Below, one piece after another: positions 1 through 64,000 of a DNA stretch of 64,000 bases. How positions within the stretch are numbered: position 1 is the stretch's first letter; every line of letters begins with the position of its first letter. The notes under the pieces were generated by a model. The model worked only from the letters and a program-made list of their open reading frames with translations. It had not been told where the DNA came from and searched no databases. The position numbers and the translations under genes were made by a program. This DNA comes from Hoyosella subflava DQS3-9A1 (GTDB taxonomy: Bacteria > Actinomycetota > Actinomycetes > Mycobacteriales > Mycobacteriaceae): assembly GCF_000214175.1 (NCBI RefSeq), contig NC_015564.1:3968001-4032000 (forward strand). The letters run 5' to 3'.

Positions 1-682
1 CGATTGTTTTGATGCGACCGGGTCGCGATGTCATCACGGCGACTCGCTGACCGAGGTACACAGCCTCGTCGATCCCATGCGTGATGAATATGATCGTCTT
101 GCCCGTCTTCTGCCAGATTCTCAGCAACTCGTCCTGGAGTGTTTCGCGTGTCTGGGCGTCAAGCGCCGCGAAAGGTTCGTCCATGAGGAGCACCTCCGGA
201 TCAAACGCCAGGCTGCGTGCGATTGCCACGCGCTGTTTCATGCCGCCCGAGAGTTCATGGGGATAGCGATCGGCGAAGCCCGTGAGACCCACTAATTCAA
301 GAAAGTGGTCCGCTATGCGTGACCGCTCCTGCCTGCCGGTGCCCTTTGCCTCGAGCCCGAACTCGATATTCTCTTTCGCGGTTCGCCATGGAAGCAGTGC
401 GTACTGCTGAAACACAACGCCGCGATCGAGCCCCGGCCCTGTGATTTCCGCGGCGTCGAGAAGGATCCGCCCCGAGGTTGGCGATGTGAGTCCACCAAGC
501 AGATCCAGCAGTGTTGATTTGCCGCAACCGCTCGGACCGACAAGCACCAGAAACTCACCAGTAGCAACATCGAGGCTGACGTCACGTACCGCCGCGAAGT
601 TCTTGTGCTTCCCGCGCAACGCTGTGCGGTCGCGAACGCTGAATTCTTTGCTGACGTTTTGGATGCTCAGTTTCGCTGCCAT
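1..682 (-). CDS. ABC transporter ATP-binding protein, SsuB/TauB/NrtD type (partial)
   Basis: Cytoplasmic ATPase of a sulfonate/taurine/nitrate-type importer; the C-terminus runs off the left edge. Reading the minus strand gives Walker A GPSGCGKST near residue 50, a Q-loop in VVFQQYALLPW, the signature LSGGMKQR, Walker B VLLMDEPFAALD and the switch His in FITHGID. The ATG at 682 shares one base with the TAA stop of the binding-protein gene upstream (TAATG), so the two are translationally coupled. The permease should follow beyond the window. FMN-dependent desulfonation genes at 9.6-14.6 kb favour a sulfonate substrate over nitrate, but this is inference. Confidence 0.9.
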   Translation of the reverse strand, partial: MAAKLSIQNVSKEFSVRDRTALRGKHKNFAAVRDVSLDVATGEFLVLVGPSGCGKSTLLDLLGGLTSPTSGRILLDAAEITGPGLDRGVVFQQYALLPWRTAKENIEFGLEAKGTGRQERSRIADHFLELVGLTGFADRYPHELSGGMKQRVAIARSLAFDPEVLLMDEPFAALDAQTRETLQDELLRIWQKTGKTIIFITHGIDEAVYLGQRVAVMTSRPGRIKTI

Positions 683-1785
683 TAGCGTGCCTCGACCTCT
701 TCACCATTTGGACCACTCGCCGGATCAAGCGTCCCGTTTGCATACGGCACAAACTCGTTAGTAAACACGTCAGATGCGGTCAGCTGGCCTTCAGCCAGTT
801 CCCCGTTACGGACGAGCCAGTCGATCCAGATCTGGATTTCTTTCTCGTCAATCACGCCACCGGAGTTCCCTACACCTGTGCTCTTCCAGTGCTCAATGAA
901 TTCAGTACTTTCATTGCGGCCACGAGATTCGATGATCTCCCGGAACTTCTCGATTACCTCCTCCCGCGGCGTCGTTTGGGCCCACCGGATCGCACGAGAC
1001 ACTCCCTGCACATAGTCGGCTACCGCTTCAGGGTTCTGTTCGATGAAATCGTTGCGGAAGATCTGCGTGCCGTAACTGAAGGAACCGAATAGCGACTCGT
1101 CTGTGAAAAGTGGCCGAATTCCGCCGCGGTCGAGCGCGGTATCCCGGAAAACGCTTCCCAGGGTTCCGGCATCGATCTGTCCCTGTCGCAGCGCCTGTTC
1201 AGTATTCACCGGCGGGACGACGACCAGTTCGACCTGTGCGATCTCGTCCTTCGTCAGACCCTGCTGAGCAAGCCATTCCCGAATGATGAATTCGTGATGC
1301 GCACCAAGCGTGTTCACGCCGATCTTTTTCCCGATGAGATCGCGCGCGGAACGAATCGGGCTGCCTTCGAGCACATAGTAGCCGTGGTAGTTTTCGCTAT
1401 CGGCTCCGTAATAGGCTATCACCGGCGTAATAGGCGCCCCGGTGGCCGCGAGCTTGACAACCGCACCGTTGAACGCGCCACCCACATCAATCTGATTGGT
1501 CGCGACGGACTGGATATCTTGCGGTCCGCTGATGGTGTTGCCAACCCACTCGAGCTCGACATTGTCGAAATATCCGAGGTCTTCTGCTAGCTCATTAAAG
1601 CCGACCTGGCTTGCCCAGCCCTGATAGCGGACAGTGGTTGTCTCATCGCTGCCTGGTGATTCTGAAGCCCCGGAAGCCTCAGGAAAAGCACCGCATCCGG
1701 TTAGAAGAGCTGCTGCGCTCAGTACGGCGCCAATTGCGCCGATACGAAATCGCCCTCTGGAGGCTAGACGAGCTGGGTGAGACAT
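682..1785 (-). CDS. Substrate-binding lipoprotein of sulfonate/nitrate-type ABC importer
   Basis: A 367-residue exported binding protein of the SsuA/TauA/NMT1 type. The N-terminus has basic residues, a hydrophobic stretch and a lipobox LLTGC with the lipidated Cys at residue 31. The body (VRYQGWASQVGFNELAEDLG, then the INTLGAHHE region) fits type II periplasmic folds binding small organic anions. A GAGG-type ribosome site lies 8 bases before ATG 1785. First gene of an operon with the ATPase at 1-682. The exact ligand cannot be read from sequence; alkanesulfonate is favoured because of the sulfur genes nearby. Confidence 0.85.
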   Translation of the reverse strand: MSHPARLASRGRFRIGAIGAVLSAAALLTGCGAFPEASGASESPGSDETTTVRYQGWASQVGFNELAEDLGYFDNVELEWVGNTISGPQDIQSVATNQIDVGGAFNGAVVKLAATGAPITPVIAYYGADSENYHGYYVLEGSPIRSARDLIGKKIGVNTLGAHHEFIIREWLAQQGLTKDEIAQVELVVVPPVNTEQALRQGQIDAGTLGSVFRDTALDRGGIRPLFTDESLFGSFSYGTQIFRNDFIEQNPEAVADYVQGVSRAIRWAQTTPREEVIEKFREIIESRGRNESTEFIEHWKSTGVGNSGGVIDEKEIQIWIDWLVRNGELAEGQLTASDVFTNEFVPYANGTLDPASGPNGEEVEAR

Positions 1786-2040
1786 GTTTCAGACCTCGTT
1801 TAATGAAAGCGTCGGGATTTGGTTCTCTCACTTAATCGGGCAAGCCCGGCACCCGACAAGGATTCAAATCAACGTGCGTGCAACCGGTTCGATACGAATG
1901 CCAGACAGGCCCCGGAACGAGGAGTGGTCACGATCACCTGGTTCCGGTCCCGATCGGGTGCTATCTTGATGGGCATGTCTCGTTCCACGTCACGCCCTGA
2001 GCACGCCTCGATGGCTGCGGCATCGGCCCTGACGTCGGAA

Positions 2041-2073
2041 ATGTGCCGAATGTACTGTCTGCACTGTTGCTGA
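2041..2073 (+). CDS. Candidate cysteine-rich leader peptide (MCRMYCLHCC)
   Basis: A very short frame ending in Cys-Cys-stop: ten codons, four of them Cys. In-frame alternative starts are ATG 1975 (33 codons), ATG 2011, and ATG 2050, which gives MYCLHCC with GGAA nine bases upstream. A hairpin follows directly and the ROK regulator gene starts 107 bases later. Cys-rich leader ORFs that sense Cys-tRNA supply are known upstream of sulfur genes in mycobacteria (Ms5788A-type attenuation in M. smegmatis). No strong ribosome site marks the ATG at 2041, so the start is uncertain; function is inferred from composition and position. Confidence 0.45.
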   Translation: MCRMYCLHCC

Positions 2074-2074
2074 T

Positions 2075-2106
2075 CCCTCGATATCCGATTCGGATGTCAT
2101 TGAGGG
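2075..2106 (+). promoter_or_regulatory. Hairpin directly after the Cys-rich leader ORF
   Basis: CCCTC (2075-2079) pairs with GAGGG (2102-2106), and inside it ATCCG (2083-2087) pairs with CGGAT (2091-2095) around a 3-base loop. It begins one base after the leader stop codon, as expected if ribosome stalling on Cys codons changes folding. No U-run follows, so it is more likely an anti-ribosome-site or pausing structure than an intrinsic terminator. It could instead be a DNA operator: 17 bases (2073-2089) recur on the minus strand at 36892-36908. Confidence 0.4.
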
Positions 2107-2180
2107 CGTGAGGTTCTGAACTGAACCCGCGCCGCTCCCCTTCCTGGATTCGCATTTTCGGCACAAGAGAGTGACTCCCT

Positions 2181-3443
2181 GTGACTGTTACGCCTATTTC
2201 TGCTCGCCACGTCCCATCCGCACCGGTAATCGTGGCGTCGCCCCGGTTCGAGCGGTCGGAAAGCCCCCCTGCCGCGATACTGCGTGTCGCCGTACAAGAG
2301 GGGCCGCTCGCGCGGGAGCGAGCGGCGCAGCTGACCGGTTCCAGCATCGCCACCGTGAATCGCCACGTGTCCGCCCTCCTTTCGGCAGGCCTGCTGCGGG
2401 AACGAGCCGACCTCTCCGCGTCTGGCGCCGTTGGGCGGCCGCGCGTGCCCTTCGAAACGAATCACGAACCGTTCGCCACACTCGGCATCCACATCGGGGC
2501 GGCGGTAACCACATTGGTTGCGAGTGACATACGCGGCAAGCTCCTTGGCGGCATACGGATAGCAACACCGCTCGGCCACCAGCTGACCGCACTCGCATCC
2601 ATTGCGCAGAGCGCAGCATCGTTCACCGCGCGGTTCCGGAGGCAATTCCTCTGGGCCGGAATCGCACTCGGCGGGCGGGTGGATCCACGGTCCGGCACCG
2701 CAACTCATCCCAGGCTCGACTGGCTTGACGCACCCGTCGGCGAGGTAATCGGTGAAGCGCTGGGAGTCCCCGTATCGGTCTCCCCCCACGTTGAAGCGAT
2801 GGCCGCCGCGGAGTTGCTCTTCACACCCACGCAAGATGCGGCCTCCGCGAATGAGCGAAGCAGCTTGTACTTCTATGCACGCGAAACGGTCGGCACCGCG
2901 CTGACCCTTGATGGACGGGTACATACACCGAACAGCGGTCCAGGCTCCATCTCGCACTTCCCTACCGGGTCGAGTGTGGCGTGCCCGTGTGGCCGAAACG
3001 GTTGCCTCGAGGCCACAGTGAGCGATCAGGCCATGATCGACCGAGGGATCGAGCGCGGTGTGCTCTCTCCCGATACGGCGTCAATCACTGAGCTGCACCA
3101 TAAAGCGCGCGCGGGAGATCCGTCAGCAACAGCGATCCTGACAGAACGTGCCGAGGTTCTCGGACAGATCGTCGCGATGCTGCGCGATCTGTTCAACCCG
3201 GATGACGTGATACTCGGCGGCCAGGCCTTCACGCAGTTTCCTGAAGCGATGCCTGCTTTCGCACAGTCTTTCGCCCGCAACACCGCACTCCTGGGCAGAA
3301 ACGTGCTGGTGACTGGATTCGGAAACCGAGTCCAAGAACATGCTGCAGCGGCTGTCGCACTCAGTGTGCTCCATGCTGATCCGCTCGCAGCGCTGCAAAA
3401 AGCACACCTCGCCCAGACTGCCCACACAGTCGGCGCTGTCTAA
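2181..3443 (+). CDS. ROK-family transcriptional regulator
   Basis: A 420-residue regulator with an N-terminal winged helix-turn-helix (about residues 38-75, RERAAQLTGSSIATVNRHVS) and a ROK sugar-kinase-like domain. The structural zinc motif is present as CPCGRNGC (Cys268, Cys270, Cys275). GTG start with AGAGAG about ten bases upstream. It lies divergent from the sulfonate-type importer and behind a Cys-rich leader and hairpin, which suggests sulfur-linked rather than ordinary sugar-linked control; this is inference. Its stop overlaps that of the convergent TSUP gene by four bases. Confidence 0.85.
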   Translation: MTVTPISARHVPSAPVIVASPRFERSESPPAAILRVAVQEGPLARERAAQLTGSSIATVNRHVSALLSAGLLRERADLSASGAVGRPRVPFETNHEPFATLGIHIGAAVTTLVASDIRGKLLGGIRIATPLGHQLTALASIAQSAASFTARFRRQFLWAGIALGGRVDPRSGTATHPRLDWLDAPVGEVIGEALGVPVSVSPHVEAMAAAELLFTPTQDAASANERSSLYFYARETVGTALTLDGRVHTPNSGPGSISHFPTGSSVACPCGRNGCLEATVSDQAMIDRGIERGVLSPDTASITELHHKARAGDPSATAILTERAEVLGQIVAMLRDLFNPDDVILGGQAFTQFPEAMPAFAQSFARNTALLGRNVLVTGFGNRVQEHAAAAVALSVLHADPLAALQKAHLAQTAHTVGAV

Positions 3444-4192
3444 CCGGCCAAGGCGAGCGTTCCCCTAACGATCGCCACCACGGCACCCGCTCCCGCTAGC
3501 GACAGTGCGAGCGCGCGCGCCATGCCCGGCGAGACGCGGCGGGCGACAAGTCCACCACCGAAGGTCGCAACCACAACCGTCGCAGCCACCGCTAGGAGCA
3601 TCCACCATGGTGGCAGCCCTTCCTGCCCTGTCGCTCCGAACGCAACTTTGACCAGAAAAGACACGAGCCCCATCGTCATGAACACTGGGTTCATGGTGGC
3701 GGCGAAGGCGCGCTGGTCCCAGCGGGACACGAGGGCATACACGACCATCGCGGGTGCCGCGATACCCGCCGTTGTGTTGAAGAATCCCCCGGCTGTCCCA
3801 GCGAGCCCGGTGGCGGCCGGACCCTCCAGGTGTGGCAAGGTCCGCACAAGGTACGTGATCGCCAGGGTCAGCAACACGAGCCCCCCGATACTGATCTGCA
3901 GCCAGGAGGCGGGCACAGCACGCACCACCAGAGCGCCGGGGACTGCCCCGATCACGGCCGCTGGGGCAAGCACCGCGTAGCGCCGCCAATCCACGTACTT
4001 CCAGACGTACAGCGTGATCAGCGCGCCGGACATCGACGTAATGATGTTCGTGGCCAAGATCCCCTGCACCGGGCCCAGCAGAACCGCCAGCGTCGGTGCC
4101 ACAACCAGCCCGACACCTGTTCCAGAAACACGCTGCAGCACAGTCCCTATCGCCACCGCGGCGAGAACCGCGGCGAGCATCTGCGCTGTCAC
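3440..4192 (-). CDS. TauE/SafE (TSUP) family membrane permease
   Basis: A 250-residue membrane protein with about eight hydrophobic segments, Gly-rich helices and two internally similar halves (TGVGLVVAPTLAVLLGP near the N-terminus; GFFNTTAGIAAPAMVVY in the middle) as in the TSUP family, which moves sulfite, sulfoacetate and related anions. ATG 4192 overlaps the stop of the HxlR gene (ATGA), so the pair is cotranscribed. Between sulfonate-uptake genes and a sulfite-producing cluster, export of excess sulfite or uptake of a sulfur anion is plausible; other substrates are possible in this family. Confidence 0.8.
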   Translation of the reverse strand: MTAQMLAAVLAAVAIGTVLQRVSGTGVGLVVAPTLAVLLGPVQGILATNIITSMSGALITLYVWKYVDWRRYAVLAPAAVIGAVPGALVVRAVPASWLQISIGGLVLLTLAITYLVRTLPHLEGPAATGLAGTAGGFFNTTAGIAAPAMVVYALVSRWDQRAFAATMNPVFMTMGLVSFLVKVAFGATGQEGLPPWWMLLAVAATVVVATFGGGLVARRVSPGMARALALSLAGAGAVVAIVRGTLALAG

Positions 4193-4596
4193 GCCGAAGA
4201 GGCTTCAGCGAGCAGATCTCCGCGCCGCTTCTCTCCCCAATCCTCAAGAGACTTCAGCGCGACTTTCAGTTCTTCACCGAGCGCGGTGAGCGAATACTCA
4301 ACGCGCGGGGGGATCTCCGGAAAGAACTCACGGTGCACAACGCCGTCGGCCTCCATCTGGCGCAGCTGCTCCGTCAGCACCTTCTCGCTGACACCGCCGA
4401 GCATCCGCCGAATCTGTCCGAAGCGTTGCGGGCCGTCACCGAGCACCCACATGATGTGCAACTTCCATTTTCCGCCCACCACCTCGATGGCAACGCTCAT
4501 ACCGCACATGTGAGCAAGGTCCTGTGACTCCACCAGCGTTCGCCTCCCAAACTGTCCCGGCGATCCTCCAGGAAGAATACTCGCGTGCTCTGACAC
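4189..4596 (-). CDS. HxlR-family transcriptional regulator
   Basis: A 135-residue winged-helix protein. It shows the family pattern CGMSVAIEVVGGKWKLHIMW, with Cys31 just before the first helix (often redox- or thiol-sensing in this family) and the GGKWK motif at 41-45, then the recognition region SEKVLTEQLRQMEADGVV and the wing around PRVEYSLTALGEEL. GTG start with GAGG eight bases upstream. Coupled to the TSUP permease by a 4-base overlap, so it probably controls that permease; the signal is unknown. Confidence 0.85.
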   Translation of the reverse strand: MSEHASILPGGSPGQFGRRTLVESQDLAHMCGMSVAIEVVGGKWKLHIMWVLGDGPQRFGQIRRMLGGVSEKVLTEQLRQMEADGVVHREFFPEIPPRVEYSLTALGEELKVALKSLEDWGEKRRGDLLAEASSA

Positions 4597-4611
4597 GTGC
4601 GCGCCTCACAA

Positions 4612-5211
4612 CTAGCGAACAGCGACCACCGTGCTGATGATCGCAAGCCATACCAGCGCAGCGATGAGGGCCGCACGTTGCCAGACGCCGGTTCGGTCAT
4701 CGTCCTTCTCCCAGGCACTTCCAAAACGGCTGACCAGGACCGTTGCCGCCACCGCGGTGACTGCGGAGTACCCGCGCACCTCCCAGCCAAAGGCGCTGCT
4801 GAACGCCGCAATCGCCGGCATCACAGGCATACACATGAACGCGACCGCACCAGCGCGGTCATGCCAACGGTGACGGCGCGACAAGGTTGCCGGTGTCGTG
4901 TCTGGAGTACCGGGGGGATACGCGCGCATTGCGTCCATCGGGAACACGCCCGACGCGACCAGTGCGAGACCGAAAACACTGATCACCGCGCCGAGTGGCC
5001 ACGTGACACCGGCGACCGCGACTCCGCCGGCCGCAATCGCCACACCACAGACAAGGAAATTCGAAGTCTGGATCCATCCGCGATAACCGAGCGCCAATGC
5101 GCTCACTGCGTGGCGGACCGGGTTGTATCCCGGCCGCGTCCACCCGTCACACATGAAAACCACGATGAAAGTGATTGCGGCGACTGCCGAAATCACCGCG
5201 GCTAATCCCAT
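4612..5211 (-). CDS. DUF998-type membrane protein
   Basis: About 199 residues with six predicted membrane segments and the motif RPGYNPVRHAVSALALGYRG between the first two helices, typical of DUF998 proteins. I place the start at ATG 5211, just after the ABC permease stop; an earlier in-frame start at 5256 would overlap that gene by 38 bases. It follows the exporter genes in the same direction and may be part of that operon. Function unknown for the family. Confidence 0.75.
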   Translation of the reverse strand: MGLAAVISAVAAITFIVVFMCDGWTRPGYNPVRHAVSALALGYRGWIQTSNFLVCGVAIAAGGVAVAGVTWPLGAVISVFGLALVASGVFPMDAMRAYPPGTPDTTPATLSRRHRWHDRAGAVAFMCMPVMPAIAAFSSAFGWEVRGYSAVTAVAATVLVSRFGSAWEKDDDRTGVWQRAALIAALVWLAIISTVVAVR

Positions 5212-5218
5212 CGGACGC

Positions 5219-5989
5219 CTAATCCCATCGGAACAGCGCCGCCGCCACGATTCCACCGACCAGCACCGCCGCGCCCAGGCTCACTAGGTGGGCGGGATCA
5301 ATGCCGCTGCCGGCCCACGCTGCACCCAGCGCCTGCATCGTCGCACCGAACGGCAAATGCTCTCCGACTCTCGCCAGTCCCTCGGGCAGCGACCCAGGAC
5401 CGCCGAACAAGCCGCCGAGCGCTCCGATGGCGAAGAAGGTAATCAGACCTATCGCCACCGCCGAATTCGGGGTAGGCGCCACCGCTGCAACAATCATGCC
5501 CACGCCGTACATCGCGGCCAAACCCAGCAGGGCGACGCCGAGGGCTGCCAACGGTGCAGCCGGGAACTGCGCACCGAACACCAGCACCGCGACCGCGAGG
5601 GCAGCGCTGATGCCAATTACCGCCTGGATCAGGCTCACCACCGCCTGCGCCACCAGAACCATTGCGGGTGACGCGGGCGTCACAGACAGACGTCGCAGGA
5701 TCCCTGTGCGCCGGTAGTAGGCGAGGAAGCTTGGCATGTTGATGATGCCAATCGCCGCGATGACCATTCCGAACACCAATGGCAGCACATACACTTCCAG
5801 ACCCGTCAGTCCGGTATCACCGGCGGCCTCGGAGCCAGCTGCCGACGCGCTCATGACGAGAATCAGCAAGGGCAAACCAATGGGCACTACTAGCCCGGCA
5901 GTATCGCGAATCACCATCTTTGCCTCGCACTTGGCGAGTGTGGCCCAGGCTCGCGGCCCCGGACGGTGGGCCTCGATCGTTGTGGTCAT
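5219..5989 (-). CDS. ABC-2 type exporter permease
   Basis: A 256-residue protein with a soluble N-terminal stretch then about six membrane helices (LVVPIGLPLLILVM, VYVLPLVFGMVIAAIGI, and so on) and the linker YYRRTGILRRLSVTP, which is typical of ABC-2 permeases in drug, lipid or daunorubicin-like exporters. ATG 5989 overlaps the ATPase stop (ATGA). Partner of the ATPase at 5986-6735. The divergent two-component genes suggest induction by envelope or drug stress. Confidence 0.88.
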   Translation of the reverse strand: MTTTIEAHRPGPRAWATLAKCEAKMVIRDTAGLVVPIGLPLLILVMSASAAGSEAAGDTGLTGLEVYVLPLVFGMVIAAIGIINMPSFLAYYRRTGILRRLSVTPASPAMVLVAQAVVSLIQAVIGISAALAVAVLVFGAQFPAAPLAALGVALLGLAAMYGVGMIVAAVAPTPNSAVAIGLITFFAIGALGGLFGGPGSLPEGLARVGEHLPFGATMQALGAAWAGSGIDPAHLVSLGAAVLVGGIVAAALFRWD

Positions 5990-6735
5990 CGATCCGCCTC
6001 CATTTCGTCGTGGACCTCGTGTCCTGTCAGCCGAACAAAAGCTTCTTCGAGGTCGGCCGCCCCCGCTTCCCCGGTGACTTGAGCCGGTGCTCCCTGCGCG
6101 ATAACCCGGCCTGTGTCTAACAGCGCGATCGTGTCGCACAAGCGGCTCACCTCGTCCATGGCATGGCTAACGAGGACCACCGTGACGCCCTCGTCACGCA
6201 GTCTCTCGATCGCCGCCCACATCCGGCGGCGGGCGCGTGGATCAAGCCCGGTGGTGAGTTCATCGAGGATCACCACACGTGGTCGTCCGATGAGAGCCAG
6301 CGCAACTGACAGGCGCTGTTGCTGACCACCCGAGAGTTTCTCGAACTGTGTGCCGCGGTGCTCCGACAACTCGACGAGATCCAGTGTCTCGTCCGCGCCG
6401 CGCGGATTGGGATAGAAGCTGCGGTACAACTCGACGAGTTCCGCAGCCGTGAGCGCGTGATGAAGGTACGCGTTCTGCAATTGCACACCGAGGACCTGGC
6501 GTAGTTTCGCCCGGTCACGACGCGGATCGAGACCGAGGACCCGCACTGTGCCGCGATCGGGTTTGCGCAGACCAGCGATCGTCTCGACAGTAGTTGTTTT
6601 CCCGGCGCCGTTAGCGCCGAGGATGCCGATGACCTGCCCCTGTTCGACACTTAGTGATACATCGTCGACAGCGACCTTGGAACGGTAACGCTTGTGAAGC
6701 TGCTCGACTTCGATAGCGAGTACTGACGAATTCAT
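5986..6735 (-). CDS. ABC exporter ATP-binding protein
   Basis: A 249-residue ATPase with Walker A GANGAGKTTT, signature LSGGQQQR, Walker B VVILDELTTGLD (DEL where most have DEP) and the H-loop LVSHAMDEV. I choose ATG 6735 because it lies eight residues ahead of the first strand; a longer form from 6786 adds 17 unlikely residues. First gene of the exporter operon, divergent from the histidine kinase by about 110 bases. Substrate unknown; family members export drugs or lipids. Confidence 0.9.
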   Translation of the reverse strand: MNSSVLAIEVEQLHKRYRSKVAVDDVSLSVEQGQVIGILGANGAGKTTTVETIAGLRKPDRGTVRVLGLDPRRDRAKLRQVLGVQLQNAYLHHALTAAELVELYRSFYPNPRGADETLDLVELSEHRGTQFEKLSGGQQQRLSVALALIGRPRVVILDELTTGLDPRARRRMWAAIERLRDEGVTVVLVSHAMDEVSRLCDTIALLDTGRVIAQGAPAQVTGEAGAADLEEAFVRLTGHEVHDEMEADR

Positions 6736-6846
6736 GTGAACGACGGTAGGTTCGCGGTGCCGGCGCGCGCTTGTGCCGACAGTCATTATTCGTACCCATG
6801 ACTATCGGCACCTCCCCGGCACTCGCCTGGCCTCTAGGCTGAGTTA

Positions 6847-7962
6847 ATGCGCCGTGTGGATCCTGAGACGTGGGCTGGCATCGTATTGCTTGCCGTCGTC
6901 GTCGGCCTTGGCGCTCCCGCACTGATCGGACTGGTCGACACCGCTATCCCGCGACTCTGGTGGGTCGTGGCGTTCGCAGCAATGCTCGGAGCCGCCCTCG
7001 CTGCGTTCGCGTTCGAACACCGCACGGGCCCTCGGCATCTCGCTCTCGGAACCGCGGTCGCTGCATCGTGGATCGTCGTCGCTGGTGCACCTAGCCTGGG
7101 CTTCTTGCCAATCCTGCTGATCGCCATGGCCGCACTCAGTGTGTACACGACGCGACTTGCGGGCACGGCGTTCATCGTGATGCTGAACACGCTGGTGATT
7201 GGGGCAATCGCAGTCCGCTACAGCGACTCACTGCAGGAAGCTGCCATCGTTACTGGCCTCTACCTGGCACTGCAAGCCATGTCAGTGCTGTCGTCGCTCG
7301 CCATCACCCGTGAGCAGCAGTTACGGCGCCAGTTGACGGAAGCGCACGTCGAGCTGAGGGCTGCAACCGCACTGCTGGCTGAGTCCGCGCGAACCTCAGA
7401 ACGGTTACGCATCTCCAGGGATCTGCATGACACCATCGGCCATCAGCTCACCGTCCTCAGCCTGGAACTCGAAGCGGCGCGGCACCGTGAGGGCAGTCGC
7501 GCGCGCGAACACGTCGAGCGAGCACAGTCCGTCGCACGCGATCTCCTCCGCGACGTCCGCAGCACCGTAGGCGAGCTGCGAAACGGCTCCGCCGATCTCG
7601 CAGCGACCCTCAGCGAGATCGTGAAAGACCTGCCCGGATTGAATATTTCTGTGGAGGTCGAACCCGCCGTCGAGGTGGGAGAAGACGAGAGCACAGCACT
7701 GATTCTGGCGGTGCAGGAGATCATCACCAACACGATCCGGCACGCGAGCGCACGCGAGCTGTGGATCGAGATCGCCCGCGACCCCACCGGTGCAACCGTT
7801 CTGACCGCTGCCGATGACGGCCGCGGCGCAGACAGCCTGGTGCTGGGCAATGGTTTGCGCGGAATGAAGGAAAGGTTCGAAGAGATTGGCGGCAACGTGC
7901 GCATCGGCGGACTCGGCGCGGGGCGCGGCCTCACCATCACGGCCCGGGTTCCCGCCTCATGA
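6847..7962 (+). CDS. Sensor histidine kinase (NarX/LiaS/DesK-like)
   Basis: A 371-residue membrane kinase with about five or six N-terminal hydrophobic segments and very short external loops, suggesting sensing within the membrane. Then comes a HisKA_3 dimerisation helix with phospho-acceptor His194 in RISRDLHDTIGHQ and an HATPase domain with VQEIITNTIRHASA (N-box) and DDGRGAD and GNGLRGMKER (G-boxes). Its stop overlaps the response regulator start (ATGA). Likely signals to control the divergent ABC-2 exporter, as in Lia/DesKR-type modules. Confidence 0.92.
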   Translation: MRRVDPETWAGIVLLAVVVGLGAPALIGLVDTAIPRLWWVVAFAAMLGAALAAFAFEHRTGPRHLALGTAVAASWIVVAGAPSLGFLPILLIAMAALSVYTTRLAGTAFIVMLNTLVIGAIAVRYSDSLQEAAIVTGLYLALQAMSVLSSLAITREQQLRRQLTEAHVELRAATALLAESARTSERLRISRDLHDTIGHQLTVLSLELEAARHREGSRAREHVERAQSVARDLLRDVRSTVGELRNGSADLAATLSEIVKDLPGLNISVEVEPAVEVGEDESTALILAVQEIITNTIRHASARELWIEIARDPTGATVLTAADDGRGADSLVLGNGLRGMKERFEEIGGNVRIGGLGAGRGLTITARVPAS

Positions 7963-8609
7963 CTAACCCGCTGTCGGTCGTAATCGTCGACGACCAGAAC
8001 CTGGTGCGCCACGGCATTCGCAGCCTTCTGGAACTCGCCGATATCAGGGTGATTGGCGAGGCGAGCGATGGTGCCGCCGCGATTGATGTGATTGCGGCAA
8101 CTAACCCAGACGTCGTCTTGCTCGACCTGCGAATGCCCAGGTATGACGGCCTCTGGACGCTCGAAAACCTGCGACTGCGCGAACTTGAGGTGCCGGTGCT
8201 GGTGCTCACCACCTTCAATGACGACACTCTTGTGCTCGAAGCTCTGCGCCACGGCGCACAGGGTTACCTCCTTAAAGACGTCACACTGGAGCAACTCAAA
8301 ACCGCGGTTCACACGCTCGCAGCCGGTGGCACGCTCATCGCACCCTCCATCACTGACAGACTGCTGCGCGCAATTCGGTCCGGTCCCGCTCCTACCGGCG
8401 ACACCTTCCCTCCTGCGGACCTGACCGCGCGGGAGGTAGAAGTCCTGCGGCTCGTCGCAGAGGGTTTGAACAACCGCGAGATCGCAGGGGCGTTGCACCT
8501 TGCCGAAGGCACGGTAAAAAACCACGTTTCGACAATCCTGGTCAAGCTCGGGGCCCGCGACCGCACCAACGCCGTACTCCGCGCCCTGCACGAGGGATTA
8601 CTGCGCTGA
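7959..8609 (+). CDS. NarL/FixJ-type response regulator
   Basis: A 216-residue regulator. The receiver domain has the acidic DD pair at 11-12, phospho-acceptor Asp56 in DVVLLDLRMP and the conserved Lys in YLLKD. The C-terminal LuxR-type helix-turn-helix includes LTAREVEVLRLVAEGLNNRE and the recognition helix LAEGTVKNHVS. Cognate partner of the kinase just upstream, to which it is translationally coupled. Confidence 0.93.
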   Translation: MTNPLSVVIVDDQNLVRHGIRSLLELADIRVIGEASDGAAAIDVIAATNPDVVLLDLRMPRYDGLWTLENLRLRELEVPVLVLTTFNDDTLVLEALRHGAQGYLLKDVTLEQLKTAVHTLAAGGTLIAPSITDRLLRAIRSGPAPTGDTFPPADLTAREVEVLRLVAEGLNNREIAGALHLAEGTVKNHVSTILVKLGARDRTNAVLRALHEGLLR

Positions 8610-8635
8610 CCGTAATGCGTACCTCAAGGTAAGTC

Positions 8636-8653
8636 CCGCACCACAAAGTGCGG
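8636..8653 (+). terminator. Weak hairpin after the response regulator gene
   Basis: CCGCAC (8636-8641), a six-base loop and GTGCGG (8648-8653), followed by TCTTG. It lies 26 bases after the response regulator stop and may terminate the two-component operon, but there is no real U-run. Confidence 0.35.
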
Positions 8654-8738
8654 TCTTGTGGAGGTTGCGAACTCGATCGACGATGAGAACCAGCGCCGCG
8701 ATCGACTTCCTGAAAGACGACCAACCACAAGGATTCAC

Positions 8739-9629
8739 ATGCCTAGTACCGCTCCATCTGTCACCGTCATCGGCCTCGGACCGATGGGCCAGGCGATCAC
8801 GCAAGCACTGCTCAACGCGGGCACCGCCGTTACCGTGTGGAACCGCACACCCCGCAAGGCAGACGGAATGGCAGCCCTCGGCGCGAAACGTGCCGAGACG
8901 GTCGCCGAAGCGCTCGACGCGAACGACGTGGCAATCCTCAGCCTTACCCACTACCAGGCGATGTACGACGTCTTAAGCCACGCGGCCGGGCATCTCTCCG
9001 GCAAGACCATCGTCAACCTGAGCTCAGATTCACCGCAGAAGACGCGCGCGGGAGCCCGATGGGTGCTCGACCACGGCGGCTCCTTCTTGACGGGCGCGTT
9101 CATGTCACAGGGCGACGACATTACCCATCCGCTCTCCTATGTCTTCTACAGCGGGCCTGACGAGGTTTTCCGCGCCGTGATGGACCTGCTGATTCCCTTG
9201 AGCCCAGCTGAATATCTCGGTGCGGACTATGGTCTGGCACAGCTGTATTACCAGGGACTTCTGACGATCTTTCACCCTTTCGTGCTGGCGTATGAGCAGG
9301 CTCTTGCCACCATCGGACAATCTGGTGGCGACGTCGACCGATTCACCCCTTACGCGCGCAGATTCATGGACTCGATTAAGGACTTCATGGACTACTTCAC
9401 GGCCGAGGCGAAGAACGGCGGCTGGGGTGACGTTGCGAGCCTCAGGATGATGCATGCTGGAGCGCAACACGTCATCGATACCAGTAACGACGCTGGCGTA
9501 GCACCACCACTCACCCACACTGTGCAAGACGTGTATGCCCGCGCCATCGCGGCGAGCACGGAAGCACGGCCGGTGCGGTCCTACGAACTGATCAGCGAGG
9601 TCGAGTTGTCATCGGGCAAGCGGCCGTAA
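8739..9629 (+). CDS. NAD(P)-binding imine-reductase-like / beta-hydroxyacid dehydrogenase-like protein
   Basis: A 296-residue oxidoreductase with an N-terminal Rossmann motif GLGPMG and the NADPH-selecting NRTPRKA at the second strand end. The long inter-domain helix and C-terminal helical domain (GLLTIFHPFVLAYEQALA; GGWGDVASLRMMHAGAQHVI) resemble imine reductases more than hydroxyisobutyrate dehydrogenases. ATG 8739 has AAGGA six bases upstream, favoured over GTG 8658. Monocistronic; the last 21 bases overlap the convergent flavin reductase gene. Natural substrate unknown. Confidence 0.75.
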   Translation: MPSTAPSVTVIGLGPMGQAITQALLNAGTAVTVWNRTPRKADGMAALGAKRAETVAEALDANDVAILSLTHYQAMYDVLSHAAGHLSGKTIVNLSSDSPQKTRAGARWVLDHGGSFLTGAFMSQGDDITHPLSYVFYSGPDEVFRAVMDLLIPLSPAEYLGADYGLAQLYYQGLLTIFHPFVLAYEQALATIGQSGGDVDRFTPYARRFMDSIKDFMDYFTAEAKNGGWGDVASLRMMHAGAQHVIDTSNDAGVAPPLTHTVQDVYARAIAASTEARPVRSYELISEVELSSGKRP

Positions 9630-10106
9630 CTCGCTCCGATGAAAAACGAGCGGAGCGTGTCCATCACGAACCGTGGCGTCCCGGACCGCCAGCAAAACCA
9701 GCTGGTGGTCACCGGCGGCGACAATGTCGTGCACCGACACCTGCAGGGTCATCGGTGAGCCAGCGATAAACAGTGCGCCAGCTGGGCCAGGCTCGGTTTC
9801 CACCCCATCGAACCGATCACTGGACCTACTCGCCAGTGTGCGCGCCGCGCCCGCATGACCCGCACCGAGAACGCTGATGCCGAGTTCTTCCGAGCAGAGC
9901 AGCTTTGGCCAGGTTGACGAAGTGTTGTGAATGCAGATAGCGACGAGTGCCGGCTCAAGTGACACGGGGACAAAGCTGCTGACTGCCATGCCCACGCGTT
10001 CGCCCGCAGCGATCGCACACACCGCAACCACCCCGCTTGGGTGCAATGCGAAGGCGCCGCGCAGGGCCTGTGGGTCGAGCGCGACGGGAATAGCAGTGCC
10101 GGTCAT
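9609..10106 (-). CDS. Flavin reductase-domain protein
   Basis: A 165-residue protein of the HpaC/flavin-reductase fold (FALHPSGVVAVCAIAAGERVGMAVSSF with the flavin-binding SSF; later GDHQLVLLAVRDA). It would reduce free FMN with NAD(P)H for two-component monooxygenases. ATG 10106 overlaps the upstream FMN reductase stop (ATGA); an earlier in-frame ATG exists at 10127. Last gene of a three-gene unit divergent from sfnG, so it may supply FMNH2 to SfnG and SsuD. Confidence 0.82.
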   Translation of the reverse strand: MTGTAIPVALDPQALRGAFALHPSGVVAVCAIAAGERVGMAVSSFVPVSLEPALVAICIHNTSSTWPKLLCSEELGISVLGAGHAGAARTLASRSSDRFDGVETEPGPAGALFIAGSPMTLQVSVHDIVAAGDHQLVLLAVRDATVRDGHAPLVFHRSELRPLAR

Positions 10107-10585
10107 GACGTCACCACGTCCTTCCATCTCTCTGCGTACTCGTCAACGCGTCCGTCAGATTGATACGAGCTGTCCAAGAGAAACAGACCGGGCGCTGGCG
10201 TGGTTGCCCCCAACTCCACGAGCACCGGCTTGAGCACCAAGTCAGCCACGAGTGCGTGGGCAAGCCCCCCGCCCAGCATTACGGGGATGACGACCTTTCC
10301 GCGCAACCCCTCTCCAGTGGGTAAGAGATCGAGAAACAGTTTGAGTAAGCCCGTATAGGCTGCCTTATACGTGGGACTGGCAACGACCACGACCGCAGCA
10401 CGCTTTACCGTGTCAACGGCTTCTTGCACTGCCTCGCTTTGCCCGTCGAGCAGCGCAGGGCCAATCTCGCCGAGTTCTAGCACTGCGTCCGGCGGCGCTC
10501 CAGTGAGTTTCTCGGCGACAGAAACGGCCGCGTCCCGGGTCCGCGAATTCCTCCGCGGGTTACCCACCACCACAACCGTCGTCAC
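10103..10585 (-). CDS. NAD(P)H-dependent FMN reductase (SsuE/MsuE type)
   Basis: A 160-residue flavodoxin-fold reductase. GNPRRNSRTRDAA near the N-terminus is the phosphate-binding loop and ASPTYKAAYTGLLKLFLDLL is the SsuE/MsuE flavin loop. It should feed reduced FMN to the monooxygenases encoded at 11185-14602. GTG 10585 overlaps the stop of the unknown gene upstream (GTGA) and its own stop overlaps the flavin reductase start, so the three are translationally coupled. Confidence 0.88.
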   Translation of the reverse strand: MTTVVVVGNPRRNSRTRDAAVSVAEKLTGAPPDAVLELGEIGPALLDGQSEAVQEAVDTVKRAAVVVVASPTYKAAYTGLLKLFLDLLPTGEGLRGKVVIPVMLGGGLAHALVADLVLKPVLVELGATTPAPGLFLLDSSYQSDGRVDEYAERWKDVVTS

Positions 10586-11085
10586 CTGCTCACCGCCAAT
10601 GCCGTGTCAGCCTTGGCCGCACCAGCCAGCCACGGTGCAAGTACGTCGTGCTGAACGTAACGCAGCCAACTGTCTGGCCCCTGCACGGTCGCGCCATCTG
10701 CGACACCAGCTGCACTGATGTCACTGATCAGGCTCGTCAAGCCTTTGTGCGTCCCCACGTAAGTGACGGTGTCGAGCACGCGGCCTGGCTGCCAGTATGG
10801 GTTTATGCGCTCGTACTCAGCATGAGCACGCTCCCACGTATCCGCCGTGTACGCGTAGAGATCGAGCAGGACAACCGCGCGTGGGTCACTTCGACGGATA
10901 CCCTCGTATCGGCGTCGCGCCTCTCCAAGGTCTCGCGCACGCAGGCGGATCAGCGTGCCCATTACTGGACGCGCCGTGAGTTCACACCACGTCCCGGCGG
11001 AGGCTGGCGCGGGGCTATCCACGTCAAGCCACGGCGGCCGAGGCGCCTTCGCGCCGAACTCGATTGCGACACTGGGTCCACTCAT
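10582..11085 (-). CDS. Unknown protein in the sulfur-scavenging cluster
   Basis: A 167-residue soluble protein from ATG 11085 (a TTG at 11121 would add 12 residues). No signal peptide or membrane segment. Features are ARPVMGTLIRLRARDLGEAR, a following helix ending YERINPYWQPG, and a C-terminal helical part. I do not recognise the family. It heads the operon with two flavin reductases and faces sfnG across about 100 bases, so a role in sulfonate/sulfone metabolism or reduced-flavin handling is inferred from context only. Confidence 0.7.
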   Translation of the reverse strand: MSGPSVAIEFGAKAPRPPWLDVDSPAPASAGTWCELTARPVMGTLIRLRARDLGEARRRYEGIRRSDPRAVVLLDLYAYTADTWERAHAEYERINPYWQPGRVLDTVTYVGTHKGLTSLISDISAAGVADGATVQGPDSWLRYVQHDVLAPWLAGAAKADTALAVSR

Positions 11086-11184
11086 GTCATTAAGGACACA
11101 GGTACCGCAGCGCACTTCCAAGGTTTGAATTCACAGTGGTTTTAAGTGTTCTCCCGTGCGTCCCACGCTGCCAGATTTGGCCTC

Positions 11185-12303
11185 ATGACAACTGAGAATG
11201 TGTCCGACCACATCAAGTTCGCCTATTGGGTGCCGAACGTCAGTGGCGGTTTGGTGACAAGTGATATCGAACAGCGCACCAGCTGGGACTATGAGTACAA
11301 CGCGAAACTCGCGCGCACCGCAGAGAACAATGGATTCGATTACGCGCTCAGCCAAGTTCGGTATGAGGCCAGCTACGGCGCTGAGTTCCAGCACGAGTCA
11401 ACGTCATTCAGCCTCGCCCTGCTTCTGGCGACTGAGCGACTCAAAGTCATCGCCGCAGTGCACCCAGGACTGTGGCAGCCTGCGGTGCTCGCAAAGTTCG
11501 GAGCAACCGCTGACCAATTGTCCGGCGGACGTTTCGCGGTCAACGTCGTGAGCGGCTGGTTCAAAGACGAGTTCACCCACCTAGGCGAGCCCTGGCTTGA
11601 ACATGACGAGCGCTACCGCCGCAGCGCCGAGTTCCTCCAGGTGCTGCGCAAAATTTGGACCGAAGACAACGTGGATTTCCGGGGCGACTTCTACCGGATT
11701 CACGATTTCACACTAAAACCCAAGCCGCTGAACTCCGCCGACCGGCCGAACCCCGAACTCTTCCAGGGCGGCAACTCCTCCGCTGCACGCTTCAACGGCG
11801 GCCACTTCGCCGATTGGTACTTCTCCAACGGAAAAGACTTCGACGGCGTCACCGATCAACTGAATGACATTCGCAGCCACGCACGCAAGGCGAACCGAGA
11901 GGTCAAGTTCGGTCTCAACGGATTCATCATCGCTCGCGATACCGAAAAGGAAGCGCAAGACACCCTGCGCGAAATTATTGATAAAGCTAATAGACCCGCG
12001 GTCGAGGGGTTCCGGAGCGCTGTCCAGCAGGCGGGCGCTTCGACCTCCGACAAACGCGGAATGTGGGCCGACTCCACGTTCGACGACCTCGTCCAGTACA
12101 ACGACGGCTTCCGCACGAAGCTCATCGGTACTCCCGAACAGATCGCCGAGCGCATCGCCGCATACCGCCGCCGTGGCGTCGACCTCATCCTCGGTGGATT
12201 CCTGCATTTCCAGGAAGAGATCGAGTACTTTGGCGCCAACGTGCTGCCGCTCGTGCGTGAGATCGAGCAAGCTGATCGGGAACGAGAGTTGTTGTCCGCA
12301 TGA
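11185..12303 (+). CDS. sfnG: FMNH2-dependent dimethyl sulfone monooxygenase (SfnG)
   Basis: A 372-residue luciferase-like monooxygenase. The N-terminal FAYWVPNVSGG, the FAVNVVSGWFKDEF segment and the LGEPWLEHDERYRRS segment are characteristic of SfnG. The known reaction converts dimethyl sulfone, FMNH2 and O2 to methanesulfinate and formaldehyde, feeding sulfur assimilation. ATG 11185 is chosen because the conserved N-terminus begins there; GTG 11146 is an in-frame alternative. Overlaps sfnB by ATGA. Works with the flavin reductases encoded divergently. Confidence 0.92.
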   Translation: MTTENVSDHIKFAYWVPNVSGGLVTSDIEQRTSWDYEYNAKLARTAENNGFDYALSQVRYEASYGAEFQHESTSFSLALLLATERLKVIAAVHPGLWQPAVLAKFGATADQLSGGRFAVNVVSGWFKDEFTHLGEPWLEHDERYRRSAEFLQVLRKIWTEDNVDFRGDFYRIHDFTLKPKPLNSADRPNPELFQGGNSSAARFNGGHFADWYFSNGKDFDGVTDQLNDIRSHARKANREVKFGLNGFIIARDTEKEAQDTLREIIDKANRPAVEGFRSAVQQAGASTSDKRGMWADSTFDDLVQYNDGFRTKLIGTPEQIAERIAAYRRRGVDLILGGFLHFQEEIEYFGANVLPLVREIEQADRERELLSA

Positions 12304-13457
12304 GCTGGGACAACGCGCTCCCCCTCGCCGCGAAGCTGGCGGACAGTTTCCGGGAAACAGCCTGGGAACGTGACCGCGACCGCATCCTGCCCCACGCCGA
12401 AGTCGAGCAACTTTCGACCGCAGGTGTCTTTGCCCTGACCGTGCCGCGCGAATATGGTGGCCCGGACGCACCAGCGTCGGTCCTCGCGGAAATCATTCGG
12501 CTGCTGGCGAGCGCCGATCCCAACATAGCTCAGATACCGCATAGCCACTTCGTGTACGTCAACTTCCTGAAAGCCGCCGCCACCGATAGGCAAAAACAGT
12601 ACTTCTTCAACCAGATACTCGACGGCGCGCGGCTCGCGAATGCGCAGTCGGAACGCGGGGGACGGACGATCGCTTCTGTTGCCACGCGGCTTGAACGGTC
12701 GAGCACCGGGTACGTGCTATTTGGCACCAAGTACTACTGCACGGGAACACTTTTCGCTGATTGGATACCCGTGCTCGCGGTGCTTGATGAGGCCGAGTAC
12801 CTTGCTTTCGTCCCGACGGGGAGTCCTGGCCTCTCCATCACCGACGACTGGAACGGGCTTGGTCAGCGCACCACAGCGAGCGGCACCGTGCACCTGCAAG
12901 GGGTTCCGGTGGACCAGGCGTGGGTGGTGCCGCGTGCGGCCGCGCTGCAGGCGTCATCGGGATACGGGGCGTTCGCTCAGCTCCTGCACGCGGCTATCGA
13001 CGCCGGTGTGGCTAGGAACGCACTCGACGACGCCGCAGAGTTCGTTCGCGCGAAGTCACGGCCCTGGTTCGAGGCCGGTGTGGAGGAAGCCCGCGAGGAT
13101 CCACTGACCGCGTACCGATTCGGCGAGGTCGCGGTGGACGTCGCCGCTGCCGAATCGCTCCTCGCGACGGCAGGTAACGCCGTCGATACAGTTCTTGCCC
13201 AGCCGTCAGCGGACAACGCAGCGGAAGCGTCCCTCGCCGTCGCTACCGCGAAAGCCGCCGCGGATCGCGCATCGCTGTCGGCGACAAACGCCGTGTTCGA
13301 ACTCAGCGGCACCCGCTCCGCCGACGCGTCACTTGGCCTCGACCGGCATTGGCGCAACGCTCGCACCCACACCCTCCACGACCCGGTGCGCTGGAAATAC
13401 CACCACATCGGGCGGTCTTTACTCGGGTATGCCCCGCCACACCATGGCGTGTTCTAG
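12300..13457 (+). CDS. sfnB: SfnB-like acyl-CoA-dehydrogenase-fold sulfur-acquisition oxidoreductase
   Basis: A 385-residue flavoprotein of the acyl-CoA dehydrogenase/DszC superfamily: N-terminal helices with TVPREYGGPDA, the Gln-Ser-Glu flavin-contact segment ANAQSERGGR, the beta-domain NGLGQRTTASGTVHLQGV, and a C-terminal bundle ending with the DPVRWKYHHIGR motif. SfnB and DszC relatives are linked to dimethyl sulfone and organosulfur use, though the exact SfnB reaction is not settled. Coupled to sfnG by a 4-base overlap; ssuD follows 11 bases after its stop. Confidence 0.82.
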   Translation: MSWDNALPLAAKLADSFRETAWERDRDRILPHAEVEQLSTAGVFALTVPREYGGPDAPASVLAEIIRLLASADPNIAQIPHSHFVYVNFLKAAATDRQKQYFFNQILDGARLANAQSERGGRTIASVATRLERSSTGYVLFGTKYYCTGTLFADWIPVLAVLDEAEYLAFVPTGSPGLSITDDWNGLGQRTTASGTVHLQGVPVDQAWVVPRAAALQASSGYGAFAQLLHAAIDAGVARNALDDAAEFVRAKSRPWFEAGVEEAREDPLTAYRFGEVAVDVAAAESLLATAGNAVDTVLAQPSADNAAEASLAVATAKAAADRASLSATNAVFELSGTRSADASLGLDRHWRNARTHTLHDPVRWKYHHIGRSLLGYAPPHHGVF

Positions 13458-13468
13458 AAGGAGTCTCT

Positions 13469-14602
13469 GTGCTGCACTTCCACTGGTTTCTGCCCACCTA
13501 TGGCGACTCGCGCTCACTCATCGCCGGCGGTCATGGAACCTCGATGCACGGGGATCGACCCGCATCCCTGCATTACCTTCGCCAAATCACCGCCGCAGCT
13601 GAAACAAACGGGTTTGAGGCGGTCCTCACGCCCACAGGCGCATGGTGCGAGGACGCCTGGCTCACCACCGCGATGCTCGTCGAAGCCACCGAGCACCTGA
13701 AGTTCCTCGTCGCATTCCGACCCGGATTGATCAGCCCCACGCTGGCCGCGCAGATGGCCACAACTTTCCAGCGGCACTCGGGTGGGCGGCTCTACCTCAA
13801 CGTTGTCACCGGCGGCGAGGACCACGAGCAGCGCGCCTACGGTGACTTCCTCGACAAAACAGCCCGATATGAGCGGTGCGGTGAATTCCTCGACGTCGTG
13901 CGCAAGTTATGGCAGGTCCCGCAGCCATTCAGCTTCCGTGGACACCACATTTCGGTGACGGATGCGGCACTGGGCCGACGGCCCGCGCCTGTGCCACCAG
14001 TGTTCTTCGGTGGCTCATCCGGTGCCGCAGGCGACGTCGCAGCACGACACGCCGATGTGTACCTCACCTGGGGCGAGCCACCCGCGGCGGTACATCAGAA
14101 ACTAGAATGGATACGCGCGCTAGCTGCGGGGCAAGGCCGAGAACTGGAATTCGGAATCCGCCTGCACGTCATAAGCCGGGACACCTCAGCAGAAGCCTGG
14201 GCTGTCGCGGACCGTCTCCTGAACGCACTCGACCAGCTAGAAGTCGAACGGATCCAGCAGAGTCTCGCGCGCAGCCAGTCTGAGGGGCAGCGGCGCATGC
14301 AAGAACTCCACCGCGGTCGGACGGACGACCTCGTAGTCTCCCCCAACCTGTGGGCAGGCGTCGGACTTGTTCGCGGGGGTGCTGGCACAGCGCTCGTCGG
14401 TTCACATGACGAGGTGGCTGACCGTATCGAGGAATACGCGGACCTCGGCCTGAACCACTTCGTTCTCTCAGGGTATCCCCATCTCGAGGAGGCGTACTGG
14501 TTCGGTGAGGGAGTGCTCCCCCGTTTGGAACAGCGCGGGTTGTGGCGGCACCCGCACCGGTTGGGTGCTGTGGAGGAGGCGACGGTGCCGTTCAGCGCGT
14601 AG
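13469..14602 (+). CDS. ssuD: FMNH2-dependent alkanesulfonate/methanesulfonate monooxygenase
   Basis: A 377-residue luciferase-like enzyme close to the usual SsuD length of about 380. HFHWFLPTYGDSR at the N-terminus, YLNVVTGGEDHEQRAYGD in the middle and LSGYPHLEEAYWFGEGVLP near the end are typical of SsuD/MsuD. It releases sulfite and an aldehyde from an alkanesulfonate using FMNH2 and O2. GTG 13469 is preceded by AAGGAG five bases upstream. With SfnG upstream, methanesulfonate is a likely substrate (MsuD role). Confidence 0.9.
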   Translation: MLHFHWFLPTYGDSRSLIAGGHGTSMHGDRPASLHYLRQITAAAETNGFEAVLTPTGAWCEDAWLTTAMLVEATEHLKFLVAFRPGLISPTLAAQMATTFQRHSGGRLYLNVVTGGEDHEQRAYGDFLDKTARYERCGEFLDVVRKLWQVPQPFSFRGHHISVTDAALGRRPAPVPPVFFGGSSGAAGDVAARHADVYLTWGEPPAAVHQKLEWIRALAAGQGRELEFGIRLHVISRDTSAEAWAVADRLLNALDQLEVERIQQSLARSQSEGQRRMQELHRGRTDDLVVSPNLWAGVGLVRGGAGTALVGSHDEVADRIEEYADLGLNHFVLSGYPHLEEAYWFGEGVLPRLEQRGLWRHPHRLGAVEEATVPFSA

Positions 14603-14744
14603 GTTTAGCCACCTTCGACAGCGGCGACGCGCGTATTCGTGCCGATCTGCACCCACAAGACGCCACATCGGTCGCGAGCGATAGTGCCAGTTCACAGGCG
14701 AAAATCGATACGAATGCTCGCGGACTCGCCGCACGGTGCGCCGA

Positions 14745-16025
14745 TCACCCGATGCGATCCATCACCAGCGGCCGCGGCTCAAACGAGTCGCCAATCTCCC
14801 AGCTGCCGTTCAGGGCGGCGAGCGAAGCTGGGATCCGCTCCGGGGTGTCGGTGTGCAAGGTGAAGAGTGTTTGCCCCTTTGTCACGCGGTCCCCCACCTT
14901 CGCGTGCCATTGCACACCGGAGCCGGGCTGCACCGGCTCACCCTGCCGCTGCCGCCCCGCGCCGAGCCGCCACGCCGCGATCCCTACTGCCAAGGCATCG
15001 AGCCGGGAGAGCACACCGGATTCCGGAGCGATGACGATCTCGGTCTCCGTGGCCGCAGGCAATTCGGCAGCAGGATCTCCCCCTTGCGCCGCGATCATTC
15101 GGCGCCAGACGTCCATCGCGCGACCGTCTGCGAGGGCATCGGCGGGGTCTACCCCGGTGATCCCAACTGCCGACAGCATTTCCCGCGCCAGTTCGAGCGT
15201 CAGCTCGACGACATCTGGCGGGCCGCCGCCTGCGAGAACTTCCACTGATTCGCGGACCTCCAGTGCGTTACCGGCTGTCAAGCCAAGGGGAGTATCCATA
15301 TCGGTGAGTAGTGCGACGGTGTGCACGCCGGAGTCGTTACCCAAGTCGACCATGGTGCGAGCGAGTTCGCGTGCGTCTTCCGCGCCCGTCATGAAGGCCC
15401 CTGAGCCGCATTTTACGTCGAGGACCAGCGCGGATGTTCCTTCGGCGATTTTCTTGGACATGATCGAACTAGCGATCAGTGCGATCGATTCGACGGTCCC
15501 TGTGACGTCACGCAGGGCGTAGAGCTTCTTGTCAGCTGGGGCGAGCCCAGCCCCCGCCGCGCAGATAGCCGCGCCAACCGAGTCGAGTTGTTTGAGCAGT
15601 TCGTCGTTTGATAGTGCCGCGCGCCAGCCAGGCACCGCCTCCATTTTGTCGAGTGTGCCCCCGGTATATCCGAGACCGCGGCCGGCCAGTTGCGGCACGA
15701 CGGCGCCGCACGCCGCGACGAGCGGTGCGAGCGGCAAGGTGATTTTGTCGCCGATTCCTCCGGTGGAGTGCTTGTCCACCGTCGGACGCCCAAGCCCGCT
15801 GAAATTCATGCGTTCACCGGAGGCAATCATGGCCGCTGTCCACCGTGAAATCTCGTCCCGGTTCATTCCGCGGAGCAGAATCGCCATCGCGAGTGCTGAC
15901 ATTTGTTCGTCCGCGACGTCACCACGCGTGTATGCGTCGATCACCCAATCGATTTGAGCATCAGACAGGGCGTGGCCATCGCGTTTCGCGCGAATGACGG
16001 ATACAGCGTCGTGGTGGTGAATCAT
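14745..16025 (-). CDS. deoA: Thymidine phosphorylase
   Basis: A 426-residue pyrimidine-nucleoside phosphorylase. The phosphate-binding KHSTGGIGDK segment and the family signature around GRGLGYTGGTLDKMEAVPG are clear, as is the C-terminal barrel-sandwich region (HAKVGDRVTKGQTLFTLHT). It splits thymidine/deoxyuridine with phosphate to base and deoxyribose-1-phosphate for salvage. ATG 16025 overlaps the cdd stop (ATGA), giving a cdd-deoA operon. Confidence 0.95.
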   Translation of the reverse strand: MIHHHDAVSVIRAKRDGHALSDAQIDWVIDAYTRGDVADEQMSALAMAILLRGMNRDEISRWTAAMIASGERMNFSGLGRPTVDKHSTGGIGDKITLPLAPLVAACGAVVPQLAGRGLGYTGGTLDKMEAVPGWRAALSNDELLKQLDSVGAAICAAGAGLAPADKKLYALRDVTGTVESIALIASSIMSKKIAEGTSALVLDVKCGSGAFMTGAEDARELARTMVDLGNDSGVHTVALLTDMDTPLGLTAGNALEVRESVEVLAGGGPPDVVELTLELAREMLSAVGITGVDPADALADGRAMDVWRRMIAAQGGDPAAELPAATETEIVIAPESGVLSRLDALAVGIAAWRLGAGRQRQGEPVQPGSGVQWHAKVGDRVTKGQTLFTLHTDTPERIPASLAALNGSWEIGDSFEPRPLVMDRIG

Positions 16026-16429
16026 GACTGTTCCCTTCCTGCGGCGTAGTCGTCGGGCCCAAAGGCTGCGGGGAGAAGCGCACTGAGCGGGACCGGCCCG
16101 TTTGCGGAAGAAATCAACATGTCAGGTCCCCCGTGTTCATAGAGCACTTGACGGCAGCGTCCGCAGGGCATGAGGATTTCGCCGCGGCTGTCGACGCATA
16201 CGAGGGCGCGCAGCCGTCCACCGCCGGTGGAGTGGAGCATGGAGACCACTGAACACTCCGCGCAGAGTGTCAAACCAAATGAGAGATTTTCCACATTGCA
16301 ACCGCTGAGATGCCTCCCGTCGGTGGTCACCGCGGCTGCGCCTACCGGGAAGTTCGAGTACGGCGCGTAGGCCGTACGCATGACCTCTTTGGCCCGTTTA
16401 TGCAGGCTTTTCCAGTCAATTTCTTCCAT
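16022..16429 (-). CDS. cdd: Cytidine deaminase
   Basis: A 135-residue zinc enzyme that deaminates cytidine and deoxycytidine. Zinc and catalytic residues are seen as CAEC (with the proton-shuttle Glu) after NVENLSFGLTL, and PCGRCRQ later; the N-terminal AYAPYSNFPVGAA substrate loop is also standard. First gene of cdd-deoA, divergent from sdhCDAB across about 250 bases that carry an iron-box-like sequence. Confidence 0.95.
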   Translation of the reverse strand: MEEIDWKSLHKRAKEVMRTAYAPYSNFPVGAAAVTTDGRHLSGCNVENLSFGLTLCAECSVVSMLHSTGGGRLRALVCVDSRGEILMPCGRCRQVLYEHGGPDMLISSANGPVPLSALLPAAFGPDDYAAGREQS

Positions 16430-16472
16430 TTACACCGCCTCCAGGGTGCAGCGGCGAGGTAATCCACCGCGC

Positions 16473-16491
16473 TATGGCAAGGCAAACCTAA
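16473..16491. promoter_or_regulatory. IdeR/DtxR iron-box-like site in the cdd/sdhC divergent region
   Basis: TATGGCAAGGCAAACCTAA matches the DtxR/IdeR consensus TTAGGTTAGGCTAACCTAA at about 14 of 19 positions, including the right half AACCTAA. It is 44 bases upstream of cdd and about 190 upstream of sdhC. Weaker than the box at 47061. Succinate dehydrogenase is iron-rich and is iron-controlled in relatives, so control of sdh is plausible but unproven. Confidence 0.45.
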
Positions 16492-16681
16492 CCCAAACCC
16501 GCAGGTCGAAACACAATATCCCGCTGCAACCCACGATTTGGGATGGGTCTAAAGTTCTAACTGTCAGCTTAGGTTCTCGCCGGGACCACTGTTGTGCTGC
16601 GCCCTCGCGAACCCATTTTGTAGGGTGCATCCATTCACTACCGGCGTGCGCCCACCGATGACACTGGAGGCAGAGCTCGCA

Positions 16682-17083
16682 ATGACCAGCACAACAGACG
16701 CCACTGGACAGGTGGTGCGCACCCGATCGATATACCGGGGTGATCCCGGCATGTGGTCCTGGGTTCTACACCGGATCACTGGCGTCACCCTGTTCTTCTT
16801 CTTGTTCGTCCACGTGCTTGACACTGCGCTGGTCCGGGTGAGCCCCGAGGCATACGACGCTGTCATCGAAACGTACAAGAACCCCGTGGTGGGGGCACTC
16901 GAAATTGGCTTGCTCGCGGCCGTCATCTACCACGCGTTCAACGGCGTTCGAGTCATTCTGATCGACTTCTGGTCCAAGGGCCCGAAGTATCAGCGACTCA
17001 TGTTCTGGATCGTCATGGCAATCTCGGTCGCCATCATGATCCCGGCATCTGGCCGTATCGTCTACCTGATGTTCGGGAGCTAA
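16682..17083 (+). CDS. sdhC: Succinate dehydrogenase cytochrome b subunit (SdhC)
   Basis: A 133-residue membrane anchor with three helices. It opens with the family motif SIYRGDPGMWSWVLHRITG (quinone-site Ser/Arg region); candidate haem ligands are His in FLFVHVLD and IYHAFNGVR. I choose ATG 16682 with GGAGG about ten bases upstream; ATG 16658 is in frame too. First gene of sdhCDAB, complex II, which oxidises succinate and reduces menaquinone. Confidence 0.92.
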   Translation: MTSTTDATGQVVRTRSIYRGDPGMWSWVLHRITGVTLFFFLFVHVLDTALVRVSPEAYDAVIETYKNPVVGALEIGLLAAVIYHAFNGVRVILIDFWSKGPKYQRLMFWIVMAISVAIMIPASGRIVYLMFGS

Positions 17084-17085
17084 TC

Positions 17086-17538
17086 ATGACGAGTTCAGAT
17101 CCTCGCATCGCGCAGCCCATCGCTACCTCATATGACCGCCCCGCGTCCTTGTCATTGCCACGGACCCCGCGGCGGCGCAGCGGAAACAACTTCGAGATGT
17201 GGTCATGGCTCTTCATGCGCATCTCCGGCCTGCTGCTCATGTTCCTCGTCATCGGGCACATTTCGATCATGCTGCTTCTCGACGACGGCGTGCACCGCAT
17301 CAATTTCGCGTTCGTTGCAGGCCGCTGGGCAAGCCCGTTCTGGCAGATCTGGGATCTGTCGATGCTGTGGCTTGCTCAACTTCACGGCGGCAACGGCCTT
17401 CGCACCGTCATCAATGACTATGCACGCAAGGATTCGACGCGGTTCTGGCTGACTACACTCCTCGTGATCTCGATCGTCCTGATCACGGGCCTGGGCAGCT
17501 ATGTCATCTTCACGTTCGATCCCAACATCACCGGCTGA
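17086..17538 (+). CDS. sdhD: Succinate dehydrogenase membrane anchor subunit (SdhD)
   Basis: A 150-residue anchor with a roughly 35-residue soluble N-terminus then three membrane helices (WLFMRISGLLLMFLVIGHISI; a middle helix ending AQLHGGNGLRTVINDYAR; a C-terminal helix). His in VIGH and in LHGGNG are candidate haem or quinone contacts. Two bases after sdhC stop. Confidence 0.92.
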   Translation: MTSSDPRIAQPIATSYDRPASLSLPRTPRRRSGNNFEMWSWLFMRISGLLLMFLVIGHISIMLLLDDGVHRINFAFVAGRWASPFWQIWDLSMLWLAQLHGGNGLRTVINDYARKDSTRFWLTTLLVISIVLITGLGSYVIFTFDPNITG

Positions 17539-17549
17539 GCGAGGCGTAC

Positions 17550-19316
17550 ATGCAAGAACACCGTTACGACGTGATCATCGTCGGCGCTGGTGGCGCCGGG
17601 ATGCGTGCCGCTATCGAAGCCGGCCCCCGCGTCCGTACCGCAGTGCTGACAAAGCTCTACCCCACGCGTTCTCATACGGGTGCGGCGCAGGGTGGCATGT
17701 GTGCCGCGCTGGCCAACGTCGAAGAGGACAACTGGGAGTGGCACACCTTCGATACCGTGAAGGGTGGCGACTACCTGGTTGACCAGGACGCCGCTGAAAC
17801 CATGGCGAAAGAAGCGATCGACGCAGTTCTCGACCTCGAGAAGATGGGGCTGCCGTTCAACCGCACGCCCGAAGGCAAAATCGACCAGCGTCGTTTCGGT
17901 GGCCACACGCGCGACCACGGCAAGGCTCCAGTGCGACGTGCCTGCTATGCCGCAGACCGCACGGGCCACATGATTCTGCAGACTCTGTACCAGAACTGCG
18001 TCAAGCATGGCGTCGAGTTCTTCAACGAGTTCTACGTACTCGATCTGTGTCTGACCGAGACCTCGCAGGGCACCGCAGCTACGGGTGTCATCGCCTATGA
18101 GCTCGCAACTGGTGAGATCCACGTGTTCCATGCGAAGTCGATCGTCTTCGCGACCGGCGGCTCGGGCCGCATGTACAAGACGACCTCGAACGCGCACACC
18201 TTGACTGGCGATGGCATGGCCATCGTATTCCGCAAGGGATTGCCGCTCGAAGACATGGAGTTTCACCAGTTCCATCCGACAGGCCTCGCAGGCCTGGGAA
18301 TCCTCATCTCCGAGGCTGTCCGCGGCGAAGGCGGAATCCTCCGTAACGCCGATGGCGAGCGTTTCATGGAGCGCTACGCCCCCACTATCAAGGACCTCGC
18401 ACCGCGCGACATCGTCGCCCGCTCGATGGTGCTCGAAGTTCTCGAAGGGCGCGGCGCCGGGCCTGACAAGGATTACGTCTACATTGACGTCACCCACCTC
18501 GGCGAGGATGTTCTGGAAGAGAAACTGCCAGACATCACCGAGTTCTCGCGTACCTACCTCGGCGTAGACCCGGTGAAGGAGCTCGTGCCGGTGTTCCCAA
18601 CGTGTCACTACGTAATGGGCGGTATCCCCACGCGCATCAGTGGCGAAGTGCTGCTTAACAACGACGAGATCGTCCATGGTCTCTACGCCGCTGGCGAATG
18701 CGCATGCGTCTCCGTCCATGGCGCGAACCGCCTGGGCACCAACTCGCTGCTCGACATCAACGTGTTCGGCCGCCGTGCTGGCATCGCTGCTGCGGAGCAC
18801 GCATTAGGTTCGGAATACGAGCCGCTCCCGGACACTCCCGCACAAATGGTGCAGGACTGGATGGACAGCATGCTTTCCGGCGAGGGCAACGAGCGCGTCG
18901 CTGATATCCGGATCGCGCTGCAGGAAACGATGGACCGGAACGCCTCAGTGTTCCGGACCGAGGAAACGCTGAAGCAAGCGCTCAAGGACATCAACTCTCT
19001 GAAAGAGCGGTACGGCCGCGTGCAGGTGCACGACAAAGGCAAGCGCTACAACAGCGACCTTCTCGAAGCCGTGGAACTGGGCTTCCTGCTTGAACTCGCG
19101 GAGGTCACGGTTGCCGGTGCACTTAACCGGAAGGAATCCCGCGGCGGGCACGCACGTGAGGATTACCCAGATCGTGACGACGTGAACTACTTGCGCCACA
19201 CCATGGCGTACAAGGAGGTTCCGGCAGACGGCCAGCCCCCACTGATCGCCGACATCAAACTGGATTACAAGCCAGTGACCTTCACCCGCTACGAGCCGAT
19301 GGAGCGCAAGTACTGA
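17550..19316 (+). CDS. sdhA: Succinate dehydrogenase flavoprotein subunit (SdhA)
   Basis: A 588-residue flavoprotein. FAD dinucleotide motif VGAGGAGMRAA at the N-terminus, covalent-FAD His in TRSHTGAAQGGMCAAL, active-site HQFHPTG, and the conserved cap and C-terminal segments HYVMGGIPT and NRLGTNSLLD. Catalyses succinate to fumarate in the TCA cycle. ATG 17550 follows GAGG by about ten bases; the stop shares one base with sdhB (TGATG). Confidence 0.97.
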   Translation: MQEHRYDVIIVGAGGAGMRAAIEAGPRVRTAVLTKLYPTRSHTGAAQGGMCAALANVEEDNWEWHTFDTVKGGDYLVDQDAAETMAKEAIDAVLDLEKMGLPFNRTPEGKIDQRRFGGHTRDHGKAPVRRACYAADRTGHMILQTLYQNCVKHGVEFFNEFYVLDLCLTETSQGTAATGVIAYELATGEIHVFHAKSIVFATGGSGRMYKTTSNAHTLTGDGMAIVFRKGLPLEDMEFHQFHPTGLAGLGILISEAVRGEGGILRNADGERFMERYAPTIKDLAPRDIVARSMVLEVLEGRGAGPDKDYVYIDVTHLGEDVLEEKLPDITEFSRTYLGVDPVKELVPVFPTCHYVMGGIPTRISGEVLLNNDEIVHGLYAAGECACVSVHGANRLGTNSLLDINVFGRRAGIAAAEHALGSEYEPLPDTPAQMVQDWMDSMLSGEGNERVADIRIALQETMDRNASVFRTEETLKQALKDINSLKERYGRVQVHDKGKRYNSDLLEAVELGFLLELAEVTVAGALNRKESRGGHAREDYPDRDDVNYLRHTMAYKEVPADGQPPLIADIKLDYKPVTFTRYEPMERKY

Positions 19317-20092
19317 TGACTGCGACAGTTGAATCTGAAACAGGCGAGCGTTCACTCCCCCCGGTTCCCGAGGGCGCCGTCATGGTGACGCTCCGGATTC
19401 GCCGGTTCAACCCGGAAGACCCGGATGCTCAGGGCTTCCAGGAGTTTGAGGTTCCGGCGCTGCCCTCGGACCGGCTTCTTAACCTGCTGCATTACGTGAA
19501 GTGGTATCTCGATGGCACGCTGACCTTTCGGCGCTCTTGTGCACACGGAATCTGCGGTTCGGATGCGATGCGGATCAACGGTGTCAACCGTCTAGCCTGC
19601 AAGATTCTGATGAAGGACATGCTGGCCAAAGATGGGAAGTCCGTCACCATCACCGTGGAGCCTATTCGTGGGCTGCCGGTAGAAAAGGACCTCATCGTCG
19701 ACATGGAGCCCTTCTTCGACGCGTTCCGCGCCGTAAAGCCGTTCCTCATCAACTACGGCCAGGAACCGACGCGCGAACGGATCCAGTCGCAGTCAGACCG
19801 TGCCCGGTTCGACGACACAACGAAGTGCATCCTGTGCGCATGCTGCACGACCTCGTGCCCGGTCTTCTGGCATGACGGGTCATACTTCGGCCCAGCAGCG
19901 ATCGTCAACGCTCACCGGTTTATCTTCGACAGCCGCGACGAGGGCGCTGCCGAGCGGCTCGAGATCCTCAATGACATGGACGGCGTTTGGCGCTGCCGCA
20001 CGACGTTCAACTGTACTGAGTCATGCCCACGCGGGATTCAGGTGACGCAGGCCATCCAGGAAGTAAAGCGCGCATTGCTTTTCGCGCGCTGA
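19316..20092 (+). CDS. sdhB: Succinate dehydrogenase iron-sulfur subunit (SdhB)
   Basis: A 258-residue protein carrying the three clusters: plant-type 2Fe-2S (SCAHGICGSDA and a following Cys), 4Fe-4S (CILCACCTTSCPVFW) and 3Fe-4S (CRTTFNCTESCPRG). Passes electrons from SdhA FAD to the quinone site. Last gene of the sdh operon, with a perfect 14-bp terminator stem 13 bases after its stop. Confidence 0.97.
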   Translation: MTATVESETGERSLPPVPEGAVMVTLRIRRFNPEDPDAQGFQEFEVPALPSDRLLNLLHYVKWYLDGTLTFRRSCAHGICGSDAMRINGVNRLACKILMKDMLAKDGKSVTITVEPIRGLPVEKDLIVDMEPFFDAFRAVKPFLINYGQEPTRERIQSQSDRARFDDTTKCILCACCTTSCPVFWHDGSYFGPAAIVNAHRFIFDSRDEGAAERLEILNDMDGVWRCRTTFNCTESCPRGIQVTQAIQEVKRALLFAR

Positions 20093-20105
20093 GGAAATAC
20101 GCAGT

Positions 20106-20146
20106 GCGGTGGGTGCCTCTCTGGAACTCAGGGAGGCACCCACCGC
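20106..20146 (+). terminator. Strong terminator hairpin after sdhB
   Basis: A perfect 14-bp stem: GCGGTGGGTGCCTC (20106-20119) pairs with GAGGCACCCACCGC (20133-20146) around a 13-base loop, followed by TCGTTTAC. It ends the sdhCDAB transcript. Confidence 0.85.
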
Positions 20147-20197
20147 TCGTTTACAGCCAGTTCGTACTGTCGTTCGCCTAGAGGTAAGATAATCCGA

Positions 20198-20380
20198 ATG
20201 TCCGACATGTCGTCACGCGGGCCGGGGCCCATTGACCCAGAGATCTGGCGCAAAGCACAGCGCGCAGTCGCAACCCGCAGCACAAACGCCGAAGATTGCC
20301 GTACCCTGCTGCAAATGCTGGGGATTCAGGGGCCGCCGGAGTTTTCCGGCGCCCACTACCCTCCGGGGCTGCCAGGCTGA
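20198..20380 (+). CDS. Small conserved-looking protein of unknown function
   Basis: A 60-residue soluble protein: a Pro-rich start, the segment PEIWRKAQRAVATRSTNAED, then CRTLLQMLGIQGPPEF. The phase is open to a stop just before the NUDIX gene end, and AGAGGT lies about 13 bases upstream of the ATG. It has the look of small actinobacterial housekeeping-locus proteins but I cannot name it. Independent of the sdh operon because of the terminator between them. Confidence 0.5.
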   Translation: MSDMSSRGPGPIDPEIWRKAQRAVATRSTNAEDCRTLLQMLGIQGPPEFSGAHYPPGLPG

Positions 20381-20396
20381 TTCAGGCGGGGCTGAT

Positions 20397-20819
20397 TCAG
20401 GCGGGAACCTTGCGCGCGGACGATAGCGCAGGGATGACGTTATCCGTCACGAGAGGAGCAAGGAGCACGCTAGCTTGCGCGCGCTTGATGCTCACCCAGC
20501 GGACCTCAGCAATTTCCGCGCCCGACGAAGCCCCGACGGCTTCTGCCGCCTCGCACACGAACACGGTCGCATCGATGATGCGGCCTGTTTCGTTGGCGGC
20601 GGGCGCGGTCCACCGTCCAAGGAAGCGCAGCGATTCCTCGTTTAGCTGAACGTTAATCTCTTCGTGGCATTCGCGGACCGCCGCGGCGTAAATCGATTCG
20701 GACAGGTCCGGTTTGCCACCAGGGAGCATGAAATGCTCGGTGCCCTGCTTACGGACTAGCAGGATGTGCTCCCGATTTTTGAGGAAGCACACCCCCGCTA
20801 CAGTGATCGGCTTGGTCAC
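20397..20819 (-). CDS. NUDIX hydrolase
   Basis: A 140-residue pyrophosphohydrolase. The Nudix box reads GGKPDLSESIYAAAVRECHE followed by EI, with the metal-binding REcHEE core intact; the Gly normally after EE-x is replaced (EEINV). GTG start at 20819. Substrate cannot be predicted; small members clean oxidised nucleotides or hydrolyse NDP-sugars. Confidence 0.88.
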   Translation of the reverse strand: MTKPITVAGVCFLKNREHILLVRKQGTEHFMLPGGKPDLSESIYAAAVRECHEEINVQLNEESLRFLGRWTAPAANETGRIIDATVFVCEAAEAVGASSGAEIAEVRWVSIKRAQASVLLAPLVTDNVIPALSSARKVPA

Positions 20820-21081
20820 TATCAGATACCTGTCGTGATGTTCGCACTTCGAGGATCCGGCACCGGGTTGAGCGCCGAAATCGAGGTTACCGAGGACTCC
20901 AATTGGTTAACACGTAGTGACAAAAAGTGCGACGAACGCAACAACAGACACGCGACGGTCACAGCCGGCTAACTGCTTGTCTAATCCGAATGCGCCGAGG
21001 CGCCGTGTGCTTAACGATCATTGCGACAACCAACTGTGGCTGAGGCCCGGTTGCTAAGTGCAGTGCACAAAAGGAGCTTTC

Positions 21082-21267
21082 ATGCGTCCAAGGACCGCAA
21101 CTCGCGTTCGGCGCGCCGCCATTCTCGCCGCCGCGTCGAGCGTCACCCTTGCCGGAACGGTCGCGTTCGCGGCGAGTTCTGATGCGTCTATTGATAAACA
21201 CGCCTGGACAGCGTTCTCCGCGTCTTCCGTCGTTTCAGTTCTCAATCCGGACAAGGAGGCCAGCTGA
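21082..21267 (+). CDS. Small exported protein of unknown function
   Basis: A 61-residue protein with a clear signal peptide: RPRTATRVRR basic start, a hydrophobic Ala/Leu/Val core and a likely cut after AFA. The mature part would be only about 30 residues. The start ATG 21082 has AAGGAG five bases upstream, the strongest ribosome site nearby. Convergent with the LacI gene, 12 bases apart. No homologue recognised. Confidence 0.55.
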   Translation: MRPRTATRVRRAAILAAASSVTLAGTVAFAASSDASIDKHAWTAFSASSVVSVLNPDKEAS

Positions 21268-21279
21268 GTGCGGGTGACG

Positions 21280-22296
21280 TCACCGTGGAATGTTGTGCGG
21301 GGTAGCGATATGAATCGTGCTGAGCGACGGCGGCACCCCATCGAGCGCGCCGCGCGCCTGCAGCAGCAACCTGCAAGCGTGGCGGACGTCAGCATGAAGG
21401 TCATGGTGCAGCACTGCGGAGACACGGCCTTCCCGCAGTAGTTGGGTGTTGTCGTCGTCGAGGTCGTGAGCAATGAACGCGTGGCACGTTCTGCCTGCCT
21501 GCTCAAATGCTGCAAGCAGAGCCCGGTTACCTCCTCCGATGGAGTAGGCGGCCATGATCGACGGGTCCCGGTTCAGTGCATCGACGGCGCGCCGTCGCAC
21601 TGTGTCGTCAACTCCGTCGGTGTCAGGAATCTCGATAAGTCGACGCTCGGGATTCAGGGAGCGCATCGTTACGCGAAATCCCGCCTCTCGTTCTTCCTCG
21701 TTCCGGAAGAAGTTCTGAGTCAGGCTGATGAGAATGTTTCCCTGCTCGCGACGCAGCCATTGGCTCATCAGATACGCAGCGGTGGACCCGGCCGCGCGGT
21801 CATCGATGCCGACGTAGCCTGCTCGTGCGCTTCGAGCAACGTCAGTGAACATGGTGACGACGGGAATGCCTGCGGTATTGAGCCGTTCGATCGCCTCGAC
21901 GATCTCAGGCACATCCGGAGCCTTCAGCAGCACACCCTGTGAGCCGCGCTTAGCGATGCGGTCGAGGGTTTCCACGAGCACTTCAGAGGGCCCGGTTTCC
22001 CGATGATGGAAGCGGCACCGGATCACTGCTGGCTGCATGGCAGGTATCTCGGCTTCGAGGGCTTCGCGCACCTCAGTTACGAAGCGCCGCGGTGCGTGCA
22101 TCACCACATCGAAGAGGAACTTGCGGCCTTCGAGCCGCAACTGTGAACGCTGCCGGTCCAGGTCAGCGATCGCCTGCTGCACTTCCATCCTGGTGCTTTC
22201 TCGCACACCGGGACGCTCGTGGAGGACCCGGTCGACGGTCGCTTCACTGAGTCCGCTTTGCTGGGCAATTTCTCTGACTTTGAATCGATGGACCAC
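21280..22296 (-). CDS. LacI-family transcriptional regulator
   Basis: A 338-residue regulator: N-terminal LacI helix-turn-helix (VREIAQQSGLSEATVDRVLHERPG), hinge helix, then a periplasmic-binding-like sugar domain (GVLLKAPDVPEIVEAIERLNTAGIPVV, YVGIDDRAAG). GTG start with AGGAA upstream. Divergent from the IolE-like gene, with a perfect 7-bp-arm palindrome between them. The binding domain resembles ribose/inositol-type sensors, so it probably senses a polyol or sugar and controls 22430-23362. Confidence 0.9.
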   Translation of the reverse strand: MVHRFKVREIAQQSGLSEATVDRVLHERPGVRESTRMEVQQAIADLDRQRSQLRLEGRKFLFDVVMHAPRRFVTEVREALEAEIPAMQPAVIRCRFHHRETGPSEVLVETLDRIAKRGSQGVLLKAPDVPEIVEAIERLNTAGIPVVTMFTDVARSARAGYVGIDDRAAGSTAAYLMSQWLRREQGNILISLTQNFFRNEEEREAGFRVTMRSLNPERRLIEIPDTDGVDDTVRRRAVDALNRDPSIMAAYSIGGGNRALLAAFEQAGRTCHAFIAHDLDDDNTQLLREGRVSAVLHHDLHADVRHACRLLLQARGALDGVPPSLSTIHIATPHNIPR

Positions 22297-22343
22297 TACG
22301 GTTCCTGATGTCTTTTTGATGGTTCTGTGAGGTTGAATGCCAG

Positions 22344-22364
22344 TCTAGTCCCCGCAAGACTAGA
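22344..22364. promoter_or_regulatory. Candidate LacI-type operator palindrome
   Basis: TCTAGTC (22344-22350), seven-base spacer, GACTAGA (22358-22364): perfect inverted repeat in the 133-bp region between the LacI gene and the IolE-like gene, 66 bases before the latter start. Position fits control of both promoters; the factor is inferred. Confidence 0.45.
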
Positions 22365-22429
22365 GACATAAGCTCTCGCGGCCCGGAAACCTCCGGGCAC
22401 TCACGACGCCGTTCAGCAAGGACTCATCA

Positions 22430-23362
22430 ATGACTAGCGCATACTCGCCCTCAGGATCGCCGCTATCGTCCGCGCCGCGGATACCAGCCGCCGAACGCGT
22501 TGCCGGCGCGCCTATTTCGTGGGGAGTATGCGAGGTCCCCGGATGGGGGCACCAACTCAGCCCTGCCCGCGTGCTCAGCGAAATGAACAGCCTGGGCCTC
22601 ACGGCGACTGAATTCGGCCCCGCGGACTTCCTCCCGGAGGAGCCTGCTGCCCGCGCCGCGGCACTGAAGGAGCACGAACTGGCGGCGGTTGGCGGGTTTG
22701 CACCGGTCGTCCTCCACGACCCGGCACAGGACCCCCAGCAGGAGATCGCCAGAGTTCTCGACTGGTTCACTGCCGCAGGCGCGACAGTCCTTGTCCTGGC
22801 CGCAGCGACCGGCATCGACGGTTACGACTCGCGCCCCGAGCTTGACAGGCAAGGCTGGGACACATTGCTCACCAATCTCGACCAGCTCGCCTCCTATGCC
22901 GCCTCCCGAGGTGTGCTCGCCGTGCTTCACCCCCATGTCGGAACCATGGTCGAGAACGAGGAGGAGGTCCAGCGCGTGCTGTCCGGCTCTTCGATTGCGC
23001 TGTGTCTCGACACCGGACATCTGCTCATCGGGGGTTGTGACCCCGTGGAGCTGACACGTACAGCCCCCGACCGGATCGCACACGTCCACCTCAAGGATGT
23101 TGATGCGGCGCTTGCGGATCAGGTCCGCAAGGGAGACATCGCGTTTACCGACGGTGTTCGGCGCGGGATGTTCCGCCCCCTGGGCCAGGGCGACATCGAC
23201 ATCGCCACCGTTATCAACACGCTTGAGGTCAGTGGCTTCAACGGCTGGTATGTCCTCGAACAGGACATGATCCTCGACGGCGAGCCGGAAGACGAAGGGC
23301 CTATCGCGGACGCCCGGGCTTCGGTCGGGTTTCTGAACGGCCTCTTCAAGGCCAACCAATGA
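22430..23362 (+). CDS. IolE-like TIM-barrel sugar isomerase/epimerase (candidate inosose dehydratase)
   Basis: A 310-residue AP-endonuclease-2-fold protein. GAPISWGVCEVPGWG at about 26-40 and metal-site residues TATEFGP, LAVLHPHVGT, LCLDTGHLLIGG, AHVHLKDVD and GWYVLEQD match the IolE/IolH-type barrel. In the inositol route this family dehydrates 2-keto-myo-inositol. AAGGA lies before the ATG. It is far from the iol genes at 58.7-64 kb and lacks the IolR-type box, so a related sugar pathway under the adjacent LacI regulator is also possible. Confidence 0.78.
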   Translation: MTSAYSPSGSPLSSAPRIPAAERVAGAPISWGVCEVPGWGHQLSPARVLSEMNSLGLTATEFGPADFLPEEPAARAAALKEHELAAVGGFAPVVLHDPAQDPQQEIARVLDWFTAAGATVLVLAAATGIDGYDSRPELDRQGWDTLLTNLDQLASYAASRGVLAVLHPHVGTMVENEEEVQRVLSGSSIALCLDTGHLLIGGCDPVELTRTAPDRIAHVHLKDVDAALADQVRKGDIAFTDGVRRGMFRPLGQGDIDIATVINTLEVSGFNGWYVLEQDMILDGEPEDEGPIADARASVGFLNGLFKANQ

Positions 23363-23522
23363 CTACCCGACTGCAAACCTGACCCAGACTGTGACAACGG
23401 TCATTGACACTAATTCGTCCTATCCGGTACACCTTGACCCACACAGATATCTGCCGCAACGTCGCGGCGGTGCGGTCGTCTTCCGTGGAGGCGCCCGACT
23501 GAGCTGATCTGAAGGGGTACCA

Positions 23523-25052
23523 ATGTCGCTATCCAATGCCGGAACTGCTGCGTCCACCCACACGACGCGCACTCTCATCATCGGCACCGGCTTCTCCGGC
23601 ATGGGTATGGCGATACAGCTGCTGCGCAATAAGCAGCCCGACTTCATCATCATCGACAAAGCCCATGATTTCGGCGGCACGTGGCGTGAAAACACGTACC
23701 CTGGCTGTGCCTGTGACGTGCCCTCCCACATGTACTCCTTCTCCTTCGAGCCGAATGCGCGCTGGACGAAGCTGTGGGCTCGTCAGCCGGAAATCTTCGA
23801 GTACATGCGGGCGGTGGCCGAGAAGCACGACCTGAAGAGCTACACCCACTTCGGCCGGACGTTCACCGGGGCCGCATGGGACGACACCACGCAACGCTGG
23901 ACCGTTCGCACTGCCGAAGGCGTCAGTTATGAAGCGCAGTACCTGGTCTCCGGCATCGGTGGTCTGCACATCCCGAGTGTCCCGCGCTTCCAAGGTGACG
24001 ACACATTCAGGGGCGAACGCTTCCACTCCGCGCAGTGGAACCACGAAATTGACCTGCGCGGCAAAAGAGTCGCGGTAATCGGCACAGGAGCGAGCGCGAT
24101 CCAGTTCGTTCCAGAAATCGTCGATCAAGTAAAAGAACTGCACCTCTACCAGCGGACCCCTGCGTGGGTACTCCCCCGGACGAATGTGCCGATCCCCGGC
24201 GTCGCGCAAACCGCGCTCACGAAAGTACCTCTAGCCAGGCGTGCTGTGCGCAACGTGATTTATTGGGCCAGTGAAAGTCTCGCACTCGGCCTCAACGGCA
24301 ACTCGAATATGATGCAGCCGATAGAACGACTCGCGAAATGGAACATCGACCGCTCAGTGCCGGATCCAGAGCTTCGGCGCAAGCTCACCCCGGACTACCG
24401 GATCGGCTGCAAGCGGATCCTCGGGTCGAGTACCTACTACCCTGCACTCGCGCGCGAACACTCGGAGGTCATCACCGAAGGGATCCGCGAGTTCACGCCC
24501 ACCGGAATCATCGCCAACGACGGCACTGAGCGTGAAGTCGATGTCGTCATCTACGGCACCGGATTCCACGTGACAGACGGCTTCGACAGCATCGATCTCA
24601 CGGGCCGTGACGGTGTGAAGCTCAAAGAGCAGTGGGCTCGCGCGGGGATGGAAACCCACCTCGGCATTACCATCGCCGGATTCCCGAATGCCTTCTTCCT
24701 GCTTGGCCCGAACACCGCGCTCGGCCACAACTCGGTGGTGTTCATGATCGAGCAGCAGATCGGTTACATCCTGTCTGCGATGAAGCTTGCCGACACAAAG
24801 CGCGGTGTCATCGAGGTCAGCGCAGCAGCACAGCGCGAGTTCACGAACGAGATCCAGAGCAAACTTACGACTGGTGTGTGGAGTACCGGCGGGTGCACTA
24901 GCTGGTATCTCGACTCGCAGGGTCTTAATCGCACGATCTGGCCGGGATTTACCTTCCAGTACTGGTCGCGCACCCGACGCGTCAACGCCAGCGACTTCGT
25001 TTTCGAGTCGATCACCGCTGACGCGCCGCGCGAAGCAGCCCTCACCAGCTGA
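23523..25052 (+). CDS. Flavin-binding Baeyer-Villiger-type monooxygenase
   Basis: A 509-residue FAD/NADPH monooxygenase. First dinucleotide motif GTGFSGMG near residue 21, the Baeyer-Villiger fingerprint FRGERFHSAQW (F-x-G-x3-H-x3-W) around 164-174, and the second motif GTGASAIQ. It would oxidise a ketone to an ester or lactone, or act on a hydrophobic substrate; the exact one is unknown. GAAGGGG before the ATG. The next gene, a hydrolase, could open the ester formed. Confidence 0.9.
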   Translation: MSLSNAGTAASTHTTRTLIIGTGFSGMGMAIQLLRNKQPDFIIIDKAHDFGGTWRENTYPGCACDVPSHMYSFSFEPNARWTKLWARQPEIFEYMRAVAEKHDLKSYTHFGRTFTGAAWDDTTQRWTVRTAEGVSYEAQYLVSGIGGLHIPSVPRFQGDDTFRGERFHSAQWNHEIDLRGKRVAVIGTGASAIQFVPEIVDQVKELHLYQRTPAWVLPRTNVPIPGVAQTALTKVPLARRAVRNVIYWASESLALGLNGNSNMMQPIERLAKWNIDRSVPDPELRRKLTPDYRIGCKRILGSSTYYPALAREHSEVITEGIREFTPTGIIANDGTEREVDVVIYGTGFHVTDGFDSIDLTGRDGVKLKEQWARAGMETHLGITIAGFPNAFFLLGPNTALGHNSVVFMIEQQIGYILSAMKLADTKRGVIEVSAAAQREFTNEIQSKLTTGVWSTGGCTSWYLDSQGLNRTIWPGFTFQYWSRTRRVNASDFVFESITADAPREAALTS

Positions 25053-25120
25053 GACCTCACCGCGTCTCGAAATTCCGTAGTCTCGGAAGGGCACCGGAAG
25101 GACGGCCGGAAGGAAGCTTC

Positions 25121-25915
25121 ATGTCCACCAGCAGCCAGCTCAATGCGTCGCGGCAAGGGACCGGGAAACCGCTCCTGCTGATACACGGTCTCGGAGCGAC
25201 CTGGGAGACGTGGCGACCGATAATGAATGATCTTTCGCGATCTCGTGACGTCATCGCCATTGACCTTCCCGGGTTCGGGGACAGTGCGCCACTCGAAGGT
25301 GAACCCAGTATCGCAGCACTCACAGACTCGGTCGAAGAATTTATCAGGTCCGAGGGGCTCGAAGGAATTGATACCGTCGGGAGTTCAATGGGCGCCCGCA
25401 TAGTTCTCGAACTGGCGAGACGCGGAATCGGCGGTGATACTGTAGCCCTCGATCCTGGCGGTTTCTGGAGCGAGGGTGAACGCCGCATCTTTAGCGCTTC
25501 ACTCAAGGCATCAATTCCCCTAATTTTGAGGCTGCAACCGCTGCTGCCTGCGTTGCTAGGAAACCCTGCCGGTCGCACAGCGCTGCTCATCCAGTTCTCG
25601 GCAGCGCCGTGGAGACTTACCAAAGAGTTCACAGTTCGCGAACTACGAGCCTTCGCACAAGCGACCGCCCTGAAGAGGACGCTCAGCGCTTTGGTCAGCG
25701 GGCCTCTTCAGGAGGGGGCCCCGGCGGGGACGCCGCCAGGCCGGGTCACCATCGGCTGGGGAAAGCAGGACCGCGTCACGTTTCCCCGCCAGGCCGCACG
25801 CGCGCAGGAGAAGTTCCCAGATGCTCGACTGCACTGGTTCCGGCGCTGCGGCCATTTCCCTGTGTGGGATCAGCCGGAGGAAACCGCGCAGCTCATCCTC
25901 AGCCGGACCGGATAG
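25121..25915 (+). CDS. Alpha/beta-fold hydrolase
   Basis: A 264-residue hydrolase. Oxyanion loop LIHGLG at 20-25, nucleophile Ser89 in GSSMG, and the likely catalytic His in RRCGHFPVWDQPEE near the C-terminus. AAGGAAG precedes ATG 25121. It follows the monooxygenase gene by 68 bases in the same direction, suggesting a ketone-to-ester-to-acid sequence, but it may act separately. Confidence 0.85.
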   Translation: MSTSSQLNASRQGTGKPLLLIHGLGATWETWRPIMNDLSRSRDVIAIDLPGFGDSAPLEGEPSIAALTDSVEEFIRSEGLEGIDTVGSSMGARIVLELARRGIGGDTVALDPGGFWSEGERRIFSASLKASIPLILRLQPLLPALLGNPAGRTALLIQFSAAPWRLTKEFTVRELRAFAQATALKRTLSALVSGPLQEGAPAGTPPGRVTIGWGKQDRVTFPRQAARAQEKFPDARLHWFRRCGHFPVWDQPEETAQLILSRTG

Positions 25916-25944
25916 ATCGACTCCTTTTCAGGCCATCCCTACAG

Positions 25945-27441
25945 TCACCATGGCCACGTGTGGACTGGTGCACCTACCCTCATGTGCTCCGCGTACTCCG
26001 CGAGCATTTCGGTGAGGGCTTCCCCGCGCGTCTTTCCCTTCGCTTCCAGGCGCGCGACCGTCGCGCGCTGCCACGCCGCACCGTTACGGCCCGACAGGCA
26101 CCTTTCCTCGATGATGCCCAGGTACCGGTCTCTCACTTCTTGCGACGCGCCGTAGTCAGCGAGGCCCTGATCGGCTAGCGGGAGCAGCCAGCGCAGAACT
26201 AGCTCGTCGGGGCCCACCTCTCCGAAAGCGGGCCAATAGAAGCGGGCATCCATGCCGTGCTGCGCACCAGCTTTCAGATTGGCCGCGGCGGCACCGAACG
26301 ACATCTGGCTCCACAGCGGGCGCTCCGCATTGGCAAGCGCGTGCACCGTGCCGTAGTAGAACGCCGCGTTCGCGATCGTGTCAACGACCGTGGGACCGCC
26401 CGGGAGGACTCTGTTCTCCACGCGCATCTGGGGCTCGCCATCAACCACCGCGTACACGGGGCGGTTCCACCGGTAAATTGTCCCGTTGTGCATTGCGAGT
26501 TCAGCTAACTTGGGCACACGCCCACTGTCGAGGAGGGACAGTGGGTCTTCCTCGTCAACCTCGGGCAGGAGTGCAGGGAAGTAGCGAGCATTCTCGTCGA
26601 ACAGGTCGAAGATCGACGTGATCCAGCGTTCACCGAACCAGACCCGCGGGCGTACGCCCTGATTTTTCAGCTCCCAGGATCTCGTGTCTATTGCTTGCTC
26701 GAACACCGGTATACGGCTTTCGTGCCACAGCGACGTTTGGGCCAGAAAAGGTGAGTTGGCTCCCAGCGCTACCTGTACGCCCGCAATGCACTGTGCCGCG
26801 TTCCAGTAGCTGGCGAACATTTCGGGATCGACCGCGAGGTGCAGCTGCACGGATGTACACGCCGCTTCCGGCAGCACGGACGTGCAGTCGATACGCAGCC
26901 GTTCGGGACGCCCGTCGAGTCCTGTTCCACTGATATCGATCTCGATGTCCTCACCTCGCGCGGCGAAGATCTGATCGTTGAGGAGGGCGTAGCGCGGATT
27001 GTCAGTGATCCACGCCGCGTCGAAGTGCTCCGTTCGCAGCGTGGGCAGCATGCCGGTGAGAACGAGCCGAGCATGGTTCCGCGCAGCGACATCGTCAGCG
27101 TGCTCGAGCGAGCTGCGCAGTTTGCTTTCTACCTGGGCGATCGAATTCCCGGAAAGCGGTGCTGGCGCGACGTTGAGCTCGATGTTGAAGCGGCCGAGTT
27201 CCGTCTGATAATCGGTATCTGCGATTGCTTCGAGGACAGTGTCATTCGCTTTCGCGGGTTCCATTTGATCGTCGACGAGATTTAACTCGACTTCCATCCC
27301 GAGAAGCGGCACCGCGCGCAAGCGCTCGAACGCGCCGTCACGCAGCATCCGTTCGAGAGCTTCGGTGCACTCGTGGACCTTGCGCCGAAACTGGCGGCGG
27401 TCTTCATGAGTGAACCTGATCGAAGTGACTTCAGCTCCCAT
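25945..27441 (-). CDS. GCS2-superfamily glutamate-cysteine-ligase-like protein
   Basis: A 498-residue carboxylate-amine ligase. LLGMEVELNLVDD carries the metal/ATP Glu pair typical of the GCS2/YbdK fold; LGRFNIELNVAP and ACTSVQLHLAVD are further core strands; RVENRVLPGGPT gives the conserved Arg and Glu. ATG 27441 is the first start that keeps the core and avoids an odd 70-residue extension. Such proteins join Glu to an amine or thiol; the partner cannot be read here. Mycolic actinomycetes use mycothiol, so classical glutathione synthesis is unlikely. Confidence 0.78.
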   Translation of the reverse strand: MGAEVTSIRFTHEDRRQFRRKVHECTEALERMLRDGAFERLRAVPLLGMEVELNLVDDQMEPAKANDTVLEAIADTDYQTELGRFNIELNVAPAPLSGNSIAQVESKLRSSLEHADDVAARNHARLVLTGMLPTLRTEHFDAAWITDNPRYALLNDQIFAARGEDIEIDISGTGLDGRPERLRIDCTSVLPEAACTSVQLHLAVDPEMFASYWNAAQCIAGVQVALGANSPFLAQTSLWHESRIPVFEQAIDTRSWELKNQGVRPRVWFGERWITSIFDLFDENARYFPALLPEVDEEDPLSLLDSGRVPKLAELAMHNGTIYRWNRPVYAVVDGEPQMRVENRVLPGGPTVVDTIANAAFYYGTVHALANAERPLWSQMSFGAAAANLKAGAQHGMDARFYWPAFGEVGPDELVLRWLLPLADQGLADYGASQEVRDRYLGIIEERCLSGRNGAAWQRATVARLEAKGKTRGEALTEMLAEYAEHMRVGAPVHTWPW

Positions 27442-27557
27442 ATTCCACTCCGCCCACTTCCTGGTGAAATCCTCGGTAGCAACCGCGCTTCCACGACCAT
27501 AGCGGGACACGCCAGGCTGTGACACACAATCTGTCTCGGGAGCAGGGAAGATCACGC

Positions 27558-27607
27558 GTTGAGCAGCGCTCAACACTGCGGCCCACGCCAGATCCGGCGC
27601 TGGATCT
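27558..27607. promoter_or_regulatory. Two palindromes upstream of the TetR gene
   Basis: GTTGAGC-AGC-GCTCAAC at 27558-27574 (7-bp arms) and AGATCC-GGCGCT-GGATCT at 27590-27607 (6-bp arms) lie between the divergent GCS2-type gene and the TetR gene. Either could be the TetR operator; the second ends 20 bases before the TetR start. Confidence 0.4.
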
Positions 27608-27626
27608 CCGGTGTTACAGTGCCGAC

Positions 27627-28211
27627 ATGACAGTCCCGACCGTGCGTACACGCTTGTCTGCGGAAGACCGGCGCAGACAGCTGATCGGTATCGGGCTGCG
27701 CCTCCTCGTGAGCCGTCCCATCCACGAGCTCGCGATCGACGAGGTAGCTGCGGAGGCCGGCATCTCGCGGGGCCTGCTTTTCCATTACTTCCCCACTAAG
27801 CGCGAGTACTACATCGCAGTGGTCCAGGCGGCCGGCAATCGGCTCCTGCTGCACGCTCGCGCACCCGACGAGGGGACCACGGCTGAGCGGGTCCGCGGTA
27901 TCGTCGACGGTTTCGTACAGTTCATTCAGCGGCGCCGAGAAAACTATGTGGCACTGGTGCGTGCGGGCGCGGGCGGAGATGAACGGGTGCTCGAGGTGTT
28001 TTCTAGCATCCGAGCCCGCATCGCCGACCGTGTGATCGACGCGATGGGTATCGCCGAACCCAGCCCGCAACTTCGGCTCGTTGTTCGAGGCTGGCTCGCG
28101 ATGGCGGAAGAGATTGCGGTCGAAGCGACCCCCGACGTGATGCCGGTGGACGGGATCGTCGACATGCTGGTCGATAACCTGAATCAGACAGTCCAGCAGG
28201 TCGCTGGCTGA
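27627..28211 (+). CDS. TetR-family transcriptional regulator
   Basis: A 194-residue regulator with N-terminal helix-turn-helix IDEVAAEAGISRGLLFHYFPTKREYY at about residues 35-60, and a helical ligand domain. ATG 27627 is chosen; a longer frame from 27519 adds 36 residues with no domain sense. The cupredoxin gene starts 17 bases after its stop and the peroxiredoxin follows, so it may control that small redox operon and the divergent ligase. Confidence 0.88.
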   Translation: MTVPTVRTRLSAEDRRRQLIGIGLRLLVSRPIHELAIDEVAAEAGISRGLLFHYFPTKREYYIAVVQAAGNRLLLHARAPDEGTTAERVRGIVDGFVQFIQRRRENYVALVRAGAGGDERVLEVFSSIRARIADRVIDAMGIAEPSPQLRLVVRGWLAMAEEIAVEATPDVMPVDGIVDMLVDNLNQTVQQVAG

Positions 28212-28228
28212 CGCGAAGGAGGCCCTCG

Positions 28229-28597
28229 ATTCGTTTACCAACCGTCACGGCACTGACGCTCGCAACCGTCATCGTCACAGGATTGTCGGGCTGCGGTGCG
28301 GAGAATGAACCACCGCCCTACGTCCATGCCGGCGACGGACCGGCCGTGGTGCAAGCCACCAACATGGATTTCACTCCGAAGACCGTCGTTATTCAGGCGG
28401 GTGACACGGTGGAATGGGTGTTCGACGACGGCCCGGTGGCGCACAACGTTATCGGCACTGGCGACAACGCCCCGCCTGACTTCGCGAGCCCCATGATCGC
28501 GCTCGACACGTGGTCATACACCTTCGACGACGCTGGCGAGTACGAGTACGTGTGTTCAGAGCATCCCCAGAAAACCGGGCTGATCGTCGTTGAGTAG
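28229..28597 (+). CDS. Cupredoxin lipoprotein, apparently with an ATT start
   Basis: A 122-residue plastocyanin-like lipoprotein. From ATT 28229 the protein has a full signal peptide (MRLPTVTALTLATVI) and a lipobox GLSGC with Cys22. The only ordinary start, TTG 28283, would delete the whole signal except SGC. AAGGAGG ends six bases before the ATT. Copper ligands seen are His in VAHNVIG and Cys and His in YVCSEHPQKTG; the axial Met expected three residues after the His in amicyanin-like loops is Lys. Probably surface-anchored electron transfer or copper binding. Confidence 0.75.
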   Translation: MRLPTVTALTLATVIVTGLSGCGAENEPPPYVHAGDGPAVVQATNMDFTPKTVVIQAGDTVEWVFDDGPVAHNVIGTGDNAPPDFASPMIALDTWSYTFDDAGEYEYVCSEHPQKTGLIVVE

Positions 28598-28621
28598 TGT
28601 TTTCCCGTAAGGTGACGAACT

Positions 28622-29083
28622 GTGGACAAAGGCGACTTAGCACCAGATTTCAAGCTTGAAGACCAGGACGGCACCGTTCGTTCACTTGTTGACCTACTCG
28701 ACAAGGGCCCGGTCGTTCTCTTCTTCTACCCCGGGGCGAACACTCCCGTTTGCACGGGTGAGGCGTGTCACTTCCGCGACCTCGCCGCTGAGTTCACCGA
28801 AGTTGGTGCCACTCGAGTCGGCATCAGCACGGACTCGGTTGCCACTCAGGCCGGGTTCGCATCGCAGAAGAATCTCGACTACCCCCTGCTCTCGGACAAG
28901 GATGGCGGGGTCGCCGCTGAGTTCGGAGTGAAGCGTGGTTTGCTCGGCAAGCTTGCACCGGTGAAACGCAGAACATTCGTTATCGATACGGACCGGACGA
29001 TCCTCGGTGTGGTGAGCGGAGAATTGAGCGCCAACGTCCACGCCGACAAGGCACTCGAGATCCTGAAGTCTCACCGCTCCTGA
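28622..29083 (+). CDS. bcp: Peroxiredoxin, BCP/AhpE-like
   Basis: A 153-residue thioredoxin-fold peroxidase. The active loop FFYPGANTPVCTGEAC gives peroxidatic Cys44 (in the TPVCT motif) and a second Cys49 five residues on, the BCP alpha-2 arrangement. GTG 28622. It follows the cupredoxin by 24 bases and probably shares its transcript. Reduces hydroperoxides using a thioredoxin-like donor. Confidence 0.9.
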   Translation: MDKGDLAPDFKLEDQDGTVRSLVDLLDKGPVVLFFYPGANTPVCTGEACHFRDLAAEFTEVGATRVGISTDSVATQAGFASQKNLDYPLLSDKDGGVAAEFGVKRGLLGKLAPVKRRTFVIDTDRTILGVVSGELSANVHADKALEILKSHRS

Positions 29084-29087
29084 CGAA

Positions 29088-29137
29088 TGGGCGGTTACGT
29101 ACGAAATATCCTCTCAGATTTCGCACATAACCGCCCA
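29088..29137. terminator. Bidirectional terminator between peroxiredoxin and fadD
   Basis: TGGGCGGTTA (29088-29097) pairs with TAACCGCCCA (29128-29137), and inside it CGAAAT (29102-29107) pairs with ATTTCG (29118-29123). It lies between two convergent genes and probably ends both transcripts. Confidence 0.7.
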
Positions 29138-29151
29138 CTCATGACATGACG

Positions 29152-30963
29152 TCAGGCGCGGCCGTAGAGCGCATCAACGTCGGTCTCGTGTTCTTTCATC
29201 ACGACGGCCCTCTTGAGTTTCATCGACGGCGTGAGCTGCCCGTCCTCCACAGTCCAGTCGATGGGGAGGATCTGGAACTTCCGCACCGACTCGGCCTTCG
29301 AGACTGCCCTGTTTCCCTCGTCCACAGCACTCTGAATTGCAGCGACTAGATCGGGGTCCGTGGCGAGTTCGGTGACGGACCCTGATTTGCCGTGCTTCTC
29401 GCTCCACGGGGTGAGCGCTTCGGCGTCGAGGGTGACGAGGGCTCCGATAAACGGCTCGTTATCGCCCACGACCATGACCTGGCTGACCAGCGGATGAGCA
29501 CGAATGCGGTCCTCGATCACGGCAGGCGCCACGTTCTTTCCGCCCGCAGTGACGATGATTTCTTTCTTCCGTCCGGTGATGGCAAGGTAGCCCTGTTCGT
29601 CGAGCGTGCCGATGTCGCCGGTGTGGAACCAGCCGTCATTATCGATTGCCTCTCCGGTCGCGTCCTCGTTGCGCCAGTAGCCGCCGAACACCATGGGGCC
29701 CTGGACAAGCACCTCGCCGTCGTCCGCAATGCGTACGACAGCCCCCGGGACAGGTAATCCCACGGTGCCCATCTTCGCGTAACGCGGCGGGTTCACCGTG
29801 ATCGCAGCGGTTGTCTCGGTCAGCCCGTACCCTTCGAGGACGGTGAGGCCGATGCCGCGATAGAAGTGACCAAGACGGCTGCCCAAGGCAGAGCCTCCGG
29901 AGATGGCATGTGTCGCCCGGCCGCCGAGGGATTTGCGCAGCTTCCGGTAAACGAGCGCGTTGTACAGAGCACGGCGGGTTCGCAGTCCAACTGGTACAAC
30001 ACCTGTATCGAGTGCTTCGCTGTATTGGATCGCGATGGCGGCGGCACGGTTGAAGATCTTGCCTTTGCCCGCGGCATCAGCCTTCTGAACGGCGGTGTTG
30101 TACACCTTCTCGAAGACGCGCGGAACCGCCAGAATGAAGGTCGGCCGGAACCCCGCGAGGTCGTCCAGGAGGTCCCGCACATCCGCGGTGTGCCCCAGCG
30201 TGACGCGCTGATACACACAACCTAGCTGGATCACCCGCGCAAAAACGTGCGCCAGCGGCAGGAACAGCAGCGTCGCACAGTCACGGCGCCCAAAGAGATC
30301 ATCGAGCTGCATCGTCACATTGGCGACTTCCGAGAGGAAGTTCGCGTGGGTGAGCGTGCACCCCTTCGGCCGTCCGGTGGTTCCGGACGTGTAGATCAGC
30401 GTGGCGAGCGATTCGGCGTTGAGCGAATCCCTGCGTGCCTGCACAACAACGTCCGCGATGCCTTCACTACGGCTGCCCAACACGAACAGGCCTTCTGCGG
30501 CCGCGGCGAGCTCACCTTCGATCTGGAATAAATGCTCGAGCGACGGCACGTCCCCCATCAGCCCTGAAACCATCTCGGCGTGCGCGGCTGTTTCCGCGAT
30601 GCACGCGACGGCTCGGGAGTCCGACAGAATCCAGTGCACTTGCTCCGGGGACGACGTCTCATAAATCGGGACCGTGATCGCGCCAGCGCTCCAGATCGCG
30701 AAGTCGAGCAGCGTCCACTCGTATCGCGTGCGGGAGAGGATGGCAACGCGATCGCCGGGGTTCACGCCGCTCGCGATCAGCCCCTTGGCCATCGCGTCGA
30801 CCTCGGTGAGGAACTGGGCCGCGGTCACATCGTGCCAGTCACTGCCGACCTTCCGTCGGAACGAGACGGACTGCGGCTCGTCCTGCGCGTTGCGGACAAT
30901 CATGTCGGTCAAGTTTTCGCGCCGGGCGATGTGTGCGCGCGCGGGTACCGTCAGCTCACGCAT
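29152..30963 (-). CDS. Long-chain fatty-acid-CoA ligase (FadD15-like)
   Basis: A 603-residue adenylate-forming ligase. A3 loop LIYTSGTTGRPKGCT, A5 segment GYGLTETTAAIT, A7 GWFHTGDIG and A8 ITGRKKEIIVTAGGKNVAP are all intact. Activates a fatty acid to acyl-CoA through acyl-AMP. Its ATG at 30963 overlaps the end of the PhaC-like gene by 13 bases. Last gene of a four-gene operon with two SDRs and a hydrolase. Confidence 0.93.
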   Translation of the reverse strand: MRELTVPARAHIARRENLTDMIVRNAQDEPQSVSFRRKVGSDWHDVTAAQFLTEVDAMAKGLIASGVNPGDRVAILSRTRYEWTLLDFAIWSAGAITVPIYETSSPEQVHWILSDSRAVACIAETAAHAEMVSGLMGDVPSLEHLFQIEGELAAAAEGLFVLGSRSEGIADVVVQARRDSLNAESLATLIYTSGTTGRPKGCTLTHANFLSEVANVTMQLDDLFGRRDCATLLFLPLAHVFARVIQLGCVYQRVTLGHTADVRDLLDDLAGFRPTFILAVPRVFEKVYNTAVQKADAAGKGKIFNRAAAIAIQYSEALDTGVVPVGLRTRRALYNALVYRKLRKSLGGRATHAISGGSALGSRLGHFYRGIGLTVLEGYGLTETTAAITVNPPRYAKMGTVGLPVPGAVVRIADDGEVLVQGPMVFGGYWRNEDATGEAIDNDGWFHTGDIGTLDEQGYLAITGRKKEIIVTAGGKNVAPAVIEDRIRAHPLVSQVMVVGDNEPFIGALVTLDAEALTPWSEKHGKSGSVTELATDPDLVAAIQSAVDEGNRAVSKAESVRKFQILPIDWTVEDGQLTPSMKLKRAVVMKEHETDVDALYGRA

Positions 30964-32132
30964 GCGGGCTCCTTACGGGAAGTAGTGGTGATCGATTCGA
31001 TGGCTGATCGGAGCTCGGCCATCGAGGGGTTTGTATCGAAGCGCAGCGCGCGAATCTCGTCGGCCTGTCGCAGGAAGTCCGTGAGTGCTGGCCATGTGGT
31101 GGTCCGAGCGTTGCGGCCAGTGAGCACTCCGAGGTGGCCTCCCGGAGCGACCTCGGTCCGCACATACCGCGAACCGGGCAGCAGTGACGCGAGCTTCTCG
31201 ACAGACTTCCTCGGCGCGATCGCGTCGCAGCTGCCTGCGACCACCATGACCGGCACACGGATCCGGGCGAAGTCGATGCACCGGTCAGCGACATCCAGAT
31301 GCCCGTTGACGAGGCTGTTCTTGCGGAACAGCAGATGGTAGAGCTGTGAGAAGGTACGGCCGGGATACGCCGTCATATGGTCGGTGAATGCATCAACAGC
31401 TTCGAGTTGCGCGAGGAACTCGCGGTCATCGAGCTTCGACAGCATCGTGAAGGGCTTGATGACGTTTTTCGTCAGGCTGCTGACTTGAAAGGCGCGTTTT
31501 ACCAGTGGCTTCGGTGCCCCACCAAGCGTCCGAGCGAGTTGGGTGAGAACCAGCCCACGGGTAAGCGCCACGAGGGGCCGCATCGGCTTGACGAGCGGCA
31601 CTGCGGCAAAGTCGATCGGGCTGGCGATCGGCGTGATGGACGCGACTGGGAGATTCGGCAGATCCGCAGCCGTAAGCAGGCAGAACACACCTCCGAGGCT
31701 CCAGCTGACAAGGTGCACAGGCGCTCCCCCGGCGTCTTTGCTCGCGGCGCGGATGGCCTGCGGGAGCACGTCGTGGATCCAGTGCTCGATGCCAAGATTT
31801 CGTTCACCGAAGCCGATCTGGCCATAGTCGACGACGTAGGTACGTCGGCCGGATTCGACGAGATGCTCCGCGAGGCTGCAACCGCGCCGCAAATCGAAAC
31901 ATGAATCTGGGACCGCCAGCGGCGGGACGAGAAGCACTGGAGCGCCTGTACTCTCGCTGGTTCCTGGTGCAGGGAGATACCGGTATACGGCACGCTGTGG
32001 GCCGCTGCTGATAAGCACGCGCGGCATCGGCCGCAAGTCGGCGAGCCCGTGGTAGAGCACCTTGTGGCTCAGGTTCGCGGCGGCTGCAGGCAGCCGTGCA
32101 GGAGTTACCGGGAGGGGCATCAGAAGTGTCAT
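30951..32132 (-). CDS. Alpha/beta hydrolase related to PHA synthases (PhaC-like)
   Basis: A 393-residue protein. The N-terminal LYHGLADLRPMPR and RAVYRYLP, then VLLVPPLAVPDSCFDLRRGCSLAEHL and GRRTYVVDYGQIGFGERNLGIEHW resemble PhaC-type acyltransferases. The nucleophile elbow is VSWSLGG, with Ser where true PHA synthases have Cys, so a hydrolase or acyltransferase is more likely than a polymerase. Catalytic His lies in APGGHLGVLTG. ATG 32132 is four bases after the SDR stop. Confidence 0.8.
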   Translation of the reverse strand: MTLLMPLPVTPARLPAAAANLSHKVLYHGLADLRPMPRVLISSGPQRAVYRYLPAPGTSESTGAPVLLVPPLAVPDSCFDLRRGCSLAEHLVESGRRTYVVDYGQIGFGERNLGIEHWIHDVLPQAIRAASKDAGGAPVHLVSWSLGGVFCLLTAADLPNLPVASITPIASPIDFAAVPLVKPMRPLVALTRGLVLTQLARTLGGAPKPLVKRAFQVSSLTKNVIKPFTMLSKLDDREFLAQLEAVDAFTDHMTAYPGRTFSQLYHLLFRKNSLVNGHLDVADRCIDFARIRVPVMVVAGSCDAIAPRKSVEKLASLLPGSRYVRTEVAPGGHLGVLTGRNARTTTWPALTDFLRQADEIRALRFDTNPSMAELRSAIESITTTSRKEPACVS

Positions 32133-32136
32133 CGAG

Positions 32137-32973
32137 TTACACCTTCTGCGGGTCACGGCCGGTGAAATGCTCCATCGTCTTGTAGACACCGAGTACCCGG
32201 CCGGCGACGAAGTCGCGGATGGACGTGGGAAGGATCCCCTTGAAGGCCTCGCTGAGCAGCACAGTCTTCGGCAGGATCACGAAGGGTGCGCCCTTCTTCA
32301 TCTGCTTCCACACCTCTGTGACAACCGCTTCGGGTTCGAGGATTGGGAGCAGCGGCGCAGCTTTCGCGCCGTCGAACATGCCAGTGCTGATGTAGTACGG
32401 GCACACAGTGGTGACCTTGACGTGCCGATGGCCGGCTTGCTCAAGTTCCAGGCGCACAGAGTCGGACCAGCCGACGGCCGCCCATTTGGATCCGCAGTAG
32501 GAGGCCATGCGCGGGTTCGCGGTCAGGCCTGCTGCCGACGCCACGTTAATGACGCGGCACTCACCTTCAGCTGCGACCATGCCAGGCAAAAACTCCCGCG
32601 TGATGATCATCGGCGCAAGAGCGTTGATCTTCATGGTGAATGCGGTGTCGCGGGTGCTGTCAGTCTCCCAGAAATAGGCGTTGCCGCGCACCACGCCGGC
32701 GTTGTTGAAGAGCACCTCGATGTCGCCCACTTCGTCACGAACCTGTGCCGCGGCTTCCTCGATTGCTTCCTGGCTAGATACATCGACCACGTAGGGATGC
32801 ACCGTCGCGCCGTTCGCGCGCAGTTCGTCGGTGGTCTGCTTGAGCGCGACCTCGTTGATGTCCCACAGCACTATCGCGGACGCATTTTCCTTCGCCGCGA
32901 GCTGCGCATACAGCTTTCCCATGCCCATTGCGGCGCCGGTGATCAGGACCTTTTTGTTTTCGACAGTCTTCAT
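32137..32973 (-). CDS. Short-chain dehydrogenase/reductase
   Basis: A 278-residue SDR. Cofactor motif TGAAMGMG (TGxxxGxG), NNAG, catalytic Ser in NVASAAG and the YCGSK (Y-x3-K) pair, followed by a hydrophobic tail of about 60 residues. I choose ATG 32973 with AAAGGA; GTG 33009, coupled by GTGA to the upstream stop, would add 12 residues. Probably oxidises or reduces a lipid hydroxyl or keto group in this operon. Confidence 0.87.
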   Translation of the reverse strand: MKTVENKKVLITGAAMGMGKLYAQLAAKENASAIVLWDINEVALKQTTDELRANGATVHPYVVDVSSQEAIEEAAAQVRDEVGDIEVLFNNAGVVRGNAYFWETDSTRDTAFTMKINALAPMIITREFLPGMVAAEGECRVINVASAAGLTANPRMASYCGSKWAAVGWSDSVRLELEQAGHRHVKVTTVCPYYISTGMFDGAKAAPLLPILEPEAVVTEVWKQMKKGAPFVILPKTVLLSEAFKGILPTSIRDFVAGRVLGVYKTMEHFTGRDPQKV

Positions 32974-33005
32974 GTTTGTTTCCTTTGTCAGCAGTAGGGG
33001 AAGTT

Positions 33006-34064
33006 TCACCAGTGGATGCCGGGAAGCAGGCGCATCATGGTCTTGGCAGCGCGGGAGAGCGGCTGATCCTGGACGAGGATCGATGCCCTGGCAAGCATCT
33101 GGCCGCTGCGGCTAAGACCCTGCCGTTCTGGGCTTTCGTCGAGTTCGCCCTTAGCCGCCAGTGAGTCCGGGAAGACCTTGTAGGCCTGGTGGAGGATCTT
33201 GTCGACGAGGCCCGGCGCGAGCGTGTAGGCGAGTTCGCCAAATGTGCCCATCGGAGTACCGATCTCTTTGGGACGCTTCACGAGTGCCCGGAGCACCATG
33301 TCGGCTGCTTCTTCCGGTGAAAGCGTGGGGAAAGCGTCGTACATCGACGTCGGGGCAATCATCGGTGTACGTACGAGCGGCATGTGGACGGTGGTGAAGC
33401 CGACCCCTTTGCCGACCACTTCGCTGGCGACGACTCGGCTGAAAGCGTCAAGTGCAGCCTTCGACGCGACGTACGCAGAGAAGCGAGGCGGGTTGGTTTG
33501 CGCACCGATCGACGAGATGTTGACGATGTGGCCGAAATTGTTCTCGGACATGTGCGGCAGCAGGCGGAGGATCAACCGGACCGCCGCGAAGTAGTTGAGC
33601 GACATGGTGCGCTCGAAGTCGTGGAAGCGGTCGTAGGACAATGCGATCGAACGACGGATCGAGCGCCCTGCGTTGTTGACGAGCATGTGGATTTCGCCGT
33701 GGTCGGCCACGAGCTGTTCGACAAGAGCATCGACGGACTCGTTGTCGGTGACGTCGCAGGAATACGTGTAGGCACGTCCTCCAGCAGTTTCAATTTCCTG
33801 CTTGACGGCGTCGAGCTTGTCAATGCTGCGGGCGACGAGGATGACGGTGCCGCCTGCTTCGGCAACTTTCAGTGCGGCGGCAGCACCGATACCCGATGAT
33901 CCGCCGGTGATGACGACATTGCGCCCCTCGAGTGGAAGGTCCGTGCCGACAAGTACCCGGCGTGCGGCGGTTGTGACTGCTAGCGCTTGCGGCAGGACCG
34001 CATGCTCGACTAGGGCACTGAGGGCGGCCGGGGAGATCTGCGACGGGAGGGCGAGAGTTGCCAT
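33006..34064 (-). CDS. Short-chain dehydrogenase/reductase with N-terminal extension
   Basis: A 352-residue SDR, about 100 longer than classical ones: roughly 40 residues before the cofactor motif TGGSSGIG, then NNAGRS, catalytic Ser in NISSIG and YVASK, and a long C-terminal part typical of membrane-associated mycobacterial lipid SDRs. GGAG precedes ATG 34064. First gene of the four-gene operon; three GGTA-N8-TACC palindromes lie upstream. Confidence 0.87.
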   Translation of the reverse strand: MATLALPSQISPAALSALVEHAVLPQALAVTTAARRVLVGTDLPLEGRNVVITGGSSGIGAAAALKVAEAGGTVILVARSIDKLDAVKQEIETAGGRAYTYSCDVTDNESVDALVEQLVADHGEIHMLVNNAGRSIRRSIALSYDRFHDFERTMSLNYFAAVRLILRLLPHMSENNFGHIVNISSIGAQTNPPRFSAYVASKAALDAFSRVVASEVVGKGVGFTTVHMPLVRTPMIAPTSMYDAFPTLSPEEAADMVLRALVKRPKEIGTPMGTFGELAYTLAPGLVDKILHQAYKVFPDSLAAKGELDESPERQGLSRSGQMLARASILVQDQPLSRAAKTMMRLLPGIHW

Positions 34065-34136
34065 GGGTGTTACTCCTGTGGTGCGTGGGGTTTGAGATCT
34101 GGGCCACAATGCCCTGGGATGAGGATCAGCTTCACT

Positions 34137-34185
34137 GGTACTTCTTCGTACCGCTACGAATCACAGTATGGTACGTGACAGTACC
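34137..34185. promoter_or_regulatory. Two GGTA-N8-TACC operators (sites 1 and 2)
   Basis: GGTACTTCTTCGTACC at 34137-34152 and GGTACGTGACAGTACC at 34170-34185. Both have perfect 5-bp arms and a 6-base spacer, and they are 33 bp apart (about three helical turns). They sit between the SDR operon and the divergent TetR gene, 73 bases or more from the SDR start. Candidate binding sites for the adjacent TetR protein. Confidence 0.65.
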
Positions 34186-34274
34186 GCTTGGCAAGTGACG
34201 CTGCACACAGTCTTCAAACTGGCAAAGAATGCCCAGCTCGGAGGGCTTCTCCACCACTCGATCGCTGGCCGGTT

Positions 34275-34290
34275 GGTACGATCAAATACC
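34275..34290. promoter_or_regulatory. Third GGTA-N8-TACC operator close to the TetR start
   Basis: The 20-bp palindrome TTGGTACGATCAAATACCAA (34273-34292) contains GGTA and TACC eight bases apart, the same geometry as the two upstream sites, 105 bp from site 2. It lies 30 bases before the TetR start and could give autorepression. Confidence 0.6.
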
Positions 34291-34320
34291 AACCCCGGTC
34301 CCGACAGGAAGGCGCAACCT

Positions 34321-34947
34321 ATGCCTGCAGCAGCTGCCAACGGCAAAGGTGATGCCGCGCGCACCCGGGTCCTCGCCGCCTTTACCGAATCGGTCGCGAC
34401 CAAGGGCTACGCTGCCACCACAATCGCCGATGTCGTGGCGCTCGCTCATGTTTCCCGCCGTACTTTTTATGAACACTTCGCCGACAAAGAAAGCGCACTC
34501 CTCGCAAGTCACGAGGAATTCCGCGCGGACGTCATCGCCACTGTCAGCAAGGCATCAGAAATCGGCGAAACTACGGCTGAACGCATCGAATCAACAATCA
34601 CAGCGCTTTTGCAGGTGCTCAGCGACTCCCCGGCTGCAACAAAAACACATTTTGTGGAGACCCTCGGTGCCGGGCCCCGAGCGCGCGAGGCACGCCGAGA
34701 AATGCAGCGCAGCTTCGTCGCACTCCTGATCAGCCTCGCCGAGCGCGCATACCAGCGAAATCCCGCGGTCCGGGAGCTTTCTCCTGAAATGGCTACCGCC
34801 GTCACCGGCGGGCTGACCGAACTCATCGTGCAAGCTGCGGAAGAGGAGCGGCTCGCAGACCTGCTCCGGCTGTCAGACACGATGATCGCGCTCGTTTCGT
34901 CAGCGTTTTTGGGCGTCCCCTCCTGGGAACTCACACGCCGGAAGTGA
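34321..34947 (+). CDS. TetR-family transcriptional regulator
   Basis: A 208-residue regulator with helix-turn-helix TIADVVALAHVSRRTFYEHFADKESALL at about 35-62 and a helical effector domain. ATG 34321 with GGAAGG about eight bases upstream; the frame is open further but lacks sense. Divergent from the SDR-SDR-hydrolase-FadD operon across three matching palindromes, so it very likely controls that operon and itself; a fatty acid or acyl-CoA ligand is plausible. Confidence 0.9.
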   Translation: MPAAAANGKGDAARTRVLAAFTESVATKGYAATTIADVVALAHVSRRTFYEHFADKESALLASHEEFRADVIATVSKASEIGETTAERIESTITALLQVLSDSPAATKTHFVETLGAGPRAREARREMQRSFVALLISLAERAYQRNPAVRELSPEMATAVTGGLTELIVQAAEEERLADLLRLSDTMIALVSSAFLGVPSWELTRRK

Positions 34948-35013
34948 TCTCCCTCACGGTAGGGTCGGAGTGTCGGCATTGACGAGACTGCCACCACGAG
35001 ATCGAGGCCTGAC

Positions 35014-36243
35014 ATGACAACTCAACCTCCCATCGCCATAGTCGGCGCCGGACTAGCAGGCGCCAAAGTTGCAGAAGCGCTGCGCGACCGCGACTACCCC
35101 GGTCGCATCGTGCTGATCGGCGCTGAAGAGCACCTCCCCTATGACCGGCCACCCTTGTCGAAGGGGTTCGTCCAGGGGAAGAAAACGACCGACGACATCA
35201 CGCTGCTGCCGCCACAGTGGTACCGCGACCACCATGTTGAGCTCATGCTGGGAACTGAGGTGACCAGCATAGATCGGTCGGCGAAAACCCTGACACTTCC
35301 CGACGGGTCAACGCTGGAGTATGCAAGGCTGGCACTCGCCACTGGCTCCGCACCACGTCGCCTTTCCGTCCCCGGCGCGGATGCGGACGGTGTGCACTAC
35401 CTCCGCACGGTGGAACAGTCGGAGGAACTCATTCGCGTCCTCGGAGCGGGCGGGCGTCTCGTAATTATCGGAGCAGGGTGGATCGGGCTCGAAATCGCCG
35501 CCGCGGCACGAGCCAAGGACGTCGCCGTCAGCGTTGTCGAAGCCGCTGAACTTCCATTGCTTGGTGCACTCGGCCCAGAGATGGGGACCGTCTTCGCCGA
35601 GTTGCATCGCGAACACGGCGTGGATCTGCGCCTCGACAGTGGTGTGGAAGAGATAACAACATCGGAGGGATCGGCCAGCGGTGTTCGGCTGACCGCAGGC
35701 GACACAATCCCCGCCGATGCGGTACTGATCGCGGTCGGTGCCCAGCCGAACATTGGCCTTGCCAAAGACGCCGGCCTCGACGTCAACGAGGGCGTCCTGG
35801 TCGACGGCGCCCTCCAAACCTCCGACCCTGACATCGTCGCGGTCGGTGACATCGCGGAGCATGATCATCCGCTGCTGGGCAGGAGGATCCGTGTCGAACA
35901 CTGGGCGACCGCGCTCAATCAGCCGCGGGTCGCGGCGGCGACGCTCACTGAGCACCCCGCCACCTACGACAACCTGCCCTATTTCTTCACCGACCAATAC
36001 GACTTAGGCATGGAGTACGTGGGCTTCGCACCACGCGGTGAGTACTCGCGAGTCAGTGTCCGCGGGGATCTGAGCACCCACGAGTTCGTCGCGTTCTGGC
36101 TTGATAGCGCGGATCGGGTGCTCGCCGGCATGAACGTCAATGTCTGGGACGTCACCGACGCAATCACATCGCTGATCAGGTCGGGACGATCGATAGACGT
36201 TGCCCGTCTCGAGGATAGCGAGATCCCGTTGGACCAGGTGTAG
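35014..36243 (+). CDS. FAD-dependent ferredoxin/rubredoxin-type reductase
   Basis: A 409-residue flavoprotein. FAD motif IVGAGLAGAKVAEALR at the N-terminus, LPYDRPPLSKGF typical of oxygenase-coupled reductases, the NAD motif IIGAGWIGLEIAA at about 149-161, the second FAD motif VAVGDIAEHDH, and the C-terminal EHWATALNQ segment. It passes electrons from NAD(P)H to a ferredoxin or rubredoxin. No partner gene lies beside it, so it is likely a stand-alone supplier, for example to P450s. Confidence 0.9.
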   Translation: MTTQPPIAIVGAGLAGAKVAEALRDRDYPGRIVLIGAEEHLPYDRPPLSKGFVQGKKTTDDITLLPPQWYRDHHVELMLGTEVTSIDRSAKTLTLPDGSTLEYARLALATGSAPRRLSVPGADADGVHYLRTVEQSEELIRVLGAGGRLVIIGAGWIGLEIAAAARAKDVAVSVVEAAELPLLGALGPEMGTVFAELHREHGVDLRLDSGVEEITTSEGSASGVRLTAGDTIPADAVLIAVGAQPNIGLAKDAGLDVNEGVLVDGALQTSDPDIVAVGDIAEHDHPLLGRRIRVEHWATALNQPRVAAATLTEHPATYDNLPYFFTDQYDLGMEYVGFAPRGEYSRVSVRGDLSTHEFVAFWLDSADRVLAGMNVNVWDVTDAITSLIRSGRSIDVARLEDSEIPLDQV

Positions 36244-36320
36244 CCCAGCACTCGCGATCCGGTAGGAATTGACGCGCGTGCCGCGGAATCGCTTACAGGA
36301 TCGTCACGCGAACGCACAAA

Positions 36321-36346
36321 CGCCCGGCCGTGGTGCTGGCCGGGCG
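36321..36346. terminator. Bidirectional terminator
   Basis: A perfect 9-bp stem, CGCCCGGCC (36321-36329) with GGCCGGGCG (36338-36346) around eight bases, between the convergent reductase and exported-protein genes. Confidence 0.7.
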
Positions 36347-36364
36347 TTGGGACTCGGACGCCGA

Positions 36365-36832
36365 TTAGGCAGCGTCGTCGATCGGGAGGATCGCGACGGA
36401 GCTCAATTCGACCGTTCGTGATCCGTCAACACCGGAAATGCGAGCTTCGGTGAAGTGCACGTCGTCGCTGTCGTCGAGGGGCTCGACATTGTCCAGCACG
36501 ATCACGACAGGCTTGCTGAGGGTGGTGCCCTCCGCACAGGTGGGTTCGCATGTGTTGACCTGCTCCACACCTGTGCCGACAGCAATGCCGTCATTCCACA
36601 CCAGCCAGGTGATGAAGTTGACCGCGTCGTTGCCGTCCGCGGGAGCGAGCATGATCGACTCCGGCTCAATCTGCGTGTCGCCCTGGTCGTCGAGAACGAC
36701 GGCAGGAACTACTTCTGGTGCGTTCTGGATGACGGCAGCTCCTGCCACTCCCGTCATTCCGAGTGCCAGTGCCGCGCCAGCAGCAGGTACAACCATGGCC
36801 AGATTTCGTGTCTTCAACTGTCTCCCTTTCAT
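36365..36832 (-). CDS. Exported protein of unknown function
   Basis: A 155-residue secreted protein. The signal peptide runs to about AGAA (residue 33) after a hydrophobic stretch AMVVPAAGAALALGMTG. The mature part is acidic, with one Cys pair in NTCEPTCAEGTTLS that could form a disulfide, and beta-rich segments after it. I do not recognise the family; similar small acidic exported proteins are common in mycolic actinomycetes. It has its own AT-rich upstream region (36833-37035). Confidence 0.7.
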   Translation of the reverse strand: MKGRQLKTRNLAMVVPAAGAALALGMTGVAGAAVIQNAPEVVPAVVLDDQGDTQIEPESIMLAPADGNDAVNFITWLVWNDGIAVGTGVEQVNTCEPTCAEGTTLSKPVVIVLDNVEPLDDSDDVHFTEARISGVDGSRTVELSSVAILPIDDAA

Positions 36833-37035
36833 TTCGCCCCCGGGTCTGTTCCCTCGTCACGCTCAGCCCAGTCGGGCAGCAGCGCTTCCGCATCGGATAT
36901 CGAGGGATGTGACACCAGTGTTTCACTGAGACAGCTGTTAATTAATGTGATTACGCGCACGAAAATGTTAAAAATAGCCACTGAGCTGGCACTTTAATCT
37001 TTCGGAAAGGCGGTAACCGTTACGGCTTCTTTATC

Positions 37036-38331
37036 TCAACCCAGCACTTGATCGGTGTAGACGTTACGAAATATGCGGTCCGGATCAACAACGTCCCGAA
37101 TGCGCGTGAAGTCGCGGAATCGTGGATACAGGTCAGCCAGGGCCTCACGACCGAGCGAATGCATCTTGCCCCAGTGCGGGCGCCCATCAGCGCCCCGCAC
37201 GATGGCCTCGAACTCGTGGAAGTACTTCTCATACGGCATGCCGTCAAACTGGTGCACTGCCACATAGGCGGTCTCACGCCCATACGCGGGCGAAAGCCAA
37301 ACGTCGTCGGCAGCGGAAAACCGCACTTCGACCGGGAACATCACCGGCTCGGCCAACCGGGAATACAACGCCCGCAACTCAGCGAGCACACCGGCTAGCG
37401 CCGCTCGGGGGATGGCGTACTCAGACTCAACCATCCGCACCCGCCGTGGCGTCGCGAATACCCGGTATGACCAGTCCCGATACATACGCGGCGACAGCAC
37501 AGCATCGATGACCCGCCCCGTCGGCTGCGCGACAGCAGGGAGCGCACGGCCCAATCGGCATATCGCACCGAAAGCACGGTTTTCTACAAGTTCGTAACTG
37601 ATGAATTCGGCCGCCCGGGACAGCGGGCGGGTTGCAGCATCGGTCTGGTTGTTGCGTTTCACCAACGCGCGGCGCCCGTAAGGAAACATGAAGAACTCGA
37701 AGTGATCGTTGCTCTCCACCTCGTACTCGATCGACTCAAGCACCGTGTCCAGCAGTTCGGGGCGTTCGTCAGCTGCGAGCACGAAGCGTGGCACGCACTG
37801 CAATGTGAGAGTGCTGATCACCCCAAGCGCGCCGAGACTCACCCGTGCGGCATCAAACGTTTCACGATTGACCTCCGCCGAACATCGCAGGATTTCCCCG
37901 CTGGTTTGCACGAGTTCCAGGCCCACAACCTGCGTTGCCAGGCCGCCCAACCGCGCTCCTGTCCCATGGGTTCCCGTCGAAATTGCACCCGCGATCGTCT
38001 GCGTATCGATATCCCCCAGATTCGCAAGCGCCAAGCCAAGTACGTGCAATGAGTTGTTGAGTTCCTGCAGGCACGTACCGGACTTGACTGTCACCTGCCG
38101 ACGCGGCAGATCGACGTCGGTGAACCCGCGAAATTCAGAGAGGTCGAGAGCCCAGTCCGCAGTCGCCGCAGTCGCCGTGAACGAATGCCCGCTTCCCCAG
38201 GCACGCACCGTCGTCCCTGCGTCTGCCGCGCTCCGCACGATCTCACGCAGTTCCTCAACTGATCGCGGACGCAGCACACGGGCCGGGTACGCCGTCACTG
38301 TTCGGGCCCAGTTCTGCCACTGCGTCACCAC
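37036..38331 (-). CDS. FAD-linked D-arabinono-1,4-lactone/L-gulonolactone-type oxidase
   Basis: A 431-residue VAO-type flavoprotein. FAD domain with VRAWGSGHSFTATA near residue 44 and ISTGTHGTGARLGGLA; C-terminal ALO domain with HWGKMHSL and the end segment FRDFTRIRDVVDPDRIFRNVY. The length matches mycobacterial gulonolactone oxidases. Divergent from the PLP-dependent aldolase gene by about 46 bases. Confidence 0.9.
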   Translation of the reverse strand: MVTQWQNWARTVTAYPARVLRPRSVEELREIVRSAADAGTTVRAWGSGHSFTATAATADWALDLSEFRGFTDVDLPRRQVTVKSGTCLQELNNSLHVLGLALANLGDIDTQTIAGAISTGTHGTGARLGGLATQVVGLELVQTSGEILRCSAEVNRETFDAARVSLGALGVISTLTLQCVPRFVLAADERPELLDTVLESIEYEVESNDHFEFFMFPYGRRALVKRNNQTDAATRPLSRAAEFISYELVENRAFGAICRLGRALPAVAQPTGRVIDAVLSPRMYRDWSYRVFATPRRVRMVESEYAIPRAALAGVLAELRALYSRLAEPVMFPVEVRFSAADDVWLSPAYGRETAYVAVHQFDGMPYEKYFHEFEAIVRGADGRPHWGKMHSLGREALADLYPRFRDFTRIRDVVDPDRIFRNVYTDQVLG

Positions 38332-38377
38332 TGCACATCTCCCTCACCGCACCGTGTTCCGCGTACGGTAACCAATT

Positions 38378-39583
38378 GTGACGCGAAACAACCGCAGCCG
38401 CGCCGAACTCAGAGCCGCGTACGACTCGGCCACTCGCAACATCGATCCACCTTGCGCGATCGTCGATCTCGACGCATTCGACATGAACCTGCAGGATCTC
38501 ACGCGCCGCGCCGAGGGCCTCCCGATTCGCGTAGCGAGCAAGTCACTGCGCTGCCGCACCCTCCTCGCCCGGGCCCTCGATCACCCTGGTGTGCGCGGAG
38601 TTCTCGCATATTCCCTACGCGAGGCGCTGTGGCTGCACGAACACAGCGCCAGCGACGACATCCTGGTTGCTTACCCGACGGTAGACCGGAGTGCACTTGC
38701 TCGTCTTGCAGCGGACGACGCGGCTCGGGCACACATCACGCTGATGGTGGACTCGGGCGAACACCTCAACTTCATCGAGGATGTTCTGAACCCCGGGCAC
38801 CCTGTGATTCGGGTTGCTCTCGAACTGGATGTTTCGTGGCGACCGCTGAAAGGCCTCCATCTCGGCGCCCGCCGCTCACCGATTCACACGCCCGGCGCAG
38901 CCGCGGCACTTGCTGCCACGATCACGTCCAGGACTGGCTATGCGCTCGTCGGCGTCATGGGGTACGAAGGCCAGATCGCCGGCGTCGGCGACAAGGATGC
39001 TGGCCTCAAGTCGCTCGCGCTGCGCCGCATTCAATCGGCGTCCGCTCTGGAACTAGCCGAGCGTCGCAGTGCCGCAGTCGAGCGTGTCCGAGCGTTCGCT
39101 GACCTCGAGTTCGTCAACGGCGGCGGTACAGGCAGCGTCGAAACAACGCGACAAGACCCCTCCGTCACCGAGATCGCCGCAGGCTCAGGCCTCGTTGGCC
39201 CCGCGTTGTTCGACCACTACACACGGTTCACGCCGCAGCCCGCGCTACTGTACGCCCTGCCGGTCGTGCGAAAGCCGCGTCATGATATCGCCACACTTTT
39301 CGCCGGCGGCTACCTCGCGTCCGGCGCCGCGGACGGCTCCCGGCTCCCCGTTCCATGGCTTCCGGAAGGACTCCGCCTCGGCATCATGGAGGGTGCGGGT
39401 GAAGTCCAGACACCCGTATTCGGAGCGGGCGACCTCGCCATCGGCGACCGCGTGTGGATGCGCCACGCCAAGGCCGGCGAACTGGCCGAGAGGTTTAACG
39501 AATACCACCTGGTGCACAGCAGTAGCGCAGCTCTGTGGCGTACGGTCCCCACGTACCGGGGCGAAGGAGTCAACTGGGGGTAA
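38378..39583 (+). CDS. PLP-dependent amino-acid deaminase/aldolase (alanine-racemase-N fold)
   Basis: A 401-residue enzyme. PLP Lys in IRVASKSLRCR at about residue 50, barrel strands GVLAYSLREALWLH and ALVGVMGYEGQIAG, and the phosphate-binding FVNGGGTGSVE. Matches the D-threonine-aldolase/deaminase group. GTG 38378. It is beside the ALO-type oxidase, an arrangement common in actinomycetes; the biological substrate is not known to me. Confidence 0.83.
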   Translation: MTRNNRSRAELRAAYDSATRNIDPPCAIVDLDAFDMNLQDLTRRAEGLPIRVASKSLRCRTLLARALDHPGVRGVLAYSLREALWLHEHSASDDILVAYPTVDRSALARLAADDAARAHITLMVDSGEHLNFIEDVLNPGHPVIRVALELDVSWRPLKGLHLGARRSPIHTPGAAAALAATITSRTGYALVGVMGYEGQIAGVGDKDAGLKSLALRRIQSASALELAERRSAAVERVRAFADLEFVNGGGTGSVETTRQDPSVTEIAAGSGLVGPALFDHYTRFTPQPALLYALPVVRKPRHDIATLFAGGYLASGAADGSRLPVPWLPEGLRLGIMEGAGEVQTPVFGAGDLAIGDRVWMRHAKAGELAERFNEYHLVHSSSAALWRTVPTYRGEGVNWG

Positions 39584-39615
39584 GACACCGCACGCACGCA
39601 TGCTCGAATAGCCGT

Positions 39616-40245
39616 ATGGCTCCTACCATGACGGTGTACGACGCGATCCGCCTGCGGCGCGATGTTCGCGCGGAATTCTCTGGAGAAACGATCGGCGATG
39701 CGGCACTGACACGGATCCTGGACGCGGCGCACCGGGCCCCCAGCGTAGGCAACACCCAGCCTTGGGATTTCGTGATCGTGCAGGATCCCAGCCGGCTCCG
39801 CGAGTTCGCAGCGCACGTCGAACACCGGCGGGACCGATTTGCCGCTTCCCTGCCACCGGAACAGCGTGATGTGTTCAACCCGATCAAGATCGAAGGAATT
39901 CAGGAAAGCGGTACCGGAATCGTGGTTACCTACGATCCTGATCGCGGCGGGCCGCACGTTCTCGGCAGGCATACTGTCGAGGACACCGGGCTGTTCTCCA
40001 CCGTTCTCGCTATTCAGAACCTGTGGCTCGCGGCTGTCGCTGAAAGAGTGGGCGTCGGGTGGGTGTCTTTCTACGACGAGGAATTCCTTGCCGATTTCGT
40101 AGGCGCGTCCGCGCCAGTGCGTCCAGTCGCCTGGCTCTGTGTTGGCCCCGTAACGGGATTCCAGCACACCCCGGATCTCGAGCGTTTCGGCTGGCGGTCC
40201 CGGCGGCCACTGAGCGACGCGGTGCACCGAGATCGACTTCGTTGA
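39616..40245 (+). CDS. bluB: 5,6-dimethylbenzimidazole synthase (BluB)
   Basis: A 209-residue nitroreductase-fold enzyme that breaks reduced FMN with O2 to form the lower ligand of vitamin B12. RRDVRAEFSG, HRAPSVGNTQPWDFV, TYDPDRGGPH and NLWLAAVAERVGVGWVSFYDE match BluB. ATG 39616 is chosen; ATG 39628 is four codons later. It starts 32 bases after the aldolase gene and has a terminator right behind it. Confidence 0.88.
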   Translation: MAPTMTVYDAIRLRRDVRAEFSGETIGDAALTRILDAAHRAPSVGNTQPWDFVIVQDPSRLREFAAHVEHRRDRFAASLPPEQRDVFNPIKIEGIQESGTGIVVTYDPDRGGPHVLGRHTVEDTGLFSTVLAIQNLWLAAVAERVGVGWVSFYDEEFLADFVGASAPVRPVAWLCVGPVTGFQHTPDLERFGWRSRRPLSDAVHRDRLR

Positions 40246-40248
40246 CGT

Positions 40249-40267
40249 TTTGCCGCCTTGTGGCAAA
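40249..40267 (+). terminator. Short hairpin after bluB
   Basis: TTTGCC (40249-40254), seven-base loop, GGCAAA (40262-40267), starting three bases after the bluB stop. Probable end of the aldolase-bluB transcript. Confidence 0.5.
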
Positions 40268-40269
40268 GA

Positions 40270-40287
40270 TTGTGACAAGCCTCACAA
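40270..40287. promoter_or_regulatory. Perfect CRP/GlxR-type site
   Basis: TTGTGACAAGCCTCACAA is a perfect 18-bp palindrome containing TGTGA-N6-TCACA, the CRP/GlxR consensus. It lies 73 bases before the start of the large membrane-protein gene, so carbon-state (cAMP) control of that gene is likely. Confidence 0.75.
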
Positions 40288-40359
40288 GTCCGACATCACG
40301 GCGTCATACTGAGGAAAACCCGCCACGAGGTGGATCGGCGCGCAGGAGAAGAGGACGCC

Positions 40360-42363
40360 ATGTCGCAGCGAATCTCGGCTCTTAGCCTCGCTCAGGAGGC
40401 ATTACCTGGAGCTGGCGGAGCCGCGGTGGACCAGATCATCATCGTGCTCATCGCAAACGCCGTTATCTTCACGCCCCTGGTGTGGTTCGTGCTGCGGGAA
40501 CGTAGCGGACATCGCACCGCCATCGGGCGAGCTGCTGACTGGATAGCGAAAAAAGAAGGAATGCCGCGCTGGTTCAGTCTTCCGGTGTACGTGATGATCG
40601 CTGCGCTGCTGTCTGCGGGATTCGGTGTCGCATGGGACATTCCAATCCATATGCAGGATGGCCGGGACGACGGCCCCTTGGCAAACCCAGCCCACTACTT
40701 CATTTTCTTCGGCATCGTCGGCTTCTTCGTCGCAGGCGTGATCAGCATGACGCTCGTGTCGAAGCATCTTCCCGCGCGCACCTTCCGGATCCGCGACGAC
40801 TGGCACGCCCCGATGGGGAGCATGGTGATCGTGGCTGCAGGCCTCATTGCGCTCCTTGGCTTTCCTCTCGACGATCTGTGGCACCGTCTTTTCGGCCAGG
40901 ACGTGACGCAGTGGGGGCCAACCCACACGATGATGATTGGCGGAGCGGTCACCTGCGTTCTTGGTGGCGTTCTGCTCCATTCGGAGGCGCGCCAAATTGG
41001 GGCACCCGGAACGCTGGGGTTAGGCGGGCGGATTCGCGGGGTCTTCCTGCTGGCGACCTGCATCATCCCGTTCTACTTTCTAGCGGAGTTCGAATTAGGG
41101 CTGCCGCAGTTCCCCGCCGCCACGCAGTTCATCCTTGCGGGTCTGCTTACGGCGTGGATCTTTACCGCGTGCCGCCGGTACTTCGGCCCCGGTGGCGCAC
41201 TGTTCGCGTGGGCCTTCTATCTCGTCGCACAACTGTTCCTGATCGTGACGGTCAGCCTGATACCCGGCGTGCTGGTATCTCAGATGCTGCTGTTCTTGCC
41301 CGCCGCGATCATCGTTGAACTAGTCGCACTGGTGATTCCGCCCGCCCGCGGGATCGTGTTCGGACTCGTGTGCGGGGCACTGATCGGAACCGTCGGTCTC
41401 TACGCAGAATGGCTCTGGACGCACGTCTATATGCCAATTCCGCAGCCGCTGCCGTCGCACACGTTGCCGCTGATGTTGTCGGTAGGAACGGCTGCCGCGA
41501 TTGGCGGGGCACTCATCGGGCATTGGCACGCTCAGCAACTGCAGCGGGTCGAGGCACGCGGAAACGTGACCTCTCGGCTGCAGGACATCACCTTCGCATC
41601 CCGGCCACTGCAGACTTGCTACAGCTACTGGCTGCGAAACCAAACCCCGACACCGGCCATCGGCGGATCGCCGAACTACTGGCAGCGCAACGGATACGTA
41701 GCTGTGGGCGGCGTCATTTTCCTCGCTCTCATGACGGCGTTCGCACCCCCGTCAATGAAGGACGGCGTGTTCGCAGATGTCGAGTTGAGTCAGGACTGCG
41801 ACGGCGACACTATCTGCAGTGCTTTCGTGACAATTACGATGGACCCCGCGGAATCCGATAGGGCGATTTGGCTGCATGCTTATTACTGGCAGGGCAAGGT
41901 CGGCACCGAAGGTGAGCTCCCCACCGATCCGGCGAGCGGCGCTCCCGGGATAATGCGGGTGGCGATGCTGCCGACCGGCGAGCCCGGCCAGTTCCGCTCC
42001 GAATACGAGATGCCCATGTATGGCGGCGGGAAGACACAGATCCGCCTGCACCAGGCGCCCACAATCATGCTCAACCTGCCGCTTTACGCCCCTGACGACC
42101 CGGAGATCACGACTGACATCGGTAGGCAGATCGTGGCTACCTCCGGCGAGCGTTACGAGTTCATCTACGAACCCGAGTTCCTGCAGCGCGAAACCAAAGA
42201 CTATGTTCCTGGCTGGCTGTGGACAGTGGGCTACACCGTAGTTTTGATCCTCTGGCTGGTGACCCTGGTCTTCTACGTATGGCTGTACAGCCAGGCCGCT
42301 TTCGGTTCAACTCCCGCTGCGCGAGCTCAGCCGCGCCCGCAGCACAAACCGGCCGACGCCTAA
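40360..42363 (+). CDS. Large multipass membrane protein with PmoC-like Asp/Trp-His/His motif; function unknown
   Basis: A 667-residue protein with about ten membrane helices, a soluble domain (about residues 465-620) and a final helix with a Pro/Gln-rich tail. Charged or His residues sit at helix edges: WDIPIHMQDGRDD (92-104), NPAHYF, RDDWH (145-149) and DDLWHRLFGQDVTQWGPTH (171-189). The last resembles, from memory, the D-x2-WH-x5-D ... P-(S/T)-H stretch in PmoC/AmoC that holds a copper or zinc site (Asp, His, His), with one extra residue here. It is not a standard PmoC (about 270 residues), and no pmoA/pmoB is present. A perfect GlxR-type site lies upstream. No family name offered. Confidence 0.85.
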   Translation: MSQRISALSLAQEALPGAGGAAVDQIIIVLIANAVIFTPLVWFVLRERSGHRTAIGRAADWIAKKEGMPRWFSLPVYVMIAALLSAGFGVAWDIPIHMQDGRDDGPLANPAHYFIFFGIVGFFVAGVISMTLVSKHLPARTFRIRDDWHAPMGSMVIVAAGLIALLGFPLDDLWHRLFGQDVTQWGPTHTMMIGGAVTCVLGGVLLHSEARQIGAPGTLGLGGRIRGVFLLATCIIPFYFLAEFELGLPQFPAATQFILAGLLTAWIFTACRRYFGPGGALFAWAFYLVAQLFLIVTVSLIPGVLVSQMLLFLPAAIIVELVALVIPPARGIVFGLVCGALIGTVGLYAEWLWTHVYMPIPQPLPSHTLPLMLSVGTAAAIGGALIGHWHAQQLQRVEARGNVTSRLQDITFASRPLQTCYSYWLRNQTPTPAIGGSPNYWQRNGYVAVGGVIFLALMTAFAPPSMKDGVFADVELSQDCDGDTICSAFVTITMDPAESDRAIWLHAYYWQGKVGTEGELPTDPASGAPGIMRVAMLPTGEPGQFRSEYEMPMYGGGKTQIRLHQAPTIMLNLPLYAPDDPEITTDIGRQIVATSGERYEFIYEPEFLQRETKDYVPGWLWTVGYTVVLILWLVTLVFYVWLYSQAAFGSTPAARAQPRPQHKPADA

Positions 42364-42366
42364 CGA

Positions 42367-43980
42367 CTACCCGGCACCAGTCATATCACGGCGCCGCCAC
42401 GCGGCCAGTCCTGCGGTTGTCACCGAAAAGGCCAGCAGAGCCATCACCAGCAGCGGTAGTCCCTCGAAAGCCCCGCCAGGCAGTCGTGGCAAATGGGTGA
42501 ATGGCGACACATTCAGGGCCCATTGTCCGAGTTCCAGCACGGCACCCACCTGGCCGATCAGGAAAACAGCAGCTAGGGCTGTCCAGCTCACCGAGTAGGC
42601 GAACCTGGGCAGCAAACCGAACGCGGCCACGGCGATCGCTGCCAGCACAATAACCGCGGCAAGCTGAACCAGCGCAGCGCCCGCTAACCTGGGCACCTGG
42701 CCGGAGAGGTCGCCGACGCTGATACCGTGTGCAACTCCCATCGCCGACCCGCCGAGAATCAAAAGCACCACGGCGCCGACAAGCGAAATGCCGATGTGTC
42801 CCAGCGCCCATCGAATCCGGCTCACTGGAGCGTTCAGCAGCAATTCCGCGCGCAACGAGGTTTCCTCACCCCGCAGCTTCAGTACGCCCGCGATCGCGTA
42901 ACCGGAGGCAAGCAGCCCCAGGAAGCCCATGATCCCCGCGAAATACGCATCGACGACCGTCTGGGTCCCGCCGAGACGCTCCAGCGCCTGGTGAAGTGCG
43001 GGATTGTCCGCGAAGAGGCTTTCAATCCCGCGCCCAGCCGAACCGAGAACAAATCCGAGCAGCACAAAACCCGCGGCCCACCCAAACAGTGCAACGCGGT
43101 GCAGCCTCCATGCCACACCTTCAGGCCACGAGAGAGCCCGTCCGGCGGTCGGCGGTCCCAACGGGGACGGGAGCACACCGGCACCCGAGTCGCGGCGCCC
43201 AGCGATCACCACCGCTACAGCAGTGAGCGCCACAGTAAATGCGGTGATGGGAACAAAAACCCACCATTGTTCACCCGCGAACGGCCGCGCCTGATGTACC
43301 CAGCCAATCGGGGACAGAAACGACAGCCAGCCCAGCGATCCGCCTGTCGCGTCGCTGACGTCACCCGAGAGGCGCACCGCAAATGCGAACCCGATTGCAG
43401 CGGACGCAATTGCTCGCGCTCCACCGGCGCTCACGGTGAGTTGCGCGGCGACCGCTCCAATAGCCGCGAACATGAGCCCGGCACCCGCATAGGATGCCCC
43501 CACAGCGATCGATCCGGCGAGCGGCAACCCCACAGCCAGCATTCCCACAGCGAGGAGCGTTCCCAGCAGAGCAAGGCCGATCGATACCGTGATCAGTGCC
43601 GCGGCAAGTCCCGCGTACCTACCGACCACGGTGGTGGCCAGTAGTTCAGTCCGGCCGCTCTCCTCCTCCGTTCGGGTGTGGCGGATGACAATCAGCGCGG
43701 CGATGAGCGCAACGATGACGGGGGCTATCCCCGACCGGGTTAGCGCAAGAGAGCCCGGGTTTGCTTCGAACACCGGCCCGTAAAGCGCCACGAATGCAGG
43801 GGTCTGCAACGTCGCCGCGTACGACCGCAACTGGGCGTCGGTCGGGAAGAGGTTCGGGGTTCCGTAGGCCTGCAGGACGGGCAGCATCGTGAGCGCCAGC
43901 ACCCACCAAGGTAGGACCAGACGGTCCCGCCTCATCATCAGCCGGACAAGCTCACCCGTACCTGTGCAGCTTTCACGCAT
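42367..43980 (-). CDS. ABC exporter permease, TnrB3/tetronasin-resistance type
   Basis: A 537-residue membrane protein with about 12 hydrophobic segments in two repeats of six, typical of the polyketide-antibiotic exporter permeases (COG3559-like). [21 protein letters not shown] in the first half and [21 protein letters not shown] in the second are the paired cytoplasmic E-E-x-G/T loops. ATG 43980 overlaps the ATPase end by eight bases. Likely exports a hydrophobic drug or lipid. Confidence 0.88.
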
Positions 43981-44884
43981 CAGGAGTCTCCGTCGCATGG
44001 AGTACGTCGTCGTAGTGGCGCAGCAGGATTTGTTCCAGAGTAGGCGGGTGAGCAACAAGTGACCGGACTCCGAGAGCCGCAAGACGATTCACGACCGCCT
44101 CGACATGCTCACTGTCGACCTCGAACCGGACCTCGCCTTCCCGCGCGTCGAACTCGCGCACTCCCTGTGCGTTGGCCAGCTCCTCAGGAGACTTCCTGGT
44201 CCGCGCAACGATCGTCGTTCGGGTGAGGTGCCGAAGATCCGCGAGGCTGCCCGATTCAACGATGATCCCTTTCCGGATTATCGATACCCGGTCAGCCAAT
44301 GCTTCGACCTGCGCGAGGATGTGGCTCGAGAGCAGCACCGTGCGCCCCTCACTGCGTGCCTCCCGCATGCACTCCTGGAACACGGCTTCCATTAGTGGGT
44401 CCAGCCCTGCGGTCGGTTCGTCCAGAAGAAGCAGCTCCGCATCACTCGCCAGCGCGGCAATCAGCGCGACTTTCTGCCGGTTTCCCTTCGAGTAGCTTCG
44501 CGCTTTCTTTGTCGTGTCGAGCGCGAAGCGCTCGACTAGTTCCGCTCGCCGCCCTGGGTGCAGACCACCCCGAAGCCGGCCCAGCATGTCGATCGTCTCG
44601 CCGCCAGAAAGGCTGGGCCACAGCGCAACGTCTCCCGGGACAGCTGCTATACGGCGGTGCAGGGCCACAGCGTCCGCCCACGGATCACTACCAAGTACAC
44701 GAACCGAACCCCTATCGGCACGCAACAGACCCATCAGAATGCGCAAGGCAGTCGTCTTCCCGGCACCATTGGGGCCGAGAAAACCGTGCACCTCGCCCTC
44801 CACGACGGTCATCGTGAGGCCATCGAGAGCACGCGTGCGGCCAAAAGACTTCCCGAGTCCAGCGATTTCAACTGCGTTCGCCAT
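43973..44884 (-). CDS. ABC exporter ATP-binding protein
   Basis: A 303-residue ATPase with Walker [11 protein letters not shown], signature YSKGNRQKV (a DrrA-like variant of LSGGQ), Walker [13 protein letters not shown] and H-loop [11 protein letters not shown]-terminal roughly 80-residue domain ([10 protein letters not shown] and on) is normal for antibiotic-export ATPases. GTG 44905, overlapping the multicopper oxidase stop (GTGA), is an alternative start that adds seven residues and would give translational coupling. Confidence 0.9.
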
Positions 44885-44901
44885 ACTCGTGACGCTACGC
44901 G

Positions 44902-46467
44902 TCACACCACGGTGAAGTTAGCCATCATCGCCATATCTTCGTGTTCCAGGTTGTGGCAGTGCATTACGTAACGGCCGCGGAAGCCGTCAAAGCGCGCGAT
45001 CACTTCACAAGACTCCATCGGACCCAGATCGACCGTGTCCTTAAGGCCCGCATCCGACGGGCGCGGTGCACCACTGCTTCGTGACAGCACCTGCATGTGA
45101 GCTAGGTGAACATGCACCGGATGCGCAGCAACGGCGGTGAAGCGCCAGATCTCTACGTCACCGTAGTTTGGAGTGGCCCAGTCAGTCTCGGTGTCGAAGG
45201 GGCGGCCATTGATGGTCCACTGATGCGGAATGAATCCCCCTCCGCGCGCCTGGGCAGCACTGTGGCCGTGCCCACCACCAAATTGGAGCGCGAAGATGAA
45301 ATCACGCGTGCGCACAGCGTCTTCACGCCGCAGCCACTCGATCTGGGAGAGCTTATCGGGGACCCGCGCGTCCTCGTGGGCGTCGCGGACAACCCGGAAC
45401 TGCATCACCGCGTCCATGGGCCCTGCACCCAACGTATTCCGCACGGTGACGAGCGTGCCGACCGGGTACTGGCTGAAATCGACGACTGTGTCCATGCGTT
45501 CACCCGGACTGAGGGCTATCGAATTTCGGGGTGCCGGTTCCTCGAGTAGACCTCCGTCACTGCCGATCTGGATGAGGGTGCCGCCAGGTGCAAGTTCGAG
45601 TCGATAGTTGCGTGCGTTAGAGCCGTTGAGCCAGCGCAGGCGGTGCAAGTTCCGCGAAACCTCGTGAACCGGCCACGGGGCACCGTTCACCAACATGACG
45701 TCGCCGAGTACTCCAGCAAGGTACAACGGCTCCACTCCGGGGACCGACTGATCCGGCGCGAGAGCGGGATACTTGAATTGCGCATCGGAAGTAAAGGAGC
45801 GGTCGGCGAGCATGAGTTCGACGTCTCGCTCATTTGAAGGAAGGCCGAGCGCTTCTTCCTCTGCGTCGGTGAGGATGCAGAAACCAGCAAGTCCCGCATA
45901 CACATTGGGGCCGGTGAAGTCCATCGCATGATCGTGGTACCACAGCGTCGCGGCACGCTGGTCCATTGGGTACACATACGAACGCGCGCCGACCGTCGTG
46001 TTGCCAGGCATCAGCGGCGCACGTACGTGGCCTGAATGCGGCAACAGAACATCAGTCGGGTATCCGTCGTGCTCGGGCGCCATCCGACCCCCGTGCAGAT
46101 GCATCACTGTGCCGATGTCGAGGTCGTTCTGCACGCTCACATGTACCGGTGCGCCTCTGCGTGCACGAATCGTCGGCCCCGGATACATACCGTCGTATCC
46201 GGTCACGCGCGTTCGCCTTCCGGGCAGAATCTCCTGCTCGGCGTAGCGCTGCACGAGGCTGATCTCCGCACCGGAGCGCTGCGCTGGGCGAGGAAGCGGA
46301 ACCGTGAATCGGGCAGGCAGCGGGAGGTCACTTGGCACGAGCGCAGCGAGCTGATTGGTCGCCTGTGAACCGCGTGCGGTAAGCAGCCCAAGCCCCGCGG
46401 CGGCACCGGCCACTACAACGCCACCACCAATCCGCAAAAGCTGCCGCCGACTGACATGAGTCGTCAT
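44902..46467 (-). CDS. Tat-exported multicopper oxidase (CueO/laccase-like)
   Basis: A 521-residue oxidase. The Tat signal [11 protein letters not shown] is followed by a hydrophobic stretch. Copper motifs are [24 protein letters not shown] and [13 protein letters not shown]; the last gives the type 1 site Cys, His and an axial Met. Likely oxidises cuprous ions or phenols outside the membrane. A His/Gly segment [10 protein letters not shown] in domain 3 could bind extra copper. Its end is coupled to the ABC exporter ATPase gene. Confidence 0.92.
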
Positions 46468-46567
46468 TCACCCTCCTGCTGCCCGCAAATCTGGCTTCGC
46501 GTTCGCGCTCACACGTCGATCACACCGTACGATCGGATCCTCACGCACCGACCACGAGAGAGAACAA

Positions 46568-46975
46568 ATGCGACTGTCTCAGTTCTCATTGCCTGCCCTC
46601 GCAGTGACACTAATCCTGACAGGCTGTTCCAATAATGATTCTGGTAGCGCCGAAGTCGCGGGTGACGCCGGCGCGCCGCAAGGGCAGGCGCTGTATCTCG
46701 AAGTCTGCGCGGACATGAACGAATTCCTCGACGACATGCAGAGCCTGCAGGATCAAGCAGGGCTTGGGCCGATCGACCGACGGGAACTCGCGGACGACTT
46801 CATGGACTTCATGCGCCGTGACCTGAGCGACTGGGCCGCCGAATGGAACGAGACCGTCGGCGAAGGTGAACTCGAGATCCGCGAAGACGACCTTCAACTG
46901 TGGGAGGAAGTCCCTGCAGACGAGCGCGAAACCATAGAACGGGCCGTTTATGACGCCGCCGACGGGCGCTGCTGA
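46568..46975 (+). CDS. Small acidic lipoprotein of unknown function
   Basis: A 135-residue protein with signal peptide and lipobox LILTGC (Cys20). The mature part is helical and rich in Asp/Glu with conserved-looking YLEVCADMNEFLDDMQ, and ends in Cys (DGRC), which may pair with the Cys in EVCAD. Divergent from the multicopper oxidase by 100 bases. No family recognised. Confidence 0.72.
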   Translation: MRLSQFSLPALAVTLILTGCSNNDSGSAEVAGDAGAPQGQALYLEVCADMNEFLDDMQSLQDQAGLGPIDRRELADDFMDFMRRDLSDWAAEWNETVGEGELEIREDDLQLWEEVPADERETIERAVYDAADGRC

Positions 46976-47060
46976 CCGTTCGGCTTCGAAGGGGAAGAAG
47001 CGGGTTTGCGGCGCAAATGGGGTCAGGAACACCGACTGGGAGAACCATCTGCCATAATCG

Positions 47061-47079
47061 CTAGGTAAGGTTTGCCTAG
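47061..47079 (+). promoter_or_regulatory. IdeR/DtxR iron box upstream of the siderophore-interacting protein
   Basis: CTAGGTAAGGTTTGCCTAG closely matches the DtxR/IdeR consensus TTAGGTTAGGCTAACCTAA with the inverted symmetry intact. CATAAT at 47053-47058 just before it could be the -10 element, so iron-loaded IdeR would block transcription start. The gene start is 17 bases after the box. Confidence 0.85.
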
Positions 47080-47095
47080 CCTGCATTGGAGAACG

Positions 47096-47986
47096 ATGGC
47101 TCGCCACGACAACTTTTACCTCGCCGAAGTAGTTTCCGCTCACCGCATCACTCCGAACATGATCCGGATCCGTTTTGGCGGACCCGAACTCGCGGAGTTC
47201 GAGACAAGCGGCTACCCAGACGAACGTCTCGGCGTGTATTTCCCGAACCCTGGCCGACCCGCACCACAGCGGCCAACGATTGAAAATGGCGCCTGGACCT
47301 TCGACGATCCTGACGACGAACCCGAAGGACGAAGCTACACAGTCCGCAAATACCACCGCGACCGTGGCGAACTGGACATCGACTTCGTCGTTCATGAAGG
47401 CGGGGTGGCGTCCTCGTGGGCGCTGGAGGCAGAGCCGGGCGCCATTGTGGGCCTATCCTCCGCTGATGGATGGTTCACACCGCCCGCAACCACCCGCAAC
47501 TATGTACTCGCAGCAGACGCTACGGGGCTACCGGGAGCAGGACGCATCCTCGAGGAATTGCCCAGCGGCGTCACTGCCACAGTCATCACGGAAATCATTG
47601 ATCCGGCAGACGTACAGACCATCTCATCGAGCGCAAGCGTCGACTATCGATGGCTTCCCGGCAGCGGCATGGGGCACGGCCCCTCTCACCTTGAGCACGC
47701 GATCCGTGCGCTGCCCGCGCCCGGCTCCGACACGTACTACTGGGTCGCGGCGGAGGCTGCAGCAACCCGAAGTATCCGAAAGTATCTGCGCAAAGAGTTG
47801 GGGCTGTCGGCCAAAGACATGTGCGTGATCGGGTACTGGCGGGCGAACAAGGAGGATTTCCTGCGTCGCTACGAGCCTGTCCAGGCCTCGATGCTGCAAC
47901 GGTACGGTCAGCTCGTCGATTCCGGCATCGAGGGTCAAGAGCTCATCGACGCGTGGGATGCGGAGCTCGAACGCGCGGGGTTCTAG
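47096..47986 (+). CDS. Siderophore-interacting protein (ferric-siderophore reductase)
   Basis: A 296-residue FAD/NAD(P)H reductase of the ViuB/SIP family. It opens with ITPNMIRIRFGG, has RSYTVRKYH (the R-x-Y-(S/T) flavin motif) and DIDFVVHEGGVASSWA (the family HG-x2-(G/S)xW motif), and the NAD domain with YYWVAAEAAATRSIRKYL and GYWR. It releases iron from ferric siderophores in the cytoplasm. ATG 47096 with GGAGA seven bases upstream. Iron box upstream implies induction under iron limitation. Confidence 0.92.
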   Translation: MARHDNFYLAEVVSAHRITPNMIRIRFGGPELAEFETSGYPDERLGVYFPNPGRPAPQRPTIENGAWTFDDPDDEPEGRSYTVRKYHRDRGELDIDFVVHEGGVASSWALEAEPGAIVGLSSADGWFTPPATTRNYVLAADATGLPGAGRILEELPSGVTATVITEIIDPADVQTISSSASVDYRWLPGSGMGHGPSHLEHAIRALPAPGSDTYYWVAAEAAATRSIRKYLRKELGLSAKDMCVIGYWRANKEDFLRRYEPVQASMLQRYGQLVDSGIEGQELIDAWDAELERAGF

Positions 47987-48035
47987 CGGTTCTAGGCTCC
48001 GGGCCACTCCCGGGTGGCATCCCAGGCACGGCGTG

Positions 48036-49277
48036 TCAGAACAGTCTGGCGAGAAATGCCGCGACCTCTTCGCGGCTGTCAGCGAGCAGTGAAAGGTGAT
48101 CAGCTGCTGGATGCACCACGAGCTCGACCGGCTGGCTTCGCGCCGCCATTTCCGCGGTAAAGCTCAGTACCAGCGGGGCAGGCACCGCGAGATCGGCCAA
48201 CCCCTGAGCGACCAGCACGGGAGCTGTGTATCCGTCCGTCGGCACGGCGAGATACTCCGCGACTAGGTCCTCGATTCCCGGAATCTCAGCGAGGGGCCGC
48301 GCCAGAATTTCGCGCGGGTGCAGGCCCGTTACCGCGTCACGCACAGGCCGGGTGCATCGGACCAGAGTGAGATCGAGTAACTCTCGGCCTCGAGGCGTGA
48401 GGTACTCCCCGATGGGCACATCTGGGTAGGTTTCACGCATCCCAGCCATGATCAGCAGCGCATAGACGATGAGCCCCGGCGGCAGCCCGGCCGGCAACTC
48501 AGGGTGAGCGAGGCGTACGAGGCGCTCAACATTGACACCAGGAGCCAGCGCGACCGTACCAAGCAGTCGCGCGGCTACGTCAGCGTCGATCTGCTGGGCG
48601 AAACGACTCGTAAAGAGTGCCGCGTGGCCTCCTTGTGAGTGCCCGATCAGCGCCCATTCCCGCGAAACCGGCAACGCCATTTGATCGAGCGCACGAACCG
48701 AATTCACGATGCTCGACGCTTCCGTCATGCCGTGGAGATAGGGATGTACACCAGGTGTGCCCAACCCCTGATAGTCGGTGATCACCAAGGCGTAGCCTTC
48801 ACGGAGCCAGCCGGTCAGGTATGCCCCAGTGTCCGGATCTTCCGTCCGCGCGGACGGCGCACAATGATCGCCAAGCCCAACGGTGCCATGGCCATACGCG
48901 ATGAGTTTGAAGCCACCGTCAGGCGGTGGACTTGCTGGCAGGTACACGGCGCCGGTGCTCAGAGCGGGATTCCCGTGCTGATCCGGCGTGGAATACAGAA
49001 TTCGGTAAGCCTCCCCGCTTCCCGGGATCATTCGGCGCTCGTCGAGTGGATGTGCCGCGAGGAGAATGCCGCTGTCACGGGGGACGTGCCCTCGATAGTT
49101 CCGGACGTCTAGGCCCGACCATAGCGGTCGTTCATCGGGAGGCAGCAGGGCGATCGCATCGTCGATCTGATCCGCGGACGCACCTGGGCCCGCGGCGGCG
49201 AAAGTCAGTAGAGTCAGTGTCACCGCAAGCACGATGCCGAGGAAACGCTGCGAGTGCCTTGAGTAAGCTACGGCCAT
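48036..49277 (-). CDS. Secreted lipase (LIP family)
   Basis: A 413-residue exported alpha/beta hydrolase. Signal peptide to about GASA (hydrophobic FLGIVLAVTLTLLTFAAAG), oxyanion region AYGHGTVGLGDHCAPS, nucleophile in IGHSQGGHAA, and late Asp and His in QGLADLAVP and HPAADHLSLL. Resembles actinobacterial secretory lipases. ATG 49277 is chosen; earlier in-frame starts add a polar stretch that would spoil the signal peptide. Confidence 0.88.
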   Translation of the reverse strand: MAVAYSRHSQRFLGIVLAVTLTLLTFAAAGPGASADQIDDAIALLPPDERPLWSGLDVRNYRGHVPRDSGILLAAHPLDERRMIPGSGEAYRILYSTPDQHGNPALSTGAVYLPASPPPDGGFKLIAYGHGTVGLGDHCAPSARTEDPDTGAYLTGWLREGYALVITDYQGLGTPGVHPYLHGMTEASSIVNSVRALDQMALPVSREWALIGHSQGGHAALFTSRFAQQIDADVAARLLGTVALAPGVNVERLVRLAHPELPAGLPPGLIVYALLIMAGMRETYPDVPIGEYLTPRGRELLDLTLVRCTRPVRDAVTGLHPREILARPLAEIPGIEDLVAEYLAVPTDGYTAPVLVAQGLADLAVPAPLVLSFTAEMAARSQPVELVVHPAADHLSLLADSREEVAAFLARLF

Positions 49278-49425
49278 CCCACCCCCGCCGGACGTCACAG
49301 AACTTCCGCTAACCGTATGAGGCCGTTCGGAATGTCGGCGGCTTCCTGTCAACTCAGTCACGTTTACGCCCAAAATGTCCCAACTACTGGGAAAATAGCT
49401 GACACGGAGTCTTCAAGGAGGAGCG

Positions 49426-50670
49426 ATGTCCGACCGCGCAGGCGTTCCTGACGTACCACCACGCAGGGTGGGGTCAGTGGACTCGACCGTGGCGCGGCCC
49501 GACCCGGAGACCGTCGAGGAGCGTCGCAGCCGCATATCCGCGCAGGTCCGCACGTGGAGCGAGGACGCGTACATCAGTGAAGACCAGATCGACGGAGCGC
49601 ACCCTGACTTATCTGATGAAGCGGCGCTGCTGATCGCTGTGGGCTATCTCGACGACGACATCCGCGAGATCCTCGCCGCTCGCCGGCGAGCGAAGCGCGG
49701 ACTGCCTCGCGTTGGAGGTTACTCGGAGTTGCGGGCACTATCCGACGAGCACGCACGGACATTGGCACGGGCGAATGCAGCGAAAACACCCGTCTCGCGG
49801 GGCATGCTGAAGTTGCGTGCCGCGGATCTGCACCGCCAGCTGCATTCGAAGCGGGAAGCGTTCGTGAACTCCGATGAGCACTTCGCGAAGACTGCCCGTG
49901 CGGCCCGGCGCGACAAACGTGACGGGGTGCATCTCGACACCGAACAGCGCGAAGCCATTTTTGACGCGCTGCGCCGCACGCCAGCGCCAATGGCACCAGC
50001 CCCCGAACACCTCGATCACTTCTTGGGACCGCTAGGGATCACCGCCGAGCAGGTTGCAAAGTTTTCGGAGGGGACACGGCGCTTCATGCTCGGACGGGCA
50101 GCGGGTCCGCGTGTTCCCGACTTCATGGCCGCACCAGGCCAATTCGCTGACCGATACGACACGTTGCTTTATCTGGCTGGCACTCTCTACGACCGGATCA
50201 GTAACTCTTCTGCCTGGCACTCCGAGCACTTCGCGATGCAGCGCGGTCAGCTAGACCTCGCCGATGAGCTGATTCAGATCGCTGTTGACACCGCGTCGCT
50301 GCGCGTTATTGTCACTGAACTGAACGGCCTCGACGGGGCGAGCAATGAGGTTGCGCGCCAGCATATTCACGAAAGATTCGAGGCTCTCGTTCCGGTCTGG
50401 GAACAACTCGTCGAGCGCGTGGCGGCACTCGCAAGGATCGGGGATCTCCTCACCCAAGCCGAATACAAGCTCCGCACAATCAACACGGTGCGCCGGGCCA
50501 AGAGCCTCGACAACAAGATCGACGACCTCATCTCCCGTTCCGGACTACGGGAACTCTCCGCGCAGAACACGCACCAGGTGGGTGATCAGTTCGGGGACGT
50601 GGACGTAGCGCTCGACGCCTACCAGGACTTCCTCGGTGGCGACATCGCGGCGCTGACTTCGCGCCGATAG
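49426..50670 (+). CDS. Large soluble protein of unknown function
   Basis: A 414-residue charged, mostly helical protein without signal peptide or membrane segment. Features: DPETVEERRSRISAQVRTW near the start, basic RRRAKRGLPR, a helix rich in Arg and Lys (AARRDKRDG), then DRYDTLLYLAGTLYDRIS and a long C-terminal helical region with possible coiled coil (RFEALVPVWEQLVERVAALA). AAGGAGG precedes ATG 49426. I do not recognise the family; it looks actinobacteria-specific. Confidence 0.75.
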   Translation: MSDRAGVPDVPPRRVGSVDSTVARPDPETVEERRSRISAQVRTWSEDAYISEDQIDGAHPDLSDEAALLIAVGYLDDDIREILAARRRAKRGLPRVGGYSELRALSDEHARTLARANAAKTPVSRGMLKLRAADLHRQLHSKREAFVNSDEHFAKTARAARRDKRDGVHLDTEQREAIFDALRRTPAPMAPAPEHLDHFLGPLGITAEQVAKFSEGTRRFMLGRAAGPRVPDFMAAPGQFADRYDTLLYLAGTLYDRISNSSAWHSEHFAMQRGQLDLADELIQIAVDTASLRVIVTELNGLDGASNEVARQHIHERFEALVPVWEQLVERVAALARIGDLLTQAEYKLRTINTVRRAKSLDNKIDDLISRSGLRELSAQNTHQVGDQFGDVDVALDAYQDFLGGDIAALTSRR

Positions 50671-50679
50671 TCGTCCGGT

Positions 50680-51075
50680 TCATTGGGTCAGCTCGCGGCC
50701 TCCGACATGTTCAATACGCACACGGAGAAACTGTCCCTTGTCGCCAGGTGCCCATGGGCGACGGCGCGGATCAGCTGACCTGACGAGCTCATCGATATCG
50801 GTAATGGGTTCGGCTGTCCCGGAAGCGACCACGCTCCATCCGCTGTTGTGTTCCGCATCGATCGAATCGACTTCGAAAGCCACGCGGACGCCTTTCAGTG
50901 TGCTGAAGCCACTCCCCTCGTGGGTGCGAATGACAATGGACTCCTTGTCAGCGAGGAAATAGTTCACTGGGCGAATAGCGGGAGCCCCGTCATCAATGTA
51001 AGCGAGCCTGCCGATGCGCTCCTTCTCGAGCAGCGTCAGACATGCGGCCGATTCGATCTCGCGTAGTTCTCTCAT
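50680..51075 (-). CDS. Pyridoxamine-5-phosphate-oxidase-fold flavin/F420-type protein
   Basis: A 131-residue split-barrel protein. ERIGRLAYIDDGAPAIRPVNYFL and TLKGVRVAFEVDSID are typical of the small PPOX-like/Rv1155-type family that binds FMN or F420. Convergent with the unknown 414-residue gene (nine bases between). No residue set shows a PLP oxidase active site, so a deazaflavin or FMN role is more likely. Confidence 0.82.
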   Translation of the reverse strand: MRELREIESAACLTLLEKERIGRLAYIDDGAPAIRPVNYFLADKESIVIRTHEGSGFSTLKGVRVAFEVDSIDAEHNSGWSVVASGTAEPITDIDELVRSADPRRRPWAPGDKGQFLRVRIEHVGGRELTQ

Positions 51076-51250
51076 TCTGACCTCCAGGAACTGGCGGATG
51101 GTACCTGTAATCGTGCCCGCATGAGGGCACCGCGGGCAGGGACTTTAGTACCCGGTCTGCCGCGCGAACGTCACCTCCGCAACACACCACGCTGCGCCGA
51201 ATAGGTCGCAAATGTCGGACCTTGCATATAGAGTTCCGTCAACAAGAAAC

Positions 51251-51264
51251 GTGAGGCGTCTCAC
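51251..51264. promoter_or_regulatory. Inverted repeat upstream of the LIV-type operon
   Basis: GTGAG-GCGT-CTCAC at 51251-51264, 44 bases before the first gene of the LIV-type operon. Perfect 5-bp arms. Candidate operator; no regulator gene is adjacent. The rest of 51076-51307 shows nothing else I can support. Confidence 0.35.
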
Positions 51265-51307
51265 ACGCGTTTTACTTCATTTGGGGCACGGGGGAAGTCA
51301 GTCACGG

Positions 51308-52096
51308 ATGCTGTCAGTCCAGAACCTGGAAATCGTGTACGAGGACGTCATCCTCGTAAGCAAAGGCGTGAGCCTCGAGGTCCCGCGTGAGGGCATTGTG
51401 GCCCTCCTCGGCGGCAACGGCGCCGGGAAGACGAGCACACTCCGCGCCATAACTGGGTTGCTTGATATCCATCGGGGTCGCATCACCGCGGGCAAGGTCG
51501 TACTCGACGGCACCGATATCACCGAGCGTTCACCCTCGGAGGTTGTCGCTTCGGGTATTTCGCAAGTGATGGAGGGGCGACGGGTTTTCGTCGACTTCAC
51601 GGTCGAAGAGAACCTGCGGGTCGGGGCGCACACGCAGCCGCGCACCACAATTGCGGAGAACCTCGACCGGGTGTACACGATGTTCCCGATCCTCGCCGAA
51701 CGACGAAAGTCGGGGGCTGGCTACCTCTCCGGTGGTGAACAGCAGATGCTCGCCATTGGGAGGGCGTTGATGGCTCAACCCACCTACCTGCTTCTGGATG
51801 AGCCCAGTCTGGGATTAGCGCCGCGGATCGTCGAACAGATCCGCGACCTGATCGTGCAGATCAACAAGGCGGGGACGGGTGTCCTTCTCGTCGAACAGAA
51901 CGCGGCGATGGCCCTGTCGATAGCCAGCCATGGTTACGTCATGGAGAACGGACGGGTCGTGATGGACGCACCCGCAGAGACACTCCGCAACGACTCCGAC
52001 ATCAGAGAGTTCTATCTGGGCCTGAGCAAAGAGGGAGCAGGCGTGTCCTACCGCGATATCAAGCACTACAAGCGGCGCAAGCGGTGGCTCTCATGA
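51308..52096 (+). CDS. LIV-type ABC transporter ATP-binding protein (LivF-like)
   Basis: A 262-residue ATPase: Walker A GGNGAGKTST, the family segment GISQVMEGRRVF, signature LSGGEQQM, Walker B LLLDEPSLGLAP (SLGLAP is typical of LivF), H-loop position LVEQN with Gln. The C-terminal extension has a basic KHYKRRKRW tail. ATG 51308 with GGGGGAA about ten bases upstream. First gene of a six-gene operon; coupled to the next by ATGA. Confidence 0.93.
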   Translation: MLSVQNLEIVYEDVILVSKGVSLEVPREGIVALLGGNGAGKTSTLRAITGLLDIHRGRITAGKVVLDGTDITERSPSEVVASGISQVMEGRRVFVDFTVEENLRVGAHTQPRTTIAENLDRVYTMFPILAERRKSGAGYLSGGEQQMLAIGRALMAQPTYLLLDEPSLGLAPRIVEQIRDLIVQINKAGTGVLLVEQNAAMALSIASHGYVMENGRVVMDAPAETLRNDSDIREFYLGLSKEGAGVSYRDIKHYKRRKRWLS

Positions 52097-52866
52097 TGCT
52101 GAATGTCGATAACGTCAGCCTGCGCTTCGGTGGCGCGAAAGCGCTTTCGGAGGTCAGCTTCGACGTCGCCCAGGGTGAACTGTTCGCCATCATCGGGCCT
52201 AATGGTGCTGGCAAAACGTCCATGTTCAACTGTCTTTCCGGCGTGTATAAGCCACAAGAGGGAACCATCACTTTCGACGGAAGGTCACTCGTCGGCACTC
52301 GTCCCGATGCGGTTGCCAGGCTTGGAATCGCGCGGATGTTCCAGAACATCGAGTTGTTCGACAACCTCACAGTGCTCGACAACATCAAATTGGGCCGGCA
52401 TATTCATCTTCGGTACAGCACCATCGAAGCGGCACTGCACATCGGCCGGGCACGCAGTCAAGAATTGGCAGCCCGCCGATTCGCTGAGGACTTGATCGAA
52501 TTCCTGAGCCTCCAGTCCGTTCGCAACTACCCGGTCGGCATGCTGCCGTACGGCGTCAAGAAGCGAGTCGAACTCGGACGAGCGCTGGCGATGGAGCCGC
52601 GTCTGCTGCTCCTCGATGAGCCAGTTGCTGGCATGAACGTCGAGGAAACTGAAGATATGGCGCGCTACATCCTCGACATCCGCGCCGAACTCGGCGTCAC
52701 CATGATCATGGTCGAGCACGATATGAAGCTCGTTATGGATCTAGCCGATCGAGTGCTTGTCCTCGACTTCGGTCGCCGTATCGCCCTCGGAAGCCCCGAC
52801 GACGTGCAAAACGATCCAGCCGTCCTGGCCGCGTATCTTGGCGAGGCAGGGGGTGCCACCGCGTGA
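52093..52866 (+). CDS. LIV-type ABC transporter ATP-binding protein (LivG-like)
   Basis: A 257-residue ATPase: Walker [30 protein letters not shown] (LivG-type Q-loop), signature segment LPYGVKKRVELGRAL, Walker B LLLLDEPVAGMN and H-loop VEHDM, all typical of LivG. ATG 52093 overlaps the LivF-like stop; GTG 52084 is in frame. Coupled by GTGA to the acyl-CoA ligase gene. Confidence 0.93.
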   Translation: MMLNVDNVSLRFGGAKALSEVSFDVAQGELFAIIGPNGAGKTSMFNCLSGVYKPQEGTITFDGRSLVGTRPDAVARLGIARMFQNIELFDNLTVLDNIKLGRHIHLRYSTIEAALHIGRARSQELAARRFAEDLIEFLSLQSVRNYPVGMLPYGVKKRVELGRALAMEPRLLLLDEPVAGMNVEETEDMARYILDIRAELGVTMIMVEHDMKLVMDLADRVLVLDFGRRIALGSPDDVQNDPAVLAAYLGEAGGATA

Positions 52867-54779
52867 CTTCCACCGAAATAGTGTGGCTGCCTGCACAGAT
52901 CGCGCAGCGAGCCACCGAAACTCCGGATACCGTCGCGCTGCGGGAGAAGAACCTCGGGGTGTGGCGGGACATCACGTGGGCGACCTATCACGAGCATGTG
53001 CAGCTTGTTGCGCACGGACTTGCCGACCTTGGAGTGGGTGCGACCGATCGCGTCGGGATACTGTCCGAGAATCGGCCCGAATGGCTGTTCGGTGATCTTG
53101 GCGCACTGACGCTGCGCGGCGTGACAGTGGGCTTCTACTCCACCAATCCCCCAGCGGAGATTGAGTATCAGCTCAACGACGCGGGGGTCCGAGTGCTCAT
53201 CGCGGAGGATCAGGAGCAGGTCGACAAGGTGATGGAGGTGTGGGATCGCTGTCCCGCCCTCGAGCGTGTGATCTACCTCGAGCCCCGAGGGGTCGGGAAC
53301 TATTCTGAACCCCGGCTTCTTTCTTTCTCGGACCTCCTCGACCGGGGTGCGGCGCACCGGGAGACGCACCCCGGCTTCCTCGAAGCGATCGCCGCACAAG
53401 CACAGCCGGATGACATTGCCACATTGATCTATACCTCCGGGACAACTGGCCCTCCGAAAGGCGCGATGTTGTCCATCGCGAACATCGACTACGCCATCAG
53501 TGCGCTCCTCCGGGACACCGGCCTCGTCGACCCACCGCCCTCGCCTGACGATGTGTCACTATCCTTCTTGCCGCTGTGTCACGTGGCTGAGCGCATGTTC
53601 ACCATCTGGAACAACGCCGCGAACGGTCTCGTCGTGCACTTCGCCGAGTCCATCGATACCGTCGCGGCTGACCTCGCCGAGGTTCAGCCCACACTGCTGT
53701 TCGCGGTTCCTCGAATCTGGGAGAAACTGCAATCTGGGGTGGCGATCCGGATGATGTCCGCCTCGCCCGTCAAACGCTTCACCTATCGTGCCGGGACGGG
53801 ACTGGGACAGAGAATCGCAGAAGCGCGGATCAGCAATGGCGGTGAACATACCCCTGTGTCGCGTGCGCTGTACGCCCTCGGATATCCCCTCGTTTTCCGG
53901 GCCTTGCGCGACAAACTGGGGTTGCGCAAAGTACGCGCAGCCATTTCGGGTGCCGCCCCGATTTCCCCGGACGTCTTGAGATTCTTCTCCGCTCTCGGTG
54001 TACCCATGTTCGAGGCCTACGGGATGACCGAGAACTGCGCTGTCGCCACCGCTAGCCGCCGAGGCCGGGTCAAACTCGGCACCGTCGGTGAACCGATTCC
54101 TGGAATTGAACTCCAGCTTGACGAAAAAACTGGAGAGATACTCACCCGTCATCCGGGCAACTTCGTAGGGTACTGGCGCAAGCCTGAGGCAACGGAAAAG
54201 ACCCTCGATTCCGAAGGCTGGCTGCACACCGGCGATGTCGGCGAGTGGGTGGACGGTACGTACATCCGCATTGTCGACAGGCTCAAGGACATCATTATTA
54301 CCGCAGGCGGCAAGAACATCTCGCCGTCCGAGATCGAGAATCAGCTCAAGACGTCCCCATTCGTCAAGGAAGCTGTCGTCATCGGAGACAAGCGGCCCTA
54401 TCTCACCGCGCTCGTAGGAATCGACTTCGACTCCGTCTCCGACTGGGCTGCCCGAAAAGGACTGCAATACACCACCTACCGTGATCTTTCGACAAAACCG
54501 GAGGTCCTCGATTTGGTTCGCGAGGCCATCCTCGCGACGAACGACCGGTTCGCGCGGGTCGAAAACATCCGGAAGTTCCGCGTGTTGCTCAAGGAGCTCG
54601 ACCATGATGACGGCGAGCTCACCGCCACCCAGAAAGTTCGGCGCACCGCACTTGCTGATCGGTTCGGCTACCTCATCGAGGATATGTACTTCGACAACAC
54701 CCACCATCCCGGCGGGGATCTGAGCCGCGTGTATACCGGTGACGCCGCAGCTAGCGTTGCGGAGGGAAGTGGAGCATGA
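52863..54779 (+). CDS. Long-chain acyl-CoA ligase embedded in the LIV-type operon
   Basis: A 638-residue adenylate-forming ligase. A3 loop LIYTSGTTGPPKGAM, A5 EAYGMTENCAVAT, A7 GWLHTGDVGEW, A8 RIVDRLKDIIITAGGKNISP. It belongs with AMP-dependent long-chain ligases and would activate a carboxylic acid to its CoA ester. GTG 52863 overlaps the LivG stop and its TGA overlaps the LivH start, so it is locked into the transporter operon between ATPases and permeases. This suggests uptake followed by CoA capture of a carboxylate. Confidence 0.93.
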   Translation: MTSTEIVWLPAQIAQRATETPDTVALREKNLGVWRDITWATYHEHVQLVAHGLADLGVGATDRVGILSENRPEWLFGDLGALTLRGVTVGFYSTNPPAEIEYQLNDAGVRVLIAEDQEQVDKVMEVWDRCPALERVIYLEPRGVGNYSEPRLLSFSDLLDRGAAHRETHPGFLEAIAAQAQPDDIATLIYTSGTTGPPKGAMLSIANIDYAISALLRDTGLVDPPPSPDDVSLSFLPLCHVAERMFTIWNNAANGLVVHFAESIDTVAADLAEVQPTLLFAVPRIWEKLQSGVAIRMMSASPVKRFTYRAGTGLGQRIAEARISNGGEHTPVSRALYALGYPLVFRALRDKLGLRKVRAAISGAAPISPDVLRFFSALGVPMFEAYGMTENCAVATASRRGRVKLGTVGEPIPGIELQLDEKTGEILTRHPGNFVGYWRKPEATEKTLDSEGWLHTGDVGEWVDGTYIRIVDRLKDIIITAGGKNISPSEIENQLKTSPFVKEAVVIGDKRPYLTALVGIDFDSVSDWAARKGLQYTTYRDLSTKPEVLDLVREAILATNDRFARVENIRKFRVLLKELDHDDGELTATQKVRRTALADRFGYLIEDMYFDNTHHPGGDLSRVYTGDAAASVAEGSGA

Positions 54780-55729
54780 TCGAACTGCTCGACACCATTG
54801 TCCGCGGAACTGGCCTGGGCGCCCTGTACGCGCTCATCGCGATCGGTTTCGTGATCATCTTCCGTGCTACCGGGGTACTGAACTTTGCCCAGCCGATCTT
54901 CATGATCTTCGGCACTTACATGAGCTACCTCGTCGCCGTTCAGTGGGGGTTGCCGTTTCCGGTCGCTGTCGTCATCGCGGTCTGCGCAGGTGCGCTCGTG
55001 GCGATGGCGTGTGAACGCGTCGCGCTGCGCCCAATGGTCGGACGGCCACCGTTTTCGGCCGCCCTGGTCACCGTCGGTTTGTTCGCCGCGGGCCTTGTCG
55101 TCACAACGAAACTGATCGGCCATGGCGTCATCACGTCTGGTGATCCGTGGGGGCTGAGCAATTTCTGTCTAGGCGGTGAGCGTCGTGAAATGGCGGTCGC
55201 TATCACCGGCGTTCCCGCAGCCTGCGACGGTGGCGTCAGCATCGCACACACCGATCTCGCGAAGATCATCGCTGCGACGCTCGCGATTGCTGCCCTTGGC
55301 TGGTGGCTGACCCGATCCCGATATGGCCTGGCAATGCGCGCCACCGCAAGTGACCCGGAAGTAGCCATGGCTCAGGGCATTAGCGCGGGTAAGGTGTTCG
55401 CCCTCTCTTGGGGCATCGCTGGCGCTTTTGCCGCACTTGCTGGCGTCCTCCTGGGTACCGCACCTGGAGGGGTCGCCGCTCTTGGGGCGCTCATCGCGCT
55501 GAAAGCAATTCCTGCGATCATCGTCGGCGGGCTCGACTCCGTCAAAGGCGCAGTGGTGGGCGGGCTCATCGTGGGACTGTCCGAGGCGCTGACAAAGACC
55601 TATCAGCCAGGGATCGCTCCGTGGCTTGGCTCGAATTTCGACATCGTCATGCCTTATCTGATCATGCTCGTGGTGCTCATGATCCGTCCACAGGGATTGT
55701 TTGGCACCAAGGAGGTGCAGCGCGTATGA
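54776..55729 (+). CDS. LIV-type ABC transporter permease (LivH-like)
   Basis: A 317-residue inner-membrane permease with about eight helices. GLGALYALIAIGFVIIFRATGVLNFAQ at the N-terminus and GISAGKVFALSWGIAGAFAALAGVL in the middle are characteristic of LivH. A Cys-containing external loop (WGLSNFCLGGERREM) is longer than usual. Coupled on both sides by ATGA. Confidence 0.93.
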   Translation: MIELLDTIVRGTGLGALYALIAIGFVIIFRATGVLNFAQPIFMIFGTYMSYLVAVQWGLPFPVAVVIAVCAGALVAMACERVALRPMVGRPPFSAALVTVGLFAAGLVVTTKLIGHGVITSGDPWGLSNFCLGGERREMAVAITGVPAACDGGVSIAHTDLAKIIAATLAIAALGWWLTRSRYGLAMRATASDPEVAMAQGISAGKVFALSWGIAGAFAALAGVLLGTAPGGVAALGALIALKAIPAIIVGGLDSVKGAVVGGLIVGLSEALTKTYQPGIAPWLGSNFDIVMPYLIMLVVLMIRPQGLFGTKEVQRV

Positions 55730-56934
55730 GCACGACAACCAGTCCGGGGCTTAACCTCAGCGGGCGGCTCGGTGCAGGAGCGGTTGGTGATGAATCCGCC
55801 TCCGTCCCTCGCAAAGTCCGATGGGGGCGACCACGGCTCTATACGAAGTATTCGAAGGACCAGGCAATCTGGAACACCCCAGCGAAGCTGTGGTGGACCG
55901 TAGGCCTCATCGTTCTTGCCGTACTGGCGCCGTTCTTCCTGTCACGGGACCTCACGGTCTTGTTGTCACTTGCGTGCGTGTACGCAATCGGCGGGATCGG
56001 CCTCAATCTGCTTACGGGATACGCCGGTCAAGTTTCCCTCGGGCACGCGTTCTTTGTCGGTGTCGGCGCTTATACAGCTGCAGTCTTCGGTGGAGACGCC
56101 ACGGGACGTGTCTGGGGCCTTGGCTGGGATATGGCGCTGTGGCTGCCACTCGCAGCGATAGTTCCGGCCATCATCGGGTTCCTCGTCGCACCGCTCGCTG
56201 CGCGTGTTCGTGGCTTGTATCTCGCGACACTGACACTTGCGTTGCTCATGCTGGGTGACCATCTGTTCCGCGAGTGGCGCGCCGTTACTGGTGGATCTGG
56301 CGTAGGGCGGGCCCCTGCGAATCTCACACTGTTCGGCGTGGATCTGTCCACGAGCTACCGGATCGGTGGTTACGTCCTCACCCAGCAGGTGACTGTCTAC
56401 TTCATCTGCCTCGTCCTTCTCATCGTGCTCGCCGTCGCGGCGCGCAACATTGCGCGGTCCCGCATTGGGCGATCTTTCGCTGCAGTGCGTGACCGCGACA
56501 TTGCTGCGGAAGTGATGGGCATCGGACTTCAGCGCACGAAGACGCTGGCCTTCGTCCTGTCGTCCGCGTACGCCGGCATCTGCGGTGCACTGCTCGCGGT
56601 TGTGGTGGGACGGATCAGCGCAGACCGTTGGAACTTGCTCCTCTCGATCGACTTTCTCGCCATCGTGCTCATCGGTGGTATGGCCACTATCTCGGGCAGC
56701 CTGATTGGTGCGTGCTTTGTTGTTCTGCTCCCCCGCGTCATCGATGAGTTCTCTCACCTGATCCCCTTCCTCAGTGCGAGCGGGGTAACGGGCGGGGGGC
56801 TCACGGTGGACGAGTTCAAAGCAATCGTCTTTGGTCTGCTGATCGTGCTGTTCATCATCGTGGAACCGCGCGGACTATTCGGTTTATGGATGCGAGTAAG
56901 GAACTACTTCAAAGCCTGGCCATTCTCCCGGTAG
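55726..56934 (+). CDS. LIV-type ABC transporter permease (LivM-like)
   Basis: A 402-residue permease with a roughly 60-residue soluble N-terminus then about nine helices. GIGLNLLTGYAGQVSLGHAFF and IGRSFAAVRDRDIAAEVMGI are LivM hallmarks. ATG 55726 overlaps the LivH stop (ATGA). Works with the ATPases at 51308-52866. Confidence 0.93.
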   Translation: MSTTTSPGLNLSGRLGAGAVGDESASVPRKVRWGRPRLYTKYSKDQAIWNTPAKLWWTVGLIVLAVLAPFFLSRDLTVLLSLACVYAIGGIGLNLLTGYAGQVSLGHAFFVGVGAYTAAVFGGDATGRVWGLGWDMALWLPLAAIVPAIIGFLVAPLAARVRGLYLATLTLALLMLGDHLFREWRAVTGGSGVGRAPANLTLFGVDLSTSYRIGGYVLTQQVTVYFICLVLLIVLAVAARNIARSRIGRSFAAVRDRDIAAEVMGIGLQRTKTLAFVLSSAYAGICGALLAVVVGRISADRWNLLLSIDFLAIVLIGGMATISGSLIGACFVVLLPRVIDEFSHLIPFLSASGVTGGGLTVDEFKAIVFGLLIVLFIIVEPRGLFGLWMRVRNYFKAWPFSR

Positions 56935-56983
56935 CAGAACCATGTAGTCACTTCCATCAGTCCGAACAACAGGGAGGTACCCG

Positions 56984-58288
56984 TTGAGATCACGATCCAG
57001 GCGCTGGGGAACCGCGCTTGTAGCCGCGCCAGCAATTCTCGCCCTCGCAGCCGCCACGGCCTGCACCGCAGTGGATGACGAGGAGGATGTCACCGCTGGG
57101 GTGGGCGTTACCGAAGAACCGTGCCCCGACGCGGTCAATGCCGACAACGGATGCATCTACCTCGGTGTGCTTTCCGACCTCGAGGGAGGGCCGTTCGCAG
57201 AACTCGGTGCCCAGATCCAGCAGGGCCAGCTCGCATTCTGGCGCTCGGTCAACGAGGATGGCGGCATCGCTGGGTACGACGTGGACATCTCCCGGTACAC
57301 GCGCAACACCGCGTACAGCGTGGACCAGCACGCCACCGAGTATCAGGACATCGAACCACACGTCCTCGCACTCGCCATGAGCCTCGGTACTCCGCAAACG
57401 GAATCTGTATTGGCGAGCATGGACAGCTCAAATCTCGTCGCCGTGCCCGGTTCATGGTGGTCAGGGCTGCACTTTGACGACGCCGACCGTGGTTTGATCC
57501 TGGAATCCGGATACTCCTATTGCACCGAATCAGTCATCGGCCTCGACTGGTTCAGCGAGGAGTACGGCACACCCGAAACGCTGCTCACCGTGGGGTACCC
57601 CGGGGACTATGGTTCCGACTCCGCGGTCGGAGCAACTCGCTGGGCGGAAGCGAACGATGTCGAAGTTCTCGCGCAAATCGACACGGCTCCCAACGCTATG
57701 GTGCAGAACCAGGACGCTGCGGTCGAACAGATTCTGAGTCAGCAGCCGGACGTGGTACTCATTGCGACCGCTCCCGGTGAAGCAGCGGAGATCGTCGCGA
57801 AAGCCGTGTCACGCGGTTACGACGGCCGATTCCTCGGTTCCGTGCCCACCTGGAATCCGCGGCTGCTCGAGACCGCGGCGATCGGTGCGCTGACGGCCCG
57901 GTACAACCATGTCGGCCCGTGGCAAGGGTGGGACGGCGACAGTGCTGCACTCTCCGCGATCCGTGAGTCTCTCGATGGCAGACTTCCCGACAACCAGGGC
58001 TACATTTTCGGTTGGGTGTGGTCGTATCCGCTGAAGTCACTTCTCGAAGCGGCCGCCGATGACGGTGAACTGTCACGTTCGGCGCTGCGTGCCGCGATCG
58101 ATGGTCTCGAAGTGGATTACGAGGGTGCGCTGCCGAATCGCACATTCGGGGAACCGCCCGCGTTTGACGAGATGAGTGCGACGATCTCAGTTCCTGACGC
58201 TGAAGTTGAACTCGGAACCCGGGCGATCGCAGATGGGGTTACAGCAACCACCGAGGTAGAGTACGACGCTCCGTGCGTGCAGCCGTGA
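56984..58288 (+). CDS. LIV-type substrate-binding lipoprotein
   Basis: A 434-residue binding protein (Peripla_BP_6 type). TTG start with GGGAGG seven bases upstream; signal peptide and lipobox ATAC (Cys27). Mature protein has paired Cys (PCPDAVNADNGC) and a type I fold opening IYLGVLSDLEGGPFAELG. The ligand is unknown; the ligase in the operon suggests an organic acid. Last gene of the operon, with a strong terminator after it. Confidence 0.9.
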   Translation: MRSRSRRWGTALVAAPAILALAAATACTAVDDEEDVTAGVGVTEEPCPDAVNADNGCIYLGVLSDLEGGPFAELGAQIQQGQLAFWRSVNEDGGIAGYDVDISRYTRNTAYSVDQHATEYQDIEPHVLALAMSLGTPQTESVLASMDSSNLVAVPGSWWSGLHFDDADRGLILESGYSYCTESVIGLDWFSEEYGTPETLLTVGYPGDYGSDSAVGATRWAEANDVEVLAQIDTAPNAMVQNQDAAVEQILSQQPDVVLIATAPGEAAEIVAKAVSRGYDGRFLGSVPTWNPRLLETAAIGALTARYNHVGPWQGWDGDSAALSAIRESLDGRLPDNQGYIFGWVWSYPLKSLLEAAADDGELSRSALRAAIDGLEVDYEGALPNRTFGEPPAFDEMSATISVPDAEVELGTRAIADGVTATTEVEYDAPCVQP

Positions 58289-58303
58289 TGCGGTAGCGGA
58301 CCG

Positions 58304-58344
58304 AATCGTGGGCCTTTCCCTTCGAATGGGAGGGGCCCACGATT
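58304..58344 (+). terminator. Strong terminator after the LIV-type operon
   Basis: AATCGTGGGCC (58304-58314) pairs with GGCCCACGATT (58334-58344); the stem continues inward with CCC (58318-58320) and GGG (58328-58330). It is followed by TGTGTG and lies 15 bases after the binding-protein stop. Confidence 0.8.
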
Positions 58345-58354
58345 TGTGTGCGAG

Positions 58355-58429
58355 TTAAGTGATGATCTCGACGATTCCGGCGATGATCCCGCAGAAGACC
58401 GACCATGGCCACACCTGAATGCAGTACAC
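58355..58429 (-). CDS. Candidate 24-residue hydrophobic peptide
   Basis: A GTG-started frame of 24 codons ending TAA. The upstream sequence is GGGAGG then five bases before GTG, the best ribosome site for hundreds of bases. The product starts MYCIQVWPWSV, then a hydrophobic FCGIIAGIVEII segment ending in Thr, so it should sit in the membrane. It lies alone in the 441-base gap between two transporter operons. It could be a toxin-like, regulatory or transporter-modulating peptide; no homologue recognised. Short hydrophobic frames arise by chance, so proof needs translation data. Confidence 0.45.
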   Translation of the reverse strand: MYCIQVWPWSVFCGIIAGIVEIIT

Positions 58430-58677
58430 GTTAACCTCCCTAGCGAGTGATTTGCGACACAGCCCGACCGTATCGAGATGACAGCCCGCAAACCACCACC
58501 CGTTGCAACACAGGGGGATTCGCCCCTAACCGCACCCAATCCCCCAATCTGCTGCTCAGCACAAAGTTTGTACGATCAACCACCCCTTCGTGGCCTGCGT
58601 GATTTACGTTATGCTCACTCACGCAAAGTGACCGCGCCCGCAAACCGGGGGGTAGGGCAGGTCATTGGGGGAGACGA

Positions 58678-58706
58678 AAGGGCGCCTGCGTAACGCAGGC
58701 GCCCTT
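58678..58706. terminator. Perfect 13-bp hairpin between the gap and the sugar ABC operon
   Basis: AAGGGCGCCTGCG (58678-58690), three-base loop, CGCAGGCGCCCTT (58694-58706). It is 24 bases beyond the sugar ABC ATPase stop on the minus strand; on the plus strand it is followed by CACGTTTT. It ends the sugar operon and perhaps also a short plus-strand RNA. Confidence 0.75.
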
Positions 58707-58729
58707 CACGTTTTCCAGCGGGACGCAGA

Positions 58730-59545
58730 CTACTTGCCGCGCAGCTCGTGGCTCAGTGCATCGAGTTCATCGCCGCCCGCCATCTGCCGTGTGAGGTCGT
58801 CAAGTGAAAGCTCGTCGTAGGTGCAGTCCAGCGTCTGACGGCCCCGATTGAGCAACACAAAGTGGTCGCCCACCATGTGGGCGTGGTGGGGGTTGTGCGT
58901 GATGAAGATGACACCGAAGCCGTGCTCCTTCGCCGCCGTGATGTACCGCAGCACCATGCCGGACTGCTTGACACCAAGCGCTGCCGTGGGCTCGTCGAGG
59001 ATCAGGGCGCGCGCGCCGAAGTACACCGCGCGAGCGATCGCCACGCACTGGCGCTGGCCACCAGAGAGGCTGCCGATTGGGGCATCGACGTCGGGCAGGT
59101 CAATGCCCATCTTGTACAACTCTTCACGCGCAACCCCGCGCATTGTTTTGACGTCAAGGGAGCGGGTGAACTTGTTTTTGTAGAGTTCTTGACCGAGGTA
59201 GAAGTTGCGCCACACCGGCATGAGGGCGACGACTGCGAGGTCTTGATAAACGGTGGCGATGCCTTTTTCCAGTGCGTCCATCGGAGAGCTGAAGTGCACT
59301 GGCTCGCCATCGACGAGGACTTCGCCTTCGGTCTGCTGGTGCAGGCCAGCCATAATCTTGATCAGAGTCGACTTACCGGCTCCGTTGTCACCCAACACAC
59401 CGGTTACCTCGCCCGCGAATACGCGCAAGTTGATGTCTTGTAGCGCAACGATATTGCCGTACCGCTTACCGACGTGCTTGAACTCGATCAGCGGCACTTT
59501 CCCGCTGTGTCTGGCTTCGGGGGCAGATTCTGTTTCAGTGCTCAT
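58730..59545 (-). CDS. Sugar (inositol-type) ABC transporter ATP-binding protein
   Basis: A 271-residue single-domain ATPase, half the size of RbsA/XylG two-domain types. Walker A GDNGAGKSTL, signature LSGGQRQCV, Walker B ALILDEPTAALG (Gly where Asp is usual at the end), H-loop FITHNPHHAHMVGD. It pairs as a homodimer with the permease upstream. Last gene of an importer probably for myo-inositol, given the IolR-type control and iolC nearby. Confidence 0.92.
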   Translation of the reverse strand: MSTETESAPEARHSGKVPLIEFKHVGKRYGNIVALQDINLRVFAGEVTGVLGDNGAGKSTLIKIMAGLHQQTEGEVLVDGEPVHFSSPMDALEKGIATVYQDLAVVALMPVWRNFYLGQELYKNKFTRSLDVKTMRGVAREELYKMGIDLPDVDAPIGSLSGGQRQCVAIARAVYFGARALILDEPTAALGVKQSGMVLRYITAAKEHGFGVIFITHNPHHAHMVGDHFVLLNRGRQTLDCTYDELSLDDLTRQMAGGDELDALSHELRGK

Positions 59546-59554
59546 TTGTCAGCC

Positions 59555-60610
59555 TTACTTACTCGCCGCGTACTTGCGTATCGCGTTGTTTCCGATGACC
59601 GCGAGCAACAGCATCGCGCCAAGGAAGAACTTGAACCAGTCAGGCTCCCAGCCTGCGAGGACGATGCCCTGGTTGGTCATGCCGAAGATGAAGGCACCGA
59701 TGCAGGCGCCGATTGCCGTGCCGTAGCCACCGGTGAGCAAGCAGCCACCGATAACAGCTGCGGCGATGTAGATCAGCTCGTTGGTGACACCCTGACCAGA
59801 CTGGACGGTGTCGAACGCGAACAGGATGTGCATGCCGGAGAACCATGCGGCGAAGCCGACCGTCATGAAGAGAATGATCTTCACGCGGTTGACTGGAACA
59901 CCGACAGCGCGGGCACTCTCGGCGTTGCCGCCGACCGCGAATATCCAGTTGCCGAATTTCGTCTTGAACAGCACGAAAGAAGCGACCGCTGCGAACACAA
60001 GCCACCACAGGACGGTGATCCGGATGCTGACGCCGCCGACGTTAATGCTCGAGGCGAAGACCGCGCGCGCGGAGGCCCAGCCTTCCATATCTGACACGCG
60101 TGGAGTTGAGACCGAGTTCGTCACGAACTTCGTCACCGCGATATTCGCTCCCTGCAACATCAGGAACATACCTAGTGTGATCAGGAAGCTGTGAATCTTT
60201 GTTTTTGTGACGAGCCAGCCGTTGATGAAGCCGATGGCGAGGCAGACAAACAAAGCGAGGAAGGCGCCGAGCCACAAATTCAGGTGCAGGTTGTAGGCGA
60301 TCATCGACGCCGCAAGGGCACCGGCAGTGACGTTGACACCAGCGGAGAGGTCGAATTCCCCACCTATCATCAGTAGCGCGACAGCGATTGCCATGATGCC
60401 GATCGTCGAGCTCGCGTACAACACCGTCGCGAAGGAGTCGACGTTGCGGAACGGTGGCGCCATCGCGACGAAGAAGCCGAAGATCAGGATCGCGCCGAGG
60501 ACGGAGCCCAGCTCCGGCCTGAGGATCACGGTATGGAGCAACTTGCGTTTGGCGACACGTTCATCTTGAGGTCGCTGAGGCGGCGCCGCAGCTGGGGTCT
60601 GGACAGACAT
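59555..60610 (-). CDS. Sugar (inositol-type) ABC transporter permease
   Basis: A 351-residue RbsC/XylH-type permease with about ten helices. LMIGGEFDLSAGVNVTAGALAASM and GVPVNRVKIILFMTVGFAAWFSGM and AAAVIGGCLLTGGYGTAIGACIGAFIFGM are family hallmarks. It follows a strong hairpin behind the binding-protein gene, which may set a lower level of permease than binding protein. Confidence 0.92.
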   Translation of the reverse strand: MSVQTPAAAPPQRPQDERVAKRKLLHTVILRPELGSVLGAILIFGFFVAMAPPFRNVDSFATVLYASSTIGIMAIAVALLMIGGEFDLSAGVNVTAGALAASMIAYNLHLNLWLGAFLALFVCLAIGFINGWLVTKTKIHSFLITLGMFLMLQGANIAVTKFVTNSVSTPRVSDMEGWASARAVFASSINVGGVSIRITVLWWLVFAAVASFVLFKTKFGNWIFAVGGNAESARAVGVPVNRVKIILFMTVGFAAWFSGMHILFAFDTVQSGQGVTNELIYIAAAVIGGCLLTGGYGTAIGACIGAFIFGMTNQGIVLAGWEPDWFKFFLGAMLLLAVIGNNAIRKYAASK

Positions 60611-60633
60611 ATCATTCCCTTAAGTCAGTGGAG

Positions 60634-60672
60634 AAGCGCCCGGGCGCGGGGTGGGCTCACGCCCGGGCGCTT
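60634..60672 (-). terminator. Intercistronic hairpin between binding protein and permease
   Basis: A perfect 13-bp stem, AAGCGCCCGGGCG (60634-60646) with CGCCCGGGCGCTT (60660-60672), begins eight bases after the binding-protein stop and ends 24 bases before the permease. Probably partial termination or 3-prime protection that raises binding-protein mRNA over permease mRNA. Confidence 0.7.
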
Positions 60673-60679
60673 GGTCCGG

Positions 60680-61723
60680 TCAGCGGAGTCCCGACCTCGC
60701 GAGGTCCGCGATGGATTCAATATTCGACTCGTCGATGAATGTCGGCCCGGTGAGTACTGACTGGCCACCACCGATGACGGTGTCGTTGTAGATGTTGAGC
60801 CAGAGCGAGTCGACCGCGAGATACCCTTGCAGGAAGGGCTGCTGGTCGATTGCCCATTCGACATCGCCGGCCTCGATCGCATCCATCAGAGCCGCGTTGG
60901 TGTCGAACGTGACTACGCGTGCTTCGCTATTCGAGTCAGTGATCGCGTCTACGGCTGTCAGCGCGAACGGTGCCCCTAGGGTGATCACCGTATCGATGTT
61001 CGGATCCTGACGGAGCTTCGCGTCGATTGCGGCGCGCACACCCGGCATGTTGCGACCCTCAACGTTGAGGACTTCGGAGTTCCCATTGAACGTCGAAGCG
61101 ACACCTGCGCAGCGTGACTCGAGTGCGACGTTTCCCTGCTCCTGAATGACGCAGATGGCATTTTGTGAGCCTTCTTCGTTCAGCCGCTCGCCGACTGCAG
61201 CACCTGCCACGTTTTCGTCCTGACCGAAGTACTGCTCGACGCCGAGCCGCTCCCAGTCATCGAGGCCGGCGTTGAAGGCAACGACCGGCACTCCGGCGTT
61301 CGCAGCCTGCTGCACAGCGCCAGACAGCGCGTCCGGGAACGCCAGAGTCAGCGCGATGCCATCGACACCGGCGTCAAGGGCCCCCTGCACGAAGTTCGCC
61401 TGGTTCGGAGCCTGGGGGTCCGACGAGTAGCGAAGGGTTGCATTGTTCTTCGCTGCCGCCGTCTCGGCGCCCGCGCGGATCATGTCCCAGAATGTGTCGC
61501 CTGGAGGAGCATGGGTGATCATCGCGATGGTGATCGGGTCAGTGTCGGCCTGCCCTGCGCCGATGCCGCCCCCCGTAGCCTCCGGACGCCCACCGGTAGA
61601 AGAACATGCTGCGGTAACCGCAATGAGCGTGAGACCGGCGACCGCTCCGAGCCACCGGCGGTAGGTACGCGGTGGTCGAGCGGCCGAGGCCCTGCGGCTT
61701 TCCCACTGTGGGTGAGAGGTCAT
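60680..61723 (-). CDS. Sugar (inositol-type) substrate-binding lipoprotein
   Basis: A 347-residue Peripla_BP_4 protein. Signal peptide with lipobox VTAAC, then ITIAMITHAPPGDTFWDMIRAG, the QAPNQANFVQGALDAGVDGIALT region and VVAFNAGLDDW, which match ribose/inositol-type binding proteins. First gene of the importer; upstream are the IolR-type element (61812-61839) and a CRP-like site (61790-61805). Confidence 0.92.
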   Translation of the reverse strand: MTSHPQWESRRASAARPPRTYRRWLGAVAGLTLIAVTAACSSTGGRPEATGGGIGAGQADTDPITIAMITHAPPGDTFWDMIRAGAETAAAKNNATLRYSSDPQAPNQANFVQGALDAGVDGIALTLAFPDALSGAVQQAANAGVPVVAFNAGLDDWERLGVEQYFGQDENVAGAAVGERLNEEGSQNAICVIQEQGNVALESRCAGVASTFNGNSEVLNVEGRNMPGVRAAIDAKLRQDPNIDTVITLGAPFALTAVDAITDSNSEARVVTFDTNAALMDAIEAGDVEWAIDQQPFLQGYLAVDSLWLNIYNDTVIGGGQSVLTGPTFIDESNIESIADLARSGLR

Positions 61724-61789
61724 TTGGGGATGTCCCTTCGTGAATATGAACCGGGCCGAACTGTGGTGTTCGCCATCGATATATCTAGG

Positions 61790-61805
61790 TGTAACTCAGC
61801 TCACA
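61790..61805. promoter_or_regulatory. CRP/GlxR-like site in the importer promoter
   Basis: TGTAACTCAGCTCACA fits TGTGA-N6-TCACA with one mismatch. It sits six bases from the 28-bp element at 61812-61839, on the gene-proximal side. The same spacing holds for the TGTGC-N6-GCACA palindrome in front of iolC. Confidence 0.5.
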
Positions 61806-61811
61806 ACATCC

Positions 61812-61839
61812 TGTCAATACTTTGTCCTAACATTCTGAC
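61812..61839. repeat. 28-bp IolR-type element, copy 1 (importer promoter)
   Basis: A 28-base sequence identical, in inverted orientation, to 62768-62795. It contains TGTCCTAACA, a full match to the C. glutamicum IolR motif KGWCHTRACA as I recall it, and TTGACA on the minus strand, which could serve as the -35 for the importer operon. Lies 89 bases upstream of the binding-protein gene. Confidence 0.8.
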
Positions 61840-61928
61840 GAATACGCCTGAGATTGGGGCGCCCTGCCCCGGAAAACGGCATAGCGAAGCGCGCCTGGCA
61901 ACCGGGCAAATATTCAGGACGGGGTTAT

Positions 61929-62666
61929 CTAGCGGCCGACGAGTGTCGTTTCGAATGAGTACCGGTTCGCTCGATAGAGATGCTTACCGAACTCGACCGC
62001 ACGGCCTGCATCGTCAAACGCCGTGCGCTGCATCGTGAGTAGCGGCGCCCCAGTTTTTTCCTCGAGCAGCACCGCCTCGTCCCGGCTTGCGGCCTGGGCA
62101 CCGATGCGCTGGCGAGCGATCCTGATGTGCACACCTCTGACGCGCAATACCTCATAGAGGCCCCGCGCGGCCAGCTCTTCTTCGGGCGGCACAATCTCCG
62201 CAGGCAAGTAGTTGGACATCAGAGCGATAGGCTCGCCATCCGAAGTGCGCAGCCGGCGAATCAGAACCACCTCATCGCCGGGCTGCAGGTTGAGCTCGCG
62301 CGCCACCTCCGCGTCGGCGGGGTGTGGGCGATACTCCAGCATCGAGGTGCCCGGCTTCTTCCCGGCGCGCATCAAGTCGTCATACAGGCTCGTCAGCTCC
62401 ACCTGGCGGTGCAGCGGCGCTTGCACAACCTGGGTGCCCACGCCACGCTTCCGCACGACCAGCCCTTTGTCGACTAGTTCCTGCATCGCGCGTCGCGTTG
62501 TGGGGCGCGACAGATTGAGCCGCTCCGCGAGCGCGACTTCGTTTTCCACTCGATCGCCCGGATTCAGTGAACCTTCATGAATCGCCTGCTCAAAGGCTGC
62601 GGCCAGCTGGTAATACAGGGGCAGCGGACTCGATCGGTCGAGGCGAATCTCTAGCGGGACACTCAC
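61929..62666 (-). CDS. iolR: GntR-family regulator, probable IolR
   Basis: A 245-residue HutC/FarR-type GntR protein: N-terminal PLYYQLAAAFEQAIHEGSLNPGDRVENEVALAERLNLSRPTTRRAMQ winged-helix region (in pieces over about residues 17-62) and a C-terminal UTRA ligand domain with GDEVVLIRRLRTSDGEPIAL and GAPLLTMQRTAFD. GTG 62666 with GGAGG eight bases upstream. Flanked on both sides by the 28-bp element, which marks it as the inositol regulator controlling the importer, iolC and itself. Assignment to IolR is by motif and context. Confidence 0.8.
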   Translation of the reverse strand: MSVPLEIRLDRSSPLPLYYQLAAAFEQAIHEGSLNPGDRVENEVALAERLNLSRPTTRRAMQELVDKGLVVRKRGVGTQVVQAPLHRQVELTSLYDDLMRAGKKPGTSMLEYRPHPADAEVARELNLQPGDEVVLIRRLRTSDGEPIALMSNYLPAEIVPPEEELAARGLYEVLRVRGVHIRIARQRIGAQAASRDEAVLLEEKTGAPLLTMQRTAFDDAGRAVEFGKHLYRANRYSFETTLVGR

Positions 62667-62767
62667 CGCACGCCTCCGTTCTCCGGACCTACACGCCTTC
62701 GGGCAGTTCAGCACCCCGGCTGCCGCACCAACGCTGATCAAACCACGGTAGCACCAAAAGGCACAAC

Positions 62768-62795
62768 GTCAGAATGTTAGGACAAAGTATTGACA
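62768..62795. repeat. 28-bp IolR-type element, copy 2 (iolC/iolR promoters)
   Basis: The inverted identical copy of 61812-61839, here between iolR (102 bases away) and iolC (93 bases away). It contains TGTTAGGACA, the reverse of the IolR motif, and ends in TTGACA pointing to iolC. Confidence 0.8.
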
Positions 62796-62801
62796 TCTGC
62801 C

Positions 62802-62817
62802 TGTGCCCTGGCGCACA
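62802..62817. promoter_or_regulatory. CRP-like palindrome in the iolC promoter
   Basis: TGTGCCCTGGCGCACA is a perfect palindrome TGTGC-N6-GCACA, six bases downstream of the 28-bp element, the same distance as the CRP-like site in the importer promoter. It departs from consensus at symmetric positions. Confidence 0.4.
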
Positions 62818-62887
62818 GTCAGAACTACGAGTGGTGCGCATCGAGCGCCGCTATGGCGACTAGCAGCGACACAATGGGAGCGAATCA

Positions 62888-63907
62888 GTGCAGGTCACAC
62901 ATACCCCGTCTGAATCCAGCCCCGCCGCTTCGAATACCTCGGGGGCTGGCGGCCAGGTTTACGACGTTCTCGCTATCGGTCGTAGCGGGGTCGATATCTA
63001 TCCACTGCAGATCGGTACCGGCCTCGAGAATGTCACCTCGTTCGGAAAATTCCTCGGGGGCAGCGCTGCGAACGTCACCGTAGCGGCGGCGCGCCTCGGC
63101 CGACGGGCCGCCCTGATTTCCGGCGCGGGTGACGATCCGTTCGGCCGCTACGTCAAACAAGAACTTCAGCGGCTCGGTGTCGAGAGCAGGCACGTCATCA
63201 CCAGCAGTGAGTACGCCACGCCTGTCACGTTCTGCGAGATCTTCCCGCCCGACGACTTTCCGTTGTACTTCTACCGCAAGCCCTCGGCGCCGGACCTGCA
63301 GGTCACACCTGCAGACATCGACACCGCCGCGGTTGAGAACGCAAAACTCTATTGGTCTACGGTCACAGGATTGTCCGAAGAACCTAGCCGCAGTGCACAT
63401 TTCGCGGCCTGGCAGGCCAGGGCACGACGGAAGTTCACGGTCTTAGATCTCGACTACAGGCCGATGTTCTGGGATTCTGCAGCCGCAGCAACTGAGCAGG
63501 TGCAGAAGGCACTTCCCCACATTACTGTCGCGGTCGGAAACCGCGAGGAGTGTGAAGTCGCCGTCGGTGAGACTGACCCGCACAAGGCCGCGGATGCGTT
63601 GCTCGACTTCGGCGTCGAGATCGCGATCGTCAAGCAGGGCCCGAAGGGGGTCCTGGGCAAAACCCGCGACGGCTCCGTCGTGGTGCCGCCCATCCCCGTG
63701 GATGTCGTGAACGGACTGGGCGCCGGAGATGCCTTCGGCGGCTCACTTTGCCATGGTCTGCTCGCTGGATGGCCGCTCGAAAAGATCCTTCGCCATGCGA
63801 ACGCCGCCGGAGCGATCGTCGCCTCCCGTCTCGAATGTTCCACCGCAATGCCCACCGAAAGCGAAATCACCGCCCTCCTACCCGACGAGGAGTCCCTCCA
63901 TGTCTGA
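62888..63907 (+). CDS. iolC: 5-dehydro-2-deoxygluconokinase (IolC)
   Basis: A 339-residue PfkB sugar kinase. VYDVLAIGRSGVDIYPLQIG at the N-terminus and KFLGGSAANVTVAAARLGRRAALISG are IolC-type; the catalytic signature is VNGLGAGDAFGGSLCHGLL with the base Asp. Phosphorylates 5-dehydro-2-deoxy-D-gluconate in inositol breakdown. GTG 62888 with GGAG eight bases upstream. Its end overlaps the next gene by eight bases. Confidence 0.93.
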   Translation: MQVTHTPSESSPAASNTSGAGGQVYDVLAIGRSGVDIYPLQIGTGLENVTSFGKFLGGSAANVTVAAARLGRRAALISGAGDDPFGRYVKQELQRLGVESRHVITSSEYATPVTFCEIFPPDDFPLYFYRKPSAPDLQVTPADIDTAAVENAKLYWSTVTGLSEEPSRSAHFAAWQARARRKFTVLDLDYRPMFWDSAAAATEQVQKALPHITVAVGNREECEVAVGETDPHKAADALLDFGVEIAIVKQGPKGVLGKTRDGSVVVPPIPVDVVNGLGAGDAFGGSLCHGLLAGWPLEKILRHANAAGAIVASRLECSTAMPTESEITALLPDEESLHV

Positions 63908-64000
63908 CACGCTCCTCGCACGCAACGTGCCGGGCAGAAAACCCGTGTGCTCGAGTTATTCGGAACTCACCGAGACTCGCGCGGCCGATCCTCAAGCAAT
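63900..64000 (+). CDS. Next inositol-operon gene (partial; likely aldolase-like barrel)
   Basis: An ATG with AGGAG eight bases upstream, overlapping the iolC end. The 33 visible codons include SSYSELTETRADPQA, similar to the start of the (beta/alpha)8 aldolase-like proteins found after iolC in corynebacteria (Cgl0158-like). The identity is tentative because only the N-terminus is visible. Confidence 0.55.
   Translation, partial: MSDTLLARNVPGRKPVCSSYSELTETRAADPQA

What the first reader, a model, noticed from the sequence alone, without database searches (positions are those of the whole stretch)
40360..42363. Unknown GlxR-controlled membrane protein with a PmoC/AmoC-like metal-site motif
DDLWHRLFGQDVTQWGPTH (residues 171-189) lines up with the PmoC/AmoC stretch D-x2-WH-x5-D-T-x-F-T-P-S-H that I recall as holding the copper/zinc ligands Asp, His, His; here one extra residue separates the two His. 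More acidic/His clusters (WDIPIH, DGRDD, RDDWH) sit at helix ends, so several ligands could gather at one membrane face. The protein is 667 residues with an outer domain, not a normal PmoC, and no pmoA/pmoB lies nearby. A Tat multicopper oxidase is encoded 2.5 kb away. It could be a new membrane metalloprotein family. The similarity is by eye and could be chance or a general fold feature.
Basis: partly seen in the sequence, partly recalled or inferred. Interest (0 to 1): 0.72.

Follow-up and report, generated by a model that had tools for sequence, protein, structure and literature searches.

The report
Distant PmoC-like copper-site membrane protein
An unannotated bacterial membrane protein and a large family of relatives share a doubled metal-binding pattern with PmoC, the copper-binding subunit of the enzymes that oxidise methane and ammonia, and several relatives sit among copper genes, which points to an unnamed branch of copper membrane proteins.

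Summary
The motif is real and strictly conserved. The 667-residue protein belongs to an unnamed actinobacterial family; D93, H97, R102, D103, H112, D171, D172, H175, D181, H189, E209, E243 are identical in 57 of 57 aligned members. The half-site is internally duplicated. A profile built without AmoC detects AmoC/HmoC, hhalign gives Prob 93 for the CuC half, and one local alignment holds both half-sites in register. Distant homology to PmoC is likely, but the protein is no PmoC member: Pfam is silent, PmoA/PmoB are absent, and Foldseek shows no PmoC. Seven of eight plasmid-borne relatives lie within 10 kb of copper or heavy-metal genes, though 79 chromosomal loci showed none of ten such genes searched; 27 of 79 have a cupredoxin-like lipoprotein beside an unknown membrane protein. 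Best reading: a copper-binding membrane protein for extracytoplasmic copper handling. Metal binding is unshown.

The parts
40360..42363 (+). CDS, 667 aa membrane protein with C-terminal beta domain; distant PmoC/AmoC relative
40555..41133 (+). residues 66-258, conserved core carrying both half-sites
   Evidence: 57-sequence alignment A6 and model, pLDDT 86.8
40633..40695 (+). half-site 1, residues 92-112 (D93, H97, R102, D103, H112), equivalent to PmoC CuC
   Evidence: invariant in 57 of 57; hhalign of this half against the CuC half of AmoC Prob 93.0, E 3.4e-7
40870..40926 (+). half-site 2, residues 171-189 (D171, D172, H175, D181, H189), equivalent to PmoC CuD by spacing
   Evidence: invariant in 57 of 57; in register with HmoC N-x3-H-x13-H in the local alignment; not significant on its own
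41755..42207 (+). C-terminal beta domain, residues about 466-616, outside by the positive-inside rule (inference)
   Evidence: secondary structure; two relatives match FixH below cut-off, E 0.007 and 0.3
40271..40286 (+). CRP/GlxR-type palindrome TGTGA-N6-TCACA, 74-89 bases upstream of the ATG

Best explanation
A membrane protein that is a distant relative of PmoC/AmoC. Its N-terminal core holds two tandem copies of one half-site: acid-x3-His at the end of a helix, an acid ten residues after the first, and Pro-x-His at the start of the next helix. By spacing the two copies correspond to the CuC and CuD sites of PmoC. I think they bind copper at the outer membrane face and serve extracytoplasmic copper handling (capture, oxidation or hand-over). 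In many relatives a cupredoxin-like lipoprotein (c3) and an unknown multi-helix protein (c1) are likely partners; the window copy is an unlinked second paralogue with its own CRP/GlxR-type site. Shown: conservation, duplication, profile similarity to PmoC, gene neighbourhoods. Inferred: metal binding, copper as the metal, outward orientation, partnership, function.
For: Invariant D93, H97, R102, D103, H112, D171, D172, H175, D181, H189, E209, E243 in 57 of 57. PmoC spacings: CuC D0/H+4/R+9/D+10/P+15/H+17, CuD N0/H+4/E+10/P+16/H+18; here half-site 2 fits CuD exactly, half-site 1 fits CuC with two extra residues before the last His, and relatives L024 and L025 fit CuC exactly. hhalign half 1 against the CuC half Prob 93.0, E 3.4e-7, 0 of 40 decoys, positive in 7 of 7 subsets of the family (Prob 7.1 to 83.4; 0 of 40 decoys each); internal duplication Prob 88.9, E 2.4e-6; local alignment with one HmoC covering both half-sites in register, E 3.7e-4, 0 of 40 shuffles. 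HMMER profile A7 (no AmoC in it) finds AmoC/HmoC in 5 of 8 records that hold them and ranks 13 of 13 AmoC/HmoC above 1168 background ORFs and 260 shuffles. Copper or heavy-metal genes within 10 kb of 7 of 8 plasmid-borne relatives, CopZ/CopA-like genes beside L025, cupredoxin-like c3 in 27 of 79 loci.
Against: Sub-threshold everywhere in curated libraries: the AmoC model appears for 2 of 29 family proteins scanned, E 0.11 and 0.23, both subfamily II. Subfamily I alone against AmoC was weak (Prob 2.5). Half-site 2 against the CuD half is not significant (6 of 40 decoys reach it). A PDB sequence search with A7 lists no AmoC. AmoC's Pfam model at E up to 10 rings in 2 of 12 genomes with the family but also in 2 of 14 control genomes. 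With bias correction off, background ORFs reach 20.9 bits, within the AmoC range; and unfiltered viral PmoC scores go down to 3.6 bits, within background. Foldseek shows no PmoC. tblastn with ten copper-island or neighbouring genes finds 0 of 79 chromosomal loci; Nocardioides members sit by iron, manganese and nitrogen genes. No metal was measured.
Confidence: 0.6

Rival explanations
1. It is catalytic: a copper oxidase or monooxygenase that activates O2 at the CuD-like site, with c3 as copper or electron donor and c1 as scaffold, i.e. a second kind of copper membrane oxygenase.
For: Both PmoC half-sites kept; c3 is cupredoxin-like (Cupredoxin_1 E 0.05-0.15, NosZ C-terminal region E 3.8e-4, all below cut-off); c1 and target co-occur in 21 of 101 genomes with 1 target only and 6 c1 only.
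Against: No PmoA or PmoB in 8 genomes tested; c1 and c3 do not resemble PmoA or PmoB by hhalign; Asn227 of CuD is Asp here; copper-island contexts fit homeostasis better.
Confidence: 0.18
2. The sites bind another metal (Fe, Mn, Zn) and the protein serves the handling of that metal.
For: Nocardioides members lie by a FecCD/ABC/periplasmic-binding iron-type uptake set (seen in 4 loci) and by MntP.
Against: Those contexts are confined to Nocardioides and one related genome in what I saw; plasmid-borne relatives lie in copper or heavy-metal islands.
Confidence: 0.12
3. No metal site: the Asp/His network serves proton or ion movement or lipid chemistry, and the likeness to PmoC is local convergence at helix ends.
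For: Foldseek shows no PmoC; Pfam is silent for the window protein; the second half-site is not significant alone.
Against: Two half-sites in the same order with R+9 (first half-site), acid+10 and Pro-x-His, and in one alignment with HmoC; detection by a profile made without AmoC.
Confidence: 0.1

Closest known systems
PmoC / AmoC / HmoC, subunit C of copper membrane monooxygenases (PF04896, TIGR03078)
   Same: Order and spacing of the CuC and CuD ligand pattern, Arg at +9 of the first half-site, acid at +10 and Pro-x-His in both; helix-loop-helix placement of the residues.
   Different: 667 aa with extra helices and an outer beta domain; Asp for Asn227; two extra residues in half-site 1; below the Pfam and NCBIfam cut-offs; no PmoA/PmoB; no fold match shown.
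FixH (PF05751)
   Same: Sub-threshold match of the C-terminal beta domain of relatives L220 (E 0.007) and L228 (E 0.3).
   Different: Below the cut-off; no match for the window protein.
Copper resistance islands with CopC, CopA/CopZ, multicopper oxidase
   Same: Several relatives lie inside such islands.
   Different: The window copy and the 79 chromosomal loci do not show the ten genes searched.

Membership tests
PmoC/AmoC (CuMMO subunit C) | score over the curated Pfam/NCBIfam cut-off | tested here: not met
   window protein no match up to E 10; best relatives 12.3 and 11.2 bits against a cut-off of 26.7
PmoC/AmoC (CuMMO subunit C) | CuC pattern D-x3-H-x4-R-D ... P-x-H | tested here: met
   D93, H97, R102, D103, P110, H112; last His at +19 instead of +17; exact +17 in L024 and L025
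PmoC/AmoC (CuMMO subunit C) | CuD pattern N-x3-H-x13-H | tested here: inconclusive
   spacing exact (D171, H175, H189) but Asp replaces Asn; profile match of this half alone not significant
PmoC/AmoC (CuMMO subunit C) | PmoC fold | tested here: inconclusive
   Foldseek: 0 matches at E <= 0.001 and no PmoC among the 50 shown of 259, 295 and 147; direct superposition could not be run
PmoC/AmoC (CuMMO subunit C) | encoded with PmoA and PmoB | tested here: not met
   no match over cut-off to PF02461 or PF04744 in 8 genomes with the family; positive control record rings
PmoC/AmoC (CuMMO subunit C) | binds copper | not testable with these tools
   needs metal analysis or spectroscopy

The most novel reading that the evidence does not exclude
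An unrecognised branch of the PmoC superfamily, spread over Actinomycetota, in which one polypeptide with duplicated CuC/CuD-type half-sites works, with a cupredoxin-like lipoprotein and a new membrane protein (c1), as an independent copper oxidase or oxygenase; PmoC would then share an ancestor with a copper-handling membrane protein.
Probability: 0.22. Interest if true: 0.92.

Novelty: new variant of a known kind. Interest (0 to 1): 0.74.

Why it matters
To my knowledge PmoC is known only as part of PmoCAB/AmoCAB-type complexes, and which of its copper sites does the chemistry is debated: CuC and CuD are never occupied together in the cryo-EM structures (passages of PMC12576850). A relative that keeps both half-sites without PmoA and PmoB would be a simpler protein in which their metal chemistry can be tested, would bear on the origin of PmoC, and gives a testable copper hypothesis for a family found in 35 of 296 sampled actinobacterial genomes and annotated as hypothetical protein in 7 of 8 plasmid records, unannotated in the eighth.

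Tried and rejected
AmoC hit in G122 (L031, E 3.9e-4): a LivH-like permease by eye, rejected as chance. Subfamily I alone against AmoC gave Prob 2.5 and the first weak relatives Prob 7.7, too little; the profile was then broadened with other subfamilies, so the later positive results depend on that choice, although half-site 1 of subfamily I alone still gave Prob 43.5, E 2.4e-4, 0 of 40 decoys. Foldseek on the full model, the fragment and the viral library gave no support. c1 as a PmoA relative and c3 as a PmoB relative: not significant. The multicopper oxidase as a partner: 2 of 79 loci. Viral relatives of the family: 17 stretches matched a pattern, none was a relative. 'Fenitrothion hydrolase' as a name for c1 is recalled only; three papers hold the phrase, none opened.

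Literature: seven searches of the open PMC library listed nothing that describes this family, as far as titles and starts of abstracts show; subscription journals and preprints were not searched. Of papers I read only passages of PMC12576850; all others were seen as listings.

Rows dropped: weak relatives L024-L028 are not in the 25-member count; A2 holds the window protein and 56 of the 79 loci, kept below 88% identity; the 22 full-length genomes of 101 leave out five with weak matches only (G027, G064, G075, G087, G091); A7 holds 34 of 36 core sequences.

Full report
What is there. ORF 40360-42363 (+) encodes 667 residues. The window lies in a 4,738,809-base contig of a 4,863,490-base, three-contig genome; the contig size and the 97% identity of the protein to that of Hoyosella altamirensis suggest Hoyosella subflava (species name recalled). 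A second copy, 56% identical, lies about 840 kb away. The window protein has no match in Pfam, NCBIfam or PDB sequences up to E 10.

Family. Of 101 related genomes 27 match, 22 of them at full or near-full length. In the phylum the core profile matches 35 of 296 genomes, 26 of 199 genera. Besides this subfamily (I) there are shorter relatives, grouped by eye: II (L025, L220, L221), III (L024, L026-L028, L213-L219), a type in G109/G132/G149 (L222-L224), and short proteins in G504 and G446 (L274, L276). Subfamily I and the first weak relatives (A4) are related with hhalign Prob 98.7, E 3.3e-16.

Conservation. In 57 of 57 aligned members W92, D93, H97, G101, R102, D103, H112, D171, D172, H175, R176, G179, D181, T183, G186, P187, T188, H189, E209, E243 and Q250 are identical; P110 in 50 of 57. 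Over 34 sequences from all these groups W35, P105, D107, H111, G115, D117, P123 and H125 (A7 numbering) are invariant and D36, H40, R45, D46, P51 and H53 nearly so.

Comparison with PmoC. In pMMO the CuC ligands are Asp156, His160, His173, with Arg165 close by; the CuD ligands are Asn227, His231, His245 (passages of PMC12576850). I checked this numbering on the 1yew_C sequence printed. Counted from the first acid, CuC is D0, H+4, R+9, D+10, P+15, H+17; CuD is N0, H+4, E+10, P+16, H+18. The window protein has D93, H97 (+4), R102 (+9), D103 (+10), P110 (+17), H112 (+19); and D171, H175 (+4), D181 (+10), P187 (+16), H189 (+18). Relatives L024 and L025 have the CuC spacing exactly.

Statistics for. 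The doubled signature is in 69 of 79 members, 90 of 97 viral PmoC/AmoC, 0 of 1168 other ORFs and 0 of 23,700 shuffles; it was defined after the fact. hhalign of the superfamily core with AmoC: Prob 74.7, E 2.6e-5, score 41.6 against a best of 23.8 in 60 decoys; with a more diverse AmoC set Prob 68.4, E 4.7e-5, score 40.9 against a best of 30.6 in 60 decoys; A7 against A3 Prob 81.9, E 1.1e-5. Half-site 1 against the CuC half: Prob 93.0, E 3.4e-7, best of 40 decoys 18.0 against 45.0; half-site 2 against the CuC half: E 0.0072, 0 of 40; half-site 1 against the CuD half: E 0.055, 0 of 40. Half-site 1 against half-site 2: Prob 88.9, E 2.4e-6, 0 of 60, an internal duplication. The local alignment of the core with the single HmoC of M. 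chubuense spans 102 columns with both half-sites in register, E 3.7e-4, 0 of 40 shuffles. The HMMER profile A7, made without AmoC, finds AmoC/HmoC in 5 of 8 records that hold them, E 2.4e-8 to 9.8e-5 for these small records. Scored without filters at a database size of 177,635, 13 of 13 AmoC/HmoC (7.9-27.0 bits, best E 3.1e-5) lie above the 1168 background ORFs (at most 6.0) and 260 shuffles (at most 7.2), and 13 reversed sequences are not listed. In three actinobacterial HmoC the match covers both half-sites (run without bias correction; W01 and W03).

Statistics against. Half-site 2 against the CuD half is not significant (6 of 40 decoys reach it), and CuC against CuD of AmoC itself is not detectable (13 of 60 decoys). 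With default filters HMMER lists 4 of 13 AmoC/HmoC (best E 5.3e-4); unfiltered viral PmoC scores reach down to 3.6 bits, within background; with bias correction off background ORFs reach 20.9 bits while AmoC/HmoC span 12.6-33.2. The PDB sequence search with A7 lists no AmoC (one hit, glutamate decarboxylase, E 0.52). Three of 8 records were silent. PF04896 at E up to 10 rings in 2 of 12 genomes with the family, each time only on the family member (E 0.093 and 0.87), but the same loose search rings below cut-off in 2 of 14 control genomes. Pfam shows AmoC for 2 of 29 family proteins scanned (L025 E 0.11, L220 E 0.23, with different E limits). I take distant homology as likely (about 0.85), not proven.

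Structure. AlphaFold2 gave pLDDT 88.8 for the whole protein and 86.8 for residues 66-258. D93/H97 lie near the end of helix 70-99, H112 at the start of 110-131, D171/H175 near the end of 152-178, H189 at the start of 187-212. The Arg/Lys-rich loops around 46-70 and 135-145 suggest that the half-sites, E243 and the beta domain face outward (inference). Foldseek: 0 matches at E <= 0.001 and no PmoC among the 50 shown in PDB (full and fragment) and BFVD.

Neighbourhood. Beside the window gene lie, on the other strand, an ABC transporter and a Tat multicopper oxidase (ORFs, names by eye); the oxidase is a neighbour in 2 of 79 loci. For 25 target genes in 22 related genomes, c1 (about 440 aa, multi-helix; no PDB match and no consistent Pfam match) lies same-strand downstream at 0.25-0.81 kb from the matched stretch in 15, at about 2.1 kb in the three Hoyosella paralogues, opposite-strand upstream in one, and not nearby in six, which include the window gene and its two Hoyosella orthologues. 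Over 101 genomes: both 21, target only 1, c1 only 6, neither 73; Fisher p 2.3e-15, uncorrected for kinship. In the 79 loci c1 is found in 36, and c3 within 400 bases of c1 in 27 of these; the nine without c3 are eight Kribbella and one genome labelled Streptomyces. c3 is a short lipoprotein-like protein with weak cupredoxin matches below cut-off and HVHGY and ELH motifs.

Copper. Eight plasmid records hold a relative. Seven have copper or heavy-metal genes within about 10 kb: M. vanbaalenii (CopC directly upstream, DUF305, cytochrome oxidase assembly protein), M. chubuense (heavy-metal-associated protein, heavy-metal ATPase), M. aubagnense (YHS protein adjacent, heavy-metal ATPase), Leifsonia shinshuensis (metal-sensitive regulator adjacent, heavy-metal ATPases, multicopper oxidase, copper-binding protein), Streptomyces FR1 and F2, which share the same protein (multicopper oxidase, cupredoxin, DUF305), S. 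mirabilis (cupredoxin, heavy-metal-associated protein, heavy-metal ATPase). Rubrobacter marinus does not; its copy is unannotated and looks frame-broken. One of the eight is subfamily I (M. vanbaalenii). No base rate was computed. L025's own locus has CopZ- and CopA-like genes. Against: tblastn of ten proteins from such islands finds 0 of 79 chromosomal subfamily I loci.

Verdict. A known family or a chance motif does not fit. The best reading is a copper-binding relative of PmoC in extracytoplasmic copper handling; a catalytic role is the bolder alternative. It is not a PmoC/AmoC member: the curated cut-offs and the PmoA/PmoB context fail.

Noticed in passing
L043:1373-7488 and L044:9896-16057: Three tandem copies of the gene in Nocardioides jejuensis and N. 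phosphati.
   Followed up: no
L045:3858-8483, L048:10007-13910, L047:4889-12058: In Nocardioides the gene is followed by an ammonium transporter and P-II (L045, L048) or preceded by glutamine synthetase, GlnE and a manganese exporter (L047): a nitrogen-gene neighbourhood for an AmoC-like protein.
   Followed up: partly
L046:3060-4097, L047:12126-16078, L050:12091-16050, L054:12097-16079: FecCD-type permease directly downstream, with ABC ATPase and periplasmic binding protein genes: iron-type uptake set.
   Followed up: partly
L038:14010-15332 and 35 other loci: c1, a roughly 440-residue multi-helix protein with invariant His and Asp/Glu residues, is itself a family without a consistent Pfam match or PDB match.
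   Followed up: partly
window 39535-40245 and L243:8491-9585: A nitroreductase-like gene lies beside both Hoyosella paralogues (window copy by eye; L243 Pfam Nitroreductase, E 1.8e-23).
   Followed up: no
L282:14309-15172, L283:11609-12481, L284:14309-15172: A DUF5134 protein is encoded near the relative in three Streptomyces plasmids.
   Followed up: no
L279:9590-11059 and L258:3986-7049: M. chubuense plasmid pMYCCH.01 carries both a true HmoCAB set and a member of this family, about 164 kb apart.
   Followed up: no
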